Source: an uncultured Ruminococcus sp.
Lineage (GTDB): Bacteria; Bacillota; Clostridia; Oscillospirales; Ruminococcaceae
Reading direction: 5' to 3'
Assembly: GCA_947627445.1 (NCBI GenBank)
Contig: CANQWA010000002.1
Span: forward strand, 1-64,000
Length of the DNA stretch: 64,000 bases
In this document: positions 1 to 64,000 of the stretch, piece by piece
How the letters are laid out: each line of letters begins with the position of its first letter
How positions within the stretch are numbered: position 1 is the first letter of the stretch
The notes under the pieces: generated by a model
Database searches by the model: none
What the model was told of the DNA's origin: nothing
The model's input: the letters and a program-made list of their open reading frames with translations, nothing else
Program-made: the position numbers and the translations under genes

Positions 1-142
1 TTTGTGAAAAAATGGCTTCTTGTGAGATATGTCTGCTGTTACAGCCGGCGGATAAGAGGGCAGTGCATAAAATGATTGCCGCCAGAAGCATACGCTTTGG
101 TGAGATGGCATATCCTTGGTTTGTTCTGCTGCAGTGAACCAT
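1..142 (-). CDS. Partial lipoprotein, N-terminal part only (runs off the window)
   Basis: Minus-strand reading MVHCSRTNQGYAISPKRMLLAAIILCTALLSAGCNSRHISQEAIFSQ: hydrophobic segment followed by an L-S-A-G-C lipobox; GGAG-type RBS upstream. Absent from the ORF track because it is truncated. Confidence 0.6.
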   Translation of the reverse strand, partial: MVHCSRTNQGYAISPKRMLLAAIILCTALLSAGCNSRHISQEAIFSQ

Positions 143-643
143 AGCACTCTGTCTCCTTTTTGATGCTTTTTGCCAAAGACAGTATTATTTTAGCATAAAA
201 TCCGGCAATCTGTCTATTGTCGAAATGACGAAAAACTTCTGCTTGCGCTTGACAATTTTAGCGAGTTGTCCTTTTGGGAGAATTTTTCCCGTCCAATTAA
301 AAAAATTTCTTACTTTTTTCAATTATCATGGTAAAATGCTTTCACATTTTGGTGTTATAATAATGATAATCTATAAAGTTGTTTCGTATTTCTGAACAGC
401 TATTTTTTGGCGGATTTTTTTCTGACTGCGTGAAAAAGCCTTGAAGACAAAAAATCCGCTCAAAAATCCGCTTGTGATGTAACGAATAAAAAATATAGCA
501 GCCATTTTGATCATTGGAACACCAAGCGAAAATCGGATAAAAAAATGGCAGACCGGTAAAGAGCAAGATGCAAAAGAAATGCAAAACATGCCCCTATTTC
601 TTTGGGCAAATGATTTTGCTGATATATCATAAGGAGGTTCATC

Positions 644-2044
644 ATGAGAAAAGTACAGTTTACAGAAACCATTCTGCGTGACGCGAACCAGTCACTGATG
701 GCAACACGTCTGCCGTATGCAGATTATGCGGAAATTCTGCCGGTCATGGATCAGGCAGGGTATTATTCTATCGAATGCTGGGGCGGTGCGACTTTTGATT
801 CCTGCCTTCGGTATCTGAATGAGGATCCGTGGGAGCGGCTGCGGAATCTGCGGAAAAATCTGCCGAACAATAAACTTCAGATGCTGCTTCGAGGGCAGAA
901 TCTGCTGGGCTACAAGCACTATCACGATGATGTGGTGGAAAAGTTTATCCAACTGTCCATCCAAAACGGCATTGATGTGATCCGCATTTTCGATGCGCTT
1001 AATGATTTCCGCAACTGCGAGACTGCTCTGAATGCCACGCTAAAGTACGCCACACCTAACACTGTCGCTTCCGGATGTATCTCCTACACCCAGAGCCCCG
1101 TGCATACGGTAGACAAGTATATCCAGATGTGCAAGGAGCTGAAAGCCATGGGCTTCCAGACCATCTGTCTTAAAGATATGGCAGGCACTATGACACCCTA
1201 TGAGGCAGAGCATCTCATTAAGGGCATCAAGGATGCGGTAGGAGATATGCCGCTTGTGCTTCATACCCACAGCACGACAGGTATGGCGTATATGACCTTA
1301 ATCAAGGCTGTAGAAGCAGGTATTGATGTCATTGACACTGCCACCTCCTGCTTCTCCGGCGGAACATCTCAGCCAGCGACGGAGACCATGTTCTATACAC
1401 TGCAACAGTACGGCATCGAAACCGGACTGGACGAGGACAAGATCAATGCGGTCAACGACTATTTCAAGCCCATCAAGCAAAAGTATCTGGACAACGGACA
1501 AATGAACCCGAAAAGCCTTGGCACAGATGCACAGGCGCTGGTATACAAAGTACCGGGGGGCATGCTGTCCAATATGATCGCCAATCTGACGGATATGAAG
1601 GCAATGGATAAGTTTGAGGCAGCACTGACGGAGATTCCCCAGGTGCGTGCCGATATGGGCTATCCACCCTTGGTCACGCCCCTTTCCCAGATGGTGGGCA
1701 ATCAGGCAGTGACCAATGTGCTGGTGGGTCAGCGGTACAAGCAGATTTCCAAGGAAATACAGAACTATATCAAGGGTGAATACGGCATTACCCCTGCACC
1801 GGTCAGTGAAGATTTGGTCAGACAGGTGCTGGGCGAGGGCGGCAAGCCGGTGGACTGCCGTATCGAAGATCAGAAGCGCACTGGTGCAGATTTTGACATC
1901 GCTGCAGAAGCTTTGGGCGATCTGGCTCGCTCGGAAGAGGACATTATGAGCTATATCTGTTTCCCGAATCAGACCTTGGCATATCTGAAAGCGCGAAAGG
2001 CACAAGAAGAAAACGAAGCCGTCTACACCATTGAGGAAATGTAA
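644..2044 (+). CDS. Oxaloacetate decarboxylase alpha subunit / pyruvate carboxylase subunit B-like carboxyltransferase
   Basis: VQFTETILRDANQSLMATRL...GGATFDSCLRYLNEDPWERLR motif of the carboxyltransferase family; RBS aaggagg; followed by gamma, biotin carrier and beta subunits. Confidence 0.95.
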   Translation: MRKVQFTETILRDANQSLMATRLPYADYAEILPVMDQAGYYSIECWGGATFDSCLRYLNEDPWERLRNLRKNLPNNKLQMLLRGQNLLGYKHYHDDVVEKFIQLSIQNGIDVIRIFDALNDFRNCETALNATLKYATPNTVASGCISYTQSPVHTVDKYIQMCKELKAMGFQTICLKDMAGTMTPYEAEHLIKGIKDAVGDMPLVLHTHSTTGMAYMTLIKAVEAGIDVIDTATSCFSGGTSQPATETMFYTLQQYGIETGLDEDKINAVNDYFKPIKQKYLDNGQMNPKSLGTDAQALVYKVPGGMLSNMIANLTDMKAMDKFEAALTEIPQVRADMGYPPLVTPLSQMVGNQAVTNVLVGQRYKQISKEIQNYIKGEYGITPAPVSEDLVRQVLGEGGKPVDCRIEDQKRTGADFDIAAEALGDLARSEEDIMSYICFPNQTLAYLKARKAQEENEAVYTIEEM

Positions 2045-2056
2045 GGAGGAGTGCAA

Positions 2057-2431
2057 ATGCCGATCCATGTACTTGTTGCGTCCGTCAAGGATATGAGACT
2101 GGGAGATGCCGCTGTCACAGCGATCTTTGGGTATCTGGTGGTATTTCTCGGTTTGACACTGTTGATGACAATTTTGTATCTCATGGGCGCAGGCTTTCAG
2201 GCCAAGGCAAAACGGAAACAAGCCGTACCTGCGGTTGCTGCATCGGAAGCTGCCGCAGAATCCGCACCGGAACAGCTCCTTGCCCCTGGTTCTGCCGGGC
2301 ATGTCAAGCTGTATGACGTGCCGGATAAGGAGGCTGCCATGATCATGGCAATTGTGGCGAATCAGATGCAGAAGCCCCTGAATGAACTGCATTTCATTTC
2401 CATCAAGGAGGTCAAGAACGATGAAGTATAA
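2057..2431 (+). CDS. Oxaloacetate decarboxylase gamma-like small membrane subunit (OadG family)
   Basis: Single N-terminal TM segment, position in OAD operon, RBS aaggagga at 2043-2050. Confidence 0.7.
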   Translation: MPIHVLVASVKDMRLGDAAVTAIFGYLVVFLGLTLLMTILYLMGAGFQAKAKRKQAVPAVAASEAAAESAPEQLLAPGSAGHVKLYDVPDKEAAMIMAIVANQMQKPLNELHFISIKEVKNDEV

Positions 2432-2807
2432 AGTTACTCTGAACGGAAAAACATATGAGGTTGAAGTAGAAGCCGGAAAGGCAGTTCTGTTGGATGCATA
2501 CGAAGCCCTTGCTCCTGCCCCTGCGGCTGCGGCGGACCCCCCCGCGGCTGCGGCAGCAGCACCGGCAGCAAATCCCGTTGCAGCACTGGCTGCTGGAGAA
2601 CCCGTGAATTCTCCTATGCCGGGAACGATTCTCCGGGTGGAAGTCAAGGAGGGCGATTCCATTCAGGCAGGTCAATTGCTGGTAGTTCTGGAAGCCATGA
2701 AGATGGAAAATGAAATTCTGGCACCCAGGGACGGCAAAGTGGTACAAGTTGCCGTATCCCAAGGCACAGCGGTAGAGACTGGCTCTCCGTTGGTGGTTCT
2801 GGCGTAA
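2421..2807 (+). CDS. Biotin carboxyl carrier protein
   Basis: VVLEAMKMENEILAPRDGKV biotinylation motif after an Ala/Pro-rich linker; ATG at 2421 overlaps the upstream stop. Confidence 0.92.
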   Translation: MKYKVTLNGKTYEVEVEAGKAVLLDAYEALAPAPAAAADPPAAAAAAPAANPVAALAAGEPVNSPMPGTILRVEVKEGDSIQAGQLLVVLEAMKMENEILAPRDGKVVQVAVSQGTAVETGSPLVVLA

Positions 2808-2820
2808 TGGAGGGTGCAGT

Positions 2821-4041
2821 ATGGATATTCTGGAAACGCTAAAAACTCTGTGGAGCGGTTCAGGCTTTTACAATTTCTTTATGGACGGCGGCTATAAAAA
2901 TCTCATCATGATCGTGATTTCCTGTGCGCTGCTGTATCTGGGTATCAAGAAAAAATTCGAGCCGCTGCTGCTGGTGGGCATTGCCTTTGGGTGCTTGCTG
3001 GTGAATATTTCCTATTTTGTCAGTGCGGATTCTACCAATGCCCTGTATCATCCAGAACTGTGGGATCAGTTCCTGGATCATGATAGTCCCTACTATCACA
3101 GCTACGGAAACATCATGTCCAACGGCGGATTGTTAGATATTCTGTATATCGGTGTCAAAACCGGATTGTACCCATCCCTGATCTTCTTAGGCATCGGTGC
3201 AATGACAGACTTCGGACCGCTTTTGTCGAATCCAAAGAGCCTGCTGCTGGGTGCGGCGGCGCAAATGGGCGTATTCCTGGCATTTTTCGGTGCAATCTGT
3301 ATTGGATTTGACGGGAATCAGGCGGCATCTATCGGCATTATAGGCGGTGCAGACGGACCAACGGCAATTTTCCTGACCAGTAAGCTGGCACCGGAGTTGT
3401 TGGGACCAATCGCAGTAGCGGCGTATTCTTATATGGCGTTGATCCCGTTGATTCAGCCGCCGCTGATGCGGTTACTGACCACAAAAAAGGAACGGGAAGT
3501 CAAGATGGAGCAGACCCGTGAGGTCTCTAAGACGGAAAAAATCATCTTTCCCATTGTGGTGGCTGTGTTTATCATTCTGTTGCTGCCGTCTACGGCACCA
3601 TTGATCGGCTGTCTGATGCTGGGTAATCTCTGGAAGGAATGCGGTGTGACGGCGAGACTTTCAGACACGGTGCAGAATGCACTCATGAATATCGTCACAG
3701 TATTTCTGGGAATCTCCGTTGGGGCGACTATGGTTGCCGGAAATTTCTTGTCTTGGAGAACTTTGTTGATCATTCTGCTTGGATTGGCTGCGTTTGCTTT
3801 TTCCACCATAGGCGGATTGTTGGTGGGTAAGCTGATGTATGTGCTGACTGGCGGTAAGATCAATCCTTTGATCGGTTCGGCTGGTGTGTCGGCTGTTCCC
3901 ATGGCGGCACGTGTTTCACAGAATGAGGGACAGAAGGCGAACCCATCGAATTTCCTGTTGATGCATGCAATGGGTCCGAATGTTGCCGGGGTAATCGGTT
4001 CAGCGATTGCGGCTGGATTTTTGCTGGCGGTATTTGGATAA
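2821..4041 (+). CDS. Sodium ion-translocating decarboxylase beta subunit
   Basis: Multi-TM protein with GGADGPTAIF and NPLIGSAGVSAVPMAARVSQ motifs. Confidence 0.93.
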   Translation: MDILETLKTLWSGSGFYNFFMDGGYKNLIMIVISCALLYLGIKKKFEPLLLVGIAFGCLLVNISYFVSADSTNALYHPELWDQFLDHDSPYYHSYGNIMSNGGLLDILYIGVKTGLYPSLIFLGIGAMTDFGPLLSNPKSLLLGAAAQMGVFLAFFGAICIGFDGNQAASIGIIGGADGPTAIFLTSKLAPELLGPIAVAAYSYMALIPLIQPPLMRLLTTKKEREVKMEQTREVSKTEKIIFPIVVAVFIILLLPSTAPLIGCLMLGNLWKECGVTARLSDTVQNALMNIVTVFLGISVGATMVAGNFLSWRTLLIILLGLAAFAFSTIGGLLVGKLMYVLTGGKINPLIGSAGVSAVPMAARVSQNEGQKANPSNFLLMHAMGPNVAGVIGSAIAAGFLLAVFG

Positions 4042-4207
4042 GATCGGCTATTTTATCCCAAAAAGTCACGAAACCGGATTGGTGGTTTTGTGACTTTCTG
4101 CTTTTTGGGATTCTTTCACTGCGGAAAAAACCTTGTCTTTTTTTCAAAAATGTGCTATAATAAAAGAAAAATCATCGGAATACATATGCAAAAGAGGTGC
4201 AAAAACT

Positions 4208-4846
4208 TTGCATGGCGACAAAATTGTACTGGATCTGGAATTTACCCCGATTCGGGATCGTGACTTGCAGCAGGTGGCAAGCAATGAGATCATTGAGATT
4301 GGTGCAGTCAAACTGGATGAAAAAAACCATATTTTGGACGAGTTTCAGCAATACGTGAAGCCGCAATACGGCAGTATCCCATCCTATATCACAAAAATCA
4401 CCGGCATCACCGAAGACACCGTTGCTCATGCACCAGACTATGCGGAAGCCATGCAGCATTTTACCAGGTGGGTCGGCAGCGATGTACCCAGCCGGTTTTA
4501 TACCTGGAGCAACTCCGATCAGACAGTCATTCTCCGGGAAGCAGATCTGAAAGAGGTCTGGTTGGAGGATATGTATTATCACTATTGGGTGGATTTGCAG
4601 CGGATTCACCAAAGGATCTACGGGTTTACCCGTCCCATGAACCTGATGAATGCCCTTGGCTCCATGCAGATTGATTTCAATGGCACAGAGCATGGCGCTT
4701 TGGCAGATGCACGAAATACTGCTGAGATCCTGTGCAGCCTCAGTGATGTGAAAAAAGTACGGGAAAGTATCGAGACATCCTATGTGACGTATAATCATGC
4801 GGAATCTCATGGATTTACCATGGGGCTGATGTTTAAGAAAAAGTGA
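4208..4846 (+). CDS. DnaQ-like / KapD-type 3'-5' exonuclease
   Basis: VLDLEFTPIRDRDLQQVASNEIIEIGAVKLD ExoI motif and HGALADARNTAEI ExoIII motif; likely TTG start at 4208 with RBS agaggtg. Confidence 0.8.
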   Translation: MHGDKIVLDLEFTPIRDRDLQQVASNEIIEIGAVKLDEKNHILDEFQQYVKPQYGSIPSYITKITGITEDTVAHAPDYAEAMQHFTRWVGSDVPSRFYTWSNSDQTVILREADLKEVWLEDMYYHYWVDLQRIHQRIYGFTRPMNLMNALGSMQIDFNGTEHGALADARNTAEILCSLSDVKKVRESIETSYVTYNHAESHGFTMGLMFKKK

Positions 4847-4929
4847 ACATATACGGAACTCCCATGGAAAATGCAGTCATCTGACGGAAAATTTTTTGTC
4901 CTCTATTTTGCACGTTGCATGAAAGTTCT

Positions 4930-4981
4930 GCATAAAAAACACCCGAAAGCCAACCAACATGCTTTCGGGTGTTTTTTATGC
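4930..4981. terminator. Bidirectional rho-independent terminator
   Basis: GCATAAAAAACACCCGAAAGC ... GCTTTCGGGTGTTTTTTATGC between convergent genes. Confidence 0.9.
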
Positions 4982-4999
4982 ATTGTAAAATATTCCGCC

Positions 5000-5260
5000 T
5001 TAACCAGCAGCGTTTAATTTCTTAGCGAGCTGGGACTTTTTGCGTGCAGCAGCGTTCTTATGCATCAGACCCTTTGCGCAAGCCTGATCGATACGCTTGA
5101 TCGCAGCACGAACAGCCACTTCTTTATCCGCAGAACCAGCTGCAATGGCAGCATCAGCCTTTTTGATCATCGTCTTCAGGTTAGAACGGCGAGCTTTGTT
5201 GTTTGCAGTCTTGGTTGCGATAACCTTTACACGCTTCTTTGCAGATTTAATATTCGGCAT
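5000..5260 (-). CDS. rpsT: 30S ribosomal protein S20
   Basis: [30 protein letters not shown]. Confidence 0.97.
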
Positions 5261-5534
5261 ATTTTTTCTCCTTTTCTATCTTGCTGGGTGTTTTTCCCAT
5301 GCATTTACTGGAATGCACAGTCTACACTATTCTTATAATAACATGCTATTTCAGGCAGCATTGACACGGTACTGCCTCTTTCTATCACCATTTGGAACGA
5401 CCAAACGCTCAGCACGTCATGACTAACCATTATTATACCACAAATAAAATGGAAATGCAATAGGTATTTTCCAGAAAGCCCATAGATTTTTCTTGTGAAA
5501 AATCAGCGGTTTGCACAAAAAAGGAGGAAATCAT

Positions 5535-6389
5535 ATGGAATCCATTCGGACCGATCTCGCCGTCGAACGCACTGCCGGAGCGGCAACACTTCCGGGGATT
5601 ACGCAGGAACACCGGGGCAGCGCTTTTTCCGTCACGGAGATTACCATTGCCAACGACACTTGCGGCGCACCCATCGGAAAGCCTGCCGGTCGTTATGTGA
5701 CGCTGGAGGCGCCGGCACTCAACCGGAATCATGAAAATTATCAGAGCATGGCAGAGGAACTTGCCGGAGAACTGGGACGGTTTCTGCCGGAGGAGGGTTG
5801 TGTTTTTGTGGCTGGATTGGGGAATTATGCCATTACACCGGATGCTCTCGGTCCGCGGGTAGCATCCAAGGTGTTGGCAACAAGGCATTTTTCTACGGCT
5901 CTGACAGAAGAGGAATTGTCCGGGCTGCCGGATCTGAGACCGGTATGTGTACTGGCTGGAGGCGTGTTGGGGCAGACCGGAATGGAATCGGCGGAGTTAT
6001 TAGAAGCGGTTTGCCGTCAAGTGCAGCCTGCGGCTGTGGTTGCCGTGGATGCATTGGCTTGTGCGGAGCTATCCCGGTTGGGGACGACAATACAGATGAG
6101 TGATAGTGGGATTTCGCCAGGGAGTGGTGTGGCAAATCATCGGCGTGAGCTTTCGGGGAAGACATTGGGCGTGCCGGTGATCGCTGTTGGGATACCGACA
6201 GTGGTGGATCTGTATACGGCGGTACAGAGTATCTATGGGCGCTGTATGCCGCATGGGAGTCCCAATATGATGGTGACGCCAAGGGATGTGGATCGGTTGA
6301 TTGATCATGCCGGGGCGCTTTTGGCGTGTTCCCTGAATATGGCATTGCATCCCGGCATGACATTTTCACAGGCAGAAGGGCTGGGTTAA
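5535..6389 (+). CDS. gpr: GPR endopeptidase (germination/spore protease)
   Basis: MESIRTDLAVERTAG...VFVAGLGNYAITPDALGPRVASKVLATRH; RBS aaggaggaaa. Confidence 0.95.
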   Translation: MESIRTDLAVERTAGAATLPGITQEHRGSAFSVTEITIANDTCGAPIGKPAGRYVTLEAPALNRNHENYQSMAEELAGELGRFLPEEGCVFVAGLGNYAITPDALGPRVASKVLATRHFSTALTEEELSGLPDLRPVCVLAGGVLGQTGMESAELLEAVCRQVQPAAVVAVDALACAELSRLGTTIQMSDSGISPGSGVANHRRELSGKTLGVPVIAVGIPTVVDLYTAVQSIYGRCMPHGSPNMMVTPRDVDRLIDHAGALLACSLNMALHPGMTFSQAEGLG

Positions 6390-6520
6390 CAGAAGGTAGA
6401 AAATGCTAAAGCTAAACGGATTCACCCCTCGTCAATATACACGACAATCTCTGCAAAATATTATACAAAATGCAACTTGAAAGCACATTCAGTTCTATGA
6501 TATAATAATATATATGTAAA

Positions 6521-6620
6521 AACTTGTTCTCATAGGGAGCAGCGCACGTCTTTTCGGCAATTTTTTGCCGCTGACTGGATGCAGGCAACACCGCACACTG
6601 TCTCCAGAAGGACAAGTTCT
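6521..6620. repeat. ~100-bp element bounded by inverted AACTTGTTCT / AGGACAAGTTCT ends
   Basis: Inverted ends plus internal CGGCAA-TTTT-TTGCCG hairpin; related to the 44676-44838 element. Confidence 0.65.
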
Positions 6621-6662
6621 AAATTTCACCCACCAATTCTAAAAGGAGTTACAGAGTATCAT

Positions 6663-8069
6663 ATGAAAAAAACCGGAAAAATCGCACTTTGCTGTTTTCT
6701 TGCCGCCGTTTTGACAATTCCGGCAACCGGCTGCGGCAGCGAAAAAGAAAAGGATACCACCCCCAAAAAAGACATGTCAGCCGCCACGCGTGAAGAGCTT
6801 GCGGAAATGGCAAAAGCAGACGAAAATCTCACAGGCGAACTGGAAAACAAAACCATCAAATGGCTCTCCGATTGGGACATCAATTCCGACGACACCGGAA
6901 AAACCACCCCCATCGAGCTTGCCATTTTCCAAGAACGCTACGGTGGACAGGTAGAATTTCATCGGACAACTTATAGCGCACGGTATGATGACCTTGCAAA
7001 CGCCATCAACGGTGACGAAGGCATTGACTTCTTCTACGGCGGTAACTGGGATGCATTCCCCAAAGGCGCAGTCCGTGGTATGTTCGTGCCCTATGACGAT
7101 TATATTGATCTGAATTCTCCTCTCTGGAAAGACGTCAAGGAAGCCAACGATGCCATGATGTGGGACGGCAAGCACTATATGGCTGTCGTTGAAGTCACAG
7201 GCGATAACTGCGCCATTATCTACAGCCGCAAGACCATGGACGAAAACGGTCTGCCCGATCCAGCAGAGCTGTTTGAAGAAGGGGAATGGACATGGGATGC
7301 CTTTGAGGATATGCTGAAGGAATTCGTAGACACTTCCAATGAACATTACGGCATCGACAGCTGGTACTTTGAATCCGGCTTGTCCGCATCCACCGGCGTA
7401 CCCTACATCGGTCTGGAGGACGGCAAGCTGGTAAACAACCTGCGGAACGAAGCCATTGAGGATTATCAGAACTGGATGTATGGTTTGTGGCAGTCTGATT
7501 ACATTGCATTGGGTGTAGGCGATTACGGCTGGACATCTCGGGATTATTACATCGGAGAGGGCAAGCTGCTGTTCTATCCTTGCGGCACCTGGGCAATCGG
7601 CTGTGAAAAGGAGCAGTGGGCAAAGACCTTTGGCGAGGATATGTTCTTCGTACCGGTTCCCAGATATGAAAAGGCAGATGCATATTACATCCCCACCAAT
7701 GTCAATGCCTATTGCTTTGTCAAGGGCGGGCATAACCTGGAAGGTGTGGGCAAGTTTCTGGATTGCTTCCGTTATGCCAAAACCAGTGAGGGTGCAAAGG
7801 CGATTGCCGACCAGCAGTTTATCGATGACTATGAGTGGACAGAAGAAATGATCGAGATGAAAGACAAGATGAATGAAATGGCGCTGGAGAATCCGGTATT
7901 TGATTTCTATAACGGTATTTCTACGGATGTTTCCTCTGTCATGGACAGCAGCGAGCACGGTGTTCGTGCCACATCCCGTGGTACAGCTTGGAACGAGTCG
8001 GTGAATGCGATTTACGATCAAATTCAAAATTATATTGATGAGGTCAATGAGAATCCGACGGCTGGTTAG
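6663..8069 (+). CDS. Extracellular solute-binding lipoprotein (ABC transporter family 1)
   Basis: MKKTGKIALCCFLAAVLTIPATGCGSE lipobox; SBP-like body (YGGNWDAFPKGAVRGMFVPYDDYIDLNSPLWKD). Confidence 0.85.
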   Translation: MKKTGKIALCCFLAAVLTIPATGCGSEKEKDTTPKKDMSAATREELAEMAKADENLTGELENKTIKWLSDWDINSDDTGKTTPIELAIFQERYGGQVEFHRTTYSARYDDLANAINGDEGIDFFYGGNWDAFPKGAVRGMFVPYDDYIDLNSPLWKDVKEANDAMMWDGKHYMAVVEVTGDNCAIIYSRKTMDENGLPDPAELFEEGEWTWDAFEDMLKEFVDTSNEHYGIDSWYFESGLSASTGVPYIGLEDGKLVNNLRNEAIEDYQNWMYGLWQSDYIALGVGDYGWTSRDYYIGEGKLLFYPCGTWAIGCEKEQWAKTFGEDMFFVPVPRYEKADAYYIPTNVNAYCFVKGGHNLEGVGKFLDCFRYAKTSEGAKAIADQQFIDDYEWTEEMIEMKDKMNEMALENPVFDFYNGISTDVSSVMDSSEHGVRATSRGTAWNESVNAIYDQIQNYIDEVNENPTAG

Positions 8070-8089
8070 GGCGTGTCAACACACCCTAA
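8066..8089. repeat. Near-perfect palindrome at the gene end (terminator-like or repeat)
   Basis: TTAGGGCGTGTCAACACACCCTAA overlapping the SBP stop codon. Confidence 0.6.
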
Positions 8090-8205
8090 TTTCCTGGCGG
8101 ACCGCACTTGGATAAAAGACGGTGCATAATGGGAGATAACCATCAAGAAATAAGAACAAGTTTTAAAATTTCGGAGCAGTTTGATCGGATTGCTCCGAGT
8201 TCTGG

Positions 8206-8266
8206 GGAAGCACGGATTCAATCTGATGTGCATCAAGCTGTCAGGCGGGATTTCATCTGTGCTTCC
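8206..8266. repeat. 61-bp structured repeat, copy 1 (three-way-junction fold)
   Basis: GGAAGCACGGAT...ATCTGTGCTTCC outer stem with internal TGATGTGCATCA hairpin; ~90% identical to 44841-44901. Confidence 0.85.
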
Positions 8267-8428
8267 CTGTTTTATGGTTTGATTGCCTGCATCGATTCGG
8301 GCATGTTGACATGCACTTCACAATGGTTTTTGATTTGGGCTTAGTTGACCTTGGCGGCAGCTTACTTTTAAAACAGCTTGACAAAATGCCGAAAATATCG
8401 TATGATAATAGAGGAAGGAGATGAGCCT

Positions 8429-8758
8429 ATGCATACACATTCCGAACCATTCACCCCTACAATCCCCGAAGAAATGCCTCCGGAAGCCCTGTTATCCAAC
8501 GTCGCGGAACTCTTCAAAATTTTCGGCGACCTCACCCGGGTACGCATCATTTTCGTTCTTTTCCGGCATGAAGAATGCGTGCATGATATTGCCCAGAAAC
8601 TGAACATGACCCAATCCGCCATCTCCCACCAGCTGCGCTTGTTGAAACAATCCCGTCTGGTCACCAGCCGCCGGGAAGGAAAAACGATCTTCTATTCCTT
8701 AGCGGATGCGCATATTTCCTCGATTTTCGGACAAGCATTAGAACATATACAAGAATAG
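8429..8758 (+). CDS. ArsR/SmtB-family HTH transcriptional regulator
   Basis: LFKIFGDLTRVRIIFVLFRHEECVHDIAQKLNMTQSAISHQLRLLKQSRLVTSRREGKTIFYSL winged-helix signature; RBS gaaggag. Confidence 0.92.
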   Translation: MHTHSEPFTPTIPEEMPPEALLSNVAELFKIFGDLTRVRIIFVLFRHEECVHDIAQKLNMTQSAISHQLRLLKQSRLVTSRREGKTIFYSLADAHISSIFGQALEHIQE

Positions 8759-8876
8759 AGCAGGAATAAAAATCTTTTTTGAAAACCATGCAAAACCACT
8801 TGCATTTTCTGCGGCAATCTGCTATAATAGAAAAAGCAGAATACATTCTGCGGAAAACATACGGAGGTGAACTTAC

Positions 8877-9047
8877 ATGGCATATAAAATTACAGACGCA
8901 TGTCTCAGCTGCGGTACCTGTCAGGCAGCATGTCCGGTAGATGCAATTTCCGAAGGTGCTGACAAGTATGAGATCGCAGAGGACACCTGCATTTCCTGCG
9001 GTTCCTGCGCAAGCGAGTGTCCGGTAGAGGCTATCGAAGCTGACTAA
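8877..9047 (+). CDS. 2[4Fe-4S] ferredoxin, 56 aa (below the ORF-track cutoff)
   Basis: MAYKITDACLSCGTCQAACPVDAISEGADKYEIAEDTCISCGSCASECPVEAIEAD; two CxxCxxCxxxCP clusters; RBS ggaggtg; own promoter TATAAT at 8823. Confidence 0.96.
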   Translation: MAYKITDACLSCGTCQAACPVDAISEGADKYEIAEDTCISCGSCASECPVEAIEAD

Positions 9048-9074
9048 GCTGCAGTTTTGCAAAAAAACTACAAA

Positions 9075-9123
9075 CAAAGCTGTCCCGCTCCGGCAATGAG
9101 CCGGACGAAGGGACAGCTTTTTT
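9075..9123 (+). terminator. Rho-independent terminator
   Basis: AAAGCTGTCCC ... GGGACAGCTTTTTT. Confidence 0.9.
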
Positions 9124-9193
9124 CCTATCATATCAAGAGACACTGCCGGAAGCCGGAATTTTTTGCTTCTGGAGGGAAAGGAAATGAAAGCGC

Positions 9194-9817
9194 ATGAAAC
9201 AAATGATATATAGGGCAGCCGGGCTGCTGACAGGCGTTGTCATGCTTTGTACAATTGCCGGCTGCGGCAAAGACAAGAACGGCGAAGGAAAGATTCGTGT
9301 CATTGAAAACAGTATGGCTGAAACGACAGAAGAATCCATACAAGAGGTAGACGTAAAACCCGGTGTTATGGGCGAGGAATTTGCGACGGACAGCGTGACT
9401 GCCACCATGGACAGCGTCTGTATGCCTGCATATACCTTCAAGGATAATGATAAAGAACTGAGCATTCTGTTCTTTCAGCTGACGGTGACCAACCATTCCG
9501 ATGAGGCTCTTCCTTTGAATTTCCTGTCCCAGAGCTTTTCTGTCCAGGCAGACGGCGAGGCATTTGCCGGCATTACGCTTCGCGGTCCCCGATTTATCTT
9601 GCTGCAATTCGGCGAGGGAGCAGAGGCGTTTGCGGACAATATACAGCCAGAAGAGACACGCCAGGGCTATGTCTGCGTGGAAGTTCCTGCTGACTTTGAA
9701 CATGTCAAGTTGATGTATTATCCCAATGCCGGACTAATTGACTGGTCTCAGGCATTTAGCTTTGAAATGGACCGCAGCGACATTCAGCCTGCACCTGATC
9801 CGGTTACACCTTATTGA
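9194..9817 (+). CDS. Lipoprotein with DUF4352-like Ig-type domain
   Basis: MKQMIYRAAGLLTGVVMLCTIAGCGKD lipobox; FQLTVTNHSDEALPLNFLSQSFSVQADGEAF DUF4352-like pattern. Confidence 0.75.
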   Translation: MKQMIYRAAGLLTGVVMLCTIAGCGKDKNGEGKIRVIENSMAETTEESIQEVDVKPGVMGEEFATDSVTATMDSVCMPAYTFKDNDKELSILFFQLTVTNHSDEALPLNFLSQSFSVQADGEAFAGITLRGPRFILLQFGEGAEAFADNIQPEETRQGYVCVEVPADFEHVKLMYYPNAGLIDWSQAFSFEMDRSDIQPAPDPVTPY

Positions 9818-10076
9818 TGGAGCATCTGTCCGCATGGAAATCTGCGCAACTCGTTCCGGCAAATTTTGTCGGGAACTGTGTCAAAAATCCCTGCCGGATG
9901 CTGCCTTGCCTGCGGCTTTTTCTTTGCCTCCGCCAGAATACGGCTCAAAAGTCCATATGCAGCCTCTGTGTGGATAAGTTCAGAAAAAACAACAACAAAA
10001 ATTCCCTTTTCCGGTATGCCGGAAAAGGGAATCTTGCTTTTATCAGGTTGAGAACTTGTTCTCACAGATCACGAAA

Positions 10077-11666
10077 TTACTTGGCGTAATCCACCACACG
10101 GCTTTCCCGGATCAGGTTGACTTTAATCTGACCAGGATATTCCATTTCTGCTTCGATCTGCTTGGCGATCTGGCGAGCCACCAGAACCATCTTTTCATCG
10201 TTGATCACATCCGGAACAACCATGACACGGATCTCTCGTCCTGCTTGGAGTGCGTAACACTTTTCCACACCCTCGTAGGAAGAACAGATGGATTCCAGCT
10301 TTTGCAGTCGCTTGATGTAGTTTTCATAGTTCTCGCTTCTTGCCGCCGGGCGAGCTGCGGAGATGGCGTCAGCAGCCTGTACAATGCAAGCAAGGGCGGT
10401 TTTTGGCTCGACATCATTGTGGTGCGCTTCGATAGCGTGAATGATTTCGCTGTTCTCGTTATACTTGCGGCAGACATCTACACCGATCTGTACGTGAGAG
10501 CCTTCAATCTCTGCGGTCAGCGCCTTACCAATATCGTGGAGCAGACCAGCACGCCGGGCGGAATTGGCATCCACACCCAACTCTGAAGCCAGCACACCGC
10601 AAAGCTTGGCAACCTCGATAGAGTGTGCAAGTACATTCTGACGATAACTGGTACGGTAAAACAAACGCCCCAGCAGCTTGACCAATTCGTTGTTGACACC
10701 GTGTACATTGGTTTCCAGCACTGCACGTTCGCCCTCCTGACGGATACGGTGTTCCACTTCACGGCGGGCTTTTTCCACCATTTCTTCAATCTTCGTGGGG
10801 TGGATTCTGCCGTCGGCAATGAGCTTTTCCAGCGCAATGCGGGCAACCTCACGGCGGACATGATCAAAGCAGGAAAGGGCAATTGCCTCCGGTGTATCGT
10901 CGATGATGATATCCACGCCAGTCAGTGTTTCCAGTGTCCGGATGTTTCGTCCTTCTCTGCCAATGATACGGCCCTTCATTTCATCATTGGGCAGTGTGAT
11001 GACAGATACGGCGCTTTCCGATACCTGATCGGCAGCGCACTTGGCAATGGCAAGGGACACATAGCTGCGAGCTTTTTCCTCACATTCATCCTTCAGTTGC
11101 TGTTCATAGTTGGAAACCTTTACTGCCTTTTCGTGAATCAGTTCATCCTCCAGGCTGTTCAGGATATATTCTTTTGCCTGTTCTTTGGAAAATTCTGAAA
11201 TGCGTTCCAGTTCCTGCATCTGGTTTGCCCGGATCTCCTCAGCCTCTGCCAGCTTTTTTTCTGCGTTTTTGATTTTCTGTTTCAGGGACTCTTCCTTCCG
11301 GTCCAGGTTATCATTTTTCTTATCCAGGTTTTCTTCCTTCTGCTGGATGCGGCGTTCCTGGCGGCCGATCTCAGAGCGTCTGTCCTTGATTTCTTTTTCC
11401 GCTTCCGACCGGAGCTTATAGATCTCGTCTTTCGCTTCTACCAGAGCATTTTTCATACGGCTGTCCGCTTCTTTTTTGGCATCCTCCAGAATGCGGGCTG
11501 CCTCTTTTTCTGCTGAACCAATAGCTGCTTCCGCCTGTTGTTTTCTCTGTTCTATACCAGAAGTCACACCTTTGCGGTAGCAGATAAACCCTCCGACGGC
11601 AACGCCGATGATCAGCGCAGCCAGACAGAGTATAATTGCCACGATGAAATTGACATTTGGCATCAT
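10077..11666 (-). CDS. rny: Ribonuclease Y
   Basis: N-terminal TM and long coiled coil, KH domain [31 protein letters not shown] domain LLHDIGKA. Confidence 0.97.
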
Positions 11667-12393
11667 CTCTGAAGCACTACCTCCTTTTTGCATGGGCAAT
11701 TCAGCCCATAAACTTCGTCTATGATTTACGACAGCGTTCCAAAAAAGTTGGCATGTGCGTCACTTATTCACTTGTAATCCTTTCTATGGAAATTTCTTTT
11801 CCTGTCTGCATGAGCAATCAGACTGCCGTACCGCAGCTGCTGTATCTGCATATCATGATAGAAATTGCTGCTGTGCATCGCTTTGCAATTCTGCTCTATA
11901 GGAAAAGAAATGTATATTCCATCTGAGAACCGTATGTATACAGTTCTGATGCTTTTTCTCTAAAAAACCAGGAAAAAGCGCTTTTATCGGAAACCGGATT
12001 GCTCCGGCGGTCATGAATAAATCAAACGCACACGATAAGACGCCGCGTTTCCCGATCAAACAGTCGGGATGGATTGTAATTCATACAACACTTTTATTGT
12101 ACACCGTTTTGGTGGAAATGTCAAGGGCTTGTAAAAAGTTCACAATTTCAATTGGTAAATTCAGGTAAACGAGTGAATTACGAATTTTTTCGGGCGTGTT
12201 TTTCGGTCATTGACTTTTTAAAGCTGTCAAAAAATTAACAGCTTTTCAGCCGGGTTTTGCGCAATATTCCGAATTCTGCAAAAAGGTAGTGACAAATCAG
12301 GGGGGATATGGTATAATATGAGAACAAGTTCTAAAATCATGTGATAATGTATCGGGAATCAGATACAGACCAAAAAGAGGAAGCGAGAATGCT

Positions 12394-13845
12394 ATGGAAA
12401 ACAACTATGATGTGATCATTGTAGGCGGCGGTGCGGCAGGACTTTACGGTGCCATCAATATGCCGGCAGATTGCCGTGTGCTATTGATCTGCAAGCAGGA
12501 GCTGATGCTGTGCAATTCTGCATTGGCGCAGGGGGGCATTGCAGGGGTGTATGATTCCCCGGAGGATTCTGTGGAACTGCACGAGCATGATACGATGATT
12601 GCCGGCGGATTCAAGAACAATCCCGAAAGTCTGCACATTTTGACTACACATGCCGCACATGAAATCGAAACGCTCTTGAGCTACGGCGTTGATTTTGACC
12701 GCACACCGGATGGCGGGTTCCACCGGACGCTGGAAGGCGGACATTCCCGCCATCGGATCTTCCATCACAAGGACACCACTGGGGCAGAAATCGTAGAAAA
12801 GCTGATCCAGAAAGTTCAGACTTTGTCCAATGTGACAGTTCTGGAATATGCCATGATGACAGGCATGCAGAAAACCAACACCGGCTTTTCTGTTCAAGTG
12901 ATGCAGAAGCAGGGCTTTATGGTCTGCAATTGTCACTTTATGCTACTGGCAACAGGAGGCATCGGCAGGGTTTACGGTTTTACCACCAACTCGAAGATCG
13001 CCACTGGTGACGGCATTGCCTTTGCCTATGAAAACGGCGCAGAGATCCGAAACCTCCATCTGGTACAGTTTCATCCCACGGCGTTCAACAATAACCAGGC
13101 ACGGGAATGCCTTCTGATTTCAGAAGCGGTTCGGGGAGAAGGCGCATATCTTCTGAACTGCCGGAAAGAACGCTTTATGCAGCGTTATGACGATCGTCTG
13201 GAGCTTGCGCCGCGGGATGTGGTTTCCCGTTCTATCATACTGGAGAGCCGTGCCACCGGTTCGGATCAGTTCTATCTGGATATTTTCCACAAAGACCCCG
13301 AATTTGTGAAAAACCGATTCCCGATGATTTATGAAAAGGTGCTGGAGCAGGGCTATGACATCACAAAAGAGCCGATCCCTATTTTTCCATGTCAGCATTA
13401 TCTCATGGGGGGCATTCAGGTAAATCTTCATTCGGAGACTACTGTGCCAAGGCTTTACGCTGCCGGGGAATGCGCGCATACCGGCGTACACGGCAACAAC
13501 CGCCTTGCGAGCAATTCTTTGCTGGAAGCACTGGTATTTGCCCGTCAGGCGGCGTTGGATATTGCAGAAAAGATGCCGTCTGTACAGTCAGGCTATGACG
13601 AAGCTGTCTTTCCGGCGGCCGCGGACGCAAAACCCCTTCCTGTGGGACTGCGTACAGAGATCCGGCAGATTATGCAAAGCAGCTTTTTTGTCATTCCCGA
13701 TCAGGAAAAGCTGCTGGCTGGATTTGAACGCATTCAGGAAATCCGCAGCCAACTGGTTTCTCAGAATTACCAGTTGGATGCCAATTATGTAGAAGCGAAA
13801 TCTCTTGCAACCATTGCTTATATCATCTTAAAAGAAGTTATCTGA
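12394..13845 (+). CDS. nadB: L-aspartate oxidase
   Basis: NYDVIIVGGGAAGLYGAINM...LLATGGIGRVY...YAAGECAHTGVHGNNRLASNSLLEALVFA. Confidence 0.95.
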   Translation: MENNYDVIIVGGGAAGLYGAINMPADCRVLLICKQELMLCNSALAQGGIAGVYDSPEDSVELHEHDTMIAGGFKNNPESLHILTTHAAHEIETLLSYGVDFDRTPDGGFHRTLEGGHSRHRIFHHKDTTGAEIVEKLIQKVQTLSNVTVLEYAMMTGMQKTNTGFSVQVMQKQGFMVCNCHFMLLATGGIGRVYGFTTNSKIATGDGIAFAYENGAEIRNLHLVQFHPTAFNNNQARECLLISEAVRGEGAYLLNCRKERFMQRYDDRLELAPRDVVSRSIILESRATGSDQFYLDIFHKDPEFVKNRFPMIYEKVLEQGYDITKEPIPIFPCQHYLMGGIQVNLHSETTVPRLYAAGECAHTGVHGNNRLASNSLLEALVFARQAALDIAEKMPSVQSGYDEAVFPAAADAKPLPVGLRTEIRQIMQSSFFVIPDQEKLLAGFERIQEIRSQLVSQNYQLDANYVEAKSLATIAYIILKEVI

Positions 13846-13859
13846 GAAGGGAAAATAAT

Positions 13860-14702
13860 ATGCTACAGCAAGTTTATATAGACAGGCTGATCACGACAGC
13901 GCTGGAAGAAGACATTCATTATGTAGATGTGACCACAGACAATCTGCTGGACGATGCGCATACCAGCGAAGCCTACTATCTGGCAAAGGACAGCGGTGTG
14001 CTTTGCGGCATCGATATTGCCAAGCGTGTGTTTGAACTGGTGGGTGGTGCATTTGAGATGGACATCCGTATCCACGACGGTGAATTTGTCCAAAAGGGCG
14101 ATGTGATCGCAGTTATGACCGGCAGCACCAAGACACTTCTCAAAGGAGAGCGTACTGCGCTGAATTTGTTACAGCACATGAGCGGCATTGCGACAGCAAC
14201 CAGACATTGTGTGGATCTGGTGGCAGGCACAAAGGCGAAGATCACCGACACCCGAAAGACATTGCCGGGACTGCGCCCCATCCAGAAATATGCCATTACT
14301 GTAGGCGGCGGCAGAAATCATCGGTATAATCTGTCTGACGGTGCGATGCTCAAGGACAACCATGTGGATGCTTTCGGTGGTATCACGCCGGCTGTCAATG
14401 CTCTGCGGGAGAAGATCGGACATATGGTCAAGATTGAAGTAGAAGTCCGCACGCTGGAAGAACTGGAGGAAGCGCTGGCTGCCGGGGTAGAGATCATTAT
14501 GCTGGACAACATGAGCTGCGAGGATATGGCAAAGGCAGTACAGATGACGGACGGCAGAGCGATGCTGGAAGCCTCCGGCAATGTGACAGAGGAGACGATC
14601 CGCAGCATTGCAGAGACCGGCGTAGATATCATTTCTCTGGGTGCGCTGACGCATTCTGTCAAGTGCTTTGATATTTCTATGCGTATCAGCGAGAAAAAAT
14701 AA
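13860..14702 (+). CDS. nadC: Nicotinate-nucleotide pyrophosphorylase (carboxylating)
   Basis: ALNLLQHMSGIATATRHCVD...ITDTRKTLPGLRPIQKYAITVGGGRNHRYNLSDGAMLKDNH. Confidence 0.97.
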   Translation: MLQQVYIDRLITTALEEDIHYVDVTTDNLLDDAHTSEAYYLAKDSGVLCGIDIAKRVFELVGGAFEMDIRIHDGEFVQKGDVIAVMTGSTKTLLKGERTALNLLQHMSGIATATRHCVDLVAGTKAKITDTRKTLPGLRPIQKYAITVGGGRNHRYNLSDGAMLKDNHVDAFGGITPAVNALREKIGHMVKIEVEVRTLEELEEALAAGVEIIMLDNMSCEDMAKAVQMTDGRAMLEASGNVTEETIRSIAETGVDIISLGALTHSVKCFDISMRISEKK

Positions 14703-14982
14703 AAGTATATAGCGAAATCATCAAGGGGATGCGAGAAATCGTGTCCCTTTTATGATAGGTTCTGGTTTTTTCTGGCAGAAATTCATATAAAAATGTAAGA
14801 AAATTATAAGAATTGCAAGACAAAATCCGCTTTTTATGGTATACTATAATGAGGGATCGTGTGCGAATACACCTGGGACTACACCGTACAAAGACTGCCT
14901 GGCGGTTTTTTGCACGATCTTTGTACCGTGCTGTCCTGAGAACAAGTTCTGAAATTCCGTGAAACGGAGGCACAAACAACCG

Positions 14983-16311
14983 ATGAGAACACCGATCTAT
15001 GATTTTCTGACACATTATATACAGCAAAATCCCGTTCGTCTGCATATGCCCGGGCATAAGGGAAGATTGGGGCTTCCGGCGCTTCAACAGGCGGCGGCGT
15101 TAGATTTGACAGAGATCGCCGGAGCAGACAGTCTGTTTGAAGCCGATGGCATTATTGCTGAAAGCGAGATGCATGCGGCGCAGCTGTTTGGCACGGGGGC
15201 GACATTTTACTCCTGTGCCGGTTCGACCCTTTGCATTCAGGCTATGCTGATGTTAATGAAGCAGGAAGGGCGTACGGTGATTGCCGCCCGAAATGTACAT
15301 CGGGCATTTCTGAATGCGGCAGTGCTGCTGGATCTGTCCATCCATTGGATCTATCCCCGGGAAAGCGATGACATTCTCTCCGGACGCTATGATCCGTCGG
15401 ATTTTGAAGCCGTTTTGCAGCAGCTGGGACGTCCGGCGTGCATTTACCTCACCTCACCGGATTATCTGGGACGAATGGCGGATATCGGTGCATTTGCTGA
15501 GATCTGTCACCGTTATCATGCAAAACTATTGGTGGACAACGCCCACGGTGCGCATCTGGCATTTTTGTCCGAACGGCTGCATCCCATTCAGTTGGGGGCA
15601 GATTATTGCTGTGATTCTGCCCATAAGACCTTGTCCTGTCTGACAGGGGCAGCGTATCTGCATGTACGTAATGACTATGATTTGGACATGAACCGCATTC
15701 GCAGTGCCATGGCAATGTTCGCCTCTACCAGCCCGTCTTATTTAATACTGGCATCCCTGGATTGGTGCAACCGGGAGCTGGCTTCGCCGTTGTTCCGGGA
15801 GCAATTGGGAGAGGTGCTGACACGGCTGCAAAAACTGGAGGAGGAGTTTTCCTCCCGGTACGTATTCTGCGGCGGTGATCTGCTGCATTTTTCCATTGAC
15901 GCAGCGGCAAGCGGTTTCCCTGGTACAGAGCTGGCAGATTATTTGAACCGACATGGGATTGTCGTGGAATATGCGGACTTATATTATGTGGTAATGCTGT
16001 TTTCGCCTGCCAATACGGAAGAAGATTTCCGGAGATTGGAAGAGGCGCTGGAGCTTTTTGTGCCGCAGCAGCTTCCCAGGAAAACGAGGTTTCAGCTGCC
16101 CAGACCGGAGAAAGTCTGTCGTATCCGAGAAGCGGCGCTTGCACCCCAGGAGTCGATTCCTGTGAAAAAGAGTCTGGGGCGGATTTGTGCTGCGGTGAAA
16201 GTGCCTTGTCCGCCGGCAGTGCCGATTGTGCTCAGCGGTGAGCGAATCGATGAGAATTGTATTGCCGTCTGTGAGGGATACGGCATTTCAGAGATCAACG
16301 TCATCCTGTAA
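14983..16311 (+). CDS. Orn/Lys/Arg decarboxylase family PLP enzyme (YaaO-like)
   Basis: PIYDFLTHYIQQNPVRLHMPGHKGRLG...VDNAHGAHLAFL...CDSAHKTLSCLTGAAYLHV. Confidence 0.9.
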   Translation: MRTPIYDFLTHYIQQNPVRLHMPGHKGRLGLPALQQAAALDLTEIAGADSLFEADGIIAESEMHAAQLFGTGATFYSCAGSTLCIQAMLMLMKQEGRTVIAARNVHRAFLNAAVLLDLSIHWIYPRESDDILSGRYDPSDFEAVLQQLGRPACIYLTSPDYLGRMADIGAFAEICHRYHAKLLVDNAHGAHLAFLSERLHPIQLGADYCCDSAHKTLSCLTGAAYLHVRNDYDLDMNRIRSAMAMFASTSPSYLILASLDWCNRELASPLFREQLGEVLTRLQKLEEEFSSRYVFCGGDLLHFSIDAAASGFPGTELADYLNRHGIVVEYADLYYVVMLFSPANTEEDFRRLEEALELFVPQQLPRKTRFQLPRPEKVCRIREAALAPQESIPVKKSLGRICAAVKVPCPPAVPIVLSGERIDENCIAVCEGYGISEINVIL

Positions 16312-16580
16312 ATGATATCAGAACTTGCCTTTATCAAGGTGTGTGGACACTACCGCTCAAACACCCATCCTGCGGGCATACTTATGGCAATACGACAAAT
16401 CTGCTGACGGTCTGAACATTTCGGCTGGTGTCAACAAACCATCGAAGATGGACACGTCTCTTCGGCAAATTTTGGCGCTGCACACACCAAAATCCGTCGG
16501 GAAAATCCATACATGTTTTTGATGAAAACAGATTCTAATACTACTCCTCAAAAATCCGATGATCCGAAAGCAATCTCTAA

Positions 16581-16626
16581 GGCAAACCCGCACAAAGAGC
16601 GCTTGGCGGCTTTGCACGGGTTTGCC
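16581..16626. repeat. GGCAAACCCG hairpin repeat, copy 1
   Basis: GGCAAACCCGCACAAAG...CTTTGCACGGGTTTGCC; second copy at 42168-42213. Confidence 0.85.
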
Positions 16627-16649
16627 CTAAAAAACGCACACGACAGGAG

Positions 16650-17636
16650 ATGAAACAAATGCCAAAGCCGCCTCGATTTTACGGCAACGAAGCTGCACAG
16701 AAATCCTTGCGCCGTATGATAAAAAGCGGCAGGATTCCCCACGGTTTTCTCTTTTACGGAGAATCCGGACTTGGAAAAAAAACGCTGGCGGAGCAGTTGA
16801 TGGCAGAAATGCTCTGCATCGGCGCAGAAAAGCCCTGCGGCTACTGTAAATCCTGTCGTATGATGGCAAACCAGGTGCATCCTGACGTATGTTACGTACA
16901 GCATGGAGGTAAGCGGGGGGGATTTCTGGCAGAAACGGTGCGGGCAGTCTGCAACAACATTGCTCTGCCCCCCAACGAGGGAAATAAAAAGTTCTATCTG
17001 TTCTCCGACTGCGATGCCATGGACGCCCGGATGCAGAATCTTCTGCTGAAAGCCATCGAAGAACCGCCGGATTACGTCTATTTTATCTTCACGGCAGGTT
17101 CTCCCGGAGCGCTTTTGCCGACAGTACGCTCCCGCATCGTCTCTATGGCGGTCACGCCGGTGCTGGAGATTCAATGCCGGGAAGCACTGCTGGAAAAGGG
17201 CTATTCCGAACAGGAATGCGGCGAAGCCATAGCGGCTTTTCATGGTAATATCGGAAAATGTTTGGAATTTCTGGAAAATGCCGTAATACGTGAGATCATT
17301 GCATTGACAAAATCCGCAATCAATAGTATAATAGAAAGAAACGAGTATGCGCTGTTACAGACAGTGAACGCTTTTGAAAAGGAACGGGAACAGGCACGGT
17401 TGTTTCTGACCCTGTTCGACCGGACGCTCCGGGATGCCATGGTGCACCGGTATGATCCTCAGGCGGCTTGTATCGGCTGCGATCCGGATGGCGCAAATGC
17501 ACTGGCATCCAGACTTTCTGTCAGAAGCGGACAGGCAATGCATCTGGCGGTGGACAAGGCGTATGCTGCTTTGCAGGCAAATGTGAATCTACCGCTGATA
17601 CTGGCAGCATTCTGTGCGTCCTGTATGGATGCGTGA
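16650..17636 (+). CDS. holB: DNA polymerase III delta' subunit
   Basis: GNEAAQKSLRRMIKSGRIPHGFLFYGESGLGKKTLAEQL...CGYCKSCRMM; synteny with ricT. Confidence 0.9.
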   Translation: MKQMPKPPRFYGNEAAQKSLRRMIKSGRIPHGFLFYGESGLGKKTLAEQLMAEMLCIGAEKPCGYCKSCRMMANQVHPDVCYVQHGGKRGGFLAETVRAVCNNIALPPNEGNKKFYLFSDCDAMDARMQNLLLKAIEEPPDYVYFIFTAGSPGALLPTVRSRIVSMAVTPVLEIQCREALLEKGYSEQECGEAIAAFHGNIGKCLEFLENAVIREIIALTKSAINSIIERNEYALLQTVNAFEKEREQARLFLTLFDRTLRDAMVHRYDPQAACIGCDPDGANALASRLSVRSGQAMHLAVDKAYAALQANVNLPLILAAFCASCMDA

Positions 17637-17672
17637 TAGAATATTTGAAAACTCTCAGGAAAGGATTGGAAT

Positions 17673-18536
17673 ATGATAGAAATTATCGGCGTTCGTTTTA
17701 AGAACGGCGGAAAGGTATATTATTTCTCACCCGGCAATAAGCAGATCAAGCAGGGTGAGCTTGTGATCACAGAAACAGCACGGGGAAAAGAATGCGGCGA
17801 GGTCGTGATCCCCAATAAAAAAGTGCAGCGTTCAGAAGTTGTCTCACCGTTGAAACCGATTCTGCGTGTTGCCACCCGGGAGGACAAACGTATTCTGGAG
17901 CAGAATACCAGACGGGAAGAAAAAGCATTTCAGGTGTGTCAGCAGAAGATCGCTTATCGGGGACTGAAAATGAATCTGGTGGACGTGGAATGCACCTTTG
18001 ACAACGGCAAGATGCTGTTTTATTTCACTGCCGACAACCGGGTGGATTTCCGGGAACTGGTCAAGGATCTGGCAGCGGTATTCCGCACCCGTATTGAACT
18101 GCGGCAGATCGGCGTACGGGACAAGGCAAAGATACTGGGCGGCATTGGCATCTGCGGCAGAGAGTTCTGCTGTAAGAGCAGCTTACAGGATTTTCAGTCA
18201 GTTTCTATCCGCATGGCAAAGGAACAGGGGCTTTCTCTGAATCCCACGAAAATCTCCGGCATCTGCGGCAGACTGATGTGCTGCCTCAAGCACGAGCAGA
18301 ATGTCTATGAAGAACTGCTGAAGATTACCCCCAAGGTAGGTGCATTGGTGCAGTTACCGGACGGCACGCATGCCAAAGTGTGCGAAGTGAATACCTTGAC
18401 TGGTGATCTGAAAGTCATGCCGGAAAACGCTGATGTTCCTGTCAAAGCAAAGCGTGATGAGGTTGTGGTGCTTCGCGACGGCAGGATTAAAGTCAATTCC
18501 GCAGATCGAAAGGCGCTGAAGGAGTTAGAAGAGTAG
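17673..18536 (+). CDS. ricT: PSP1 / YaaT-RicT family protein
   Basis: IGVRFKNGGKVYYFSPG...RIELRQIGVRDKAKILGGIGICGREFCC...KISGICGRLMCCLKHE. Confidence 0.92.
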   Translation: MIEIIGVRFKNGGKVYYFSPGNKQIKQGELVITETARGKECGEVVIPNKKVQRSEVVSPLKPILRVATREDKRILEQNTRREEKAFQVCQQKIAYRGLKMNLVDVECTFDNGKMLFYFTADNRVDFRELVKDLAAVFRTRIELRQIGVRDKAKILGGIGICGREFCCKSSLQDFQSVSIRMAKEQGLSLNPTKISGICGRLMCCLKHEQNVYEELLKITPKVGALVQLPDGTHAKVCEVNTLTGDLKVMPENADVPVKAKRDEVVVLRDGRIKVNSADRKALKELEE

Positions 18537-18545
18537 GTGTTTTGT

Positions 18546-18583
18546 GAGAACCTGTCCACCAAATTTCTATGCAGACAGGTTCT
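18546..18583. terminator. Hairpin downstream of ricT (AGAACCTGTC...GACAGGTTCT)
   Basis: Perfect 10-bp inverted repeat; variant of the AGAAC..GTTCT motif. Confidence 0.6.
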
Positions 18584-18653
18584 GAAATCACTTTTGCCAT
18601 GAAAATAAAAGCAGGCGTCGCTGTACTGACGTCATGAAACGGAGGTCAATCTC

Positions 18654-19487
18654 ATGCAACCTGAAGAAAGAAATTATCCGCCCCGCAAGCCCGTCCGGCG
18701 TGTGCGCTATGACCGGATCATTGCTGTACTTGTCATCCTGGTACTACTGATTGTGATTCTGGTGAAATGCTGCTCCAGTTGTTCTGCCAAGAAGCAGAAG
18801 AAGGGAGATACAGCAGCAACTACCACGGCGGAAACGACTGTCACAACAGAGCCGCCTGCTGTCGATTACAGCAGAATGGTATATCTTAGCCCGTCTAATC
18901 AGGTGGATAATACATTTAATGTAGGCGATACCAACGAAGCGGCAGAATGTCGCCTTATTGCGGAAAAAACAGCAGCGATTCTGCAACAGTCCGGTATTTC
19001 CGTCATCATTGCCGAAGATACTGCCAGTTTACAGGATAAGACCGCAGTCGGGGACAACCATCTCGGTGCATATGTGGCAATTCACACCAATCAGGGACAG
19101 GGTGTGGGAACAGATTGTTTCTATAACGGTACTTCTGAGGCAAGCCGATCGCTGGCACAGGCGGTTTATGATCCGGTGGCAGCGCTGACACCTACAGCAG
19201 ACCGTGGATTGATGGACGGTTCGCAGAACGGCTCGGATACATATCAGTATGAGATCGGTAACAACCAGAGCCCTTGCTGCTTGATTGAAGTAGAATTTCA
19301 TGACGGACCGAATGTTGCCCAGTGGATTCTGGACAATGAGGATGCTATTGCACAGGCAATTGCTACGGGCATCACCAATTATCTCCAGGGCTCATCCAGC
19401 ACCGGCAGTCAGACAACAACCACAGACCCTGCCGCAGCTGCCACAACAAACAATGCCATCCAGGATCAATTATCAGCTGGCGCTTGA
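18654..19487 (+). CDS. Membrane-anchored N-acetylmuramoyl-L-alanine amidase (Amidase_3-like)
   Basis: N-terminal TM, YLSPSNQVDN...AAECRLIAEKTAAILQQSG...GDNHLGAYVAIHTNQ...PCCLIEVEFHDGPNVAQWI. Confidence 0.75.
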   Translation: MQPEERNYPPRKPVRRVRYDRIIAVLVILVLLIVILVKCCSSCSAKKQKKGDTAATTTAETTVTTEPPAVDYSRMVYLSPSNQVDNTFNVGDTNEAAECRLIAEKTAAILQQSGISVIIAEDTASLQDKTAVGDNHLGAYVAIHTNQGQGVGTDCFYNGTSEASRSLAQAVYDPVAALTPTADRGLMDGSQNGSDTYQYEIGNNQSPCCLIEVEFHDGPNVAQWILDNEDAIAQAIATGITNYLQGSSSTGSQTTTTDPAAAATTNNAIQDQLSAGA

Positions 19488-20094
19488 TGACATTTTGCGG
19501 CGGCTTCCGCAAGAGCGGACACCCCTGTTGTTTCTGCACGGATGCTGTGCGCCGTGCAGCAGCTATGTGCTGGAATATTTGAGCTCGTACTTTGAGATCC
19601 GGTTGTTTTTCTACAACCCCAATATTTCCCCTGAGCCGGAGTATCTTCACCGGCGTGAAGAACTGCGGAGATTGGTACAGGAGCTTCCTCTGGAGAATCC
19701 CGTGACCATTCAGGACGGGGATTATGCGCCGGAACGGTTTTATGCGCTGGCAAAGGGATTGGAAAAGGAGCCGGAACGGGGGCTGCGCTGTCAGAGATGT
19801 ATCGGGCATCGTCTGGAGAAAACTTTTGCTGCTGCGAAGAAACTGGACAGGCTGCCGGATTTTGTGGGAACAACACTGACGATCAGTCCCCATAAGGATG
19901 CGGAATTTATCAATGCCTGTGGTTCTTCGCTGGCGGAGCAGTATGGTGTGCCGTGGCTGTTTTCGGATTTTAAGAAAAAGGGAGGCTATCTGCGTTCCAT
20001 TGCGCTGTCAAAGGAATATGACCTGTATCGCCAAAGCTTCTGCGGCTGCGTTTACAGCAAGGCCGAGGCGGCACAACGTGAAACAGAAAAATAA
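19453..20094 (+). CDS. queH: Epoxyqueuosine reductase QueH (DUF208)
   Basis: LLFLHGCCAPCSSYVLEYLSSYFEIRLFFYNPNISPEPEYLHRREEL...RCQRCIGHRLEKT...FCGCVYS. Confidence 0.92.
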   Translation: MPSRINYQLALDDILRRLPQERTPLLFLHGCCAPCSSYVLEYLSSYFEIRLFFYNPNISPEPEYLHRREELRRLVQELPLENPVTIQDGDYAPERFYALAKGLEKEPERGLRCQRCIGHRLEKTFAAAKKLDRLPDFVGTTLTISPHKDAEFINACGSSLAEQYGVPWLFSDFKKKGGYLRSIALSKEYDLYRQSFCGCVYSKAEAAQRETEK

Positions 20095-20139
20095 AAACAC
20101 CGCTGACGGAATCAACAGTTCTGTCAGCGGTGTTTTTAT
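20094..20139. terminator. Bidirectional terminator
   Basis: AAAAACACCGCTGACGGA...CTGTCAGCGGTGTTTTTA between convergent genes. Confidence 0.9.
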
Positions 20140-20140
20140 A

Positions 20141-22927
20141 TCAGCCAAGCTGTATACGGTAGATCGAAGCCATTCCCTGAATTTGCAGTCGGAGATCCGC
20201 TCGCCCGGAAAATGGTTTCAGATCCATGGAATAGTGCTGGAAATCATCCATGGCGCTGGAGGGCGGAATGGAAACAGTTCCCAGTTCTTCCCAACCGGCA
20301 AGGATGGAAACCGATGCTCTGGCACAAGGGGCAGCAGCCAGAATTTCTGCTTTGGTATATCCCTGGAAATCCGTATCGGCAAAGGTGAACGAACCACCCC
20401 AGTCATCGGTACAGCCGTACCAGTCGTTCTGCGCTTTGGAGAATCGCAGGGTGGTCATCATGCCGTCTTTTTCGTCGTAATTCTTCACGCAGACCGGCTT
20501 GGAAAAATCACGCGGGGGAACGGCTTCTCCCGGAATTTCCAATTCTATGGTCAGCCGGATATCCGAGGAAGAAGCCCCTGCCATGATGACATAGTGCCCT
20601 TGCTCCACCATCATTTTCTCTCGTGTCACATCGTAGAATTCCAGTGCGTACCAGGGTACAAAAATGGGTACGGGAACAGTTTTTCCAGCCGGTACAGGCA
20701 CACGCTGGAAGCCGCATAGCTGGCGGTTCGGGCGTTTTACCCGAGGATGCAGATGACGGAAGTAGAGTTGTACCACTTCATCACCGTCGTATGACGAGGT
20801 GTTTGTCAGATTCAGATGAACCAGAAGTCCTTCCGGTCTGATGTCGGCAGAAAGATTTTCATAGACAAATTCGGAATAGGACAGACCGTGGCCGAAGGGG
20901 TACAATGGTTCTGCTGTGTCATATAAGTAAGTCCGATTGGCGTCTATGATATCATATTCCATGATATCCGGCAGATCCTGTGCGGAACTGTACCAGGTGA
21001 TGGGACATCGTGCTGCCGGATTGTTTTTCCCCAGCAGGGTATCTGCCACAGCATTGCCAAGCTCTGGTCCGGCGTGGGATGTGTAGAGAATCGCCGGCAG
21101 GAGTTTTTGTGCCTCTTTCAGCGCATAAGGGTAGCTGGAGATCACTGTCAGTACCGTGTCAGGATTGGCTTTTTGCACTGCTCGGAGCAGTGCCTTCTGA
21201 TGCGCCGGAAGCTCCAGATCAGGGCGGTCATAGCATTCCCGTGCTACCTGCATGGGATGATTGCCCAGACAGAGAATCACAACATTCGCCTGAGCTGCTA
21301 ACGCAGCCGCACGGGCAGCGCCATCCTCTATCACTTCCACCTGAAACCGGCGGTCAGGGGTAGGTCTGCCGGCTTTTACGGCACGGAGCGTGCCGTCTAT
21401 TTGTACGGCAATATCCATGGGCTTGTCGTGCCAGCTGCGGAACAGCATGGATTCACCGTACTGCTCCGGACGAAACCATTCCCGGATAAACCATGCATAA
21501 GGGGTTTCTCCGGAAGCTCGGTAGATGCCGTCCTCAGTGACATATTTACCGTTTTTGCAGGATCGGAGATTCACACTGCCGAAGTCCCAGTTGTGATACA
21601 AGAACCTTTCGCTTTCACCAATGGCATCCGCCGTAGCGGTTACAGCGTTTTCCTCTGATACAGTCAGATATTTTCCGGTTTGTACGGATCGGATTGCGAC
21701 CACATCGTAGCCCTCGTCCCACAGAATATTTTCTGACCCCAGCCGTTCCTGTAATGCATCCAGCACAGAAACAGCATAAGAAGCAGTTCCGGTATACCAG
21801 TCCCGGTAATTTTCTCGGCTGATGGGACCTATGACGGCGACTTTTGTGCCGGGGTTCAGCTTTAGCGGAAGAATGCCTGTATTGTGAAGCAGGCACATCT
21901 GTTCCATAGCGGCACATTGATTTACCGCCCGGTGGAGGAGCGTGTCTGTTTCCACAGGCTCTGTGTTGAAGGGGCAGTTGTCACCGTCCAGTTCGCCCAG
22001 ACGAAAACGTGCCAGCAGGCAAGCGCCAATGGCGTTGTCAATGTCTTCTTCCGTAATCAGTCCTCGGTGCAGGGCATCGCTGCCGGCAGCGGCGACCATT
22101 TCGGCATCGTCTGTCATAATGTCACAGCCGTTTTTCAAACATGCCGCCAGAGCCTCTGCATGGGTAGGATGGGACTGATGTACCAGGACATTCTGGGAAA
22201 AATCCGCACCGTCTGTCACCACGAAACCAAGACCCCATTGCTCCTTGACGACCTTTTTCAGGTCGGGATTCATGCAAGCCGGTACACCGCTCAGTTCGTT
22301 ATATGCAGTCATGATAGAATCCGCTCCGCCCCGGACAACAGAAGCCTCAAATGCCCGGTAGTAGTATTCGTGGAGAGTGCGGGGCGTTATATTGGACCAG
22401 CTGCCGCTGCGTCCTTTTTCGTTGTTGTTGGCACAGAAATGCTTTAATGCAGGAATCGTCCGCCGATAGACCGGATCGTCTCCGGCAAGGCCCTGGGTAT
22501 AAGCCGTCGTCATTTCACCGATGAGAAAGGGATCTTCGCCATAGCCTTCTTCGGTGCGTCCCCAGCGGGGATCACGTTCGGGATCGACGGTCGGTCCCCA
22601 GACCATCAGATGCCCTTTTTTGTCCTTTCGGTGGTAATAACGAGCTTCTTTTCCGGCAATTTCGCCAATCTGTTCCATCAGCGCCGGATCAAAAGTGGAT
22701 GCCAGACCAATGGGTTGGGGAAATACGGTGGAAACATGTCCGGGAGTACGGTCTACATAGCCTCGGGCGGCCTCCTGCCCGATAAACCATTCGCCCAGTC
22801 CCAGACGTGGAACAGGCTTTTGATGGGTGGAGAGCAGTCCTAATTTTTCTTCTATAGTCAGGCGCTGCAGCAGATCCTTGACACGCTGCTCCAGAGGGAG
22901 TGCGGTGTCCTGAAAGGGATAATGCAT
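20141..22927 (-). CDS. Glycoside hydrolase family 3 (beta-glucosidase-like) with accessory modules, no signal peptide
   Basis: MVWGPTVDPERDPRWGRTEEGYGEDPFLIGEM, FVVTDGADFSQNVL, GLSYSEFVYENL, fibronectin III-like C-terminal region; RBS gaaagga before ATG at 22927. Confidence 0.93.
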   Translation of the reverse strand: MHYPFQDTALPLEQRVKDLLQRLTIEEKLGLLSTHQKPVPRLGLGEWFIGQEAARGYVDRTPGHVSTVFPQPIGLASTFDPALMEQIGEIAGKEARYYHRKDKKGHLMVWGPTVDPERDPRWGRTEEGYGEDPFLIGEMTTAYTQGLAGDDPVYRRTIPALKHFCANNNEKGRSGSWSNITPRTLHEYYYRAFEASVVRGGADSIMTAYNELSGVPACMNPDLKKVVKEQWGLGFVVTDGADFSQNVLVHQSHPTHAEALAACLKNGCDIMTDDAEMVAAAGSDALHRGLITEEDIDNAIGACLLARFRLGELDGDNCPFNTEPVETDTLLHRAVNQCAAMEQMCLLHNTGILPLKLNPGTKVAVIGPISRENYRDWYTGTASYAVSVLDALQERLGSENILWDEGYDVVAIRSVQTGKYLTVSEENAVTATADAIGESERFLYHNWDFGSVNLRSCKNGKYVTEDGIYRASGETPYAWFIREWFRPEQYGESMLFRSWHDKPMDIAVQIDGTLRAVKAGRPTPDRRFQVEVIEDGAARAAALAAQANVVILCLGNHPMQVARECYDRPDLELPAHQKALLRAVQKANPDTVLTVISSYPYALKEAQKLLPAILYTSHAGPELGNAVADTLLGKNNPAARCPITWYSSAQDLPDIMEYDIIDANRTYLYDTAEPLYPFGHGLSYSEFVYENLSADIRPEGLLVHLNLTNTSSYDGDEVVQLYFRHLHPRVKRPNRQLCGFQRVPVPAGKTVPVPIFVPWYALEFYDVTREKMMVEQGHYVIMAGASSSDIRLTIELEIPGEAVPPRDFSKPVCVKNYDEKDGMMTTLRFSKAQNDWYGCTDDWGGSFTFADTDFQGYTKAEILAAAPCARASVSILAGWEELGTVSIPPSSAMDDFQHYSMDLKPFSGRADLRLQIQGMASIYRIQLG

Positions 22928-23039
22928 GGTGGATCTTCCTTTCTGAAAGCCTGTTCCGACTCTCCATGCGCGCGTCTTTCCGGCAGCTTTGCCATAGACC
23001 TCCCGGGAAATCCACTGCACGTCAGATACGAGACAGGTT

Positions 23040-23537
23040 CTATGAAAAAACGGTGGAATCGAATGCTTTCTTTTTTTGCCGTAATGCCTGGAAAAAATCC
23101 CGGAGAACCTGTGCGCAGTCCTCCTGCATCAGACCTTCAAAGATTTCCGGTTTCCAGTTATAGGGCAGTGCAAACAGTTCTTCTACCGAACGTACAGCAC
23201 CGCCCTTGGGATCACGTGTGCCGAAAACGATCTGATCCAGTCTGGCGTGAAGGATCGCACCGGCGCACATAGGACACGGCTCCAATGTGACATACAGGGC
23301 GCTGTCCAAAAGCCGCCAGCCTCCCAGCGTTCGGCTTGCAGCGTCGATCGCCATGATCTCCGCATGTGCCAGGGGAGAGCGGTCACATTCTCTGCGGTTA
23401 TAGCCCTCGCCGATGATTCTGCCGGTGGGCTTGTGTACCACCACAGCTCCCACGGGGACTTCTCCTAAGGAAAAAGCATGCTGCGCCAGTTCCAGCGCAC
23501 GCTGCATGTATGGGATTTCGGGAATAAAATCCGTCAC
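23040..23537 (-). CDS. tadA: tRNA-specific adenosine deaminase
   Basis: HAEIMAIDAASRTLGGWRLLDSALYVTLEPCPMCAGAILHARL. Confidence 0.95.
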   Translation of the reverse strand: MTDFIPEIPYMQRALELAQHAFSLGEVPVGAVVVHKPTGRIIGEGYNRRECDRSPLAHAEIMAIDAASRTLGGWRLLDSALYVTLEPCPMCAGAILHARLDQIVFGTRDPKGGAVRSVEELFALPYNWKPEIFEGLMQEDCAQVLRDFFQALRQKKKAFDSTVFS

Positions 23538-24704
23538 TTAAAAAATCACCTCAATGACCATCGTTACAAGGCACAGAATAAAGAGCACGGAAAGAGGACC
23601 CGGATTCCATATGACACGAAGCCGTTCCCGTGGGCTGAGATAATGCTTCTGGTTCAGCAGTGCCGGGTTGGTTCTCCGGGGACGAATGAACAGCAAACTG
23701 CCCAAAATGCCGATCGTCAGAATCGCAAGCATCAGCAGCATCTGGATGTTCATAGAAGCCGCTTTTGACCGGATCCAGAAGAATCCGAACATCAGCAGAT
23801 GGCAGAGCATCCGGTTGAGAATTGCCGGCAGAAGAGAACCGCTGCGGAGAACCGCAATACCTGCTACTACGGCAAAGGTCAGATCCATGGGCAATGTGAT
23901 AAAGCTGTGGTTCAGGCAGGCATTCAGCAGCGCTGTCATCAGAATGGCGTACCAGTCTCCGAATTGGCGCAGTACGTGAAGCACTTCACCGTGGATCAGA
24001 AGTTCTGACATGATGCTGACAACCACCAGTTTGTAGATCAGATAGATCATCCCATACGGTGCCTGCATATAGGAAACAGCATAATAGGCGGTTCCGATGG
24101 TGTTGTGTGCTAAGGGATTATTGGATGAAAACAGCATCCATATGTTGACGATGACAAACAATGCCAACGTCAGACAGGTGGAAACCGGAAGCTCATGGGG
24201 ATTGTCCGGCTTTAGATGATATGCCACCCGCCGGGGCAGCCGGAACATTTTCCGGAAGATCAGCACGGGAATCAGATATTTCAGAAACGTCTGGAACATC
24301 AGGATGATCAGGACAGGCAATTCCGGACCGTACATGGCATTGTTGCTGTAGCTGTAGTCGATCTCCATGCCCAGCAGATTTGCTCCGGCAACCAGCAGAT
24401 AGCCGGACAGACTTTCCAGCATCAGATACAGCAGGATTGCGATACCAATCACCATATGGACACGCTGCATGGTGCGGCGTTCTTCTACAGCAGGATCAGG
24501 GGATTGATAGCCCACACCCTCGATATAGATATTTTCATTTGCGGCTCTCCGGCAGCGGAAAGCATAGTTGTTGTCTTCCCTGTTTCTCCACATGCGGAAT
24601 GCACGGCTGTATGCCTTGGAGACGGTGCTGTAGTCAGAATCGGCAACCACATCAATATCGTATCTTTTGCCGGACTCTTGTTTGGATGGAAAAGCTTTTC
24701 GCAT
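23538..24704 (-). CDS. Polytopic membrane protein, CPBP/abortive-infection-like C-terminal region (degenerate)
   Basis: Eight or so hydrophobic segments; MSELLIHGEVLHVLRQFG...ALLNACLNHSF resembles a CPBP core without a clean EExxxR. Confidence 0.5.
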   Translation of the reverse strand: MRKAFPSKQESGKRYDIDVVADSDYSTVSKAYSRAFRMWRNREDNNYAFRCRRAANENIYIEGVGYQSPDPAVEERRTMQRVHMVIGIAILLYLMLESLSGYLLVAGANLLGMEIDYSYSNNAMYGPELPVLIILMFQTFLKYLIPVLIFRKMFRLPRRVAYHLKPDNPHELPVSTCLTLALFVIVNIWMLFSSNNPLAHNTIGTAYYAVSYMQAPYGMIYLIYKLVVVSIMSELLIHGEVLHVLRQFGDWYAILMTALLNACLNHSFITLPMDLTFAVVAGIAVLRSGSLLPAILNRMLCHLLMFGFFWIRSKAASMNIQMLLMLAILTIGILGSLLFIRPRRTNPALLNQKHYLSPRERLRVIWNPGPLSVLFILCLVTMVIEVIF

Positions 24705-25015
24705 GAATGTTATGACACCTCGATATGTCTATGATACCGTAAATGGATGGTATCATAAATGCTTTGCAACCATTATACCATAGTAAAAAGCGCTTTCGGT
24801 TTTTAAAGTGGAAAAATAGTAACAGCATATTGTGAATGATTCCAAACAGAATTGTGTATGGTAAAAAACGCACAAATTTTTTCGCCAATTTTTTTGCGGC
24901 TTTTGAGAAAAAATAGTTGCAGTTTTTCACAGGGTGTGGTATAATAGAAACAAATATATGTGGACACCGGAAATGGATGCCTGTACAGGAACAATACCGA
25001 AGGAGGAATGTAAGT

Positions 25016-27238
25016 ATGAAGACGATAACACACAAGACAATGGCGTTCTTCGCTGTGCTTTTGGCGATGTTGTTGTTCTGGGCGGGTATTGGCAGCGTGA
25101 TGCCCGCTGTAGATCTGACGGCTGCGGCGTGGACTTCTGATATGACAGACGAAGAGATGCAGCAATTTGCCGATGATGTGATTGCATTGGTGAATCAGGA
25201 GCGTGCGGCGGAGGGAATAGATCCTGTTTACGCATTGCCGATTCTGAACGAGGCGGCTGCAGTTCGGGCAAAGGAGTGTACAGAGCTGTTTGAACATGAA
25301 CGGCCGGACGGCACAAGCTGCGCCACCGTTCTGGATGAATTCGGCGTCACCTGGCATGCCTGGGGCGAAAATATTGCCTATGGCTATAGTTCGCCGAAAA
25401 ATTTCATGGAAGGCTGGATGAATTCGGAAGGGCACCGGAAAAACATCCTGAACAGCAGCTATACCCATATGGGCGTGGGTGTCACTTGTTTCAACGGGAT
25501 CATTTACTGTACCCAGAGCTTTGTGGGAAGACCGAATATCACAGATGGCGAGTATATGCCGGAACTGCGTGTGACTACTACCACAACAACCATTACGACA
25601 ACAACGACATCTGCAACAACTACCGCCGCCATCACCGTATTGCCGGTACCTACATATGAATACACCATCTATGAAGAGGAAGAAAATGCCATCACGGTTC
25701 AAAGCGGATATATGAAGTACTATCGCTTTATTCCGGATTATTCCGGCACCTATTATTTTTACACAACAGGTTCTATTGATACAATAGGCGAGCTGTATGA
25801 CACATATGGTTCGCATCTGGAAAGTGACGATGACAGCGGAGAAGATTTCAATTTTGAACTGTCGTATGATCTGTACGAAGGCGCTACGTATTATATCGGC
25901 GTTGAGGGTCTGTATGAATCCGGAAGTACTTCGCTGTATGTTTCGAGAACAGGAGGCGCAACTGTCATGACGACGGATGAGACGGAGACTGCGGCAACTA
26001 CCACCACTACAGCTGTCACGGATGTTGTGCAAGAAGCCTGGCTGCAGGGTGAAGAGGTAGAGCTTTCTGCTTCAGAACTGGTGGGAAACGGCTATATTGT
26101 CAACATTCCTTTGACATTTCAAATCAACACCGGCATCAAGGGATTGGAATTCGGCTTGTCATGGGACAGCGAGATGATGACCATTATGAATGTTACCTGC
26201 GATGCAGAAAACATGATGATATCCTCCAGAGTAAATACCGATGAAGATTTTCTGTGGGTCTCTTTTGCCTGCCTGGATGATGCCCATTACGGTGACGAGC
26301 TGTGCACCCTGCAATTCTGGGTATCTGATGCGGTATTGGATCAAGAGGGTGCCGGACTGCTGAGCGTGAACATGGAAACCGACAGTCCTTTCGGCTTGAC
26401 GGCAAATGCCTATGGACCGGACGGATCATCCATTGACTTGACGATGTCCTCTCCTGTCTGGGTAGTGATCTCGCCGGATGACCCGGATGTGACTACGACA
26501 ACGACACAGGTGACAGAAGAACCAAATAGCACGAGTACGGTTACAACCCTGGAAGAGTACGATGTGGTTGCACAGGTCGACTCAGTAGAAATTTCCCTGG
26601 AAGAATTGCAGGCAAATGACTATCAGATATCCATTCCGATGCGCTATATCCAAAACAGCGGTTTTACTGCCATGAGCTTCGGCATCAAAACAGACAGTTC
26701 ACTGCTGCAACTGGAAAGTTGCCAATCGGACACATCGATGCTGTTGTGTGCATCTACCATCTCCCATGAGAAGGATATGGTATGGCTCAGCCTCCTCAGC
26801 CAGCAGGGGGATCTATGGACGGGTTATGAAGACTATACCGGCGAGGAATTTTGCACCCTGACCTTTACAATCAGTCCGGATGTACAGCCAGGAGATGTGA
26901 TGGAGATCTATGGTGTGTATACGGATGCTGTAGGAGATCCCTATATGGCGAATAATGCAGAAGATGAAGATCTGGCGCTTTTAGTCAACACCGGACAGAT
27001 TGTCATCTCTGGCGAACCGACAGCAAAGATCCATCGGGGCGATTTGAACGGAGACGGCGTGGTCAGTCTGGCAGATGTCGTGCTGCTGAGTAAGACCATC
27101 ATTGGTGTAACGCAATATACCATAGAGACAGACAGCGCACTGCTCAAGTCGGCTGATATCAATGGCGACGGTGTGATCGGCAGCGATGATGCAGCGCTGC
27201 TGCTGCAATTCCTAAATAAGATTGTGGACGAAATATAA
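25016..27238 (+). CDS. Secreted CAP/SCP domain protein with PPC-like, two cohesin-like modules and a C-terminal dockerin
   Basis: CAP: NQERAAEGIDPVYALPILNEAAAVRAKE...WHAWGENIAYGYSSPKNFMEGWMNSEGHRKNILNSSYTHMGVG; Thr-rich linkers; dockerin: GDLNGDGVVSLADVVLLSKTI...ADINGDGVIGSDDAALLLQFL. Confidence 0.85.
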   Translation: MKTITHKTMAFFAVLLAMLLFWAGIGSVMPAVDLTAAAWTSDMTDEEMQQFADDVIALVNQERAAEGIDPVYALPILNEAAAVRAKECTELFEHERPDGTSCATVLDEFGVTWHAWGENIAYGYSSPKNFMEGWMNSEGHRKNILNSSYTHMGVGVTCFNGIIYCTQSFVGRPNITDGEYMPELRVTTTTTTITTTTTSATTTAAITVLPVPTYEYTIYEEEENAITVQSGYMKYYRFIPDYSGTYYFYTTGSIDTIGELYDTYGSHLESDDDSGEDFNFELSYDLYEGATYYIGVEGLYESGSTSLYVSRTGGATVMTTDETETAATTTTTAVTDVVQEAWLQGEEVELSASELVGNGYIVNIPLTFQINTGIKGLEFGLSWDSEMMTIMNVTCDAENMMISSRVNTDEDFLWVSFACLDDAHYGDELCTLQFWVSDAVLDQEGAGLLSVNMETDSPFGLTANAYGPDGSSIDLTMSSPVWVVISPDDPDVTTTTTQVTEEPNSTSTVTTLEEYDVVAQVDSVEISLEELQANDYQISIPMRYIQNSGFTAMSFGIKTDSSLLQLESCQSDTSMLLCASTISHEKDMVWLSLLSQQGDLWTGYEDYTGEEFCTLTFTISPDVQPGDVMEIYGVYTDAVGDPYMANNAEDEDLALLVNTGQIVISGEPTAKIHRGDLNGDGVVSLADVVLLSKTIIGVTQYTIETDSALLKSADINGDGVIGSDDAALLLQFLNKIVDEI

Positions 27239-27246
27239 AAGCTTTT

Positions 27247-27290
27247 CCCGAACCTGTCCGTATAGGCACATACGGACAGGTTCTTGTTTT
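27247..27290 (+). terminator. Rho-independent terminator
   Basis: GAACCTGTCCGTAT aggcac ATACGGACAGGTTC then T-rich. Confidence 0.85.
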
Positions 27291-27357
27291 ACCCGCCGGA
27301 ATCAGCTCTTTTTTGACGTGTTTTTGGCAAAAACACGAAAATATCCGATGCAGATGG

Positions 27358-27386
27358 TTGACAAAGCCGCTGCTGTATGGTATAAT
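27358..27386 (+). promoter_or_regulatory. SigA-type promoter for the DUF4234 gene
   Basis: TTGACA - 17 nt - TATAAT. Confidence 0.8.
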
Positions 27387-27475
27387 GAAACATATCATAA
27401 AAGCAACACCGCACCAAGAATGCCTGACGGATTTGTACGGTGCTGCCTAAACATTCTAAGAAGGAGAATATACAT

Positions 27476-27991
27476 ATGATCTGTCCAAACTGTGGCTCTA
27501 ATTTTGAAGGCGCATTTTGCCCCAACTGCGGTACAGCAGCTCAGCAGCCCAATGCGGCATCCAATATGGGGGCAACACCTCCGGTACAGCCCAATATGCA
27601 GCAGTATACCGGCGCACCAGTTCCGCCGCCTACGGGTTCTGCTTATGGCGTTCAGGAGCGTAACATTGCGCTTTGCATCATTTTTTCTCTGATCACTTGC
27701 GGTATCTACGGGCTGTATTGGCTGTACTGCCTGACAGAGGATGTCAAAAAGCTGTCCAATAATCCCAATGGCACTTCCGGCGGTATTACCATTCTATTGG
27801 GCATTGTGACATGTGGTATCTATCTCTGGTACTGGATGTATACACAGGGTGATGCCATCGACAAGGTCAAACAGTCCCGGGGAATTGCTTCCGGCAATAC
27901 GGGTATTCTGTATCTAATTCTGTCTATTGTTGGTCTGGGTATTGTTTCCTATGCCCTGATGCAGAACGAAATCAACCATCTAGCAAAGTAA
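27476..27991 (+). CDS. Zinc-ribbon plus DUF4234-like membrane protein
   Basis: MICPNCGSNFEGAFCPNCGTA; RNIALCIIFSLITCGIYGLYWLYCLTEDVKKLS. Confidence 0.85.
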   Translation: MICPNCGSNFEGAFCPNCGTAAQQPNAASNMGATPPVQPNMQQYTGAPVPPPTGSAYGVQERNIALCIIFSLITCGIYGLYWLYCLTEDVKKLSNNPNGTSGGITILLGIVTCGIYLWYWMYTQGDAIDKVKQSRGIASGNTGILYLILSIVGLGIVSYALMQNEINHLAK

Positions 27992-28148
27992 GAACAAGTT
28001 CTAAAAATTTCTCAGGAGCAAACACAAAGAGGGCTGCACCGGAAACGGGCAGTCCTCTTTCAAAAACCAGAAAAATAGAAGCAGGAGGCAAGAGTGGATA
28101 CTTTTTCTTGCCTCTTGCTTCTGTCCGGAAAAGGGGAGGCAGAAGCAT

Positions 28149-28568
28149 TTGCATCAACTGAAATCATTGCTGTATCAGAAACGCCGGCAGCTTTGCCTTG
28201 GCGGTGCGGTTCTGGTGCTGGGATTGATCTACTATGCCATGACACAGTTCACATCCTTTCGCATCCCCTGCATATTTCAGACCATCACAGGGCTGGCTTG
28301 CCCTGGATGTGGTGTATCCCACTTCTGCATCCGGCTGCTGCATTGCGATCCTGCCGGTGCAGTACGGGAAAACCTGGCGCTTGGCTTGCTTTTGCCGGTG
28401 TGGGCTGTAGCAGGGTTGATACGATGGATATGGCATCCCGCATGGCTGGAAAAGAACAGCAAAGGGGAAGTGATTCTGACCTGGGGAAGCATCGCCCTGC
28501 TGCTCCTGTTTGGTGTGGTACGGAATTTGCCGGGGATGGAGTTTCTGCTGCCTTCTTATCGGATGTAA
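28149..28568 (+). CDS. DUF2752-like membrane protein
   Basis: FRIPCIFQTITGLACPGCGVSHFCIRLLHCDPAGAVREN; apparent TTG start. Confidence 0.75.
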   Translation: MHQLKSLLYQKRRQLCLGGAVLVLGLIYYAMTQFTSFRIPCIFQTITGLACPGCGVSHFCIRLLHCDPAGAVRENLALGLLLPVWAVAGLIRWIWHPAWLEKNSKGEVILTWGSIALLLLFGVVRNLPGMEFLLPSYRM

Positions 28569-28586
28569 CCGGCATGAAGTCCATGC

Positions 28587-28934
28587 TCATAATGGCAGCC
28601 CGAAACTCACCTGTAATGCATGATCCACACGTGTCATAGACGGTTCATCCAGCTCGCCCATGCGATCTTTGAGCCGTTGTTTATCCAGAGTACGGATTTG
28701 TTCCAGCAGAACGATGCTGTCCTTGGTGAGACCGCAGGTGGTTGCCTGTACGTCAATGTGAGTGGGAAGCTTGGCTTTGTCCTTGCGGCTGGTGATGGCG
28801 GCGGCGATTACCGTAGGACTGTGGCGATTTCCGATGTCATTCTGAACAATAAGTACCGGACGAACACCGCCTTGTTCCGAGCCGACTACCGGACTGAGAT
28901 CTGCATAGTATATTTCTCCACGCTTTACCTGCAT
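28587..28934 (-). CDS. mazF: MazF/PemK family endoribonuclease toxin
   Basis: [48 protein letters not shown]. Confidence 0.95.
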
Positions 28935-29165
28935 GGGGATCCCTCCTTTTTGTCAAATTCAACCTGTTGCGTATGGTTTTCCACCATTCTGCTGCCTGTG
29001 TGGATAGTATGCCCATCACAGGGAGGATTATACGGTTATGAATCCATATTATCATATTCTTTTCCAAACAAAGACGTGAAAGCATTGCAGAAAAGCGACC
29101 GACACGAACCTGTTTCAAGGGCAAGCTGTCAGTCGCTTTTTGATGCTTTTTTTCGTTTGGTTTCA

Positions 29166-29705
29166 CTAACCCTCTAACTGGCGTCCCAAAAGTTGAGAAG
29201 CTGCCTGAATCAGACTTTTCTGACTTTCGGTGAGGGTATATCCGTTCCCATTGTCCAGAAATGCCACTGCGCCTGTGACATCGCCGGCGGAAATAATAGG
29301 CATACAAGCCATTGCACCCTTGTCCACACCTTCGGCTGGCATCAGTTCTGGCTGGCCTGTTTCCGAAAAATACTGACGGCGGTTTTCCATCAGCTCCTCC
29401 AACTCAGGGGAAACACGACGGGCGTTCCATTCTTTTTTGGCTGCGCCGGAGACGGAAACTACATGGTCACGGTCGAAGACAGCCACCGGGCAGCCGGCAA
29501 GACGATGCATAATCTCCGCCACCTGTGCAGCATTTTCACTCATTTCGCCCATGGGAGAGTATTTCTTGAAAATGACCTCTCCGTCATTGCTGGTGTAGAT
29601 CTCCAGGGGGTCGCCTTCCCGGATGCGCATGGTGCGCCGGATTTCCTTTGGAATTACGACACGCCCAAGGTCATCAATTCGTCTGACAATTCCTGTTGCT
29701 TTCAT
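29166..29705 (-). CDS. spoVT: Stage V sporulation protein T (AbrB N-terminus, GAF-like C-terminus)
   Basis: MKATGIVRRIDDLGRVVIPKEIRRTMRIREGDPLEIYTSNDGEVIFKKYSP. Confidence 0.95.
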   Translation of the reverse strand: MKATGIVRRIDDLGRVVIPKEIRRTMRIREGDPLEIYTSNDGEVIFKKYSPMGEMSENAAQVAEIMHRLAGCPVAVFDRDHVVSVSGAAKKEWNARRVSPELEELMENRRQYFSETGQPELMPAEGVDKGAMACMPIISAGDVTGAVAFLDNGNGYTLTESQKSLIQAASQLLGRQLEG

Positions 29706-29900
29706 ATATGTGATCCTCCTTTTTATTCTTCATGATATGACATTCGCAGCGGTTTTGCTGACGTATGGCGCTGTTATTGTCTGCAAAAAAATGAAGTTTA
29801 TACGAGCTTTTCATAAAACCCGCCAGGAATTTTTCAAACTGTCTTTCACTGATGCCCCATTTGTTGGCGTTTTATGCATGGCTTGGTGCGGTTTTTTTGA

Positions 29901-29985
29901 ATAAATGCAAAGCATTTATTTATTTTTATTTGAAAGTCCTTGCAGATCCGCAAATCTACGATTTGCTCCCTGTATATCGGATAAA
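29901..29985 (+). repeat. 82-bp structured repeat, copy A
   Basis: ATTTGAAAGTCCTTGCAGATCCGCAAATCTACGATTTGCTCCCTGTATATCGGA; near-identical copy at 31545-31626. Confidence 0.9.
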
Positions 29986-30156
29986 TTCTCAAAAATTTCC
30001 GTAAACGGACATATTCTTGGAAAAAGGTGTAACGTTTGGGCGGAATGGGTGTATATCATAGTGAGCGCTCGAAAATGAAAATTTGTCTTTGTAAAAAGCA
30101 TGTGGATTTTTGCGTACATGTACCTGTGGAGACAAATTTCGGGAGGTGGAACTCAT

Positions 30157-30732
30157 ATGGAACAAAACCGGACAGCAGCCTTGATCGCCGGTGACGAAAC
30201 TGTCCTGCGGGAAGTGATGCAGCGGTATACAGGTTATGTATATACCATTGTCCGGAATTTTTCCAGAGGCAGACTCAGTACGGAGGATATGGAAGAGATC
30301 ACTGCCGATGTATTTATCAGCCTTTGGAAAAACAAAGCAAATTTGAAACAGCAGCTGGCACTTCCTCCGTATCTGGCGGCTATTGCACGGAACCATGTGA
30401 AAAACCGGTTTCGTGCCATGGGAAAGCATGCACCAGTGCGGCAGTCACTGGAAGAGCTGACATTGTCTGACTCCCAGGATCTTTGTATGGATGCAGAGAA
30501 AGCAGAAGCTATCGCCTGTCTTGTCTGTGGACTGGAGATTCTGACAGAGCAGGAACGGGAGCTGGTGATTCGGTTTTATTTCTACGGAGAAAAAACCTCT
30601 GATATGGCAAAGGCATTGCATCTGAGCGACACTGCGGTTCGTGTCAGACTTTACCGAAGCAGGGGGAAGCTCCGAAGATATATGGAAGAAAGGGGTTTTG
30701 GTGATGCAGAAGCAGTTGGATTGGCTCGATGA
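30157..30732 (+). CDS. ECF-type RNA polymerase sigma factor
   Basis: Sigma70 r2-like YTGYVYTIVRNFSRGRLSTEDMEEITADVFISLWKN and r4-like LTEQERELVIRFYFYGEKTSDMAKALHLSDTAVRVRLYRSRGKLR; RBS gggaggtgg. Confidence 0.92.
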   Translation: MEQNRTAALIAGDETVLREVMQRYTGYVYTIVRNFSRGRLSTEDMEEITADVFISLWKNKANLKQQLALPPYLAAIARNHVKNRFRAMGKHAPVRQSLEELTLSDSQDLCMDAEKAEAIACLVCGLEILTEQERELVIRFYFYGEKTSDMAKALHLSDTAVRVRLYRSRGKLRRYMEERGFGDAEAVGLAR

Positions 30733-31216
30733 AATCCAGCCTTTGTCACTGGATAAAGACGAGATGCGGAAAGAACGCATTCTGAAACAGGTGACAGAGC
30801 AGTTGCCGGATACGGCAGAAAGTGAGAAGAATATCATGAAACATACAAAGCTGAACAAACACATTCGCCCGCTGATTGTAATTGCCGCAGCCCTTGGCAT
30901 CGGTGCGGTATCGGTCGTTGCCGCCAATGCCGCAACAGATGGTGCGATCCTGAAAAGGATGACGGCATATATTGACGGCGTGCCTTATGAAGTGGAGGGG
31001 CGTTTGATTCAGGAAGATGAAAATATGGTAGAATATGAGTTTGAGGTCACAGACAATGAAAATGACGGTGAAAATCATGAGCATGTGATGACTTTTGAGG
31101 GGGATGATTTTGAGGGAGAGATTACAGTCGATGAAGATGACGGTGAAAACCATGAGTTTGAGATGACCTTTGAGGGGGATGACCAGAAGGAGAGCGTAAA
31201 AGTATCCGATGAGTAA
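30704..31216 (+). CDS. Putative membrane anti-sigma factor with acidic duplicated extracytoplasmic tail
   Basis: Overlaps the sigma gene end; single TM HIRPLIVIAAALGIGAVSVVAANAA; repeated DDGENHEFEMTFEGDD. Confidence 0.65.
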   Translation: MQKQLDWLDEIQPLSLDKDEMRKERILKQVTEQLPDTAESEKNIMKHTKLNKHIRPLIVIAAALGIGAVSVVAANAATDGAILKRMTAYIDGVPYEVEGRLIQEDENMVEYEFEVTDNENDGENHEHVMTFEGDDFEGEITVDEDDGENHEFEMTFEGDDQKESVKVSDE

Positions 31217-31294
31217 GTGATGCTTAAAGCATCACAGGCTCTGATGATCCATCACGAGATTTGTGCCAAATTTTAGAACTTGTTCTTAAATCCA

Positions 31295-31345
31295 AAGAAA
31301 AGACTGCCAGTCATCCCGAAGGGTGTGACAGCAGTCTTTTTTGTG
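31295..31345. terminator. Terminator
   Basis: AAAAGACTGC ... GCAGTCTTTTTT. Confidence 0.8.
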
Positions 31346-31518
31346 CGTATTTCGGACTTTTTGTCAGCTTTTTACAGTGCCTTTTGTTACTTTTCAGCAC
31401 TTCACCAGCCTCGCCGACGATCCTGCCGTTCATAGCCGCAATCCACTCTGCTGTGTGATTGCTGGATATTGGTGACGCAAAATTTCCGCACCGTACTTTC
31501 AAAACTCTGTCAAGCTCT

Positions 31519-31546
31519 TGCATTTCTGCATATTTTATGTTATAAT
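31519..31546 (+). promoter_or_regulatory. SigA-type promoter for the thrH leader
   Basis: TTGCAT - 17 nt - TATAAT. Confidence 0.7.
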
Positions 31547-31626
31547 AAATGTAAAGCCTTTATTATATTCATTTGAAAGTCCTTGCAGATCCGCAAATCT
31601 ATGATTTGCTCCCTGCATATCGGACA
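31545..31626 (+). repeat. 82-bp structured repeat, copy B
   Basis: ATTTGAAAGTCCTTGCAGATCCGCAAATCTATGATTTGCTCCCTGCATATCGGA. Confidence 0.9.
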
Positions 31627-31755
31627 ATGATAGCGTAAAATCTTTGATTTTTTGATTTTATGCTATCATAGCATCAGTAACAGAACCGATTTGCATAGGA
31701 GGCGGCACACATCGCCCTATGGGAACGGATTCTTGGATTGGGAGGAAATTTTACC

Positions 31756-32355
31756 ATGAATATCGTATGTTTGGATTTAGAGGGCGTGCTCGTACCAGAG
31801 ATCTGGGTCGCTTTTGCAGAAGCCAGCGGTATCCCTGAGCTGAAGCGTACTACCCGTGATGAACCGGATTACGACAAGCTGATGCACTGGCGTATCAGCG
31901 TCCTGAAGGAACACGGTCTGGGGCTGAAAGAGATTCAGAAAACCATTGCAAAAATTGACCCGTTGCCCGGCGCAAAGGCTTTCTTAGATGAACTGCGTGC
32001 TATCACACAGGTCATCATCATCAGTGATACATTCACACAATTTGCAAAGCCCCTGATGGAAAAGCTGGGCTATCCCACCATTTTCTGCAACACTTTGGAG
32101 GTGGCAGATTCCGGGGAGATCACCGGATTCCGCATGCGTATAGAAAACTCTAAGCTGACCACTGTCAAAGCGCTGCAATCCATCGGTTATGATACCGTTG
32201 CCAGCGGTGACAGCTATAACGATCTGGGTATGATTTTAGCCAGCAAGGCAGGTTTCCTGTTTCGCAGCACAGAGCAGATCAAAGCAGATTACCCTCAGCT
32301 GAAGGCATTGGAAGAATACGGCGAACTGCTGGCTGCCATCAAAGAGGTTCTGTAA
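31756..32355 (+). CDS. thrH: ThrH-type phosphoserine phosphatase / homoserine phosphotransferase
   Basis: MNIVCLDLEGVLVPEIWVAFAEASGIPELKRTTRDEPDYDKLMHWR...ISDTFTQFAKPLMEKLGYPTIFCNTLEV...SGDSYNDLGMI. Confidence 0.92.
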   Translation: MNIVCLDLEGVLVPEIWVAFAEASGIPELKRTTRDEPDYDKLMHWRISVLKEHGLGLKEIQKTIAKIDPLPGAKAFLDELRAITQVIIISDTFTQFAKPLMEKLGYPTIFCNTLEVADSGEITGFRMRIENSKLTTVKALQSIGYDTVASGDSYNDLGMILASKAGFLFRSTEQIKADYPQLKALEEYGELLAAIKEVL

Positions 32356-32361
32356 AGACCT

Positions 32362-33717
32362 ATGAAACCAGAACATAACGATCTTATCGTCGGAAGCGTA
32401 GGGAAAGCATTGGCACGCTTTGCCTTTCCCTATTTGCTTTCCTGTTTTCTCCAGACCTTTTACGGCATGGCGGATCTGTTTGTCATCGGCTTGTACAACG
32501 ATTCCACAGCCACAACAGCGGTTTCCGCAGGCAGTCAGGTAACCCATATGCTGACGGTAATCATTGTCGGGCTGACGATGGGTGTCACTGTAAAGATTGC
32601 ACAAAGCATGGGGGCAGACGATCTCAGATCTGTCCGGAAGACAGCAGGTGTCTCTGCTGTCTTTTTTGCAATTTTCGCTGTTTCGCTAACGGTTCTGCTA
32701 TTGCTTCTGACAAAGCCCATCATCCGTTGGACGCTGATACCGGAAGAAGCTGTTTCCGATACGGCAGCATATCTGCACATCTGCTTTGCCGGCATTCCTT
32801 TGATTACTGCCTATAATGTTATCAGCAGTATGTACCGAGGCATAGGAGATTCATGTCATCCGCTGTGGTTTGCCGCAGTGGCATGCGCTGTGAATATCGG
32901 TCTGGATTTTCTCTTTATCGGCGGACTGCATCTGGGAACAGTCGGAGCTGCTCTGGGAACAATCTGCGGACAAGGCGTCAGCGTTTTTATTGCTGCGCTT
33001 TTTCTTTGGCGGAAAAAGCCCATGTTCTGCTTCTCTCGAAAGGATATCGTTCTGTTCAGAAGCCCGCTGTCACAGATTTTGAAGATCGGCGTACCCGTTG
33101 CCATGCAGGACGGACTGATACAAGTCGCCTTTCTGGTGATCACCGTGATCGCTAACAGCCGCGGGCTGACGGATGCTGCCAGTGTGGGCATTGTGGAAAA
33201 ACTCATTGGATTCTTGTTTCTGGTACCATCCGCTTTTTTGTCGGCGATCTCTGCCATTACCGCCCAGAATCTGGGTGCCGGAAGACCCGGCCGTGCCAGA
33301 AAAACATTGTACGATGGACTTGCTGTCACGGTGGTGTGGGGCTGCCTGTGCTGCCTGTATAGCGAGCTTTTCCCACAGACGTTGGTGGGGCTTTTTACCA
33401 AGGATTCTGCTGTAATTGCTGCGGGAAGCGCATATTTGCAGTCGTATTCTCTGGACTGCATCTTTGCGGCAGTGCATTTTTGTTTCAGCGGCTATTTCTG
33501 CGGCTGTCAGCGTTCTGGTATCTCCTTTCTGCACAATATTGTTTCCGTGGTGCTGGTGCGCATTCCCGGTGCCTATTTGGCGAGCCGGCTGTTCCCGGCA
33601 ACGTTGTTTCCCATGGGATTGTCTGCGCCGTTTGGGTCGTTGCTGTCAATAGGAATCTGTGTGGGATTTTATTGGTTTGACAAAAAAATGGAGAAGAGGC
33701 ATGCTGCCCTATCATAG
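32362..33717 (+). CDS. MATE family efflux transporter
   Basis: 12-TM pattern, FLQTFYGMADLFVIGLYNDSTATTAVSAGSQVTHM, AISAITAQNLGAGRPGRARK. Confidence 0.93.
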   Translation: MKPEHNDLIVGSVGKALARFAFPYLLSCFLQTFYGMADLFVIGLYNDSTATTAVSAGSQVTHMLTVIIVGLTMGVTVKIAQSMGADDLRSVRKTAGVSAVFFAIFAVSLTVLLLLLTKPIIRWTLIPEEAVSDTAAYLHICFAGIPLITAYNVISSMYRGIGDSCHPLWFAAVACAVNIGLDFLFIGGLHLGTVGAALGTICGQGVSVFIAALFLWRKKPMFCFSRKDIVLFRSPLSQILKIGVPVAMQDGLIQVAFLVITVIANSRGLTDAASVGIVEKLIGFLFLVPSAFLSAISAITAQNLGAGRPGRARKTLYDGLAVTVVWGCLCCLYSELFPQTLVGLFTKDSAVIAAGSAYLQSYSLDCIFAAVHFCFSGYFCGCQRSGISFLHNIVSVVLVRIPGAYLASRLFPATLFPMGLSAPFGSLLSIGICVGFYWFDKKMEKRHAALS

Positions 33718-33798
33718 ATCTGTTCTTTCTTTTGTCCCTTTTTCTGGGATATCTGAAAAAGCTGTTCCGCCGCATTCCTGATTTTTTTCAAAAAACAC

Positions 33799-33827
33799 TT
33801 GCAATTTCTATTCACATATGTTATAAT
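33799..33827 (+). promoter_or_regulatory. SigA-type promoter for SRP RNA
   Basis: TTGCAA - 17 nt - TATAAT. Confidence 0.75.
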
Positions 33828-33860
33828 ACTATCATGTGATGCGTATGCATCAGTACCGGA

Positions 33861-33987
33861 TTCCGGAATATAGGTGTGCGGGTCCTGTGCAACAAAGCAC
33901 CGTGAACCATGTCAGGCGGGGGACCGAGCAGCATTAAGCGGATTGTTTTGTGTGCCGCAGTCAACCTGCACACCTATGTTCCGGAAT
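33861..33987 (+). ncRNA. ffs: Signal recognition particle RNA (bacterial small type)
   Basis: GTGAACCATGTCAGGCGGGGGACCGAGCAGCATTAAG apical core; closing stem TTCCGGAATATAGGTGTGCGGGT / AACCTGCACACCTATGTTCCGGAA; T-tract after; located upstream of dnaX. Confidence 0.92.
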
Positions 33988-34217
33988 TTTTTTGAGAACC
34001 TTTTTTCATCACAAATGTGCACGGATTTTCAGCAGATTCTGGTGAGGACAAGGAAAAAAGTCACAGGTAACATTGTGCCTGTCAGGACATTTTCATGCAG
34101 TACTCGCCAAAACCTGCCGGAGGGACGTGTGCAGTTTTTTGTGAAGACAGGTTCTGAGCCTGAAACAGGCTTTCATTGCTTTTGCAACAAGCAGCAAACA
34201 ACAGGAGGTGGGATAGG

Positions 34218-35768
34218 TTGTATCAGGCTTTATATCGGAAATGGCGGCCAAGATCCTTTGACGATGTCATTTCTCAGCCCCATATTACCACCGCCCTCCA
34301 GAATCAGCTCCGGGAAGGTAGAACGGCTCATGCATATCTGTTCACCGGCTCACGAGGCACTGGAAAAACCACCTGTGCTCGTATTCTCGCAAAAGCGGTG
34401 AACTGTGAGCATCTAACTCCGGAGGGAAATCCCTGTCTGTCCTGCGACATCTGCCAAGATGCAGAACGAGGCGCACTCAGCGATATCGTGGAGATTGATG
34501 CAGCTTCAAACAACAGTGTAGAGGATATCCGCGATCTGCGGGAAGGTACAGTCTATCTGCCGGAACGTTGCCGCTGTAAAATCTATATCATTGACGAGGT
34601 ACACATGCTGTCTCCCAGCGCATGGGGTGCATTGCTGAAGGTCATGGAAGAACCCCCGGCATATGTCAAGTTTATTTTGGCAACCACCGAGGTGCATAAA
34701 GTCCCGGCAACCATCATTTCCCGGTGTCAACGGTATGATTTTCACCGCATCCGCACGACCGATATTGCCCATCGTCTGGCATATATCGCCGGGCAGGAAC
34801 AGCTTTCTCTGGATGAAACGGCAGCACAGCTCATCGCCCGGCTGTCAGACGGCGGTATGCGTGATGCACTGTCCCTGTTGGACCAGTGTGCTGCCGCAGG
34901 AGAAGAGATCACACCGGAATCTGTCACATCTGCCGCCGGGGTCTCCGGACGGGAAAGTGTCTTTGCCATTTTAGAAGCGATCCAGTCGAAGGATCCGGCT
35001 AAAGCACTGGAGATCACCGGTGCTTTGTATGACCAATCCAAGGATATGGTGCGTCTCTGTGACGAACTGATCGAACAGCTGCGCAATCTCATGCTGATCA
35101 AAGCCGGTTCCGGTCAACCGGAGCTTCTCACCTGCCTTCCAGACGAGATAGAACGGCTCAGGCAATTGGCAAATCCTCTGGTACTGGATGCCATTCTGAC
35201 GCAAATCGCTTTGCTTCAGGATTGTCGTGAGCGGATGCAGCGCAGCCCGGGCAAACGAGTGGAACTGGAAATGGCACTTTTACAGCTTGCCGTTCCCAGA
35301 CCGACCTCTTCTATTATACAGCCACAGCTGGAATCTGCGGCTGTGCCTGTTCTGGAACAGCAGATGCAACATTCGGTTTCTCAGCCGGCAAAGCAGTCAG
35401 CAGTCAATATCCACCCTGTACCGGAAAAAGAGCCGAAGCTGAAAGCATCTGATTTCCGTCCTGTGGGAAATTGGGCGGATATTCTGGCAGAATATCAGGC
35501 AGTAAATCCGGCGGTGTCCGGCAGTCTGGCGGAATCCAGCGCATTTGTCGCCGGAAACACCATGCTCATCGTAGCAAAAAACCGGTTTTTCCTGACACTG
35601 CTCAAAAACAAGGAAAATGCCATGTCCTTGCGGGAAACGGTGAAACGGTTCTTAGGCGTGGAATACAGCATCCGTGCCAAGTGCAGTGAACCAGAGCAGC
35701 AGGAATCCAAGGCGCAAAGCCTGATCCGAAAAGCAATTAACAGCAACCTGGAAACTGCTGTTGAATAA
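34218..35768 (+). CDS. dnaX: DNA polymerase III subunit gamma/tau
   Basis: LYQALYRKWRPRSFDDVISQPHITTALQNQL...GSRGTGKTTCARILAKAVNC; TTG start at 34218 after AGGAGGTG. Confidence 0.95.
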   Translation: MYQALYRKWRPRSFDDVISQPHITTALQNQLREGRTAHAYLFTGSRGTGKTTCARILAKAVNCEHLTPEGNPCLSCDICQDAERGALSDIVEIDAASNNSVEDIRDLREGTVYLPERCRCKIYIIDEVHMLSPSAWGALLKVMEEPPAYVKFILATTEVHKVPATIISRCQRYDFHRIRTTDIAHRLAYIAGQEQLSLDETAAQLIARLSDGGMRDALSLLDQCAAAGEEITPESVTSAAGVSGRESVFAILEAIQSKDPAKALEITGALYDQSKDMVRLCDELIEQLRNLMLIKAGSGQPELLTCLPDEIERLRQLANPLVLDAILTQIALLQDCRERMQRSPGKRVELEMALLQLAVPRPTSSIIQPQLESAAVPVLEQQMQHSVSQPAKQSAVNIHPVPEKEPKLKASDFRPVGNWADILAEYQAVNPAVSGSLAESSAFVAGNTMLIVAKNRFFLTLLKNKENAMSLRETVKRFLGVEYSIRAKCSEPEQQESKAQSLIRKAINSNLETAVE

Positions 35769-35820
35769 AGGCAACACGGTGTTGCCGAAAGAACCAAGAA
35801 CTAAAAAGGAGCGTATTCTT

Positions 35821-36168
35821 ATGAAAGCAAGATTACCGAAGCAGAGTGTGGGCGGTGCTCAGAATATGAACGCCATGATCCGTCAGGCACAGAAAATGCA
35901 GGATCAGATCTCTGAACTACAGGAAGACATCGAATCGCGTGAGTTCACAGCAACCGCAGGCGGCGGCGCTGTTACTGTAGTCATGTCCGGCAAAAAGTCT
36001 GTCAAATCTCTGGAACTCAAGCCGGAAGTCGTTGATCCGGAGGATATCGAAATGCTTCAGGATCTGATCATCAGCGCCATCAATGAGGCTGCCAATCAGG
36101 TAGAGGAAATTACCGAAGCCGAAATGAGCAAGATCACCGGCGGCGTATCTCTCCCCGGACTGTTCTGA
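35821..36168 (+). CDS. YbaB/EbfC nucleoid-associated protein
   Basis: MIRQAQKMQDQISELQEDIESREFTATAGGGAVTVVMSGKKSVKSLELKPEVVDPEDIEMLQDLI; dnaX-ybaB-recR synteny. Confidence 0.95.
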   Translation: MKARLPKQSVGGAQNMNAMIRQAQKMQDQISELQEDIESREFTATAGGGAVTVVMSGKKSVKSLELKPEVVDPEDIEMLQDLIISAINEAANQVEEITEAEMSKITGGVSLPGLF

Positions 36169-36175
36169 GATCGTA

Positions 36176-36778
36176 ATGCCGAATTATAACGCACTCCCTC
36201 TTGAACTTCTGACGGAGGAATTTGCCAAGCTGCCAGGTATCGGTCTGAAATCTGCCCGCCGTCTGGCGTATTACATGATTTCTCGTCCCGAGGAGGATGT
36301 CAAGCGGTTTGCGGATATTCTGCTTTCTGCCAAACAGGATATCCACTATTGCCCCTGTTGTCAGAACCTTACCGATCAGGAGCTCTGCCCTATCTGTGCA
36401 GAGGAAGAGCGGGACAGCACTGTCATTTGTGTGGTGGAAAGTCCCAAGGATGTCTCTGCCATGGAGCGGATCGGCGAATACAACGGTGTTTATCATGTGC
36501 TGCACGGACTGATTTCTCCGATTGACGGTGTTACACCGGACAAGCTGCGGATTCGTGAGCTTTTGATGCGCCTGCAAGGCGGAACCATCCGTGAGGTGAT
36601 CATGGCGACCAATCCCACCGTGGAAGGTGATGCTACAGCCATGTATCTGGCACAGTTGTTAGAGCCGCTGGGCATCAAAGTGACACGGCTGGCATTTGGC
36701 CTGCCAGTAGGCGGTACATTGGAGTACGCCGATGAGGTCACACTGTTCAAGGCACTGGAAAACCGGACTGAAATGTAA
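36176..36778 (+). CDS. recR: Recombination protein RecR
   Basis: LTEEFAKLPGIGLKSARRLAYYMI, Cys4 zinc finger CPCCQNLTDQELCPIC, Toprim CVVESPKDVSAMER. Confidence 0.96.
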   Translation: MPNYNALPLELLTEEFAKLPGIGLKSARRLAYYMISRPEEDVKRFADILLSAKQDIHYCPCCQNLTDQELCPICAEEERDSTVICVVESPKDVSAMERIGEYNGVYHVLHGLISPIDGVTPDKLRIRELLMRLQGGTIREVIMATNPTVEGDATAMYLAQLLEPLGIKVTRLAFGLPVGGTLEYADEVTLFKALENRTEM

Positions 36779-36893
36779 GAACAAGTTCTAAAAAACTGTC
36801 CACAGGTTTCGATGTGAACGAGTTCTGCATACAGCGCAATCGAAATACCGATATTTTCCTCCCCTTTTCCGGGGGAGGTTTCTTTTTCCCGGC

Positions 36894-36922
36894 TTGACAA
36901 GGCAATCGGTTCATGTTATAAT
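36894..36922 (+). promoter_or_regulatory. SigA-type promoter for dockerin protein 36986-37861
   Basis: TTGACA - 17 nt - TATAAT. Confidence 0.85.
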
Positions 36923-36985
36923 ATGAATATTCTGATGCTATTTTAAAAACTGCCCATCGGCAGGATTCCAGGAAAGGATAGATTT

Positions 36986-37861
36986 ATGAAAATACGTTTT
37001 TTATCACTGATTTGCGCTGCATCTGTACTGGGAACAACAACGCTGCTTCTGCCGATTTCCGGCTCTGCTGAAGAGGACGGCACTGTCACCACTGTCGTGC
37101 AGATGGAACGCAGTAAAGCACTGGCTTATGAGCCGGAAAACGAGATCACCGGTGAGATTGCCTTGATTGTGGATGAACACCCGATCCATGTCAATATCAC
37201 GATGTATTCTTCCGAAAAACCGGTGGTTTACTATGATGCAGACCTGACAGCTGAAGCAGGCAGCGATTTGACAAAATATGTCTTTCAGGTAGACTATTCC
37301 GAATATCCTGACCAATCCCAGCTGTCTCAATTCCAGAATCTCTACACCTCGGAATATTTTACCGGCACATATAGCTCCTGCTATTATATCACCATTTCTG
37401 CGCCGGACACCAAAGAGGCTGTATTTGAGGAATCTGTCCTGGTAGCCGATCCCCACAGTGACGCTTCCGTCACCGGAAAAACACGGTATACCTACACGAT
37501 TCTGTTTGACGAAAAACTGGAGATACCGGTTACCTCCGGCGATTCCTATGGAGACATTACAGATGGAAATGCGGATATTTTCAGAGATATCACCATGCTC
37601 TGGAAGCCCTATGCACTGGGCGATGTGGATGAAAGCGGTGTGATCGATATGCAGGACGCCTATCTGATTCTGCTGTACGGTTCGTATGCTTCCATGAACA
37701 TCGAACCGGACTTTGAGATCAACCTGGATGCCTCTGATACAGACGGTGACGGCAAGATCACCCAGACAGATGCCTTTCTGACGCTGGTCTATACATCCTA
37801 TGTGGCAATGGGCTCAGAACTTACCTTTGAGGAATTCTTAGCCTCTGATCTGCGCCCCTAA
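36986..37861 (+). CDS. Secreted dockerin-containing protein
   Basis: Signal peptide MKIRFLSLICAASVLGTTTLLLPISGSAEE; C-terminal GDVDESGVIDMQDAYLILLYGSY...DASDTDGDGKITQTDAFLTLVYTSY. Confidence 0.85.
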   Translation: MKIRFLSLICAASVLGTTTLLLPISGSAEEDGTVTTVVQMERSKALAYEPENEITGEIALIVDEHPIHVNITMYSSEKPVVYYDADLTAEAGSDLTKYVFQVDYSEYPDQSQLSQFQNLYTSEYFTGTYSSCYYITISAPDTKEAVFEESVLVADPHSDASVTGKTRYTYTILFDEKLEIPVTSGDSYGDITDGNADIFRDITMLWKPYALGDVDESGVIDMQDAYLILLYGSYASMNIEPDFEINLDASDTDGDGKITQTDAFLTLVYTSYVAMGSELTFEEFLASDLRP

Positions 37862-37886
37862 CCCCCCTCAGACGAAACAAACGCAA

Positions 37887-37934
37887 AATGGACGGATAAC
37901 CGGCACATACTGCTGGGTTCCGTCCATTTGATTT
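37887..37934. terminator. Bidirectional terminator
   Basis: AAATGGACGGA...TCCGTCCATTT between convergent genes. Confidence 0.8.
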
Positions 37935-37952
37935 TCTGTCTGTGTCAAATCC

Positions 37953-39170
37953 TTATTCCACAACGATCTTATGGAACACTTTTTTCCCTTTTTTCAGGAT
38001 CACTTCTCCTTCAGGAACGACCACATGCTTCGGATCGGTAATCTTCTCATGGTTCACTGAAACGCCACCCTGCTGCACCAGACGGCGTGCCTCGCCATTG
38101 GAAGGCGCCAGCTTAGTACGCACCATCAGCGTCAGAATGCCGATACCACCGTCAGTAAGCTCATCTGCGCGCAGCACAGTGGTAGGCATATTTTCCGTAG
38201 AACCATTGCCGCCGAACACTGCCTTTGCAGCAGTTTGTGCCTGTTCTGCTGCTTCTTTGCCGTGTACCAGCTCTGTCAGCTCATATGCCAGCCGCTCTTT
38301 GGCGGTATTCAGTTGCTGACCCTCCAGTGTCTGTTCCATTTCCTCGATCTCTTCTATGGGAACAAATGTAAGAAGCTTCAGACACTTGATCACGTCTGCA
38401 TCAGAGACATTGCGCCAGTACTGATAGAATTCATAAGGGGTGGTTTTCTCTGCATCCAGCCAGACAGCGCCCTTTTCTGTTTTTCCCATTTTCTTGCCCT
38501 CAGAATTGAGCAGCAAGGTGATTGTCATGGCATAGGCATCCTTGCCCAGCTTTCGGCGGATCAGCTCTGTACCGCCCAGCATATTTGCCCACTGATCGTC
38601 GCCGCCGAACTGCATGTTGCAGCCATAATCCTGATACAGCTTATAGAAATCATAGCTCTGCATGATCATATAGTTGAATTCCAGGAACGTCAGACCACGC
38701 TCCATGCGCTGCTTGTAGCATTCGTGAGAGAGCATACGGTTGACGCTGAAATGCGCACCTACTTCACGAAGGATCTCCACATAATTCAGATCCAGCAGCC
38801 AGTCGCCGTTGTTGACGATTATCGCTTTGCCCTCAGAGAAGTCGATGAACCGGCTCATCTGCTTTTTGAAGCAGTCTACATTGTGCTGAATCGTCTCCTT
38901 CGTCATCATTTTCCGCATATCCGTTTTTCCGGAGGGGTCGCCGATCATGGCAGTACCGCCTCCGATAAGAACAATAGGTTTGTTTCCTGCCATCTGTAAA
39001 CGCTTCATCAGGCAGAGTGCCATGAAGTGTCCGACATGCAAACTGTCTGCAGTAGGGTCGAAGCCGATGTAGAAGGTTGCCTTTCCGGTATTGATCAGCT
39101 CTTCGATCTCCTTTTCATCAGTGGTCTGTGCGATCAGACCTCGGCGGTTCAGTTCTTCAAATAGTGTCAT
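37953..39170 (-). CDS. tyrS: Tyrosyl-tRNA synthetase
   Basis: MTLFEELNRRGLIAQTTDEKEIEELINTGKATFYIGFDPTADSLHVGHFMAL; KMGKTEKGAVWLD; C-terminal S4 domain. Confidence 0.97.
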   Translation of the reverse strand: MTLFEELNRRGLIAQTTDEKEIEELINTGKATFYIGFDPTADSLHVGHFMALCLMKRLQMAGNKPIVLIGGGTAMIGDPSGKTDMRKMMTKETIQHNVDCFKKQMSRFIDFSEGKAIIVNNGDWLLDLNYVEILREVGAHFSVNRMLSHECYKQRMERGLTFLEFNYMIMQSYDFYKLYQDYGCNMQFGGDDQWANMLGGTELIRRKLGKDAYAMTITLLLNSEGKKMGKTEKGAVWLDAEKTTPYEFYQYWRNVSDADVIKCLKLLTFVPIEEIEEMEQTLEGQQLNTAKERLAYELTELVHGKEAAEQAQTAAKAVFGGNGSTENMPTTVLRADELTDGGIGILTLMVRTKLAPSNGEARRLVQQGGVSVNHEKITDPKHVVVPEGEVILKKGKKVFHKIVVE

Positions 39171-39199
39171 AAGTTTAACCTCTTTCTTTGCAGCCGGAA

Positions 39200-39465
39200 G
39201 CCATAAAAGAACGTCCTCCGGCAAAATTTTGCCAGAGGACGATGTTATCACCGTGGTACCACCTCAATTTATCGAATCTGAAATGATCCGACCTCAAAAG
39301 CTGTAACGGGCACACCCGTACTGCCCTATTGTGCGGCATAGAACCGGATATTCAGGCAGTCTGCTCTAGGGTGTATTCTGCCAATCCGCCGTACTTCCTT
39401 ACACCAACCGGAAGCTCTCTGTGCCGGCAAAAATTTGCATACTCTTCCCTTTCAGCGCATTTGAA
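39200..39465 (-). promoter_or_regulatory. T-box leader of tyrS (tyrosine specifier UAC)
   Basis: Minus-strand AGGTGGTACCACGGT T-box at 39250-39264; putative specifier TAC (AGAATACACC) at 39373-39375; terminator GTCCTCtGGCAAAATTTTGCCgGAGGAC; promoter TTGACA-17-TACAAT at 39472-39501. Confidence 0.92.
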
Positions 39466-39845
39466 CAAGTATATTGTAACACAATGACAGCAGATTGTCA
39501 AGAGAAGGATTTGTTTCTGGGAAAAATTTTTGCAATGTGCCATTCTGACGGCTCTTTCAGAGCATCTGCCTTGACAGAACACTGGAAAAAGTGGTATACT
39601 GATAATATCGGGAACGGCAAAACGAATTTGACGTTCCCGATAAATATGATGAAAGGTGTCCCGCACATCCGTGTATCACTGCGTGCTCCGTGCGGGTCCG
39701 CAAGCAGCAAGCGCTAAAAGTTTTTGCTGTTTGCGATAGTCTATGAAAATTCAATCGGATTCTACAGAATGTTGCATGAATCCGCGGCAAAACAGGGAAA
39801 AACCTGCATCATGTTCTAAAGGCTCAAAAAGGAGAGAACAACGTT

Positions 39846-40439
39846 ATGACCGATGGCCGTTATTATCTGCCGCCCCGTTCCCGTATGCCGGAATTTGCGG
39901 GAAATTGTGCAGCACTTTTATGCATTGACACAGTATATACCATTGGCTCTATGCCCCACTATACCCAATATTGGGATTACTGGGCAACCATCCTGGCAAG
40001 CCTCGCTCTTAGCGTGATTTGTCATGTGCTTATGCATCAAAAACCCAAGCTGATTCTGATTCCCGCCGCAGCTCTGACGCTGATTGCCTGCTTTACTCCC
40101 TCTCTGGTACACTGGATGGAAGTAACGCTGTTTTTCCTGTTGCTGTTGATTATGCTTCTCCGGCTTCCTCCATGGGCAAAACACTTTTTCCATATGGGTG
40201 GATTCCTTGCTGCCGGAACAGGTATTATCGCTGTTCTGATTCCTATGTGCAAACGGATTCACATGCTCGCCCAACACGGCACTGCTGCCAAAAGCACTGT
40301 CGTTCCCTATATTCTCCGCACGTTGGGAAGCGACTGCATGTGTCTGCTGGCACTGCTGTTTTTGCTGTTGGCATTTCAGCCCCAGGTGCTTCCCGGCTGG
40401 ATGGATGAGGACGACTGCTACGACCGCATCTGGGAATGA
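39846..40439 (+). CDS. Polytopic membrane protein of unknown function
   Basis: 197 aa with 4-5 hydrophobic segments, preceded by promoter and structured leader. Confidence 0.65.
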   Translation: MTDGRYYLPPRSRMPEFAGNCAALLCIDTVYTIGSMPHYTQYWDYWATILASLALSVICHVLMHQKPKLILIPAAALTLIACFTPSLVHWMEVTLFFLLLLIMLLRLPPWAKHFFHMGGFLAAGTGIIAVLIPMCKRIHMLAQHGTAAKSTVVPYILRTLGSDCMCLLALLFLLLAFQPQVLPGWMDEDDCYDRIWE

Positions 40440-40823
40440 GAAGAATTTGTTCCAAACTGCTTTTTCAACAAATTTTGTCTGTTCTCTGACAGAAATATGT
40501 CCGTTTCGATCTGAGCCGCTGTTCATTTCATGCGAACAAGCGTATTACCCAAAAACACAACTGAAAAAAAAGAAAAATTGTGGTATTTCCCCCTTGATTT
40601 TTGCAACAAAAACGAATATACTATTATATGTGATTTCATGCGCCCTTATGACCTGTCTTTCCAAGATGTGTTGACTCTGCCGCAAGTTGCTTGTTTTACC
40701 AGCATTTCGGATAGTGCCAGCACGCCCTAAAAAAGATGGTTTTTCATTCCGGGCGCACAACTATATACAGAAAAGGAGAAAAAAGACTGCCGTGGATTTT
40801 TCCGGCAGTTCCTGTGATACAAT

Positions 40824-42158
40824 ATGGCAATCAAAGTTGTTAAATTCGGCGGAAGCAGTCTCGCCGATGCACATCAGATCCAGAAGGCGGCTGCCATCAT
40901 CAAAGCCGACCCCCAGCGCCGCTATGTGGTTCCCTCTGCACCGGGAAAACGTTTTTCCAAGGACATCAAGGTGACCGATATGCTCTACAGTTGTTATGCA
41001 CTGGCAGAACAAGGTATTGATTTTTCTCGTGAACTGGCAGATATCCAAGCCCGTTATGATGAAATTATTGCCGGTCTCGGCATGAAAGAATTCTCTCTGG
41101 CAGATGAATTTGCTGTGATTGCCGAGAATTTCCAGAAGCGTTCCGGCAAAGAATATGCTGCAAGCCGGGGCGAATATCTTAACGGCAAGATTATCTCCGC
41201 TTACCTGGGTTTCCCCTTTGTGGATGCAGCAGATGTGATTTTCTTCCGTTCTGACGGCGTACTGGACGATATGAAAACCGAAATCGCCCTGCGGGAGCGT
41301 CTGAAAACCATGGAGAATGCGGTTATCCCCGGCTTCTACGGCTGCGGTGCTGACGGTTATGTCAAATGCTTTTCCCGGGGCGGAAGCGATGTCACCGGTT
41401 CTATTGTGGCAGGTGCTGTCAAGGCTTCGCTGTACGAAAACTGGACGGATGTTTCCGGCTTTCTGGTAGCTGACCCCCGTATCGTAGAAGACCCCGCCGT
41501 GATTCGTACTATTACCTATACTGAACTCCGGGAGCTTTCTTACATGGGCGCTTCTGTACTCCACGAAGCAGCCATTTTCCCGGTGCGTTCTGCCGGTATC
41601 CCCATCAATATCCGAAACACCAATGCACCGGATGAGCCGGGTACGATGATCGTTCCGGACAGTGCAGATGAAGAAGTCAGCGCATATACCATCACCGGTA
41701 TTGCCGGCAAGAAGAATTTCACTTCTATCCACATTCACAAGGATATGATGAACAGTCAGATCGGCTTCTGCCGGGATGTGTTGGGTGTGCTGGCAGACCG
41801 TCAGATCCCCATGGAACATATGCCTTCCAGTATTGATTCCATGAATGTTATTGTGGATTCTACGTATCTGAATGATATTGAGGATGAACTGCGCCGGGAG
41901 ATTTATAAGGCTGTTCAGCCGGATGTGCTGGAAATGGAACATGGGATTGCACTGCTTGCTGTTGTCGGTCGGGGGATGTGCCGCACTCGTGGTGTTGCTG
42001 CCCGGATTTTTGCCGCACTGGCACATGCACGAATCAATGTCAGCATGATTGATCAGGGTTCCAGCGAATTGAATGTGATTGTTGCGGTCAAGGAAACGGA
42101 TTTTGAACAGGCGATCCGCTGCATTTATAATATGTTTGTCAACTCCGTATCCGAATGA
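40824..42158 (+). CDS. lysC: Aspartate kinase
   Basis: MAIKVVKFGGSSLADAHQIQKAA; FSRGGSDVTGSIVAGAV; C-terminal ACT domains. Confidence 0.96.
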   Translation: MAIKVVKFGGSSLADAHQIQKAAAIIKADPQRRYVVPSAPGKRFSKDIKVTDMLYSCYALAEQGIDFSRELADIQARYDEIIAGLGMKEFSLADEFAVIAENFQKRSGKEYAASRGEYLNGKIISAYLGFPFVDAADVIFFRSDGVLDDMKTEIALRERLKTMENAVIPGFYGCGADGYVKCFSRGGSDVTGSIVAGAVKASLYENWTDVSGFLVADPRIVEDPAVIRTITYTELRELSYMGASVLHEAAIFPVRSAGIPINIRNTNAPDEPGTMIVPDSADEEVSAYTITGIAGKKNFTSIHIHKDMMNSQIGFCRDVLGVLADRQIPMEHMPSSIDSMNVIVDSTYLNDIEDELRREIYKAVQPDVLEMEHGIALLAVVGRGMCRTRGVAARIFAALAHARINVSMIDQGSSELNVIVAVKETDFEQAIRCIYNMFVNSVSE

Positions 42159-42167
42159 AAAGCCAGA

Positions 42168-42213
42168 GGCAAACCCGCACAAAGAGCGCCTATCGGCTTT
42201 GTACGGGTTTGCC
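42168..42213. repeat. GGCAAACCCG hairpin repeat, copy 2
   Basis: GGCAAACCCGCACAAAG...CTTTGTACGGGTTTGCC. Confidence 0.85.
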
Positions 42214-42280
42214 CAGAAAAAGTTGCGGTGTTTTGAAAACATGAACCAGTTGTCAAGCCCAGTCGCCAAGCAATGATATG

Positions 42281-42327
42281 AAAAAAAGACTGCTCATTCC
42301 CGTTCGGGATGATTGGCAGTCTTTTTT
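42281..42327. terminator. Bidirectional terminator
   Basis: AAAAAAGACTGC...CCCGTTCGGG...GCAGTCTTTTTTC. Confidence 0.85.
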
Positions 42328-42358
42328 CTTTTTTGGAAGTTTTTATCGACCCTGTTTT

Positions 42359-43420
42359 TTATGCATATTTCAAATAGTTTTTCAGAAAAGCAAACAGTGC
42401 GTCCATCTGTTCATCTGTGCCAATGGTGATACGCAGGTAATTCCGAATCCTGGGCGCATCAAACCAGCGGACAAAAATATGTGCTTCCCGCAGCGCCTCA
42501 AACAGTGCCTTTGCATCGCATTCCGAGTGCGTGACAAACAAGAAATTGCTCATAGAATCCGGGAAACAGAATCCCATCTCTGCCAGTTCCTTTTTGGTGC
42601 GCTCCCGGGTGGCAATGACTTTTGCGGTGGTTTCCTTCAGATAGGCGTCATCTGCCACAGAAGCTGCACCGGCTGCCAGGGATGCCCGATTGATCGTGTA
42701 AGAATTGAAGGAGTATTTCACATCATGGAGGGCATGTATTAACGCCGGACTGCCGATGGCAAAGGCAATACGTGCGCCTGCCATGGAACGTGATTTGGAA
42801 AATGTTTGCACTACCATCAGATTCTCGTACTCATTCAGCAAGGGCAGAGCAGATTCGCCGCCAAAGTCTACATAGGCTTCATCCACAACGACCAGAGATT
42901 CCGGATTATGCCGCAGAATGTCTTCAATCTCCGACAGAGGCATGGCAATGCCGGTGGGGGCGTTGGGATTCGGGAACACAATGCCGCCGTTTTCTGCCAA
43001 ATAATCCTCTGGTACAATGGAAAAATCCTCAGCCAACGGCTTGATCTCATAGGGAATCCGGAACAGATCACACCAGACCGGATAAAAGGCATATGTAATG
43101 TCCGGGAAGAATACCGGCAGATCTGAGTTGAAAAATGTCAGGAAGATCATTGCCAGAACATCATCAGAGCCCACACCGGTGAACACTTGGGATTCATCCA
43201 CGTGATAAGCCTTTGCAATGGCGGCATTCAACTGATGCGCTGTGGGATCGGGGTAGAGCCGCAGCAGTTCCGCTCGTGTTTGCCGCAGGGTTTCCTGCAC
43301 TGCTGGTGCAGGAGGATAGGGGTTCTCGTTGGTGTTCAGCTTGATCATATCTGGAAAATCCGGTTGGTCTCCCGGTACATAGGGAACGACCTGACGAATG
43401 GCTTTCATATATCGTTTCAT
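42359..43420 (-). CDS. hisC: Histidinol-phosphate aminotransferase
   Basis: IKLNTNENPYPPAPAVQETLR...FTGVGSDDVLAMIF...FPNPNAPTG...QTFSKSRSMAGARIAFAIG. Confidence 0.93.
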   Translation of the reverse strand: MKRYMKAIRQVVPYVPGDQPDFPDMIKLNTNENPYPPAPAVQETLRQTRAELLRLYPDPTAHQLNAAIAKAYHVDESQVFTGVGSDDVLAMIFLTFFNSDLPVFFPDITYAFYPVWCDLFRIPYEIKPLAEDFSIVPEDYLAENGGIVFPNPNAPTGIAMPLSEIEDILRHNPESLVVVDEAYVDFGGESALPLLNEYENLMVVQTFSKSRSMAGARIAFAIGSPALIHALHDVKYSFNSYTINRASLAAGAASVADDAYLKETTAKVIATRERTKKELAEMGFCFPDSMSNFLFVTHSECDAKALFEALREAHIFVRWFDAPRIRNYLRITIGTDEQMDALFAFLKNYLKYA

Positions 43421-43474
43421 GGTATCACACTCCTGACTTTTTCATTTTATACAAATGATTTGAACTTGCTCTTA

Positions 43475-44641
43475 CTATAATAATGTGCCGCCGCAGGAGC
43501 CGCAGAATTTGTCGTCAGCATTCAGCTTTGCACCGCAGTGGGGGCAGAAAACAGCGGTTTGTACAGGTGCGGCTGTTGGTGTTGCCATAGGCTCTGCCAA
43601 AGATTCCGGTGCAGCGGAGATGATCGGTTCTATCGGTGTTTCCGGAACAGCAGGAGCAGCCGGTACAACAGGTTCTGCCGGGAATTCTGAGAAAACGGGC
43701 TGCGCCGGATCAGTCGGCTGAGCCGGAATCGGGCTGTGCCGTTTGGATTTGACAATGCTGTTGGCGCAGATACCGATAGAAGCCAAGATCATACCGCACA
43801 GTGCCACGATACCGCTGCCCCAGAGGAAAGGTTGTGTCAGAACAGGCAGTGCTGTTTTGGCAAAGGAAAGACGCGGGATGCAGTCCAAAGCAGAGACCAG
43901 AAGCAGCATCACACCGCAGCCCAGCAGCACCAGCAGATTGGGAATGGCGATGGCACAGCCGCTTCCTGTCAGCATACGACCCTTGCGCCAGCCGCCGGCA
44001 ATGGCGAGGAACAGCCATAACAAAAAGATTACGCCGGTCAGTACACCTACTGTAATGACACCTGGCAGAGAGCAGAGAAAGCGGAGCATGCCTCTGGTAA
44101 AACTGTTTCCTGCGATAGCAGCATTCCAGTCGGCAACATCTTCTTCTGCATTGTAGAGAAATGCCTCTCGGTGCGTATCATTCAGGGTAATGCCTGTTTG
44201 CTGTTTCAGGTCGTCCGCAATGCCATTGCCGTTTTGCATTAGATCGAAGAGTGCGTCTGCGCTCAGTTCGGGGATATCATCCGTCTCTTTCAGATAATAG
44301 TGCTCAATGTCACTGAGGTGATTCTGGAAAAACGCACGGAATTCCGGATGAGCAACGACACTTTCGCCGTATGCCGGATTCAGTCCCTCTGCGTTCCACA
44401 GATAGCAGGTGTAGAACCAACTGCCAAAACTTTGACCATCTATTTGGATTTGAGAAAGCGCAATCTCAGACAGGGCATGGGATGGGGCATGGTTTTTCAG
44501 CATCAAATGCAGTGACGTACTGAGCATCAGCAAAACAGACAGCAGCAGGGTCACGATAAATAGAATGACAGAGCCAAATACTGCGCCTGCGCCGGGCTTT
44601 TTCTTGGTTTCCGGTGCATGGGAATGGTTTTTCTTTGCCAT
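43475..44641 (-). CDS. Membrane protein with C-terminal zinc ribbon
   Basis: TM segments, Pro/Ala-rich linker, C-terminal FCPHCGAKLNADDKFCGSCGGTLL. Confidence 0.75.
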   Translation of the reverse strand: MAKKNHSHAPETKKKPGAGAVFGSVILFIVTLLLSVLLMLSTSLHLMLKNHAPSHALSEIALSQIQIDGQSFGSWFYTCYLWNAEGLNPAYGESVVAHPEFRAFFQNHLSDIEHYYLKETDDIPELSADALFDLMQNGNGIADDLKQQTGITLNDTHREAFLYNAEEDVADWNAAIAGNSFTRGMLRFLCSLPGVITVGVLTGVIFLLWLFLAIAGGWRKGRMLTGSGCAIAIPNLLVLLGCGVMLLLVSALDCIPRLSFAKTALPVLTQPFLWGSGIVALCGMILASIGICANSIVKSKRHSPIPAQPTDPAQPVFSEFPAEPVVPAAPAVPETPIEPIISAAPESLAEPMATPTAAPVQTAVFCPHCGAKLNADDKFCGSCGGTLL

Positions 44642-44675
44642 GGCAATTCCTCCAAATGTGCCTTGTGTAATTTTA

Positions 44676-44838
44676 AGAACTTGTTCTCATCGGATTTGAC
44701 CATGGATTTTCGAGCAGCATTTTGACGAGGGCAAGGCGAAAAAGCGAAAGCAACCTGCCGTATGGTGCGCTTTTTCTACGCAGCCATCGGCAAAATTTGC
44801 CGAAAAGAAAGATGCAATATCCGATGAGAACAAGTTCT
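44676..44838. repeat. 163-bp element with 20-bp perfect terminal inverted repeats (MITE-like)
   Basis: AGAACTTGTTCTCATCGGAT ... ATCCGATGAGAACAAGTTCT. Confidence 0.85.
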
Positions 44839-44840
44839 AA

Positions 44841-44901
44841 GGAAGCACGGATTCCATTTGATGTGCATCAAGCCGTCAAGCGGAATTTCATCCGTGCTTC
44901 C
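44841..44901. repeat. 61-bp structured repeat, copy 2
   Basis: GGAAGCACGGATTCCATTTGATGTGCATCAAGCCGTCAAGCGGAATTTCATCCGTGCTTCC. Confidence 0.85.
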
Positions 44902-45006
44902 TTAATTATAGCATTCTCGTAAAATCATGTCAAGCCGGTTGGAAATTATTTTCGCAGTTCCAGAACTTTTTCTCATATATTTCGTCTGACAAATCCGATG
45001 CCGCAC

Positions 45007-45036
45007 TTGACAATATAGAGGAAAATTTGTTATAAT
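45007..45036 (+). promoter_or_regulatory. SigA-type promoter of aconitase
   Basis: TTGACA - 18 nt - TATAAT. Confidence 0.8.
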
Positions 45037-45094
45037 ACAAGAGTATGATATGCGCACATCATAAAGATGTGCCAGAAATGAAAGGAAGATGGAT

Positions 45095-47035
45095 ATGGGA
45101 CTGACCTTGACAGAAAAAATTCTGAAAGCGCATCTGGTAGAAGGCGAAATGGTAAAGGGTTCTGAAATCGGAATCCGCATCGACCAGACGCTGACGCAGG
45201 ATGCTACCGGAACAATGGCATATCTGGAATTTGAAGCAATGGGTGTGCCGCGTGTGCGCACCGAGCGCAGCGTGGCTTATATCGACCACAACACCCTACA
45301 AAGCGGTTTTGAAAACGCAGACGATCACCGCTTTATCGGCAGTGTGGCAAAAAAACATGGCATCTATTTCTCTCGTCCCGGCAATGGCATCTGCCATCAG
45401 GTGCATCTGGAACGTTTCGGTGTGCCGGGCAAGACCCTGATCGGCTCTGACAGCCACACTCCCACCGGCGGCGGCATCGGCATGATTGCCATGGGCGCAG
45501 GCGGATTGGATGTGGCAGTTGCCATGGGCGGCGGTACATATTATATCACTTGCCCCAAGGTGGTAAAGGTCGAACTCACCGGAAAGCTGTCCCCGTGGGT
45601 GGCTGCTAAGGATGTGATCCTGGAAGTGCTGAAACGGCTCTCTGTCAAGGGCGGTGTCGGCAAGGTGATCGAATACTGCGGCGAGGGTGTCAAATCTCTG
45701 TCTGTTCCCGAGCGTGCTACGATTACCAACATGGGCGCAGAATTGGGTGCAACCACATCGATCTTCCCCTCTGACGAGGTGACAAAGCAGTTCCTGGAGG
45801 CACAAGGCAGAGGGGATGTTTGGACAGAACAGAAGGCTGACCCTGATGCGGTTTATGATGAAGTGGTAGAGATTGACCTGAGCGCACTTGTACCTTTGGC
45901 AGCATGTCCTCATTCTCCGGACAATGTGAAGAGCGTCGCAGAGATCGGCAGGCTTAAAGTGGATCAGGTTTGTATCGGCTCTTGCACCAACTCTTCCCTG
46001 CTGGATATGATGAAGGTTGCATATATCCTCAAAGGCAAAACGGTACACCCGGATGTTTCTCTGGCGATCGCACCCGGCTCGAAGCAGGTGCTGAATATGA
46101 TGGCAGACATGGGTCTGCTGGGCGTTATGATTGATGCCGGCGCAAGAATCCTGGAGAGTGCCTGCGGTCCGTGTATTGGCATGGGACAGGCTCCGAATTC
46201 CGGCGGTATTTCTCTGCGTACCTTTAACCGGAACTTTTTGGGGCGCTCCGGCACAAAGGACGGTCAGATCTATCTGGTATCACCGGAGTTGGCAGCGTAT
46301 TCTGCTCTGACCGGATATCTTAGTGATCCCCGTGAACTGGGAGATATGCCGGAATTCGTTCTGCCGGAAAAGTTTACGGTCAACGACAATATGATCGTGC
46401 TGCCGGCTTCTGAGGAAGAAATGGACAGCGTGGAAATTCTCCGCGGACCGAACATCAAGCCCTTCCCGGAAACTGCACCGTTAGAAGCTACCATTTCCGC
46501 AGGCTGCTCTCTGAAGGTGGGCGACAATATCACCACCGATCATATCATGCCTGCCGGTGCAAAAATCCTGCCTCTGCGTTCCAATATTCCGGCGATTTCT
46601 CAGCATTGCTTTACCGTTTGTGATGAAGCGTTCCCGGCACGTGCCAAGGAAATGGGAAAGAGCATCATTGTGGGCGGCTCCAACTACGGTCAGGGCTCGT
46701 CCCGTGAGCATGCGGCACTTGCGCCGCTGTATCTGGGCGTGAAGGCGGTTCTGGTGAAGAGCTTTGCACGAATCCACCGTGCGAATCTGATCAATGCAGG
46801 CATTCTGCCGCTGACCTTTGTCCATGAGGCAGATTATGATAAAATTTCACAGGGCGACCAACTGGAACTGGCGGATATTCGTGCGAAAGTGGAAGCCGGT
46901 GAGACAGAGCTGACACTTGTGAACAAAACCACCGGCGCTGAAATTCCGGTGCTGTGTGAATTGACCGGGCGGACAAAAGATATTATTCTGGCTGGCGGAC
47001 TTTTGGATTACACCCGGGATTCCTTGAATAGGTAA
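45095..47035 (+). CDS. Aconitate hydratase
   Basis: LTEKILKAHLVEGEMVKGSEIGIRIDQTLTQDATGTMAYLEFEAMG; GSDSHTPTGGGIGMIAMGAGGLDVA; GSCTNSSLLDM; SNYGQGSSREHAAL. Confidence 0.95.
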   Translation: MGLTLTEKILKAHLVEGEMVKGSEIGIRIDQTLTQDATGTMAYLEFEAMGVPRVRTERSVAYIDHNTLQSGFENADDHRFIGSVAKKHGIYFSRPGNGICHQVHLERFGVPGKTLIGSDSHTPTGGGIGMIAMGAGGLDVAVAMGGGTYYITCPKVVKVELTGKLSPWVAAKDVILEVLKRLSVKGGVGKVIEYCGEGVKSLSVPERATITNMGAELGATTSIFPSDEVTKQFLEAQGRGDVWTEQKADPDAVYDEVVEIDLSALVPLAACPHSPDNVKSVAEIGRLKVDQVCIGSCTNSSLLDMMKVAYILKGKTVHPDVSLAIAPGSKQVLNMMADMGLLGVMIDAGARILESACGPCIGMGQAPNSGGISLRTFNRNFLGRSGTKDGQIYLVSPELAAYSALTGYLSDPRELGDMPEFVLPEKFTVNDNMIVLPASEEEMDSVEILRGPNIKPFPETAPLEATISAGCSLKVGDNITTDHIMPAGAKILPLRSNIPAISQHCFTVCDEAFPARAKEMGKSIIVGGSNYGQGSSREHAALAPLYLGVKAVLVKSFARIHRANLINAGILPLTFVHEADYDKISQGDQLELADIRAKVEAGETELTLVNKTTGAEIPVLCELTGRTKDIILAGGLLDYTRDSLNR

Positions 47036-47039
47036 TGCG

Positions 47040-47579
47040 ATGTTTGGATTTTTGAAAAAGAAAAAATCAATGGAAAATCATCTGGAAAAGCTTGCGGAAG
47101 TTGCGGACATTCTTAGCGGAAACAATGCGGAAGTACATACAGCTATAACCTGCTGTATCCATGATCCGGCAGCCTATGGTAAGCAGCATGCAGCACGTTT
47201 TCTAGAGCGCAGCATGGATGTAGAGCACTGTGACGCAGCCACCCTTTGCTGGGTAGCTTTGGTGGACGAACTGGAAGCCTCCGGTGATCTGGCAGAGGTA
47301 GACACTTCCTGCGAACCAGAGGATTTGCAGTGGGCGCTGGAACAGTTGAATCCGGTGCAATCCGCAGAAATCACCGTACCGGAACCGGAAACCGAATCCT
47401 TTTTTGACTGGCTCTGCGAATACAGAGACTTCTTCCGACAGCAGAACATGGTGCTGTGTACGCTGGAAATGGACAGCGACGATGTTTTTCTGGCACTGGT
47501 GCAAAAGGAACAGTTTGATGCAGTTGTTTTATTGGCAAAGCAAGCCAAATGTGTGATTGCAGAAGCTGATATACAATAA
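47040..47579 (+). CDS. Hypothetical protein (cytoplasmic, 179 aa)
   Basis: ORF directly behind aconitase with no gap; coding-like composition. Confidence 0.6.
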   Translation: MFGFLKKKKSMENHLEKLAEVADILSGNNAEVHTAITCCIHDPAAYGKQHAARFLERSMDVEHCDAATLCWVALVDELEASGDLAEVDTSCEPEDLQWALEQLNPVQSAEITVPEPETESFFDWLCEYRDFFRQQNMVLCTLEMDSDDVFLALVQKEQFDAVVLLAKQAKCVIAEADIQ

Positions 47580-47715
47580 TGTATGGGCTTTTGATATAAG
47601 ACAACTCTGAAATTGACATAAGCAGCTGCCATTTCGAAATTTCCCCACGGAAGAAGCAGCTTGAACCGAAACACGGGGAAACGGTCAGCCTGTAATCAGG
47701 CAGGAGGAAAAAACA

Positions 47716-48930
47716 ATGGCAAAGATTCAAATGACAACGCCGCTGGTGGAGATGGACGGCGACGAGATGACCCGTATTCTCTGGCAGTGGATCAAGGACA
47801 TTCTGCTGACACCCTATGTGGATCTAAAAACCGAATACTATGATCTCGGTCTGGAATACCGGGAAAAAACCAAAGATCAGGTCACTGTTGACAGCGCCAA
47901 TGCCACTAAGAAATATGGTGTCGCTGTCAAGTGCGCAACGATCACCCCCAATGCGGCAAGAATGCCGGAGTACAACCTGTCTCAGATGTGGAAAAGTCCC
48001 AACGGTACCATCCGTGCCATTCTGGATGGTACGGTATTCCGTACACCGATTCTGGTGAAAGGTGTAGAGCCGTATATTCCTACATGGACTGCCCCCATCA
48101 CCATTGCCCGTCACGCCTATGGCGATGTATACAAGAACACAGAACTGAAGGTGGAAAAAGGCTCAAAGGCAGAGCTGGTTGTTACCGATGGAGCAGGCAA
48201 TGAGACACGTGAGTTGATTTTCAATTTTGAAGATACAGACGGCATTGTACAAGGACTGCACAACAAGGCAAATTCTATTGCAGGTTTTGCACGGGCTTGC
48301 TTCAACTACGGTTTGGATCTGAAACAGGATGTCTGGTTTGCCACAAAGGACACCATTTCCAAAAAATACGACCACACCTTCAAGGATATTTTCCAGGAGA
48401 TCTATGACGCAGAGTATAAGGAAAAGTTCGAGGCTGCCGGCATTTCGTATTTCTATACCCTCATTGACGATGCTGTCGCCCGTGTGATTCGTTCTAACGG
48501 TGGTTATATCTGGGCGTGCAAGAACTATGACGGCGACGTGATGTCGGATATGGTTTCTACTGCTTACGGATCGCTGGCAATGATGACCTCTGTTCTGGTT
48601 TCTCCGGACGGTATCTATGAATACGAAGCTGCCCACGGTACGGTTCAGCGTCATTACTACAAGTATCTCAAGGGCGAGGAAACCTCTACTAACTCTGTGG
48701 CAACCATCTTTGCATGGAGCGGTGCGCTGCGCAAGCGCGGTGAGATGGACAACTTGCCTGAGCTGATAGCATTTGCGGACAAGCTGGAACAGGCAACCAT
48801 TCAGACCATTGAAGATGGTGTCATGACTGGCGACCTGTATCTGATCTCCAAGCTGGAGAATAAGAAAAAAGTGAACTCCAAGGAGTTCCTGGAAGCGATT
48901 AACGAGCGTCTGGCTGCACGGATGGCATAA
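47716..48930 (+). CDS. icd: NADP-dependent isocitrate dehydrogenase
   Basis: MAKIQMTTPLVEMDGDEMTRILWQWIKDILLTPYVDL; YEAAHGTVQRHY. Confidence 0.95.
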   Translation: MAKIQMTTPLVEMDGDEMTRILWQWIKDILLTPYVDLKTEYYDLGLEYREKTKDQVTVDSANATKKYGVAVKCATITPNAARMPEYNLSQMWKSPNGTIRAILDGTVFRTPILVKGVEPYIPTWTAPITIARHAYGDVYKNTELKVEKGSKAELVVTDGAGNETRELIFNFEDTDGIVQGLHNKANSIAGFARACFNYGLDLKQDVWFATKDTISKKYDHTFKDIFQEIYDAEYKEKFEAAGISYFYTLIDDAVARVIRSNGGYIWACKNYDGDVMSDMVSTAYGSLAMMTSVLVSPDGIYEYEAAHGTVQRHYYKYLKGEETSTNSVATIFAWSGALRKRGEMDNLPELIAFADKLEQATIQTIEDGVMTGDLYLISKLENKKKVNSKEFLEAINERLAARMA

Positions 48931-48951
48931 ACTGGGAGAGCGATTGATTTG

Positions 48952-49575
48952 ATGCAGAAATATGAAGCGTCCAGCTCTGTGGTACGCCGTCTGCCCCGAT
49001 ATTATCGGCTGCTGAAGGAACTGGAACGGGAAGGACAGCGGCGGACATCATCCCGGGAACTGGGTGAACGGTTGGGGATGACATCGTCGCAGATACGGCA
49101 GGATTTGAGCTGCTTCGGCTGTTTCGGACAGCAGGGGCGTGGTTATACCGTGACAGAGTTGCGGGAACATCTGGAATGTATTATGGGATTGCCCCAGAAG
49201 CTGCCGGCGATCCTGGTGGGCGCAGGCAGTCTGGGCAAGGTGGTTTCAGAAAATGTCCGGTTTGAGCAGCGCGGATTCCGTCTGACCGGTATTTTTGACA
49301 TCAAGCCGGAGTTGATCGGGAAAGAGCTTGCTGGGCTGTCGATCCTGCCTATGGAGCAGTTAGAAACCTTCTGCGCAGAGCATCAGCCGGCGGCGGCGGT
49401 ACTTTGTCTGCCCAAGGAATCTGCACAGGCAGCAGCGGAACAGCTGGTGTCCCTGGGGGTACGGGGACTTTGGAATTTCAGTCACTGTGACATTGCGGTA
49501 AAAGGCGCAAAGGTGGTTACTGTACATCTGGATGACAGCCTGATGACCCTTTCGTATCATCTGCATAACCAGTAA
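48952..49575 (+). CDS. rex: Redox-sensing transcriptional repressor Rex
   Basis: VVRRLPRYYRLLKELEREGQRRTSSRELGERLGMTSSQIRQDLSCFGCFGQQGRGY; VGAGSLGKVV. Confidence 0.95.
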   Translation: MQKYEASSSVVRRLPRYYRLLKELEREGQRRTSSRELGERLGMTSSQIRQDLSCFGCFGQQGRGYTVTELREHLECIMGLPQKLPAILVGAGSLGKVVSENVRFEQRGFRLTGIFDIKPELIGKELAGLSILPMEQLETFCAEHQPAAAVLCLPKESAQAAAEQLVSLGVRGLWNFSHCDIAVKGAKVVTVHLDDSLMTLSYHLHNQ

Positions 49576-49591
49576 CGATACAGGCAAAAAA

Positions 49592-49625
49592 GGTGCTGAT
49601 TTGAAACAAGTCAGCGCCCTTTTTC
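49592..49625 (+). terminator. Terminator downstream of rex
   Basis: GGTGCTGA...TCAGCGCC then T-tract. Confidence 0.75.
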
Positions 49626-49655
49626 CATATTCGCATCGCAATAAGGAGGAAACAT

Positions 49656-50360
49656 ATGACGCCAATACAAGATACCTCAGTGATTCTGGTATGTGCCGGA
49701 AATGCCACCAGAATGCAGGGTGTGAATAAGATCCTGCTGCCTTTGGGAGATACCACAGTGGTGGGGCAGACCATGCGTGCCTTTGAAGCATGTGATCGTG
49801 TGTCGGAAATCATTGTGGTTGCCCGGCAGGCGGATCATGATGCCATTCGGAAAACGGCACAGCAGTGCGGAATTTCCAAACTGCGCACGGTAACGGAAGG
49901 CGGCGCTACCCGGCAGCAGAGTGTAATGTGCGGTCTGCGTGCTTTATCCAAAGAAACCACGATGCTGGCGATCCATGATGGGGCAAGACCTTTGGTGCGA
50001 ACGGATCAGATTGCTCAGGCAATTCAGGATGCTTTTGTGTTCGGCGGTGCTACTTTGGGTGTCCCGGTGAAGGATACGATTAAAGTGGTGAACGATCATC
50101 TGATCGTGGATACACCTTATCGCCCTCATTTGTATATCACCCAGACGCCCCAGGTGTTCCGGCGGGCGCTGTATTTTGAAGCAGTGACTTTTGCCAATGC
50201 CCATGAATTGGATTTCACGGATGATTGTCAGTTAGCAGAAGCCATTGGCTGTAAGGTATACATGTCCGAGGGAGATTATACCAATATCAAGATTACAACA
50301 CCGGAGGATATTGCCATTGCGCAGATTCTTCTGGAACGGCGGCAGAAGGAGGAGAAATGA
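49656..50360 (+). CDS. ispD: 2-C-methyl-D-erythritol 4-phosphate cytidylyltransferase
   Basis: [57 protein letters not shown]. Confidence 0.94.
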
Positions 50361-50851
50361 TGATTGAAATACCTTTTCGCATCGGACACGGCTATGATGT
50401 TCACCGGCTGACAGAAAACCGCAAGCTGATCCTGGGAGGCGTGGAGATCCCCTATGAGAAGGGACTGTTGGGACATTCTGATGCAGATGTACTGCTTCAT
50501 GCGATTTCGGATGCGTTGCTGGGAGCACTGTCGCTGGGGGATATCGGGAAACATTTTCCGGACACGGATCCGGCATATGCCGGTGCAGACAGTCTGAAGC
50601 TGTTGGCTTTTGTAGCGGAAAAGATTGCGGAGCAGGGGTATGCCGTGGGCAATCTGGATGCAACGATCCTCTGTCAGAAGCCGAAGCTTGCACCATATAT
50701 TCTGCCGATGCGGGAGAATATTGCCCGGGTTTGCGGTGTTGCGGTGGAGCAGGTGAGTGTAAAGGCAACGACGGAGGAAAAGTTAGGGTTTACCGGAGAT
50801 GGGTCTGGCATTGCGGCGCATTGCGTTTGTTTGCTGATGAAGCAAGACTGA
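50357..50851 (+). CDS. ispF: 2-C-methyl-D-erythritol 2,4-cyclodiphosphate synthase
   Basis: [65 protein letters not shown]. Confidence 0.97.
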
Positions 50852-51076
50852 GCCTCTTTTTCTTTCAAATTGCCTTTATGTATTGGCTTGCAAACACCCC
50901 GCCGGAATGTTTGCAGGGTTCTTCGCTGCTGCGGCAGCGAAAAATGACTTTGCCCTTGATTCCAGTTCTTTTTTTCAGAAAAGTCTTTGTCCGGGTTTTT
51001 TGGCATCCTCACTTTTCTCTGCATATATTGAAATGGGGAAATGATTTTCCTACATGATATGCAAAGAGGTGAAAGT

Positions 51077-51307
51077 ATGTCGGGATGCAAGGTCTCTATG
51101 GTTTCATACACCAACGCAGCACGTGCCAAGCGTGTCCTTGCCCGCTATGGATATTCCAGTGAAATTCGCCGACTGCCCCATATCGGTCCGGAGGGCTGCG
51201 GCTTTGTTCTTGAGGTTCAATCGGAATGCAGCCGTATCTCTGAGCTTCTGACGAGAGAGGGTATTCCCTACCGGAAAGCCCAGGAGGAACGTGATATGTC
51301 ATGGTGA
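51077..51307 (+). CDS. DUF3343 (putative Se/S carrier-like) protein
   Basis: CKVSMVSYTNAARAKRVLARYGYSSEIRRLPHIGPEGCGFVLEV; stop overlaps next ATG. Confidence 0.8.
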   Translation: MSGCKVSMVSYTNAARAKRVLARYGYSSEIRRLPHIGPEGCGFVLEVQSECSRISELLTREGIPYRKAQEERDMSW

Positions 51308-52482
51308 CGGTGAACTTTGACAACGCCGCAACCACCTATCCCAAGCCTCCGGAAGTCCGGCAGGCTGTGGCAGAGGCTGTGGCAAGATACGGCAATTCTG
51401 GGCGGGGCGGTCATGCTATTGCAGAACGTACTTCTGAAATGGTTTACCACGCTCGTGAAACCGTAGCGGATTTTTTTGACGCAAAGGTTGAAAATACGAT
51501 TTTTACGCTGAATTGTACCCACGCCCTGAATCTGGCGATCCAGGGGATTCTGAAAGTGGGGGATCACGTCATTATCAGCGATCTGGAGCATAACTCGGTG
51601 TATCGTCCCGTTGCAGCACTGGCAAGGTCCGGACGGATCTCCTATAGCGTGGCAAAGGTCAGCACCGATGATCATATCACGATACGCAATTTTCTTCGGG
51701 AGATCCGACAGAATACCAAGGCGGTGATTTGCACTGTCGCCAGTAATGTCACGGGACAAATTTTGCCATATCGTGAATTGGCGCAGCTATGTCGAATGCA
51801 TGGGATCTGTTTGATTGTGGACGGGGCACAGGGCTGTGGCATTCTCCCTCTGTCTCTGGAACAAGACGGGATGCACATTCTCTGCACCGCCGGACACAAG
51901 GGCTTATACGGTATCACCGGAACAGGAGTGCTGATGACGGACTGTGAATTTCCCATTCAACCCTTGATGCAGGGCGGAACGGGCAGTGCTTCCCGCAGTC
52001 CGCAGCAGCCGGATTTTCTCCCGGATCGTCTGGAATGTGGTACGCTGAATGTCATTGGTGCGGCTTCTCTCTGTGCCGGCATCTCCTTTGTCAAGCGGTG
52101 TACAGTGGAAGGACTGTACCGCCACGAATCTCATCTATGCGATGTGCTTTGCCAGCACCTGAAGCAGATTTCCGGGGTGCGTGTATTCCGGGAAGAAGGC
52201 GCTGCCTATGTGCCTATTGTTTCCTTTACCATAGAAGGGGTTTCGTCTGAGGAGGCTGCTGCGTGGCTCAGTGAACAGGGCTTTTGTCTGCGTGCCGGAC
52301 TGCATTGCGCACCCTTGGCGCATGAGAAGTTGGGGACGGAAGACGGAACGATCCGCTTTGCTCCCTCTGCCTTTAGTCGGGAGCAAGATACGGTTCGGTT
52401 GGCACAATGCGTGAAAAATTATGTCAAGATTTTGAAAAATGGTGGAAACCTATTGAAAAATTCAGGTAATATGTTACAATAG
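51301..52482 (+). CDS. Cysteine desulfurase family protein (class V aminotransferase)
   Basis: VNFDNAATTYPKPPEVRQAV...GRGGHAIAERTSEMVYHARETVADFF...TAGHKGLYGITGTGVL...RAGLHCAPLAHE. Confidence 0.92.
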   Translation: MVTVNFDNAATTYPKPPEVRQAVAEAVARYGNSGRGGHAIAERTSEMVYHARETVADFFDAKVENTIFTLNCTHALNLAIQGILKVGDHVIISDLEHNSVYRPVAALARSGRISYSVAKVSTDDHITIRNFLREIRQNTKAVICTVASNVTGQILPYRELAQLCRMHGICLIVDGAQGCGILPLSLEQDGMHILCTAGHKGLYGITGTGVLMTDCEFPIQPLMQGGTGSASRSPQQPDFLPDRLECGTLNVIGAASLCAGISFVKRCTVEGLYRHESHLCDVLCQHLKQISGVRVFREEGAAYVPIVSFTIEGVSSEEAAAWLSEQGFCLRAGLHCAPLAHEKLGTEDGTIRFAPSAFSREQDTVRLAQCVKNYVKILKNGGNLLKNSGNMLQ

Positions 52483-52492
52483 TAATAGAAGG

Positions 52493-52621
52493 GTGTCCAC
52501 ACACCTTGAAACTCCACGGGGGCATTTGTCCCCGTACATATAGCAACCGACAAAAACTTTTGGCGATTGCTATATGCCGATTCGCACAGAACATGCGTAA
52601 GCATGCGGATGTGCAAGGCAT
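52493..52621 (+). other. Candidate structured leader RNA upstream of cdaA
   Basis: Four consecutive hairpins directly after a promoter (TTGAAA-16-TACAAT at 52453-52480), last one followed by T5. Confidence 0.55.
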
Positions 52622-52754
52622 TTTTAGTCATTATAACGCATATGAAATGCAGGGAATACAAACAAAAGAAGCAAGAAGCTGCGCACACCGAACAAGGCTG
52701 GATGAAAACCGAGCCTCAAGCATGTCTTTTCTTGCCTCTGAAAGGACTGATAGC

Positions 52755-53663
52755 ATGGGAAGCAACATATCGTGGCGTGATCTGGCAGATATGATATTCA
52801 GTGTGATCCGGACAGCCGGTTTGGTGGATGTGCTGGATGTACTCGTCTTGTCCTATATTGTTTATGTGATCATGAAACTGGTACGGGAAACGCGTGCCGG
52901 ACAGCTGGTCAAAGGCATTCTGCTGCTGGTGATTGTCTATATTGCAGCACAGTTCCTGGAAATGAAAGCCATCTCTTACATTATGGCGGAAATGCTAAAT
53001 ATTGGTATTATCGCCATTATCATTCTATTCCAGCCAGAGCTGCGGCGTACTTTGGAAAAGGCAGGCTATACCAAACTTGGATTGCGCTTCGGCAGCGGAA
53101 CAGGCAATGAGAGCAGCATTTGGAGTAAGCCTATCGAGGCGATCTGCGATGCCTGTGTGGAACTTTCCGCAACATCCACCGGTGCATTGATCGTGGTAGA
53201 GCGTCAGACGAAACTGGGAGAACAAATCGAAAACGGCACGATCCTGAATGCCACTCCCAGCAAGGAACTGTTCGGCAATATATTTTATAATAAAACGCCT
53301 CTTCATGACGGTGCAGCTATCATGCGGAATGGTAAGATTCTGGCGGCGGCTTGCTTCTTGCCAAAACCTCAGAAAGAGGAATTCATCAACAAGCGTCTGG
53401 GTTCCCGGCATCGTGCCGCCATTGGCATGAGCGAAAATTCCGATGCCATAGTGATCGTGGTATCGGAGGAGACGGGTTCGATTTCCGTGGCGGAAAATGG
53501 TGTGCTGAAAAGCGGCTTTACCCGTGAGAATCTTCAGAAGCTACTGGTTGACAGACTGATTACGGAAACAACAGAGACAACGATTCATAAAGTGGCAAGA
53601 AAATTGCCCTTTATCCGCCCTCGGACGCAGAAGGAGGGGCAAAATGGCAAGAACCAGAAATAA
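52755..53663 (+). CDS. cdaA: Diadenylate cyclase
   Basis: LLVIVYIAAQFLEMKAISYIMAEMLNIGIIAIIILFQPELRRTLEKAG; DGAAIMRNGKILAAACFLP; GSRHRAAIGMSENSDAIVIVVSEETGSISVAENG. Confidence 0.95.
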   Translation: MGSNISWRDLADMIFSVIRTAGLVDVLDVLVLSYIVYVIMKLVRETRAGQLVKGILLLVIVYIAAQFLEMKAISYIMAEMLNIGIIAIIILFQPELRRTLEKAGYTKLGLRFGSGTGNESSIWSKPIEAICDACVELSATSTGALIVVERQTKLGEQIENGTILNATPSKELFGNIFYNKTPLHDGAAIMRNGKILAAACFLPKPQKEEFINKRLGSRHRAAIGMSENSDAIVIVVSEETGSISVAENGVLKSGFTRENLQKLLVDRLITETTETTIHKVARKLPFIRPRTQKEGQNGKNQK

Positions 53664-54981
53664 TCAAACACCACAAGAAAGCGGATTGGCACAGCGTTTT
53701 TTTGCCAGTCGTTCTGCTATGATGATTACCTCTGTGATCATCGCTGTTGTTTTGTGGTTTGTCATCTCCATCGCAGTATATCCCACCACTCCCCGTACCA
53801 TCTATCATGTGCCGCTGCAAGTGGAAATTGCTGGTACGCCGGCGGAGGAAAACGGACTCAGTGTCATTGATTTCGATGTAGATGAGGTGACGGTGCAGAT
53901 CGAAGGCAATCGTTCTCGCATCGGCAATTTGAATGCAGAAGATCTGTTTGCCACAGCTGTTCTGAGTAATGTGACCTCAGCCGGAACGAAAAATCTTTCC
54001 ATTGAAGTCAAAAGCAATGAAAACGTACAGTTCAATGTCAAAGAAATCAGCCCATCGAGTGTGAATGTGACCTTTGACCGGATTGTCACCATGAGTATTG
54101 ATGTGCGGCCTTCTACCCCGAATATCACTTTTGAGGATCGCTGCGTTCTGGATGAGAAGAACTATTTCGCCACGCCGGCAACCATTGATGTGACGGGGCC
54201 TCAGAGGCAGCTGGAACAGGTGTCCTATGCACTGGCGGAGACCTCGCAGAAGGAGCAGCTTGGTGTTTCCAAGGTTCTGACCGCAGAAAATCTGATATTC
54301 TATAATGAAAAAGATGTACAAGTGGATGATTCGGATTTCACGTATAATGAAGCGACATTCTCTCTTGCTGTGGGTGTGCTCTACCAGAAAACCATGGATA
54401 TTACCTATCAGATCACCAATGCCCCGTCAGGCTTTGACACGGACTCGCTGAAACTGGCACTTTCGGAGAAAAAGATCACCCTGGCGGCGCCCAATTCCTC
54501 TGTGGATGAAATGAAGGAATTTAACATCGGTTCCATATCGCTGTCGGAAATTGATTTGGATTATTCCAATGATTTTGAAGTGACAGTTCCGGAGGGGTAT
54601 GTGAATCAGTCGGGTTTCTCCACGGTAAATCTCTCTTTGGATTCCAAGGGGCTGGCAAAGAAGGACTTTGTCATTTCGGATATTGGCATGATCAATGTGC
54701 CGACCTCTTATCAGTTTGATGTGGTGACCCGTCAGCTGACGGTGAGCATCATCGGACCGGAGGATGTGCTCGCAGAGATTGATACCAGAGATATTACGGT
54801 CAATGTGGATCTCATCAGCTATACCACACAGGCGGATGCAGTAGACGGAGACACCGTGACCTTTAATTATACACCGACCATTTCTATCCGGCGTTATAAT
54901 AATGTGTGGGCAACCGGCGATTACCGTGTGGCTGTGCGGGGCGAAAAGCTGGCTGCGACGACAACAGAGGCAAGCGATTAA
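53644..54981 (+). CDS. cdaR: YbbR-domain protein (CdaA regulator-type)
   Basis: One N-terminal TM then repeated YbbR-like domains; overlaps cdaA. Confidence 0.88.
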   Translation: MARTRNNQTPQESGLAQRFFASRSAMMITSVIIAVVLWFVISIAVYPTTPRTIYHVPLQVEIAGTPAEENGLSVIDFDVDEVTVQIEGNRSRIGNLNAEDLFATAVLSNVTSAGTKNLSIEVKSNENVQFNVKEISPSSVNVTFDRIVTMSIDVRPSTPNITFEDRCVLDEKNYFATPATIDVTGPQRQLEQVSYALAETSQKEQLGVSKVLTAENLIFYNEKDVQVDDSDFTYNEATFSLAVGVLYQKTMDITYQITNAPSGFDTDSLKLALSEKKITLAAPNSSVDEMKEFNIGSISLSEIDLDYSNDFEVTVPEGYVNQSGFSTVNLSLDSKGLAKKDFVISDIGMINVPTSYQFDVVTRQLTVSIIGPEDVLAEIDTRDITVNVDLISYTTQADAVDGDTVTFNYTPTISIRRYNNVWATGDYRVAVRGEKLAATTTEASD

Positions 54982-55255
54982 GGATGTTGTTCAAAATGAC
55001 AAAAGCTTTTTTCGAGTGAGATACGATTTTTAGAGGTTTTGTGCATAGTACACAAAGCGGATAGGCAATTTTCTATCTTTCGGTCGAAATGTTAACAAAT
55101 TATACATTTACTTTTTTGGGAGCGAATGGTATAATAAACATAGCCGAAAGATGAATGTTTCATTTTGAAAGCTGAAACAGAACAGTATCTGCCGTCTGTT
55201 CTGTGACATGAGAATTTCAAGAATGAAACCGAACTATGAAAAAAGGAGCGATACT

Positions 55256-57898
55256 ATGATGAAATCGATTCGTAAAAGAACAAGTGCGCTGATTGTTAGT
55301 GCGGTCATGGCTGCTTCTACACTGTCTGTATTGACAGCTGAGAGTCTGCCGGTTTCCGCATTTACAGCAACCTCCGCAAGTTCTATTAACAAGACAATGC
55401 CGACAGCGGTCAATTCTGATGATCCTGATACACCGGCAAATCAGACAGAATGCACCTTCCAGTGTGCAGCAAAGACAGATGCCTATACTGCATGGACAGA
55501 TACCTCTGGCAAGGGTCCGGCTACGTTCCTGGGCAGTGAGAGTGTAAAGACATTGCAGTTCAACTTCAAAGCAGACGCAATTGTCACACAGTTTTCTTAC
55601 TATTTCGGATGCGCCGCTGACAAATCCCATGCTTACTGGTGGGATTATAAAGATCCTAAAACCGATGAGGCTTATGAGTGCCATCCCTATGCAACGGAGT
55701 TCTCTGTCGTAATCGAGATTCCTTCTTATGCGAATCTTGCGGATAAAGACGGTAAATTCCAGATTCAGAACTGCTATACAGCAACGATCGATGAGGCTAC
55801 CAAGAAGACAACCAGCCGTGCAGATATCACGCTGGTTTCTATTGAAGCAAACGGTACAACAGACACCAGTGAGGGCGAAAGACCGGATTGGATTCCGACT
55901 CCTCCCGATCCCAATCTGCCCAAGGCTGCAGAAAATACCGGCGGTCTGTATTATTCCAGCGCCAACTATGACAATGGCAGCTATGACTTCCAGGATAATG
56001 GCGACGGTACTGCTACGATAACAGCACTGCACTCTTTGAAAATGGAAGAAGATGCTCTGGGCTATGTCCTGACTCCCGGCGACTCCTGCAGCGAAGAGTA
56101 CTATGCAGAAAATGCAGAGGAGTACGGTCTGTCGAATAATCCTTCTGAGGCAGATATCCGTAATGCTGACCTCCCGCTGAACAGTCATAAGTTCACATAT
56201 GATGACTTCAACTTCAAGCCGGGTGTCAATGTTTCTCAGAATGTAAAGGTAAAATCCCTGTCTGTGACACTTCAGGCTGAGGACAACAGCACAAATATCA
56301 CTCGTCTCATGTACGGCGGCGGTCTGAATGTAGAGGCAAAGAGCCCGGCTGATACAGAGTATGCCAAGGCACAGGCTGGCGTAAAGGATGATCCGAATGC
56401 TGGTTATTGGTATAATGATATCGGTGCGGATATGCTGGCTGAATGTGAAGAAGCCGGTGTGGATTGGGGCATCGAAGTTGGCGGCGGTACAGACCTGGCA
56501 AAGCAGGATATGGGCAGCTATATCACGGTAACATGGGATGTTCCGGCAGATGTTGTAGATTATGTTACCACAAAGACAAAGGATCAGATCTCCTTCCAGC
56601 TGTGGTATGTAGAAGCAAACAGCGAGGGCGGCGACAGCGAAGCTCTGGCAAGCGGTCTGAAGATCGTTTCCGCAGCGCTGACTTATGAAGAAACCATCAC
56701 ATTCCCGTACAGTGCGCAGGCTTCTGTGAAGAATGCGGGCTCTGAAAGTGTTGGTAAACCTGTAGAAGTGAATTATTCTGATTTCGGCATGGAGTATGAA
56801 AAGACAGCGGACGTATATGCAGTTCAGTTCGATGTAACCCTGCCCACTGATGCAAATCAGGCTGTTGTTGGCGCAGGCACAAGCGTTCTGGAAAAACTGG
56901 GTCTGGACTACTGGTATCAGAGTGACGACTATTTCAAGAATGATCTGGGCAACTCTACCAGTCAGGCAATGTTCTACTGGGAAAAGACTACCGCAGGCAG
57001 CCGTCCGGATGCAAGCGATACAAAGACACCTAATGCAGCTTACAAAGATGCCGTTGGTACAAAGACTTACACCTATATGTGGATCATGCCGCCGAAGGTA
57101 GCGGAAGGCTGCGTATCCAGCGAAGATACTGGTGCCGTTAAGCCGGCAATCAACAATGTAAGCACAGAAGCAGAGGGCGACCATGTTTCCTTCGGTGTAT
57201 ACTACGCTGGTCTGGGTGAGAACACGGCTGACACCTTCTCCATTGATAACGTAACAGTATACTATGTCGCTGATGATACGAATAACAGCGCAAAGGCATA
57301 TATGTTTGAGGACGAATTGATTGTACCGGATGAGATTGACGTACAGGTCGGCAAATCTGCTCCTCTGGAAGTAAACGTTCCGGGTTGTTCCTTCACTTCC
57401 AGCGATACCACGAAGGCAAGTGCTGGTCTGTCCGAAAATGGCAAGGATGCAGATGTTCGCGGTAAAAACATCACGGATCCGGATGATCCGGTTATTATTA
57501 CTGTAACCACTCCGGGCGGTCAGGTTGCCTATGTTAAGGTTAACGTTCTGGCAGAAGTAACGGAAGTGCCAGCGACAACAACAGAATCAAAAACTACTTC
57601 AGCCACCACAACTACCAAAACAACTACGACAGTCAGCAAGACCACAGATGAAGGTACAGGCACCGTGGATACAGACTATGCAAAACACGCTCTGTACGGT
57701 GATGTAAACCTGGATGGTAAGGTTGATCTGGCTGATGCAATTCTGCTGAATAAGGCTTGCGCAGACGTGGTTAAACTGAATGGTCAGGCACTGGAGAATT
57801 CCGACTGTGAGTATGACCACATGCTGACGGTAGATGACTCTTTGAAGCTGCTTCTGTTCCTGGTACAGAAAGTAAATTCTATCGGTCCTGAGGTGTAA
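55256..57898 (+). CDS. Secreted multi-module dockerin protein, no recognised catalytic domain
   Basis: Signal peptide; tandem beta-sandwich-like modules; BIG2-like segment; Thr-rich linker; GDVNLDGKVDLADAILLNKACADVV dockerin repeat. Confidence 0.85.
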   Translation: MMKSIRKRTSALIVSAVMAASTLSVLTAESLPVSAFTATSASSINKTMPTAVNSDDPDTPANQTECTFQCAAKTDAYTAWTDTSGKGPATFLGSESVKTLQFNFKADAIVTQFSYYFGCAADKSHAYWWDYKDPKTDEAYECHPYATEFSVVIEIPSYANLADKDGKFQIQNCYTATIDEATKKTTSRADITLVSIEANGTTDTSEGERPDWIPTPPDPNLPKAAENTGGLYYSSANYDNGSYDFQDNGDGTATITALHSLKMEEDALGYVLTPGDSCSEEYYAENAEEYGLSNNPSEADIRNADLPLNSHKFTYDDFNFKPGVNVSQNVKVKSLSVTLQAEDNSTNITRLMYGGGLNVEAKSPADTEYAKAQAGVKDDPNAGYWYNDIGADMLAECEEAGVDWGIEVGGGTDLAKQDMGSYITVTWDVPADVVDYVTTKTKDQISFQLWYVEANSEGGDSEALASGLKIVSAALTYEETITFPYSAQASVKNAGSESVGKPVEVNYSDFGMEYEKTADVYAVQFDVTLPTDANQAVVGAGTSVLEKLGLDYWYQSDDYFKNDLGNSTSQAMFYWEKTTAGSRPDASDTKTPNAAYKDAVGTKTYTYMWIMPPKVAEGCVSSEDTGAVKPAINNVSTEAEGDHVSFGVYYAGLGENTADTFSIDNVTVYYVADDTNNSAKAYMFEDELIVPDEIDVQVGKSAPLEVNVPGCSFTSSDTTKASAGLSENGKDADVRGKNITDPDDPVIITVTTPGGQVAYVKVNVLAEVTEVPATTTESKTTSATTTTKTTTTVSKTTDEGTGTVDTDYAKHALYGDVNLDGKVDLADAILLNKACADVVKLNGQALENSDCEYDHMLTVDDSLKLLLFLVQKVNSIGPEV

Positions 57899-57947
57899 AA
57901 CACTCTTGATCTGAGTCTCGACTCAAGGCAAATAAAAACGAATAAAA

Positions 57948-57990
57948 GAGCCCGACGGGAAGTAATTCCTGTCGGGCTTTTTCTTTTTTT
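57948..57990. terminator. Terminator
   Basis: GAGCCCGACGGGAA gtaa TTCCTGTCGGGCTTTTTC. Confidence 0.9.
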
Positions 57991-58054
57991 AAAACCTGCT
58001 TGAATTCTGAAAATCTGCCGAAAATGCGGTGGTTGGAAAAGACGAAACAGGTTC

Positions 58055-58804
58055 TTATGCGTGCTGGGGAGGTTTGGAAAGAGGACGGTCGGCCTCTTCA
58101 AGTTTACAGCGCAGCTTTCGGATAATTTTCTTTTCCAGGCGGGAGATGTAAGATTGGGATATGCCAATAGCTTCGGCGACCTCCTTTTGTGTACGTTCCT
58201 CACCGCCGGAAAGCCCAAACCGCATTTGCATGATTTCTCGTTCCCGGGGACCCAGTTCGGAAACTGCTGTCAACAACATCTGGCGTTCCGCTTCGTTCTC
58301 AATGTTTTTGCTGACAATGTCATCGTCTGTACCCAAGATATCCGAGAGGAGCAGTTCATTGCCGTCCCAATCCGCACTGAGGGGTTCGTCAATGGAAATT
58401 TCTCCCCGGGACTGGACATTCTTGCGTAATACCATCAGAATTTCGTTTTCAATACATCGGGAAGCGTAGGTTGCCAGCTTGATTTTTTTCTCCGGACAAA
58501 AGGTCTCTACCGCTTTGATTAGTCCGATGGTACCAATGGAGATCAGATCTTCCAAACCAAGACCGGAGGATTCAAATTTACGGGCGATGTAGACAACAAG
58601 GCGAAGATTGCGCACGATCAGTGTGTCTCTTGCCTGTGGATTGCCCTTCAACAAGTCTGCAAAGACTTGATCCTCCTCCTCTTTGGACAACGGGGGAGGG
58701 AGCATATCCGCTCCTCCGATGTAATCCATACGGCTGGGAGGCGAGTATTTGCTGTACAGCTGTTCCATGATCTGCTGCAACTTTCGGAAAAGTGATTGCA
58801 TCAT
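58055..58804 (-). CDS. sigE: RNA polymerase sporulation sigma factor SigE
   Basis: [75 protein letters not shown]. Confidence 0.96.
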
Positions 58805-58819
58805 AAAACTTCCTTTCCT

Positions 58820-59629
58820 TCACAAAAGTAATTTTGGGTGAAAAATAGCGCTGTTCTGCGTGCCGCCTATGCCAATCATGGCATCTACTGCTCTGGTTTT
58901 TCCGGTAGAACAGTTGCGGATGCAGACTTCGTCCGGACGAAATAAGGGTAACAATCCTTGTGCTGTGATCGTCTCGCAGGGCAGCAGACGATAGCCTTTC
59001 AACCATTCTATGGGGGAATCGGATAAAAGCGTTGTTAAAGCAATTTCTCCGCAGACAATCACCGGAACACCGGAAAACAGGTCGGTCAGGGTGTTTCCTG
59101 TATCTGCCAATCCATCTAAAATCGTTGTTTTTCCTTGATATCGAATAAAAACCTGATAACTGTCACTGGTATGATGATGCTTGCTGTGAAAAAAATGGAG
59201 CAAATGCAGCAAAGAATATGCGAGTGCAGTGAATAGAATCAGGTGAAGCAGGGAAAAATCCAGATACCAGCAACTGTTTCCCCAGACGGCAAAGCCTTGT
59301 GCCGTATGGGAACTGACTGCCAGAAGCAATCCTGCCAGTAAAAAACTGCTGAGAAAAAAGCAAAGAAGCTGCTTTGCCCACAGATTCCGGTGAATGCCGA
59401 AAGCCATGGTGACAGCAGTAGCAGCAGCGATCAGTTTGATCAGAAGCTGCAAGGCAAAGGGCAAAGGCGGAAGAAGAATTAGCAGGGAAAATAAACTGCT
59501 AAGCAGTGCAGCAGTAAGGCATCGCAGCCAATGCAGGCGGCTGTGTGTCATCCTGGCGGCAGCACGCAGAAGAAAATAGTTGACATAGAGACTCTGCATC
59601 AACAGAACATCCACGTAGATCGTTGTCAC
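58820..59629 (-). CDS. spoIIGA: Sigma-E processing peptidase SpoIIGA (likely GTG start)
   Basis: TTIYVDVLLMQSLYVNYFLLRAAARMTHSRLHWLRCLTAALLSSLFSL; LDGLADTGNTLTDLFSGVPVIVCGE aspartyl-protease-like motif; adjacent to sigE. Confidence 0.92.
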   Translation of the reverse strand: MTTIYVDVLLMQSLYVNYFLLRAAARMTHSRLHWLRCLTAALLSSLFSLLILLPPLPFALQLLIKLIAAATAVTMAFGIHRNLWAKQLLCFFLSSFLLAGLLLAVSSHTAQGFAVWGNSCWYLDFSLLHLILFTALAYSLLHLLHFFHSKHHHTSDSYQVFIRYQGKTTILDGLADTGNTLTDLFSGVPVIVCGEIALTTLLSDSPIEWLKGYRLLPCETITAQGLLPLFRPDEVCIRNCSTGKTRAVDAMIGIGGTQNSAIFHPKLLL

Positions 59630-59769
59630 AGTACCACCTCGCATAGCAACACCGTGGTGTTGCCTATATTGTACCAGAAGAAGCGTGCAATTTCTGTCAG
59701 ATGCAGACATCGAAAATGGCGAAACGATACAATATTGTGCAGTAAACCGGCTGACGGAAGGAGAATCCT

Positions 59770-62394
59770 ATGATTGAGCAGAGAAAAGAAAACCATCCCC
59801 TTGTGAACAGTGTTTCCGCATTGAAAGGTGTTTTTGAAAATGTGAGACAGGCGCAGCAGATTTACGCCGTCTATACACAAGAACAAGTGGATCGGATTTT
59901 TCAGGCAGCAGCTTTGGCGGCGAACCATGCCCGGCTGACTCTGGCAAAACAAGCAGTAGAAGAAACTGGAATGGGGCTTGTGGAGGACAAGGTGATCAAA
60001 AACAGCTATGCCGCAGAGCAGATCTATCACGCATATCGATACACAAAAACCTGCGGCATTCTGGAACGAAATGTGCCTTATGGCACCATGCAAGTGGCAG
60101 AACCGATTGGTGTAATCGCTGCAGTCATTCCTGTCACCAATCCAACTTCAACGGCAATTTTCAAGGCACTGATTTGCCTAAAAACTCGAAATGCTGTGAT
60201 ATTTTCTCCCCATCCTCATGCCAGGGAGAGTACCATTGCCGCCGTGAAGATCGTGTTGGAAGCAGCCGTCCGGGCTGGTGCACCGAAACACATCATGGGT
60301 TGGATCGATGTGCCTTCACTGGAACTGACAAATTATTTGATGCGGGAATCCGATATGATTCTGGCGACAGGTGGTCCGGGTATGGTCAAAGCGGCGTATT
60401 CCAGCGGAAAGCCTGCACTGGGTGTAGGGGCAGGCAATACACCGGCAGTAATAGATGTTTCGGCAGATATTCAGAATGCTGTCAATTCTATCATCCATTC
60501 CAAGACATTTGACAACGGTATGATTTGCGCTTCGGAGCAGTCAGTGATTGTGGCAGCGGAAATTTATGATACAGTCAAGCAGGAGTTTCAGAAACGGGGC
60601 TGTTATATTCTGACAGAAGAAGAAACAGAAAAGTTGCGCGGGATCATTCTCATAAACGGTTTGCTGAATCATCAGATTGTAGGACAAACGGCTGTAAGGA
60701 TTGCAGAGCTTGCCGGAATATCCGTGCCGGAGAAAACACGTGTGCTGATCGGTGAAGTGGTTTCGGCAGAACCGGACGAGCCTTTTGCACTGGAAAAGCT
60801 CTCTCCCATACTGGCAATGTATCGGGTAGAGAGCTTTGAACAAGCCATGGAACTGGCAGACCGGCTGATCCAAGGAGGCGGTTATGGGCATACAGCGGCG
60901 TTATATGCAGATGAGGTGTTCTGCCGAGACAAAATCGAAGCCTTTGCCCAGCGAATGAAAGCCTGCCGTATTGTAGTCAATACGCCTTCTTCACACGGCG
61001 GCATTGGGGATTTGTATAACTTTAATCTCACACCGTCACTGACTCTGGGATGCGGTTCTTGGGGCGGCAATTCTATCTCGGAAAACGTAGGGGTCAAGCA
61101 TTTGTTAAATATAAAAACTGTCGCTGAAAGGAGGGAGAACATGCTCTGGTTCCGCACACCGGAAAAGCTGTATTTCAAAAAAGGCTGTCTGCCGGTGGCA
61201 TTGAAAGAGATTCATGAAGTGCTGCACCGAAAGCGTGCATTTTTGGTGACAGATGCGTTTTTATTCCAGAGCGGTATGACGGATCGTGTGACAAAGCATT
61301 TACAGGAAATGGAAATTCCCTATCAGATCTTCTCACAGGTTCAGCCCGATCCTACACTGTCCTGTGCCCGTGCAGGGGCAAAGCAAATGGAACAGTTTTC
61401 GCCGGATGTGATCCTTGCACTGGGCGGAGGTTCGGCAATGGATGCTGCAAAAATTATGTGGATGTTGTATGAACATCCCGAGGCAGATTTTCAGGACATG
61501 GCGATGCGCTTTATGGATATCCGGAAGCGAACGTATGCCTTTCCAGATATGGGCGAAAAGGCGTATTTTATTGCCATTCCCACCTCGTCGGGAACTGGTT
61601 CGGAAGTGACACCCTTTGCGGTGATCACAGACGAATCTGATGGGACAAAGTATCCGCTGGCGGATTATGCGCTGATGCCGAAAATGGCGATCGTGGACGC
61701 AGATCTCATGATGAGTCAGCCAAAAAGTCTGACAGCGGCTGCCGGTATTGATGCACTGACACATGCGCTGGAAGCCTATGTTTCTGTTATGGCGACGGAT
61801 TACACCGACGGCATGGCGTTGACGGCACTCCGGAATATCTTCGATTATTTGCCGACATGCTATGAACATGGAGAGAATGCTCCCTATGCACGGGAGAAAA
61901 TGGCGAATGCTTCCACCATGGCTGGAATTGCCTTTGCCAATAGCTTTCTTGGGGTATGCCATTCCATGGCGCATAAACTGGGCTCGTATCATCACTTACC
62001 CCATGGTGTGGCAAATGCCATTCTGATCACAGAGGTGATGCGGTTCAACAGTTCAGAAGCGCCGCAGAAAATGGGAACATTTTCTCAGTATGCCTACCCT
62101 ATGGCAAAGGAACGGTATTGCGAATGTGCTAGATTCCTTGGTATCACAGGGGAATCGGAGGAGGATTTGTTTGAAGGCTTGATACAGAAGATCGAAGAAC
62201 TGAAAACGATAGTGGGTATCCAGAAGTCCATTCGGGCATACGGTATTGCAGAGAAGGACTTTCTTGAAACTTTGGATGATATGTGTCAGCAGGCGTTTGA
62301 CGATCAATGTACTGGTGCAAATCCACGGTATCCGCTGATCTCGGAGATACGGGAAATGTATCTGAAAGCATATTACGGCGAAACGCCGGCGTAA
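59770..62394 (+). CDS. adhE: Bifunctional acetaldehyde-CoA / alcohol dehydrogenase
   Basis: N-terminal ALDH ([36 protein letters not shown]) and C-terminal Fe-ADH ([40 protein letters not shown]). Confidence 0.97.
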
Positions 62395-62395
62395 A

Positions 62396-62440
62396 AAAAT
62401 CCCTCTGTCCGAAAAAGAACAGAGGGATCGTTTTATTGCC
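62396..62440. terminator. Bidirectional terminator
   Basis: ATCCCTCTGT ccgaaaaag AACAGAGGGAT. Confidence 0.8.
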
Positions 62441-62453
62441 TTGAAAGTCGGTT

Positions 62454-63572
62454 TTATTTTTGCAGCGTACCGCTGGAAAGTGCTTTCAGATAGGCATTGA
62501 TAAAGCCGTCGATATCGCCGTCCATGACCGCCTGAATGTTGCCGTTTTCAAAGTTGGTGCGGTGATCTTTCGCCAGTGTATAGGGCATGAACACATAAGA
62601 ACGGATCTGTGCCCCCCATGCAATTTCCTTCTGCACACCTTTGATGTCAGCAATCTTGTCCAGATGCTCACGCTCCTTGATCTCTACCAGTTTAGCACGG
62701 AGCATTTTCATGGCGTAATCCTTATTCTGGAACTGGCTGCGCTGTGTCTGACAGGAAACCACGATGCCAGTGGGCAAGTGGGTCAGACGAACTGCCGAAC
62801 TTGTCTTGTTGATGTGCTGACCACCTGCACCGCTGGCACGGAACACATCCATTTTGACATCCTCCGGGTGGATATCAACTTCCATAGAATCATCAATTTC
62901 TGGCATGACTTCCAGTGCAGCAAAGGATGTATGACGGCGTCCGGAGGAATCGAAAGGTGATACACGCACCAGACGATGCACACCGGATTCGGATTTCAGA
63001 AATCCGTAGGCATTTTCGCCGGAGATCAAAATAGAAGCGCTTTTCAGACCGGCTTCGTCACCGTCCAGATAATCCAACAGTTCCACTTTATAATGATGGC
63101 GTTCTGCCCAGCGGTTGTACATCCGATAGAGCATTTCCGCCCAGTCCTGTGCCTCTGTACCGCCTGCACCGGCATGGAAGGTGAGAATGGCATTTGAATT
63201 GTCGTATTCTCCGGTGAGCAAAGAGGATAGCTTCAATGCCTCCAATTCTTGAACAAAGGCATCTGCTTCGGCATTCAGCTCGGCGTTGGATTCTTCTTCG
63301 CCTTCTTCTATGGTCAACTCGATCAGTGTCAGGATATCTTCCAGAGAGGATTCCATCTCTTTGTACTTGTTGATCTTATTCTCCAGGGCCTTGGATTCTT
63401 GGAGTACCTTCTGGGAATTTTCCAGATCGTCCCAGAAACCTTCAGCAGCAATCTGCTTCTGTAATTGGTCAAAGCGTGTCTTTGCCTGTTCAATACCCAG
63501 AACTTCGTACAGTTCCTTCAGATCTTTTTGATAGTCTGACATAGTCACGCGCAGTTCATCCAATAAAATCAT
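62454..63572 (-). CDS. prfB: Peptide chain release factor 2
   Basis: FHAGAGGTEAQDWAEML; VFRASGAGGQHINKTSSAVRLTHLPTGIVV. Confidence 0.96.
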   Translation of the reverse strand: MILLDELRVTMSDYQKDLKELYEVLGIEQAKTRFDQLQKQIAAEGFWDDLENSQKVLQESKALENKINKYKEMESSLEDILTLIELTIEEGEEESNAELNAEADAFVQELEALKLSSLLTGEYDNSNAILTFHAGAGGTEAQDWAEMLYRMYNRWAERHHYKVELLDYLDGDEAGLKSASILISGENAYGFLKSESGVHRLVRVSPFDSSGRRHTSFAALEVMPEIDDSMEVDIHPEDVKMDVFRASGAGGQHINKTSSAVRLTHLPTGIVVSCQTQRSQFQNKDYAMKMLRAKLVEIKEREHLDKIADIKGVQKEIAWGAQIRSYVFMPYTLAKDHRTNFENGNIQAVMDGDIDGFINAYLKALSSGTLQK

Positions 63573-63674
63573 ATGATTTCTCCTTCATGATAGAATTTCA
63601 CATCATTTATTATACTACAAAATCGGGACAGATGCAAACATTTTCTCTGAATCTGAAAAATTTTCATGGGCGCA

Positions 63675-64000
63675 TTATTTTGGATCCAGGTATTTGTGCA
63701 GCAGTTCAAACAGATTTTCCATATCCAGAGGCTTTGATGTATGATCGTTCATGCCGCTTTCCATGGCATTCTTTTTATCTTCATCAAAGGCATTGGCTGT
63801 CATAGCGATAATCGGAATACTGGCAAGGGCGGGATTCTCCAGATTTCGGATGGCTCTGGTCGCCTCATAGCCGTTCATGACTGGCATCTGCACATCCATC
63901 AGAATCAAGTCATAATATCCCGCCGCAGATTTTGCCACCATTTCCACTGCGATTTTGCCGTTACATGCGGATTCAATGACAAAACCGCTTTCTGTGAGGA
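63675..64000 (-). CDS. Response-regulator receiver domain, C-terminal end of a larger (probably hybrid kinase) protein, truncated by the window
   Basis: LTESGFVIESACNGKIAVEMVAKSAAGYYDLILMDVQMPVMNGYEATRAIRNLENPALASIPIIAMTANAFDEDKKNAMESGMNDHTSKPLDMENL; open reading continues to base 64000. Confidence 0.93.
   Translation of the reverse strand, partial: LTESGFVIESACNGKIAVEMVAKSAAGYYDLILMDVQMPVMNGYEATRAIRNLENPALASIPIIAMTANAFDEDKKNAMESGMNDHTSKPLDMENLFELLHKYLDPK

What the first reader, a model, noticed from the sequence alone, without database searches (positions are those of the whole stretch)
25016..27238. CAP-domain protein carrying two cohesin-like modules and a dockerin
The 741-aa protein reads CAP/SCP, Thr linker, PPC-like beta domain, Thr linker, cohesin-like module (VELSASELVGNGYIVNIPLTFQINTGIKGLEFGLSWDSEMMTI), Thr linker, second cohesin-like module (VEISLEELQANDYQISIPMRYIQNSGFTAMSFGIKTDSSLLQL), dockerin. 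If these modules bind dockerins, this would be an adaptor scaffoldin fused to a CAP domain. CAP domains are not a known plant-fibre activity, so the role in a cellulosome is unclear.
Basis: partly seen in the sequence, partly recalled or inferred. Interest (0 to 1): 0.7.

Follow-up and report, generated by a model that had tools for sequence, protein, structure and literature searches.

The report
CAP-domain adaptor scaffoldin of a cellulosome
A secreted connector protein of a gut-type fibre-degrading bacterium has two real sockets (cohesins) and one plug (dockerin) for building a multi-enzyme complex, but its front end is a CAP domain, a module not known to act on plant fibre; relatives of the bacterium repeatedly couple CAP domains to this complex.

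Summary
ORF 25016-27238 (+) encodes a 740-aa secreted protein: signal peptide, CAP/SCP domain, Thr linker, unassigned beta-rich module, Thr linker, cohesin, Thr linker, cohesin, dockerin. Pfam misses both cohesins. They match crystallised cohesins of a same-genus scaffoldin (E 2.6e-13 and 3.3e-9), and an AlphaFold2 model of the pair returns a cohesin dyad as its top PDB match (E 4e-14). The 'PPC-like' label was not confirmed.

The genome has about 80 dockerin-bearing ORFs (GH48, GH9, GH26, pectate lyases). Seven cohesins match this class: four in one primary scaffoldin, two here, one in a sortase-type anchor. CAP+cohesin+dockerin proteins occur in 4 of 16 congeneric genomes, exactly the four with the four-cohesin scaffoldin; two are syntenic with the target. 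In one relative, both cohesins of such a protein are already in the PDB (10ut, 10uv). CAP joined to dockerin is common in the genus (14 of 21 CAP proteins). The dockerin groups with enzyme dockerins. Most likely this is a two-socket adaptor scaffoldin that plugs into the primary scaffoldin and adds a CAP module. Dockerin binding and CAP function are untested. A new variant of a known kind.

The parts
25000..25006 (+). ribosome-binding site AAGGAGG; a TATAAT with TGTGG before it lies at 24940-24945 (inferred promoter -10)
   Evidence: sequence; the promoter scan did not list it
25016..25126 (+). signal peptide, residues 1-~37 (K-rich start, hydrophobic core, AxA-type end)
   Evidence: read from sequence; no signal-peptide predictor available
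25184..25516 (+). CAP/SCP domain (residues 57-167), with H94, E118 (GENIA) and H140 (GHR) kept
   Evidence: Pfam PF00188 4.7e-18, YkwD-type TIGR02909 2.1e-28, below its curated cut-off; AF2 pLDDT 95-98 and Foldseek to 4ifa, 4h0a, 4d53; conservation in A5
25574..25639 (+). Thr-rich linker 1 (187-208)
   Evidence: homologue in G006:C39, 44% identity, E 1.6e-16; no Pfam or PDB assignment
25991..26020 (+). Thr-rich linker 2 (326-335)
26036..26470 (+). cohesin 1
   Evidence: genus cohesin profile A1 E 4.0e-42 (A1 contains this sequence); phmmer to solved cohesin 10ux 3.3e-9; AF2/Foldseek
26489..26551 (+). Thr/Ser/Glu linker 3
26564..27010 (+). cohesin 2
   Evidence: genus cohesin profile A1 E 2.9e-49 (A1 contains this sequence); phmmer to solved cohesin 10ux 2.6e-13; AF2/Foldseek
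27038..27217 (+). dockerin with two calcium-loop repeats (DLNGDGVVSLAD, DINGDGVIGSDD); no X-module in front of it
   Evidence: PF00404; groups with GH9/GH48/GH26 dockerins, not with scaffoldin dockerins
27250..27283 (+). intrinsic terminator, 14-pair stem then T-rich tail

Best explanation
It is a two-cohesin adaptor scaffoldin of a Ruminococcus-type cellulosome that carries a CAP domain as its own fixed cargo. Proposed working: the protein is secreted. Its C-terminal dockerin, of the same group as those of GH48, GH9 and GH26 enzymes, plugs into a cohesin of the four-cohesin primary scaffoldin, which is itself held to the cell by the single-cohesin sortase-type anchor. Its two cohesins then take up two further dockerin proteins, so one slot becomes two and the branch also presents a CAP module on a flexible Thr-rich stalk. 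Shown here: the modules, the cohesin fold, the dockerin group, the conserved association with the primary scaffoldin, and recurrence in relatives. Inferred: every binding step, the order of assembly, and any CAP activity. My lead for the CAP part is a ligand-binding or cell-envelope/peptide role, not fibre hydrolysis.
For: Cohesin identity: phmmer to solved cohesins, AF2 model with a cohesin dyad (3l8q) as top PDB match and single cohesins at TM 0.72-0.78, and close relatives whose cohesins are letter for letter PDB entries 10ut, 10uv, 10uw, 10ux, 10uy. System context: 86 dockerin matches, about 80 dockerin-bearing ORFs, including GH48, three GH9, GH26, GH43 and pectate lyases; primary scaffoldin, anchor with a ...SPKTGD...KKRK tail, and ScaC-like protein in the same genome. 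Dockerin tree: a branch with 96/93 support puts all four CAP-scaffoldin dockerins with enzyme dockerins and away from all four primary-scaffoldin dockerins. Co-occurrence: CAP-scaffoldins in 4 of 16 genomes, exactly the four with the four-cohesin scaffoldin; Fisher p 0.00055 if genomes were independent. Synteny of the G000, G002 and G008 copies with DUF4234 genes downstream. Analogy: ScaJ (Coh-Coh-Doc) of R. flavefaciens FD-1, whose dockerin binds ScaA/ScaB cohesins (PMC5301203).
Against: No binding data for any cohesin or dockerin here. The target's cohesins do not nest in any of the four conserved cohesin positions of the primary scaffoldin, so their partners cannot be read from sequence. 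The dockerin tree rests on 60 columns, and few of its forks are well supported. Genomes in the genus are related and several are incomplete, so the co-occurrence p-value overstates independence. No CAP activity is known in any cellulosome that I could find.
Confidence: 0.72

Rival explanations
1. It is a cargo protein first: the CAP domain is the functional part, and the cohesins are there to recruit one or two specific partners to it (a CAP hub) rather than to multiply enzyme slots.
For: CAP-dockerin proteins without cohesins are common in the genus (14 of 21 CAP proteins carry a dockerin, four of them with cohesins too), so CAP is cargo in its own right. The number of cohesins varies (1 or 2) and so does the number of CAP domains (1 or 2) between orthologues, while the CAP-coh-doc core stays.
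Against: Cohesins are kept in all four copies, and CAP-scaffoldins track the primary scaffoldin, as expected of an assembly part.
Confidence: 0.2
2. The two modules have the cohesin fold but do not bind dockerins: they are spacers, or bind something else.
For: Cohesin 1 is on a long branch (1.8 changes per column). The first-described divergent cohesins of R. flavefaciens (ScaJ 1-2, ScaO) were treated as putative (PMC5301203; PMC4081043).
Against: Cohesin 2 keeps the motif pattern of the scaffoldin cohesins. The homologous pair in G003 was crystallised and deposited as cohesins. About 80 dockerin-bearing ORFs are present.
Confidence: 0.12
3. The dockerin plugs into the cell-wall anchor cohesin (as ScaB, CttA and group-4 dockerins do in R. 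flavefaciens), so the protein is a second, independent surface scaffoldin near the peptidoglycan, where a CAP domain would fit a cell-envelope role.
For: Its dockerin scores as high against the primary scaffoldin's dockerin as against the best enzyme dockerins (113 versus 115). CAP domains sit on Gram-positive surfaces, e.g. C. difficile Cwp12 (PMC5842191) and Enterococcus PrgA (solved CAP domain).
Against: The dockerin tree puts it and its orthologues with enzyme dockerins, and there is no X-module before the dockerin.
Confidence: 0.15

Closest known systems
ScaJ of Ruminococcus flavefaciens FD-1 (Coh-Coh-Doc, ZP_06145497; PMC5301203)
   Same: two divergent cohesins plus a C-terminal dockerin that (there) binds the cohesins of the primary scaffoldins
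   Different: listed without a CAP domain in that paper; no sequence comparison could be made here
L074 ORF 2, 792-aa CAP-cohesin-cohesin-dockerin protein of G003 (same genus), whose cohesins are PDB 10ut and 10uv
   Same: same order of CAP, two cohesins, dockerin; lies about 4 kb downstream of the solved four-cohesin scaffoldin
   Different: CAP domain of a different subtype; different middle module; cohesins only distantly related to those of the target
Syntenic orthologues L070 (G002, CAP-CAP-x-Coh-Doc) and L071 (G008, CAP-x-x-Coh-Doc)
   Same: same gene neighbourhood, CAP, cohesin and dockerin
   Different: one cohesin instead of two; two CAP domains in L070; other beta modules
ScaA of Acetivibrio cellulolyticus and other scaffoldins with their own catalytic module (from general knowledge)
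   Same: a scaffoldin that carries a non-structural module of its own
   Different: there a glycoside hydrolase, here a CAP domain
RflaF_05439 of R. flavefaciens FD-1, NlpC/P60-like modules with X-dockerin (PMC3573020)
   Same: non-carbohydrate module built into a ruminococcal cellulosome
   Different: a cargo protein with no cohesins

Membership tests
Cohesin | cohesin jelly-roll fold | tested here: met
   AF2 pLDDT 78.8; Foldseek 3l8q 4e-14 over both modules, single cohesins at TM 0.72-0.78
Cohesin | sequence homology to verified cohesins | tested here: met
   10ux at 2.6e-13 and 3.3e-9
Cohesin | Pfam PF00963 profile | tested here: not met
   no hit; but the primary scaffoldin with solved homologues also misses it, and PMC11557425 reports that profiles miss ruminococcal cohesins, so this is a limit of the profile rather than a defining feature
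Cohesin | binds a dockerin | not testable with these tools
   needs arrays, ITC or complex prediction
Dockerin (Pfam Dockerin_1) | two calcium-binding loop-helix repeats | tested here: met
   PF00404 1.3e-9; both loops intact
Polyvalent adaptor scaffoldin | a dockerin and several cohesins in one chain | tested here: met
   definition in PMC11557425
Polyvalent adaptor scaffoldin | part of a dockerin/cohesin system in the genome | tested here: met
Polyvalent adaptor scaffoldin | links other dockerin proteins to another scaffoldin | not testable with these tools
   needs binding data; only the dockerin grouping was tested
CAP/SCP superfamily | CAP fold and signature residues | tested here: met
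   PF00188 4.7e-18; Foldseek to 4ifa, 4h0a, 4d53; H94, E118, H140 present
PPC domain (PF04151) | match to the PPC profile | tested here: not met
   no hit at this site; structure not resolved

The most novel reading that the evidence does not exclude
CAP domains are a regular functional class of ruminococcal cellulosomes, delivered both as dockerin cargo and as built-in parts of adaptor scaffoldins, giving the complex a non-carbohydrate activity (envelope or peptide processing, or small-ligand capture) that has gone undescribed.
Probability: 0.35. Interest if true: 0.65.

Novelty: new variant of a known kind. Interest (0 to 1): 0.5.

Why it matters
Cellulosomes are seen as fibre-degrading machines. 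A conserved scaffoldin that always carries a CAP domain, and a genus in which two thirds of CAP proteins bear dockerins, point to a second job for the complex. It also gives a concrete test bed: solved cohesins of a homologue exist (10ut, 10uv), so partner dockerins and CAP activity can be assayed directly. It also shows again that Pfam-type profiles miss ruminococcal scaffoldins: in this genome PF00963 misses both target cohesins and the whole primary scaffoldin.

Tried and rejected
(1) PPC assignment: Pfam scan, PF04151 search of the genome, phmmer to PDB and AF2 all failed to support it. (2) Naming the organism: the genome-contig scan found only one distant CAP protein, and the cohesin alignment was too divergent to seed a scan; left unnamed. 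(3) Chance or artefact: rejected, since the ORF has a ribosome-binding site, a terminator, syntenic orthologues and conserved domain order. (4) That the target cohesins copy one position of the primary scaffoldin: not supported by the tree, where positions S1-S4 each form their own clade and the target's do not enter any. (5) Literature on CAP domains in cellulosomes: searches with CAP, SCP and allergen V5 wording plus dockerin/cohesin returned no paper; only open-licence papers are held, so this is weak evidence of absence.

Full report
WHAT IS THERE. The ORF at 25016-27238 (+) translates to 740 residues, preceded by AAGGAGG and followed by a strong intrinsic terminator at 27250-27283. It stands alone between a CAAX-protease-like gene on the other strand (23538-24704) and a DUF4234 gene (27476-27991). 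The N-terminus reads as a signal peptide (from sequence). Pfam gives CAP at 57-167 (4.7e-18) and Dockerin_1 at 675-734 (1.3e-9) and nothing significant between them.

THE TWO MIDDLE MODULES ARE COHESINS. phmmer against PDB sequences hits chains deposited as cohesin domains: 517-663 to 10ux_A at 2.6e-13 and the first module to 10ux_A at 3.3e-9. An AlphaFold2 model of residues 336-672, built on 20 same-genus sequences, has mean pLDDT 78.8. Its best PDB match is the cohesin dyad of an adaptor scaffoldin (3l8q, 4e-14, with the relative placing of the two modules differing), followed by many single cohesins at TM 0.72-0.78. The miss by PF00963 is not evidence against: the primary scaffoldin whose congeneric homologue is solved is missed too, and a 2024 survey reports that profile searches overlook most ruminococcal cohesins while AlphaFold2 finds them (PMC11557425).

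THE SOLVED RELATIVES. In genome G003 of the same genus, a 907-aa four-cohesin protein contains the native parts of 10uw, 10ux and 10uy letter for letter. About 4 kb downstream, a 792-aa CAP-cohesin-cohesin-dockerin protein contains those of 10ut and 10uv letter for letter. So the cohesins of a CAP-scaffoldin have already been solved and deposited as cohesins. I found no paper on them in the held library, and the PDB listing does not name the organism.

THE SYSTEM AROUND IT. The window's genome has 86 dockerin matches. About 80 ORFs carry a dockerin, among them GH48, three GH9, GH26, GH43, pectate lyases and LRR proteins. A cohesin profile from the genus finds seven cohesins: four in an 893-aa scaffoldin (G000:C10), two in the target, one in a 243-aa protein with a sortase-type tail ...SPKTGDALP...KKRK. 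A type-I ScaC-like Coh-Doc protein and further PF00963 matches at C33 are also present. The target therefore holds two of the seven cohesins of this class.

RELATIVES OF THE TARGET. CAP, cohesin and dockerin occur in one frame in 4 of 16 genomes of the genus (G000, G002, G003, G008), exactly the four with the four-cohesin scaffoldin. If genomes were independent this would have p = 0.00055; they are not, and some are incomplete. The G002 and G008 copies are syntenic with the target (DUF4234 genes and others downstream), yet have one cohesin, one or two CAP domains, and other middle modules, so the gene is conserved while its modules shuffle. In a sample of 249 genomes of the family, strong matches to this cohesin class are nearly confined to this genus and one other. 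CAP domains with dockerins but no cohesin are widespread: counting, 14 of 21 CAP proteins in the genus carry a dockerin (four of them also cohesins; four were not fetched and are counted as without), in 9 of 16 genomes; some also occur in other genera of the family (L138, L139, L059).

WHERE IT WOULD PLUG IN. In a dockerin tree (60 columns, weak inside), a branch with 96/93 support places all four CAP-scaffoldin dockerins with the GH48/GH9/GH26 dockerins and away from the four primary-scaffoldin dockerins. The primary scaffoldins have a further module between their last cohesin and the dockerin, as X-dockerin proteins do (Big-like by eye); the target's dockerin follows cohesin 2 directly. In R. 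flavefaciens FD-1 the comparable ScaJ (Coh-Coh-Doc) carries a group-1d dockerin, a group that binds ScaA/ScaB cohesins (PMC5301203). Hence the proposal: a cargo-type plug into the primary scaffoldin and two new sockets. What those sockets accept is open: scaffoldin positions S1 to S4 each form their own clade across species and the target's cohesins join none.

THE CAP PART. The CAP domain is confidently modelled (pLDDT 95-98), nearest to bacterial SCP structures 4ifa, 4h0a and Borrelia BB0689. H94, E118 and H140 of the usual CAP cavity are kept; that these line the cavity is from general knowledge of the family. No activity can be assigned. Precedents on Gram-positive surfaces are C. difficile Cwp12 (PMC5842191) and Enterococcus PrgA (structure only). 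I regard an envelope, peptide or ligand-binding role as likelier than fibre hydrolysis; this is inference.

VERDICT. It is a new variant (CAP-bearing) of a known kind (polyvalent adaptor scaffoldin). The more interesting, unproven reading is that CAP is a regular non-carbohydrate function of these cellulosomes.

Noticed in passing
L074:6890-9265 (G003:C10): A 792-aa CAP-Coh-Coh-Doc protein whose cohesins are PDB 10ut and 10uv lies about 4 kb downstream of the four-cohesin scaffoldin (10uw, 10ux, 10uy); its CAP domain is of a divergent subtype shared with L134 and L135.
   Followed up: yes
L073:2-2587 (G011:C52): An 862-aa protein with a wall-peptidase-like (CHAP/NlpC-like by eye) N-terminus, List_Bact repeat, cohesin and dockerin: another scaffoldin joined to a non-carbohydrate module. 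The N-terminal assignment is not supported by a Pfam hit.
   Followed up: partly
window 36986-37861 (+): Second dockerin protein in the window (291 aa) with no other Pfam domain.
   Followed up: partly
window 55169-57895 (+): 909-aa dockerin protein with three DUF5620 modules.
   Followed up: partly
L136 (G009:C26): CAP-CAP-dockerin protein whose second CAP looks degenerate: the GENIA and GHR signatures are lost.
   Followed up: no
L147 (G014:C99): 1474-aa protein with two cohesins and a dockerin, a candidate large scaffoldin in a genome without the four-cohesin scaffoldin.
   Followed up: no
G000:C33:9272-9835 (L002, L003): Two adjacent weak PF00963 cohesin matches, one with two stops inside: a possible decayed or frameshifted cohesin protein.
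   Followed up: no
window 27358-27386 (+): Perfect 12/12 sigma-70-type promoter (TTGACA-17-TATAAT, with TG) between the target gene and the DUF4234 gene.
   Followed up: no

Follow-up and report, generated by a model that had tools for sequence, protein, structure and literature searches.

A MITE family of IS5 type in gut Ruminococcus with a covarying hairpin and recurrent 10-bp footprints

Results

The element upstream of the aconitase gene

The window analyzed here is a stretch of 64,000 nucleotides from an uncultured Ruminococcus sp. (contig CANQWA010000002.1 of assembly GCA_947627445.1). Upstream of its aconitase gene, where the intergenic region is divergent, lies an element of 161 bp that reads GAACTTGTTC...GAACAAGTTC and was placed by flank alignment between 3-bp direct repeats of the form TNA (Table 1). 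An earlier note, made from the sequence alone, had given its extent as 163 bp with terminal arms of 20 bp. Each of the arms (44676-44695 and 44819-44838) is the exact reverse complement of the other, but their outermost A/T belongs to the duplicated target, which leaves 161 bp for the element and perfect terminal inverted repeats (TIRs) of 19 bp. The inner features AAAAAGCG/CGCTTTTT and CGGCAAA-A-TTTGCCG were found in the sequence as described, and the 161 bp contain no open reading frame (ORF) of note, in line with the stated lack of coding capacity.

Chance is excluded as the source of the arms, since the 20-mer has three matches in the window at ≤3 mismatches compared to 0.00 expected from shuffles. 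The 15-bp tip has 211 matches in the genome at ≤2 mismatches, and its reversed control 4.

Table 1. Positions of the element, its relatives and the solo footprints in the window.
Feature	Position	Strand	Remarks
MITE copy proper	44677..44837	+	161 bp, without coding capacity; boundaries from the target duplications (TSDs); ~22 near-full genome copies
Left copy of duplicated target TAA	44674..44676	.	
Right copy of duplicated target TAA	44838..44840	.	
Left TIR	44677..44695	+	Outer 10 bp GAACTTGTTC, palindromic arms GAAC/GTTC
Right TIR	44819..44837	-	
Hairpin core, common to relatives with other ends	44704..44808	+	Main type versus relatives: core 71-74% identity, subterminal parts 32-50%
Older full-length member	33996..34154	+	IS5-like ends GAACCTTTTTTCATC / GAACCTGTCTTCACA; 76 bits, E 2e-17
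TSD TGA of the older member	33993-33995 and 34155-34157		
Shortened member, about 100 bp	6520..6619	-	TSD TTA/TTA on own strand, TAA/TAA on +
Solo footprint TTA-GAACTTGTTC-TTA	27989..28004	-	On +: TAA GAACAAGTTC TAA, the first TAA being the stop codon of ORF 27440-27991
Solo footprint TTA-GAACTTGTTC-TTA	36776..36791	-	On stop codon of ORF 36176-36778
Solo footprint TTA-GAACTTGTTC-TTA	31273..31288	+	
Solo footprint TCA-GAACTTGTTC-TCA	14937..14952	-	
Probable solo footprint TTA-AAACTTGTTC-TTA	8151..8166	-	One mismatch

Weaker matches to the hairpin model were found at window positions 9821-9982, 16434-16536, and 22946-23041 (52, 20, and 22 bits), and these are probably old decayed members. A second hairpin (44838-44904) abuts the element, with 15-bp arms TAAGGAAGCACGGAT and a 37-nt spacer. 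Similar copies occur at 8206-8266 of the window (90%) and at G000:C3:39551-39623 (84%), and it therefore represents another small repeat family.

Copies, target duplications and empty sites

The source genome (G000) is a Ruminococcus-like draft of 2.58 Mb in 80 contigs. A search for further copies, as the earlier note had proposed, returned about 22 near-full or full copies with the same ends and 86-100% identity, plus many fragments. Identical TNA target duplications flank 16 of the 21 copies in which they could be measured. Related full-length copies were found in Ruminococcus MAGs, one R. flavefaciens MAG, Oscillospiraceae, and a Clostridia MAG, most of them with matching TNA repeats.

Orthologous sites without the element, the second check that had been called for, were sought by joining the flanks of copies from two close genome pairs and querying the partner genomes, and such sites do exist. 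The L117 locus (UBA1394) reads GAAAAG-TAA-(161 bp)-TAA-TAGAAAAG and is empty in L164 (SUG375), which reads GAAAAG-TAA-TAGAAAAG; the insertion target was a stop codon (GAAAAG TAA, element, TAA TAG versus GAAAAG TAATAG). A further empty site was identified in the pair L104/L185 (GTAACTTTTAG versus GTAACTTTTA-element-TTAG). L094/L165, L097/L170, and L109/L176 are compatible with empty sites, though less clean. Within the source genome, an element also interrupts a member of another repeat family, and a copy of that repeat without the insertion is present as well.

This other repeat is a separate intergenic family of ~150 bp (GGCAAACCCGCACAAAGA...CTGACGGCGCATCTGACGCAC...GTTTGCC), abundant in the source genome, built of modular halves, and interrupted by the MITE. 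Copies are located in L027 (800-1240), L014, L026, G000:C3:5807-5980, and G000:C1:155035-155156, and fragments at 16580-16618 and 42164-42205 of the window. The 23-mer AGAACTTGTTCTCATCGGATTTG also occurs in a Pseudodesulfovibrio MAG contig (L099, 1212-1234) without the remainder of the element, and L099 was set aside.

Ends of IS5 type

IS5-family elements of the related genomes (PF13340; NCBIfam NF033580) have ends of the MITE type. The source genome itself carries one as a deleted IS of 304 bp (L129) with ends GAACTTGTCCACATAG and TSD TTA/TTA, whose TIR (GAACTTGTCCACATAGG) is similar, not identical, to that of the MITE (GAACTTGTTCTCATCGG). Other ends of IS5 type are GAACTTGTCTTCACAAG (L125) and GAGCCTGTTGACACTA (L120) in G017, GAGCCTGTTCACATAA (L121) and GAGCTTGTGTTCATAG (L126) in G015, and GCGTGTGTTCACATAA (L128) in the source genome. 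The IS at L119 was rejected as a partner, having other ends (AGATAGTGTCTACC).

The transposase with matching ends that the earlier note had suggested looking for was not found: searches with PF01609, PF13340, and transposase proteins gave no intact element with ends exactly GAACTTGTTCTCAT. Matches to PF01609/PF13340 in the source genome were solely decayed or non-matching elements, in a draft genome from which the parent may be missing. As no IS5 element was both intact and end-identical to the MITE, the partner is assigned to the family and not to an individual element.

The TSDs of the MITE fit the 3-bp TNA target of the IS1031-like groups. An insertion site of three nucleotides is mentioned in PMC2516522. 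A DDE transposase of the IS5 family would move the MITE in trans by recognizing GARCNTGTYNNCA-type ends, and insertion into TNA would duplicate the 3 bp.

The reading of the sequence as a non-autonomous mobile element, one of two that the earlier note had left standing, is strongly supported by the copies, the TSDs, the orthologous empty sites, and the IS5-like ends. Very probably, then, the segment 44677-44837 represents a single copy from a family of non-autonomous MITEs that occurs in gut Ruminococcus and its relatives and that an IS5-family enzyme would move in trans.

One core with several ends

Compared to its relatives, the main type is conserved in the core and much less so in the subterminal parts (Table 1). 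Elements found in the source genome by one core model had at least four end types, e.g., GGGCGTGTTGACACTA, GAACCTGTCTTCA, and GAGCCTGTTTCGTA, and several members with such other ends have matching TNA repeats, as in the TGA/TGA case at 33993-34157 of the window. One core thus carries different IS5-like ends, also inside a single genome. The end types of these members resemble various IS5 elements of the genomes examined.

Very short elements of about 50-67 bp were also observed, in which both TIRs of other end types are kept and the core is mostly gone (L078 1983-2032, L076 4609-4675, L084 4118-4182, L080 8692-8755, and G003:C78:2622-2674). They suggest many independent internal deletions.

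A single hairpin that covaries between subfamilies

The closed multi-helix junction expected earlier was not predicted. The element is predicted to fold, as RNA, into one extended imperfect hairpin (-71.7 kcal/mol, z = -8.7), and the opposite strand was similar. Nor are there nested separate hairpins: AAAAAGCG and CGCTTTTT belong to the same stem, and the halves of the CGGCAAAATTTGCCG palindrome each pair with the opposite arm.

Covariation was assessed in an alignment of 27 diverse members (166 columns). The consensus hairpin has 59 pairs, of which 34 had changes on both sides, and 95.4% of the cells were paired. All covariation measures were above every one of 500 shuffles (0/500) and above all slid controls. 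Copies within the source genome had 1 compensatory versus 32 broken site-types, whereas 43 compensatory and 34 singly broken site-types were found between subfamilies (Fisher p = 3e-8). Decay within the genome together with compensation between subfamilies indicates that copies drift once inserted, whereas the hairpin is kept in the lineage that propagates. Compensatory change would maintain the full-length hairpin in that lineage, probably since the element needs it, and the covariation between subfamilies indicates that the structure is important to the element's own biology, as DNA or as RNA. The excess of G-U over A-C, a hint to the folding strand, was borderline (Fisher p = 0.056) and no claim is made from it.

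Changes on both arms at more than half of the pairs could also arise without selection. Quasi-palindrome correction, in which template switching copies a mutation from one arm to the other, is a known mutational process in inverted repeats. It is a possible non-selective cause and the covariation could partly stem from it, but asymmetric bulges (e.g., columns 38-42 versus 124-126) persist uncorrected in all subfamilies, which argues against a sole role, and paired changes are almost absent among copies within a genome. That it replaces selection for the hairpin is therefore a doubtful proposition, and selection on the propagating lineage is the explanation that we prefer.

The stable fold, the covariation, and the divergent intergenic location ahead of aconitase would also suit a structured RNA of the host, or a hairpin that regulates in cis, e.g., an aconitase leader, which was subsequently copied. 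This is highly improbable, as the copies occupy about 22 unrelated loci with TSDs and orthologous empty sites, and lose their pairs freely. A search of Rfam gave no match at gathering score, the best being a chance match to MIR5048 (13.7 bits compared to a gathering score of 160). The structured RNA considered in the earlier note is thus unsupported as a host function, with genome copies decaying without keeping pairs, and we retain the mobile element as the identity of the sequence.

Solo 10-bp footprints

We searched for the pattern TNA-GAACTTGTTC-TDA, which leaves out ordinary element ends. The source genome contains 23 such sites, 18 of them with identical flanking TNA (permutation p = 1e-5), namely TTA/TTA in 12, TAA/TAA in 5, and TGA/TGA in 1. 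At one site, C20:2820, a partner end lies at a distance of 150 bp; it probably represents a full element that has diverged. Without it, 22 footprints remain, with identical repeats in 17. Six further carrier genomes (G060-G065) contributed 21 sites of the same pattern. Pooled over these genomes and the other carriers of the survey described below, the T/A flanks were TTA/TTA in 22 cases, TAA/TAA in 17, TTA/TAA in 1, and TAA/TTA in 0 (Fisher p = 2e-10), a table that includes C20:2820 and L206, the two among the 23 + 21 sites that probably mark where diverged full elements end and that are too few to alter the result. Direct, non-inverted flanks are the look of duplicated targets, and a palindromic operator would not show them.

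Among 36 genomes, sites occurred only in G000, G002, G007, G015, and G020, five carriers of this MITE superfamily, and in none of the other 31. A footprint on a stop codon in G061 (L198) reads AAG TAA GAACTTGTTC TAA TAATCTG where the G060 orthologue reads AAA TAA CAATCTG and so lacks exactly the 10 bp and one TNA. For a second footprint the G011 orthologue is likewise without the insert.

A host protein-binding motif, for instance a LexA-like palindrome acquired by the element, would be in keeping with the 12-bp near-palindrome and with the location of several sites near promoters or gene ends, such as 12331 adjoining a TATAAT. We consider this very unlikely, since the flanks are direct TNA repeats and not palindromic, the surveyed genomes without the MITE superfamily have no sites, and an orthologue lacks exactly the insert and one repeat. 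Operators were rejected on flank symmetry and phylogenetic distribution, and the solo sites are read as scars of the element.

When the G061 scars were compared to the initial 1.2 Mb of the chromosome contig of G060, no locus was full in one genome and reduced to a scar in the other, and a single empty orthologue, that of L198, was recovered. With no orthologous pair of this kind seen, we infer excision from the logic of the sequences. This logic lies in the palindromic tips (GAAC..GTTC), which give each copy the direct repeats GTTCT and AGAAC at both ends. In the consensus element no other direct repeats of ≥5 bp are shared by the two terminal regions, and these reach 7 bp with TCA or TGA targets. 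A deletion between either pair is predicted to leave exactly TNA-GAACTTGTTC-TNA or its mirror, which matches the observed scar. Copies would thus be lost in part by deletion across the base of the hairpin. For a family with non-palindromic tips (GAACCTGTCTTC, G017) no exact solo scar was found, though 13 element ends were listed. Deletions inside elements were seen as well: L105 has lost the segment between two TGAGAACAAG repeats, and at one orthologous locus L089 is full-length while L116 is internally deleted, an in-situ deletion.

Cut-and-paste elements are known to leave scars of this general kind upon excision by their transposase, and the footprint holds both tips and both TSD copies. 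Transposase-mediated excision followed by end-joining is nevertheless an unlikely source of the footprints. The retained 10 bp agree exactly with a deletion between the two GTTCT or the two AGAAC repeats, the G017 family lacks the exact 12-bp scar despite its end matches, and the other deletions within elements (L105, L116) have joints at repeats or short microhomology. Replication slippage between the direct repeats is the route that we favor. Nearly precise excision of Tn10-type transposons follows the same logic, in that an inverted-repeat element is deleted between short direct repeats close to its ends and a short remnant stays behind with both target copies (PMC12524634); the MITE would be lost in this manner.

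Stop codons of long ORFs carried 10 of 23 scars compared to 7.9% of non-coding-or-stop TNA sites (p = 4e-6); for full copies the number was 4/21 (p = 0.08). Insertion at a stop codon keeps the protein unchanged, which probably explains the surviving sites.

Discussion

The family resembles IS5-family-derived MITEs (IS427/IS1031-like) in its IS5-type TIR, its 3-bp TNA duplications, its lack of coding capacity, and the related IS5 elements (NF033580) that its host genomes also contain. It differs from them in that no intact end-identical parent was found here, the whole element is a covarying hairpin, and one core has several ends.

REPINs of Pseudomonas are miniature hairpins with compensatory two-sided changes and with excisions reported to leave a few bp of one end (PMC3116915). 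The MITE hairpin shares the compensatory changes on both sides. However, REPINs are tied to RAYT tyrosine transposases, whereas the ends and 3-bp TSDs of the MITE are of the DDE/IS5 type and argue against REPIN membership. ERIC, Correia/NEMIS, RUP, and bcr1, intergenic palindromic repeats of 100-165 bp with non-autonomous spread, are alike in these respects but appear unrelated in sequence, target site, and host. Compared to the Tn10-type case, the scars of the MITE are natural ones, deduced genome-wide, with a 10-bp remnant set by the palindromic tips. A literature search of limited range found no MITE of Ruminococcus.

Altogether, this is a new MITE family of IS5 type, a known category with an unusual combination of features, in which the evidence for insertion is good and that for decay and for maintenance of the hairpin is unusually clear. 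The family is a natural experiment on the decay of DDE-type MITEs, as a single clade shows empty sites alongside internal deletions and 10-bp scars. It poses the questions why a full-length hairpin is kept when transposase recognition alone should not need one, and how one core remains mobile across several transposase types. The scars are also a warning to annotators, since the dozens of intergenic copies of a 12-bp palindrome are here better read as what a transposon left behind than as operators. Tentatively, the core may be selected to fold at full length as ssDNA or RNA, the lineage may have survived by switching its ends to match several IS5-type transposases, and copies may be lost through repeated excision, with a 10-bp scar that spares the stop codon. 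If this is true, insertion at gene ends would be nearly harmless.
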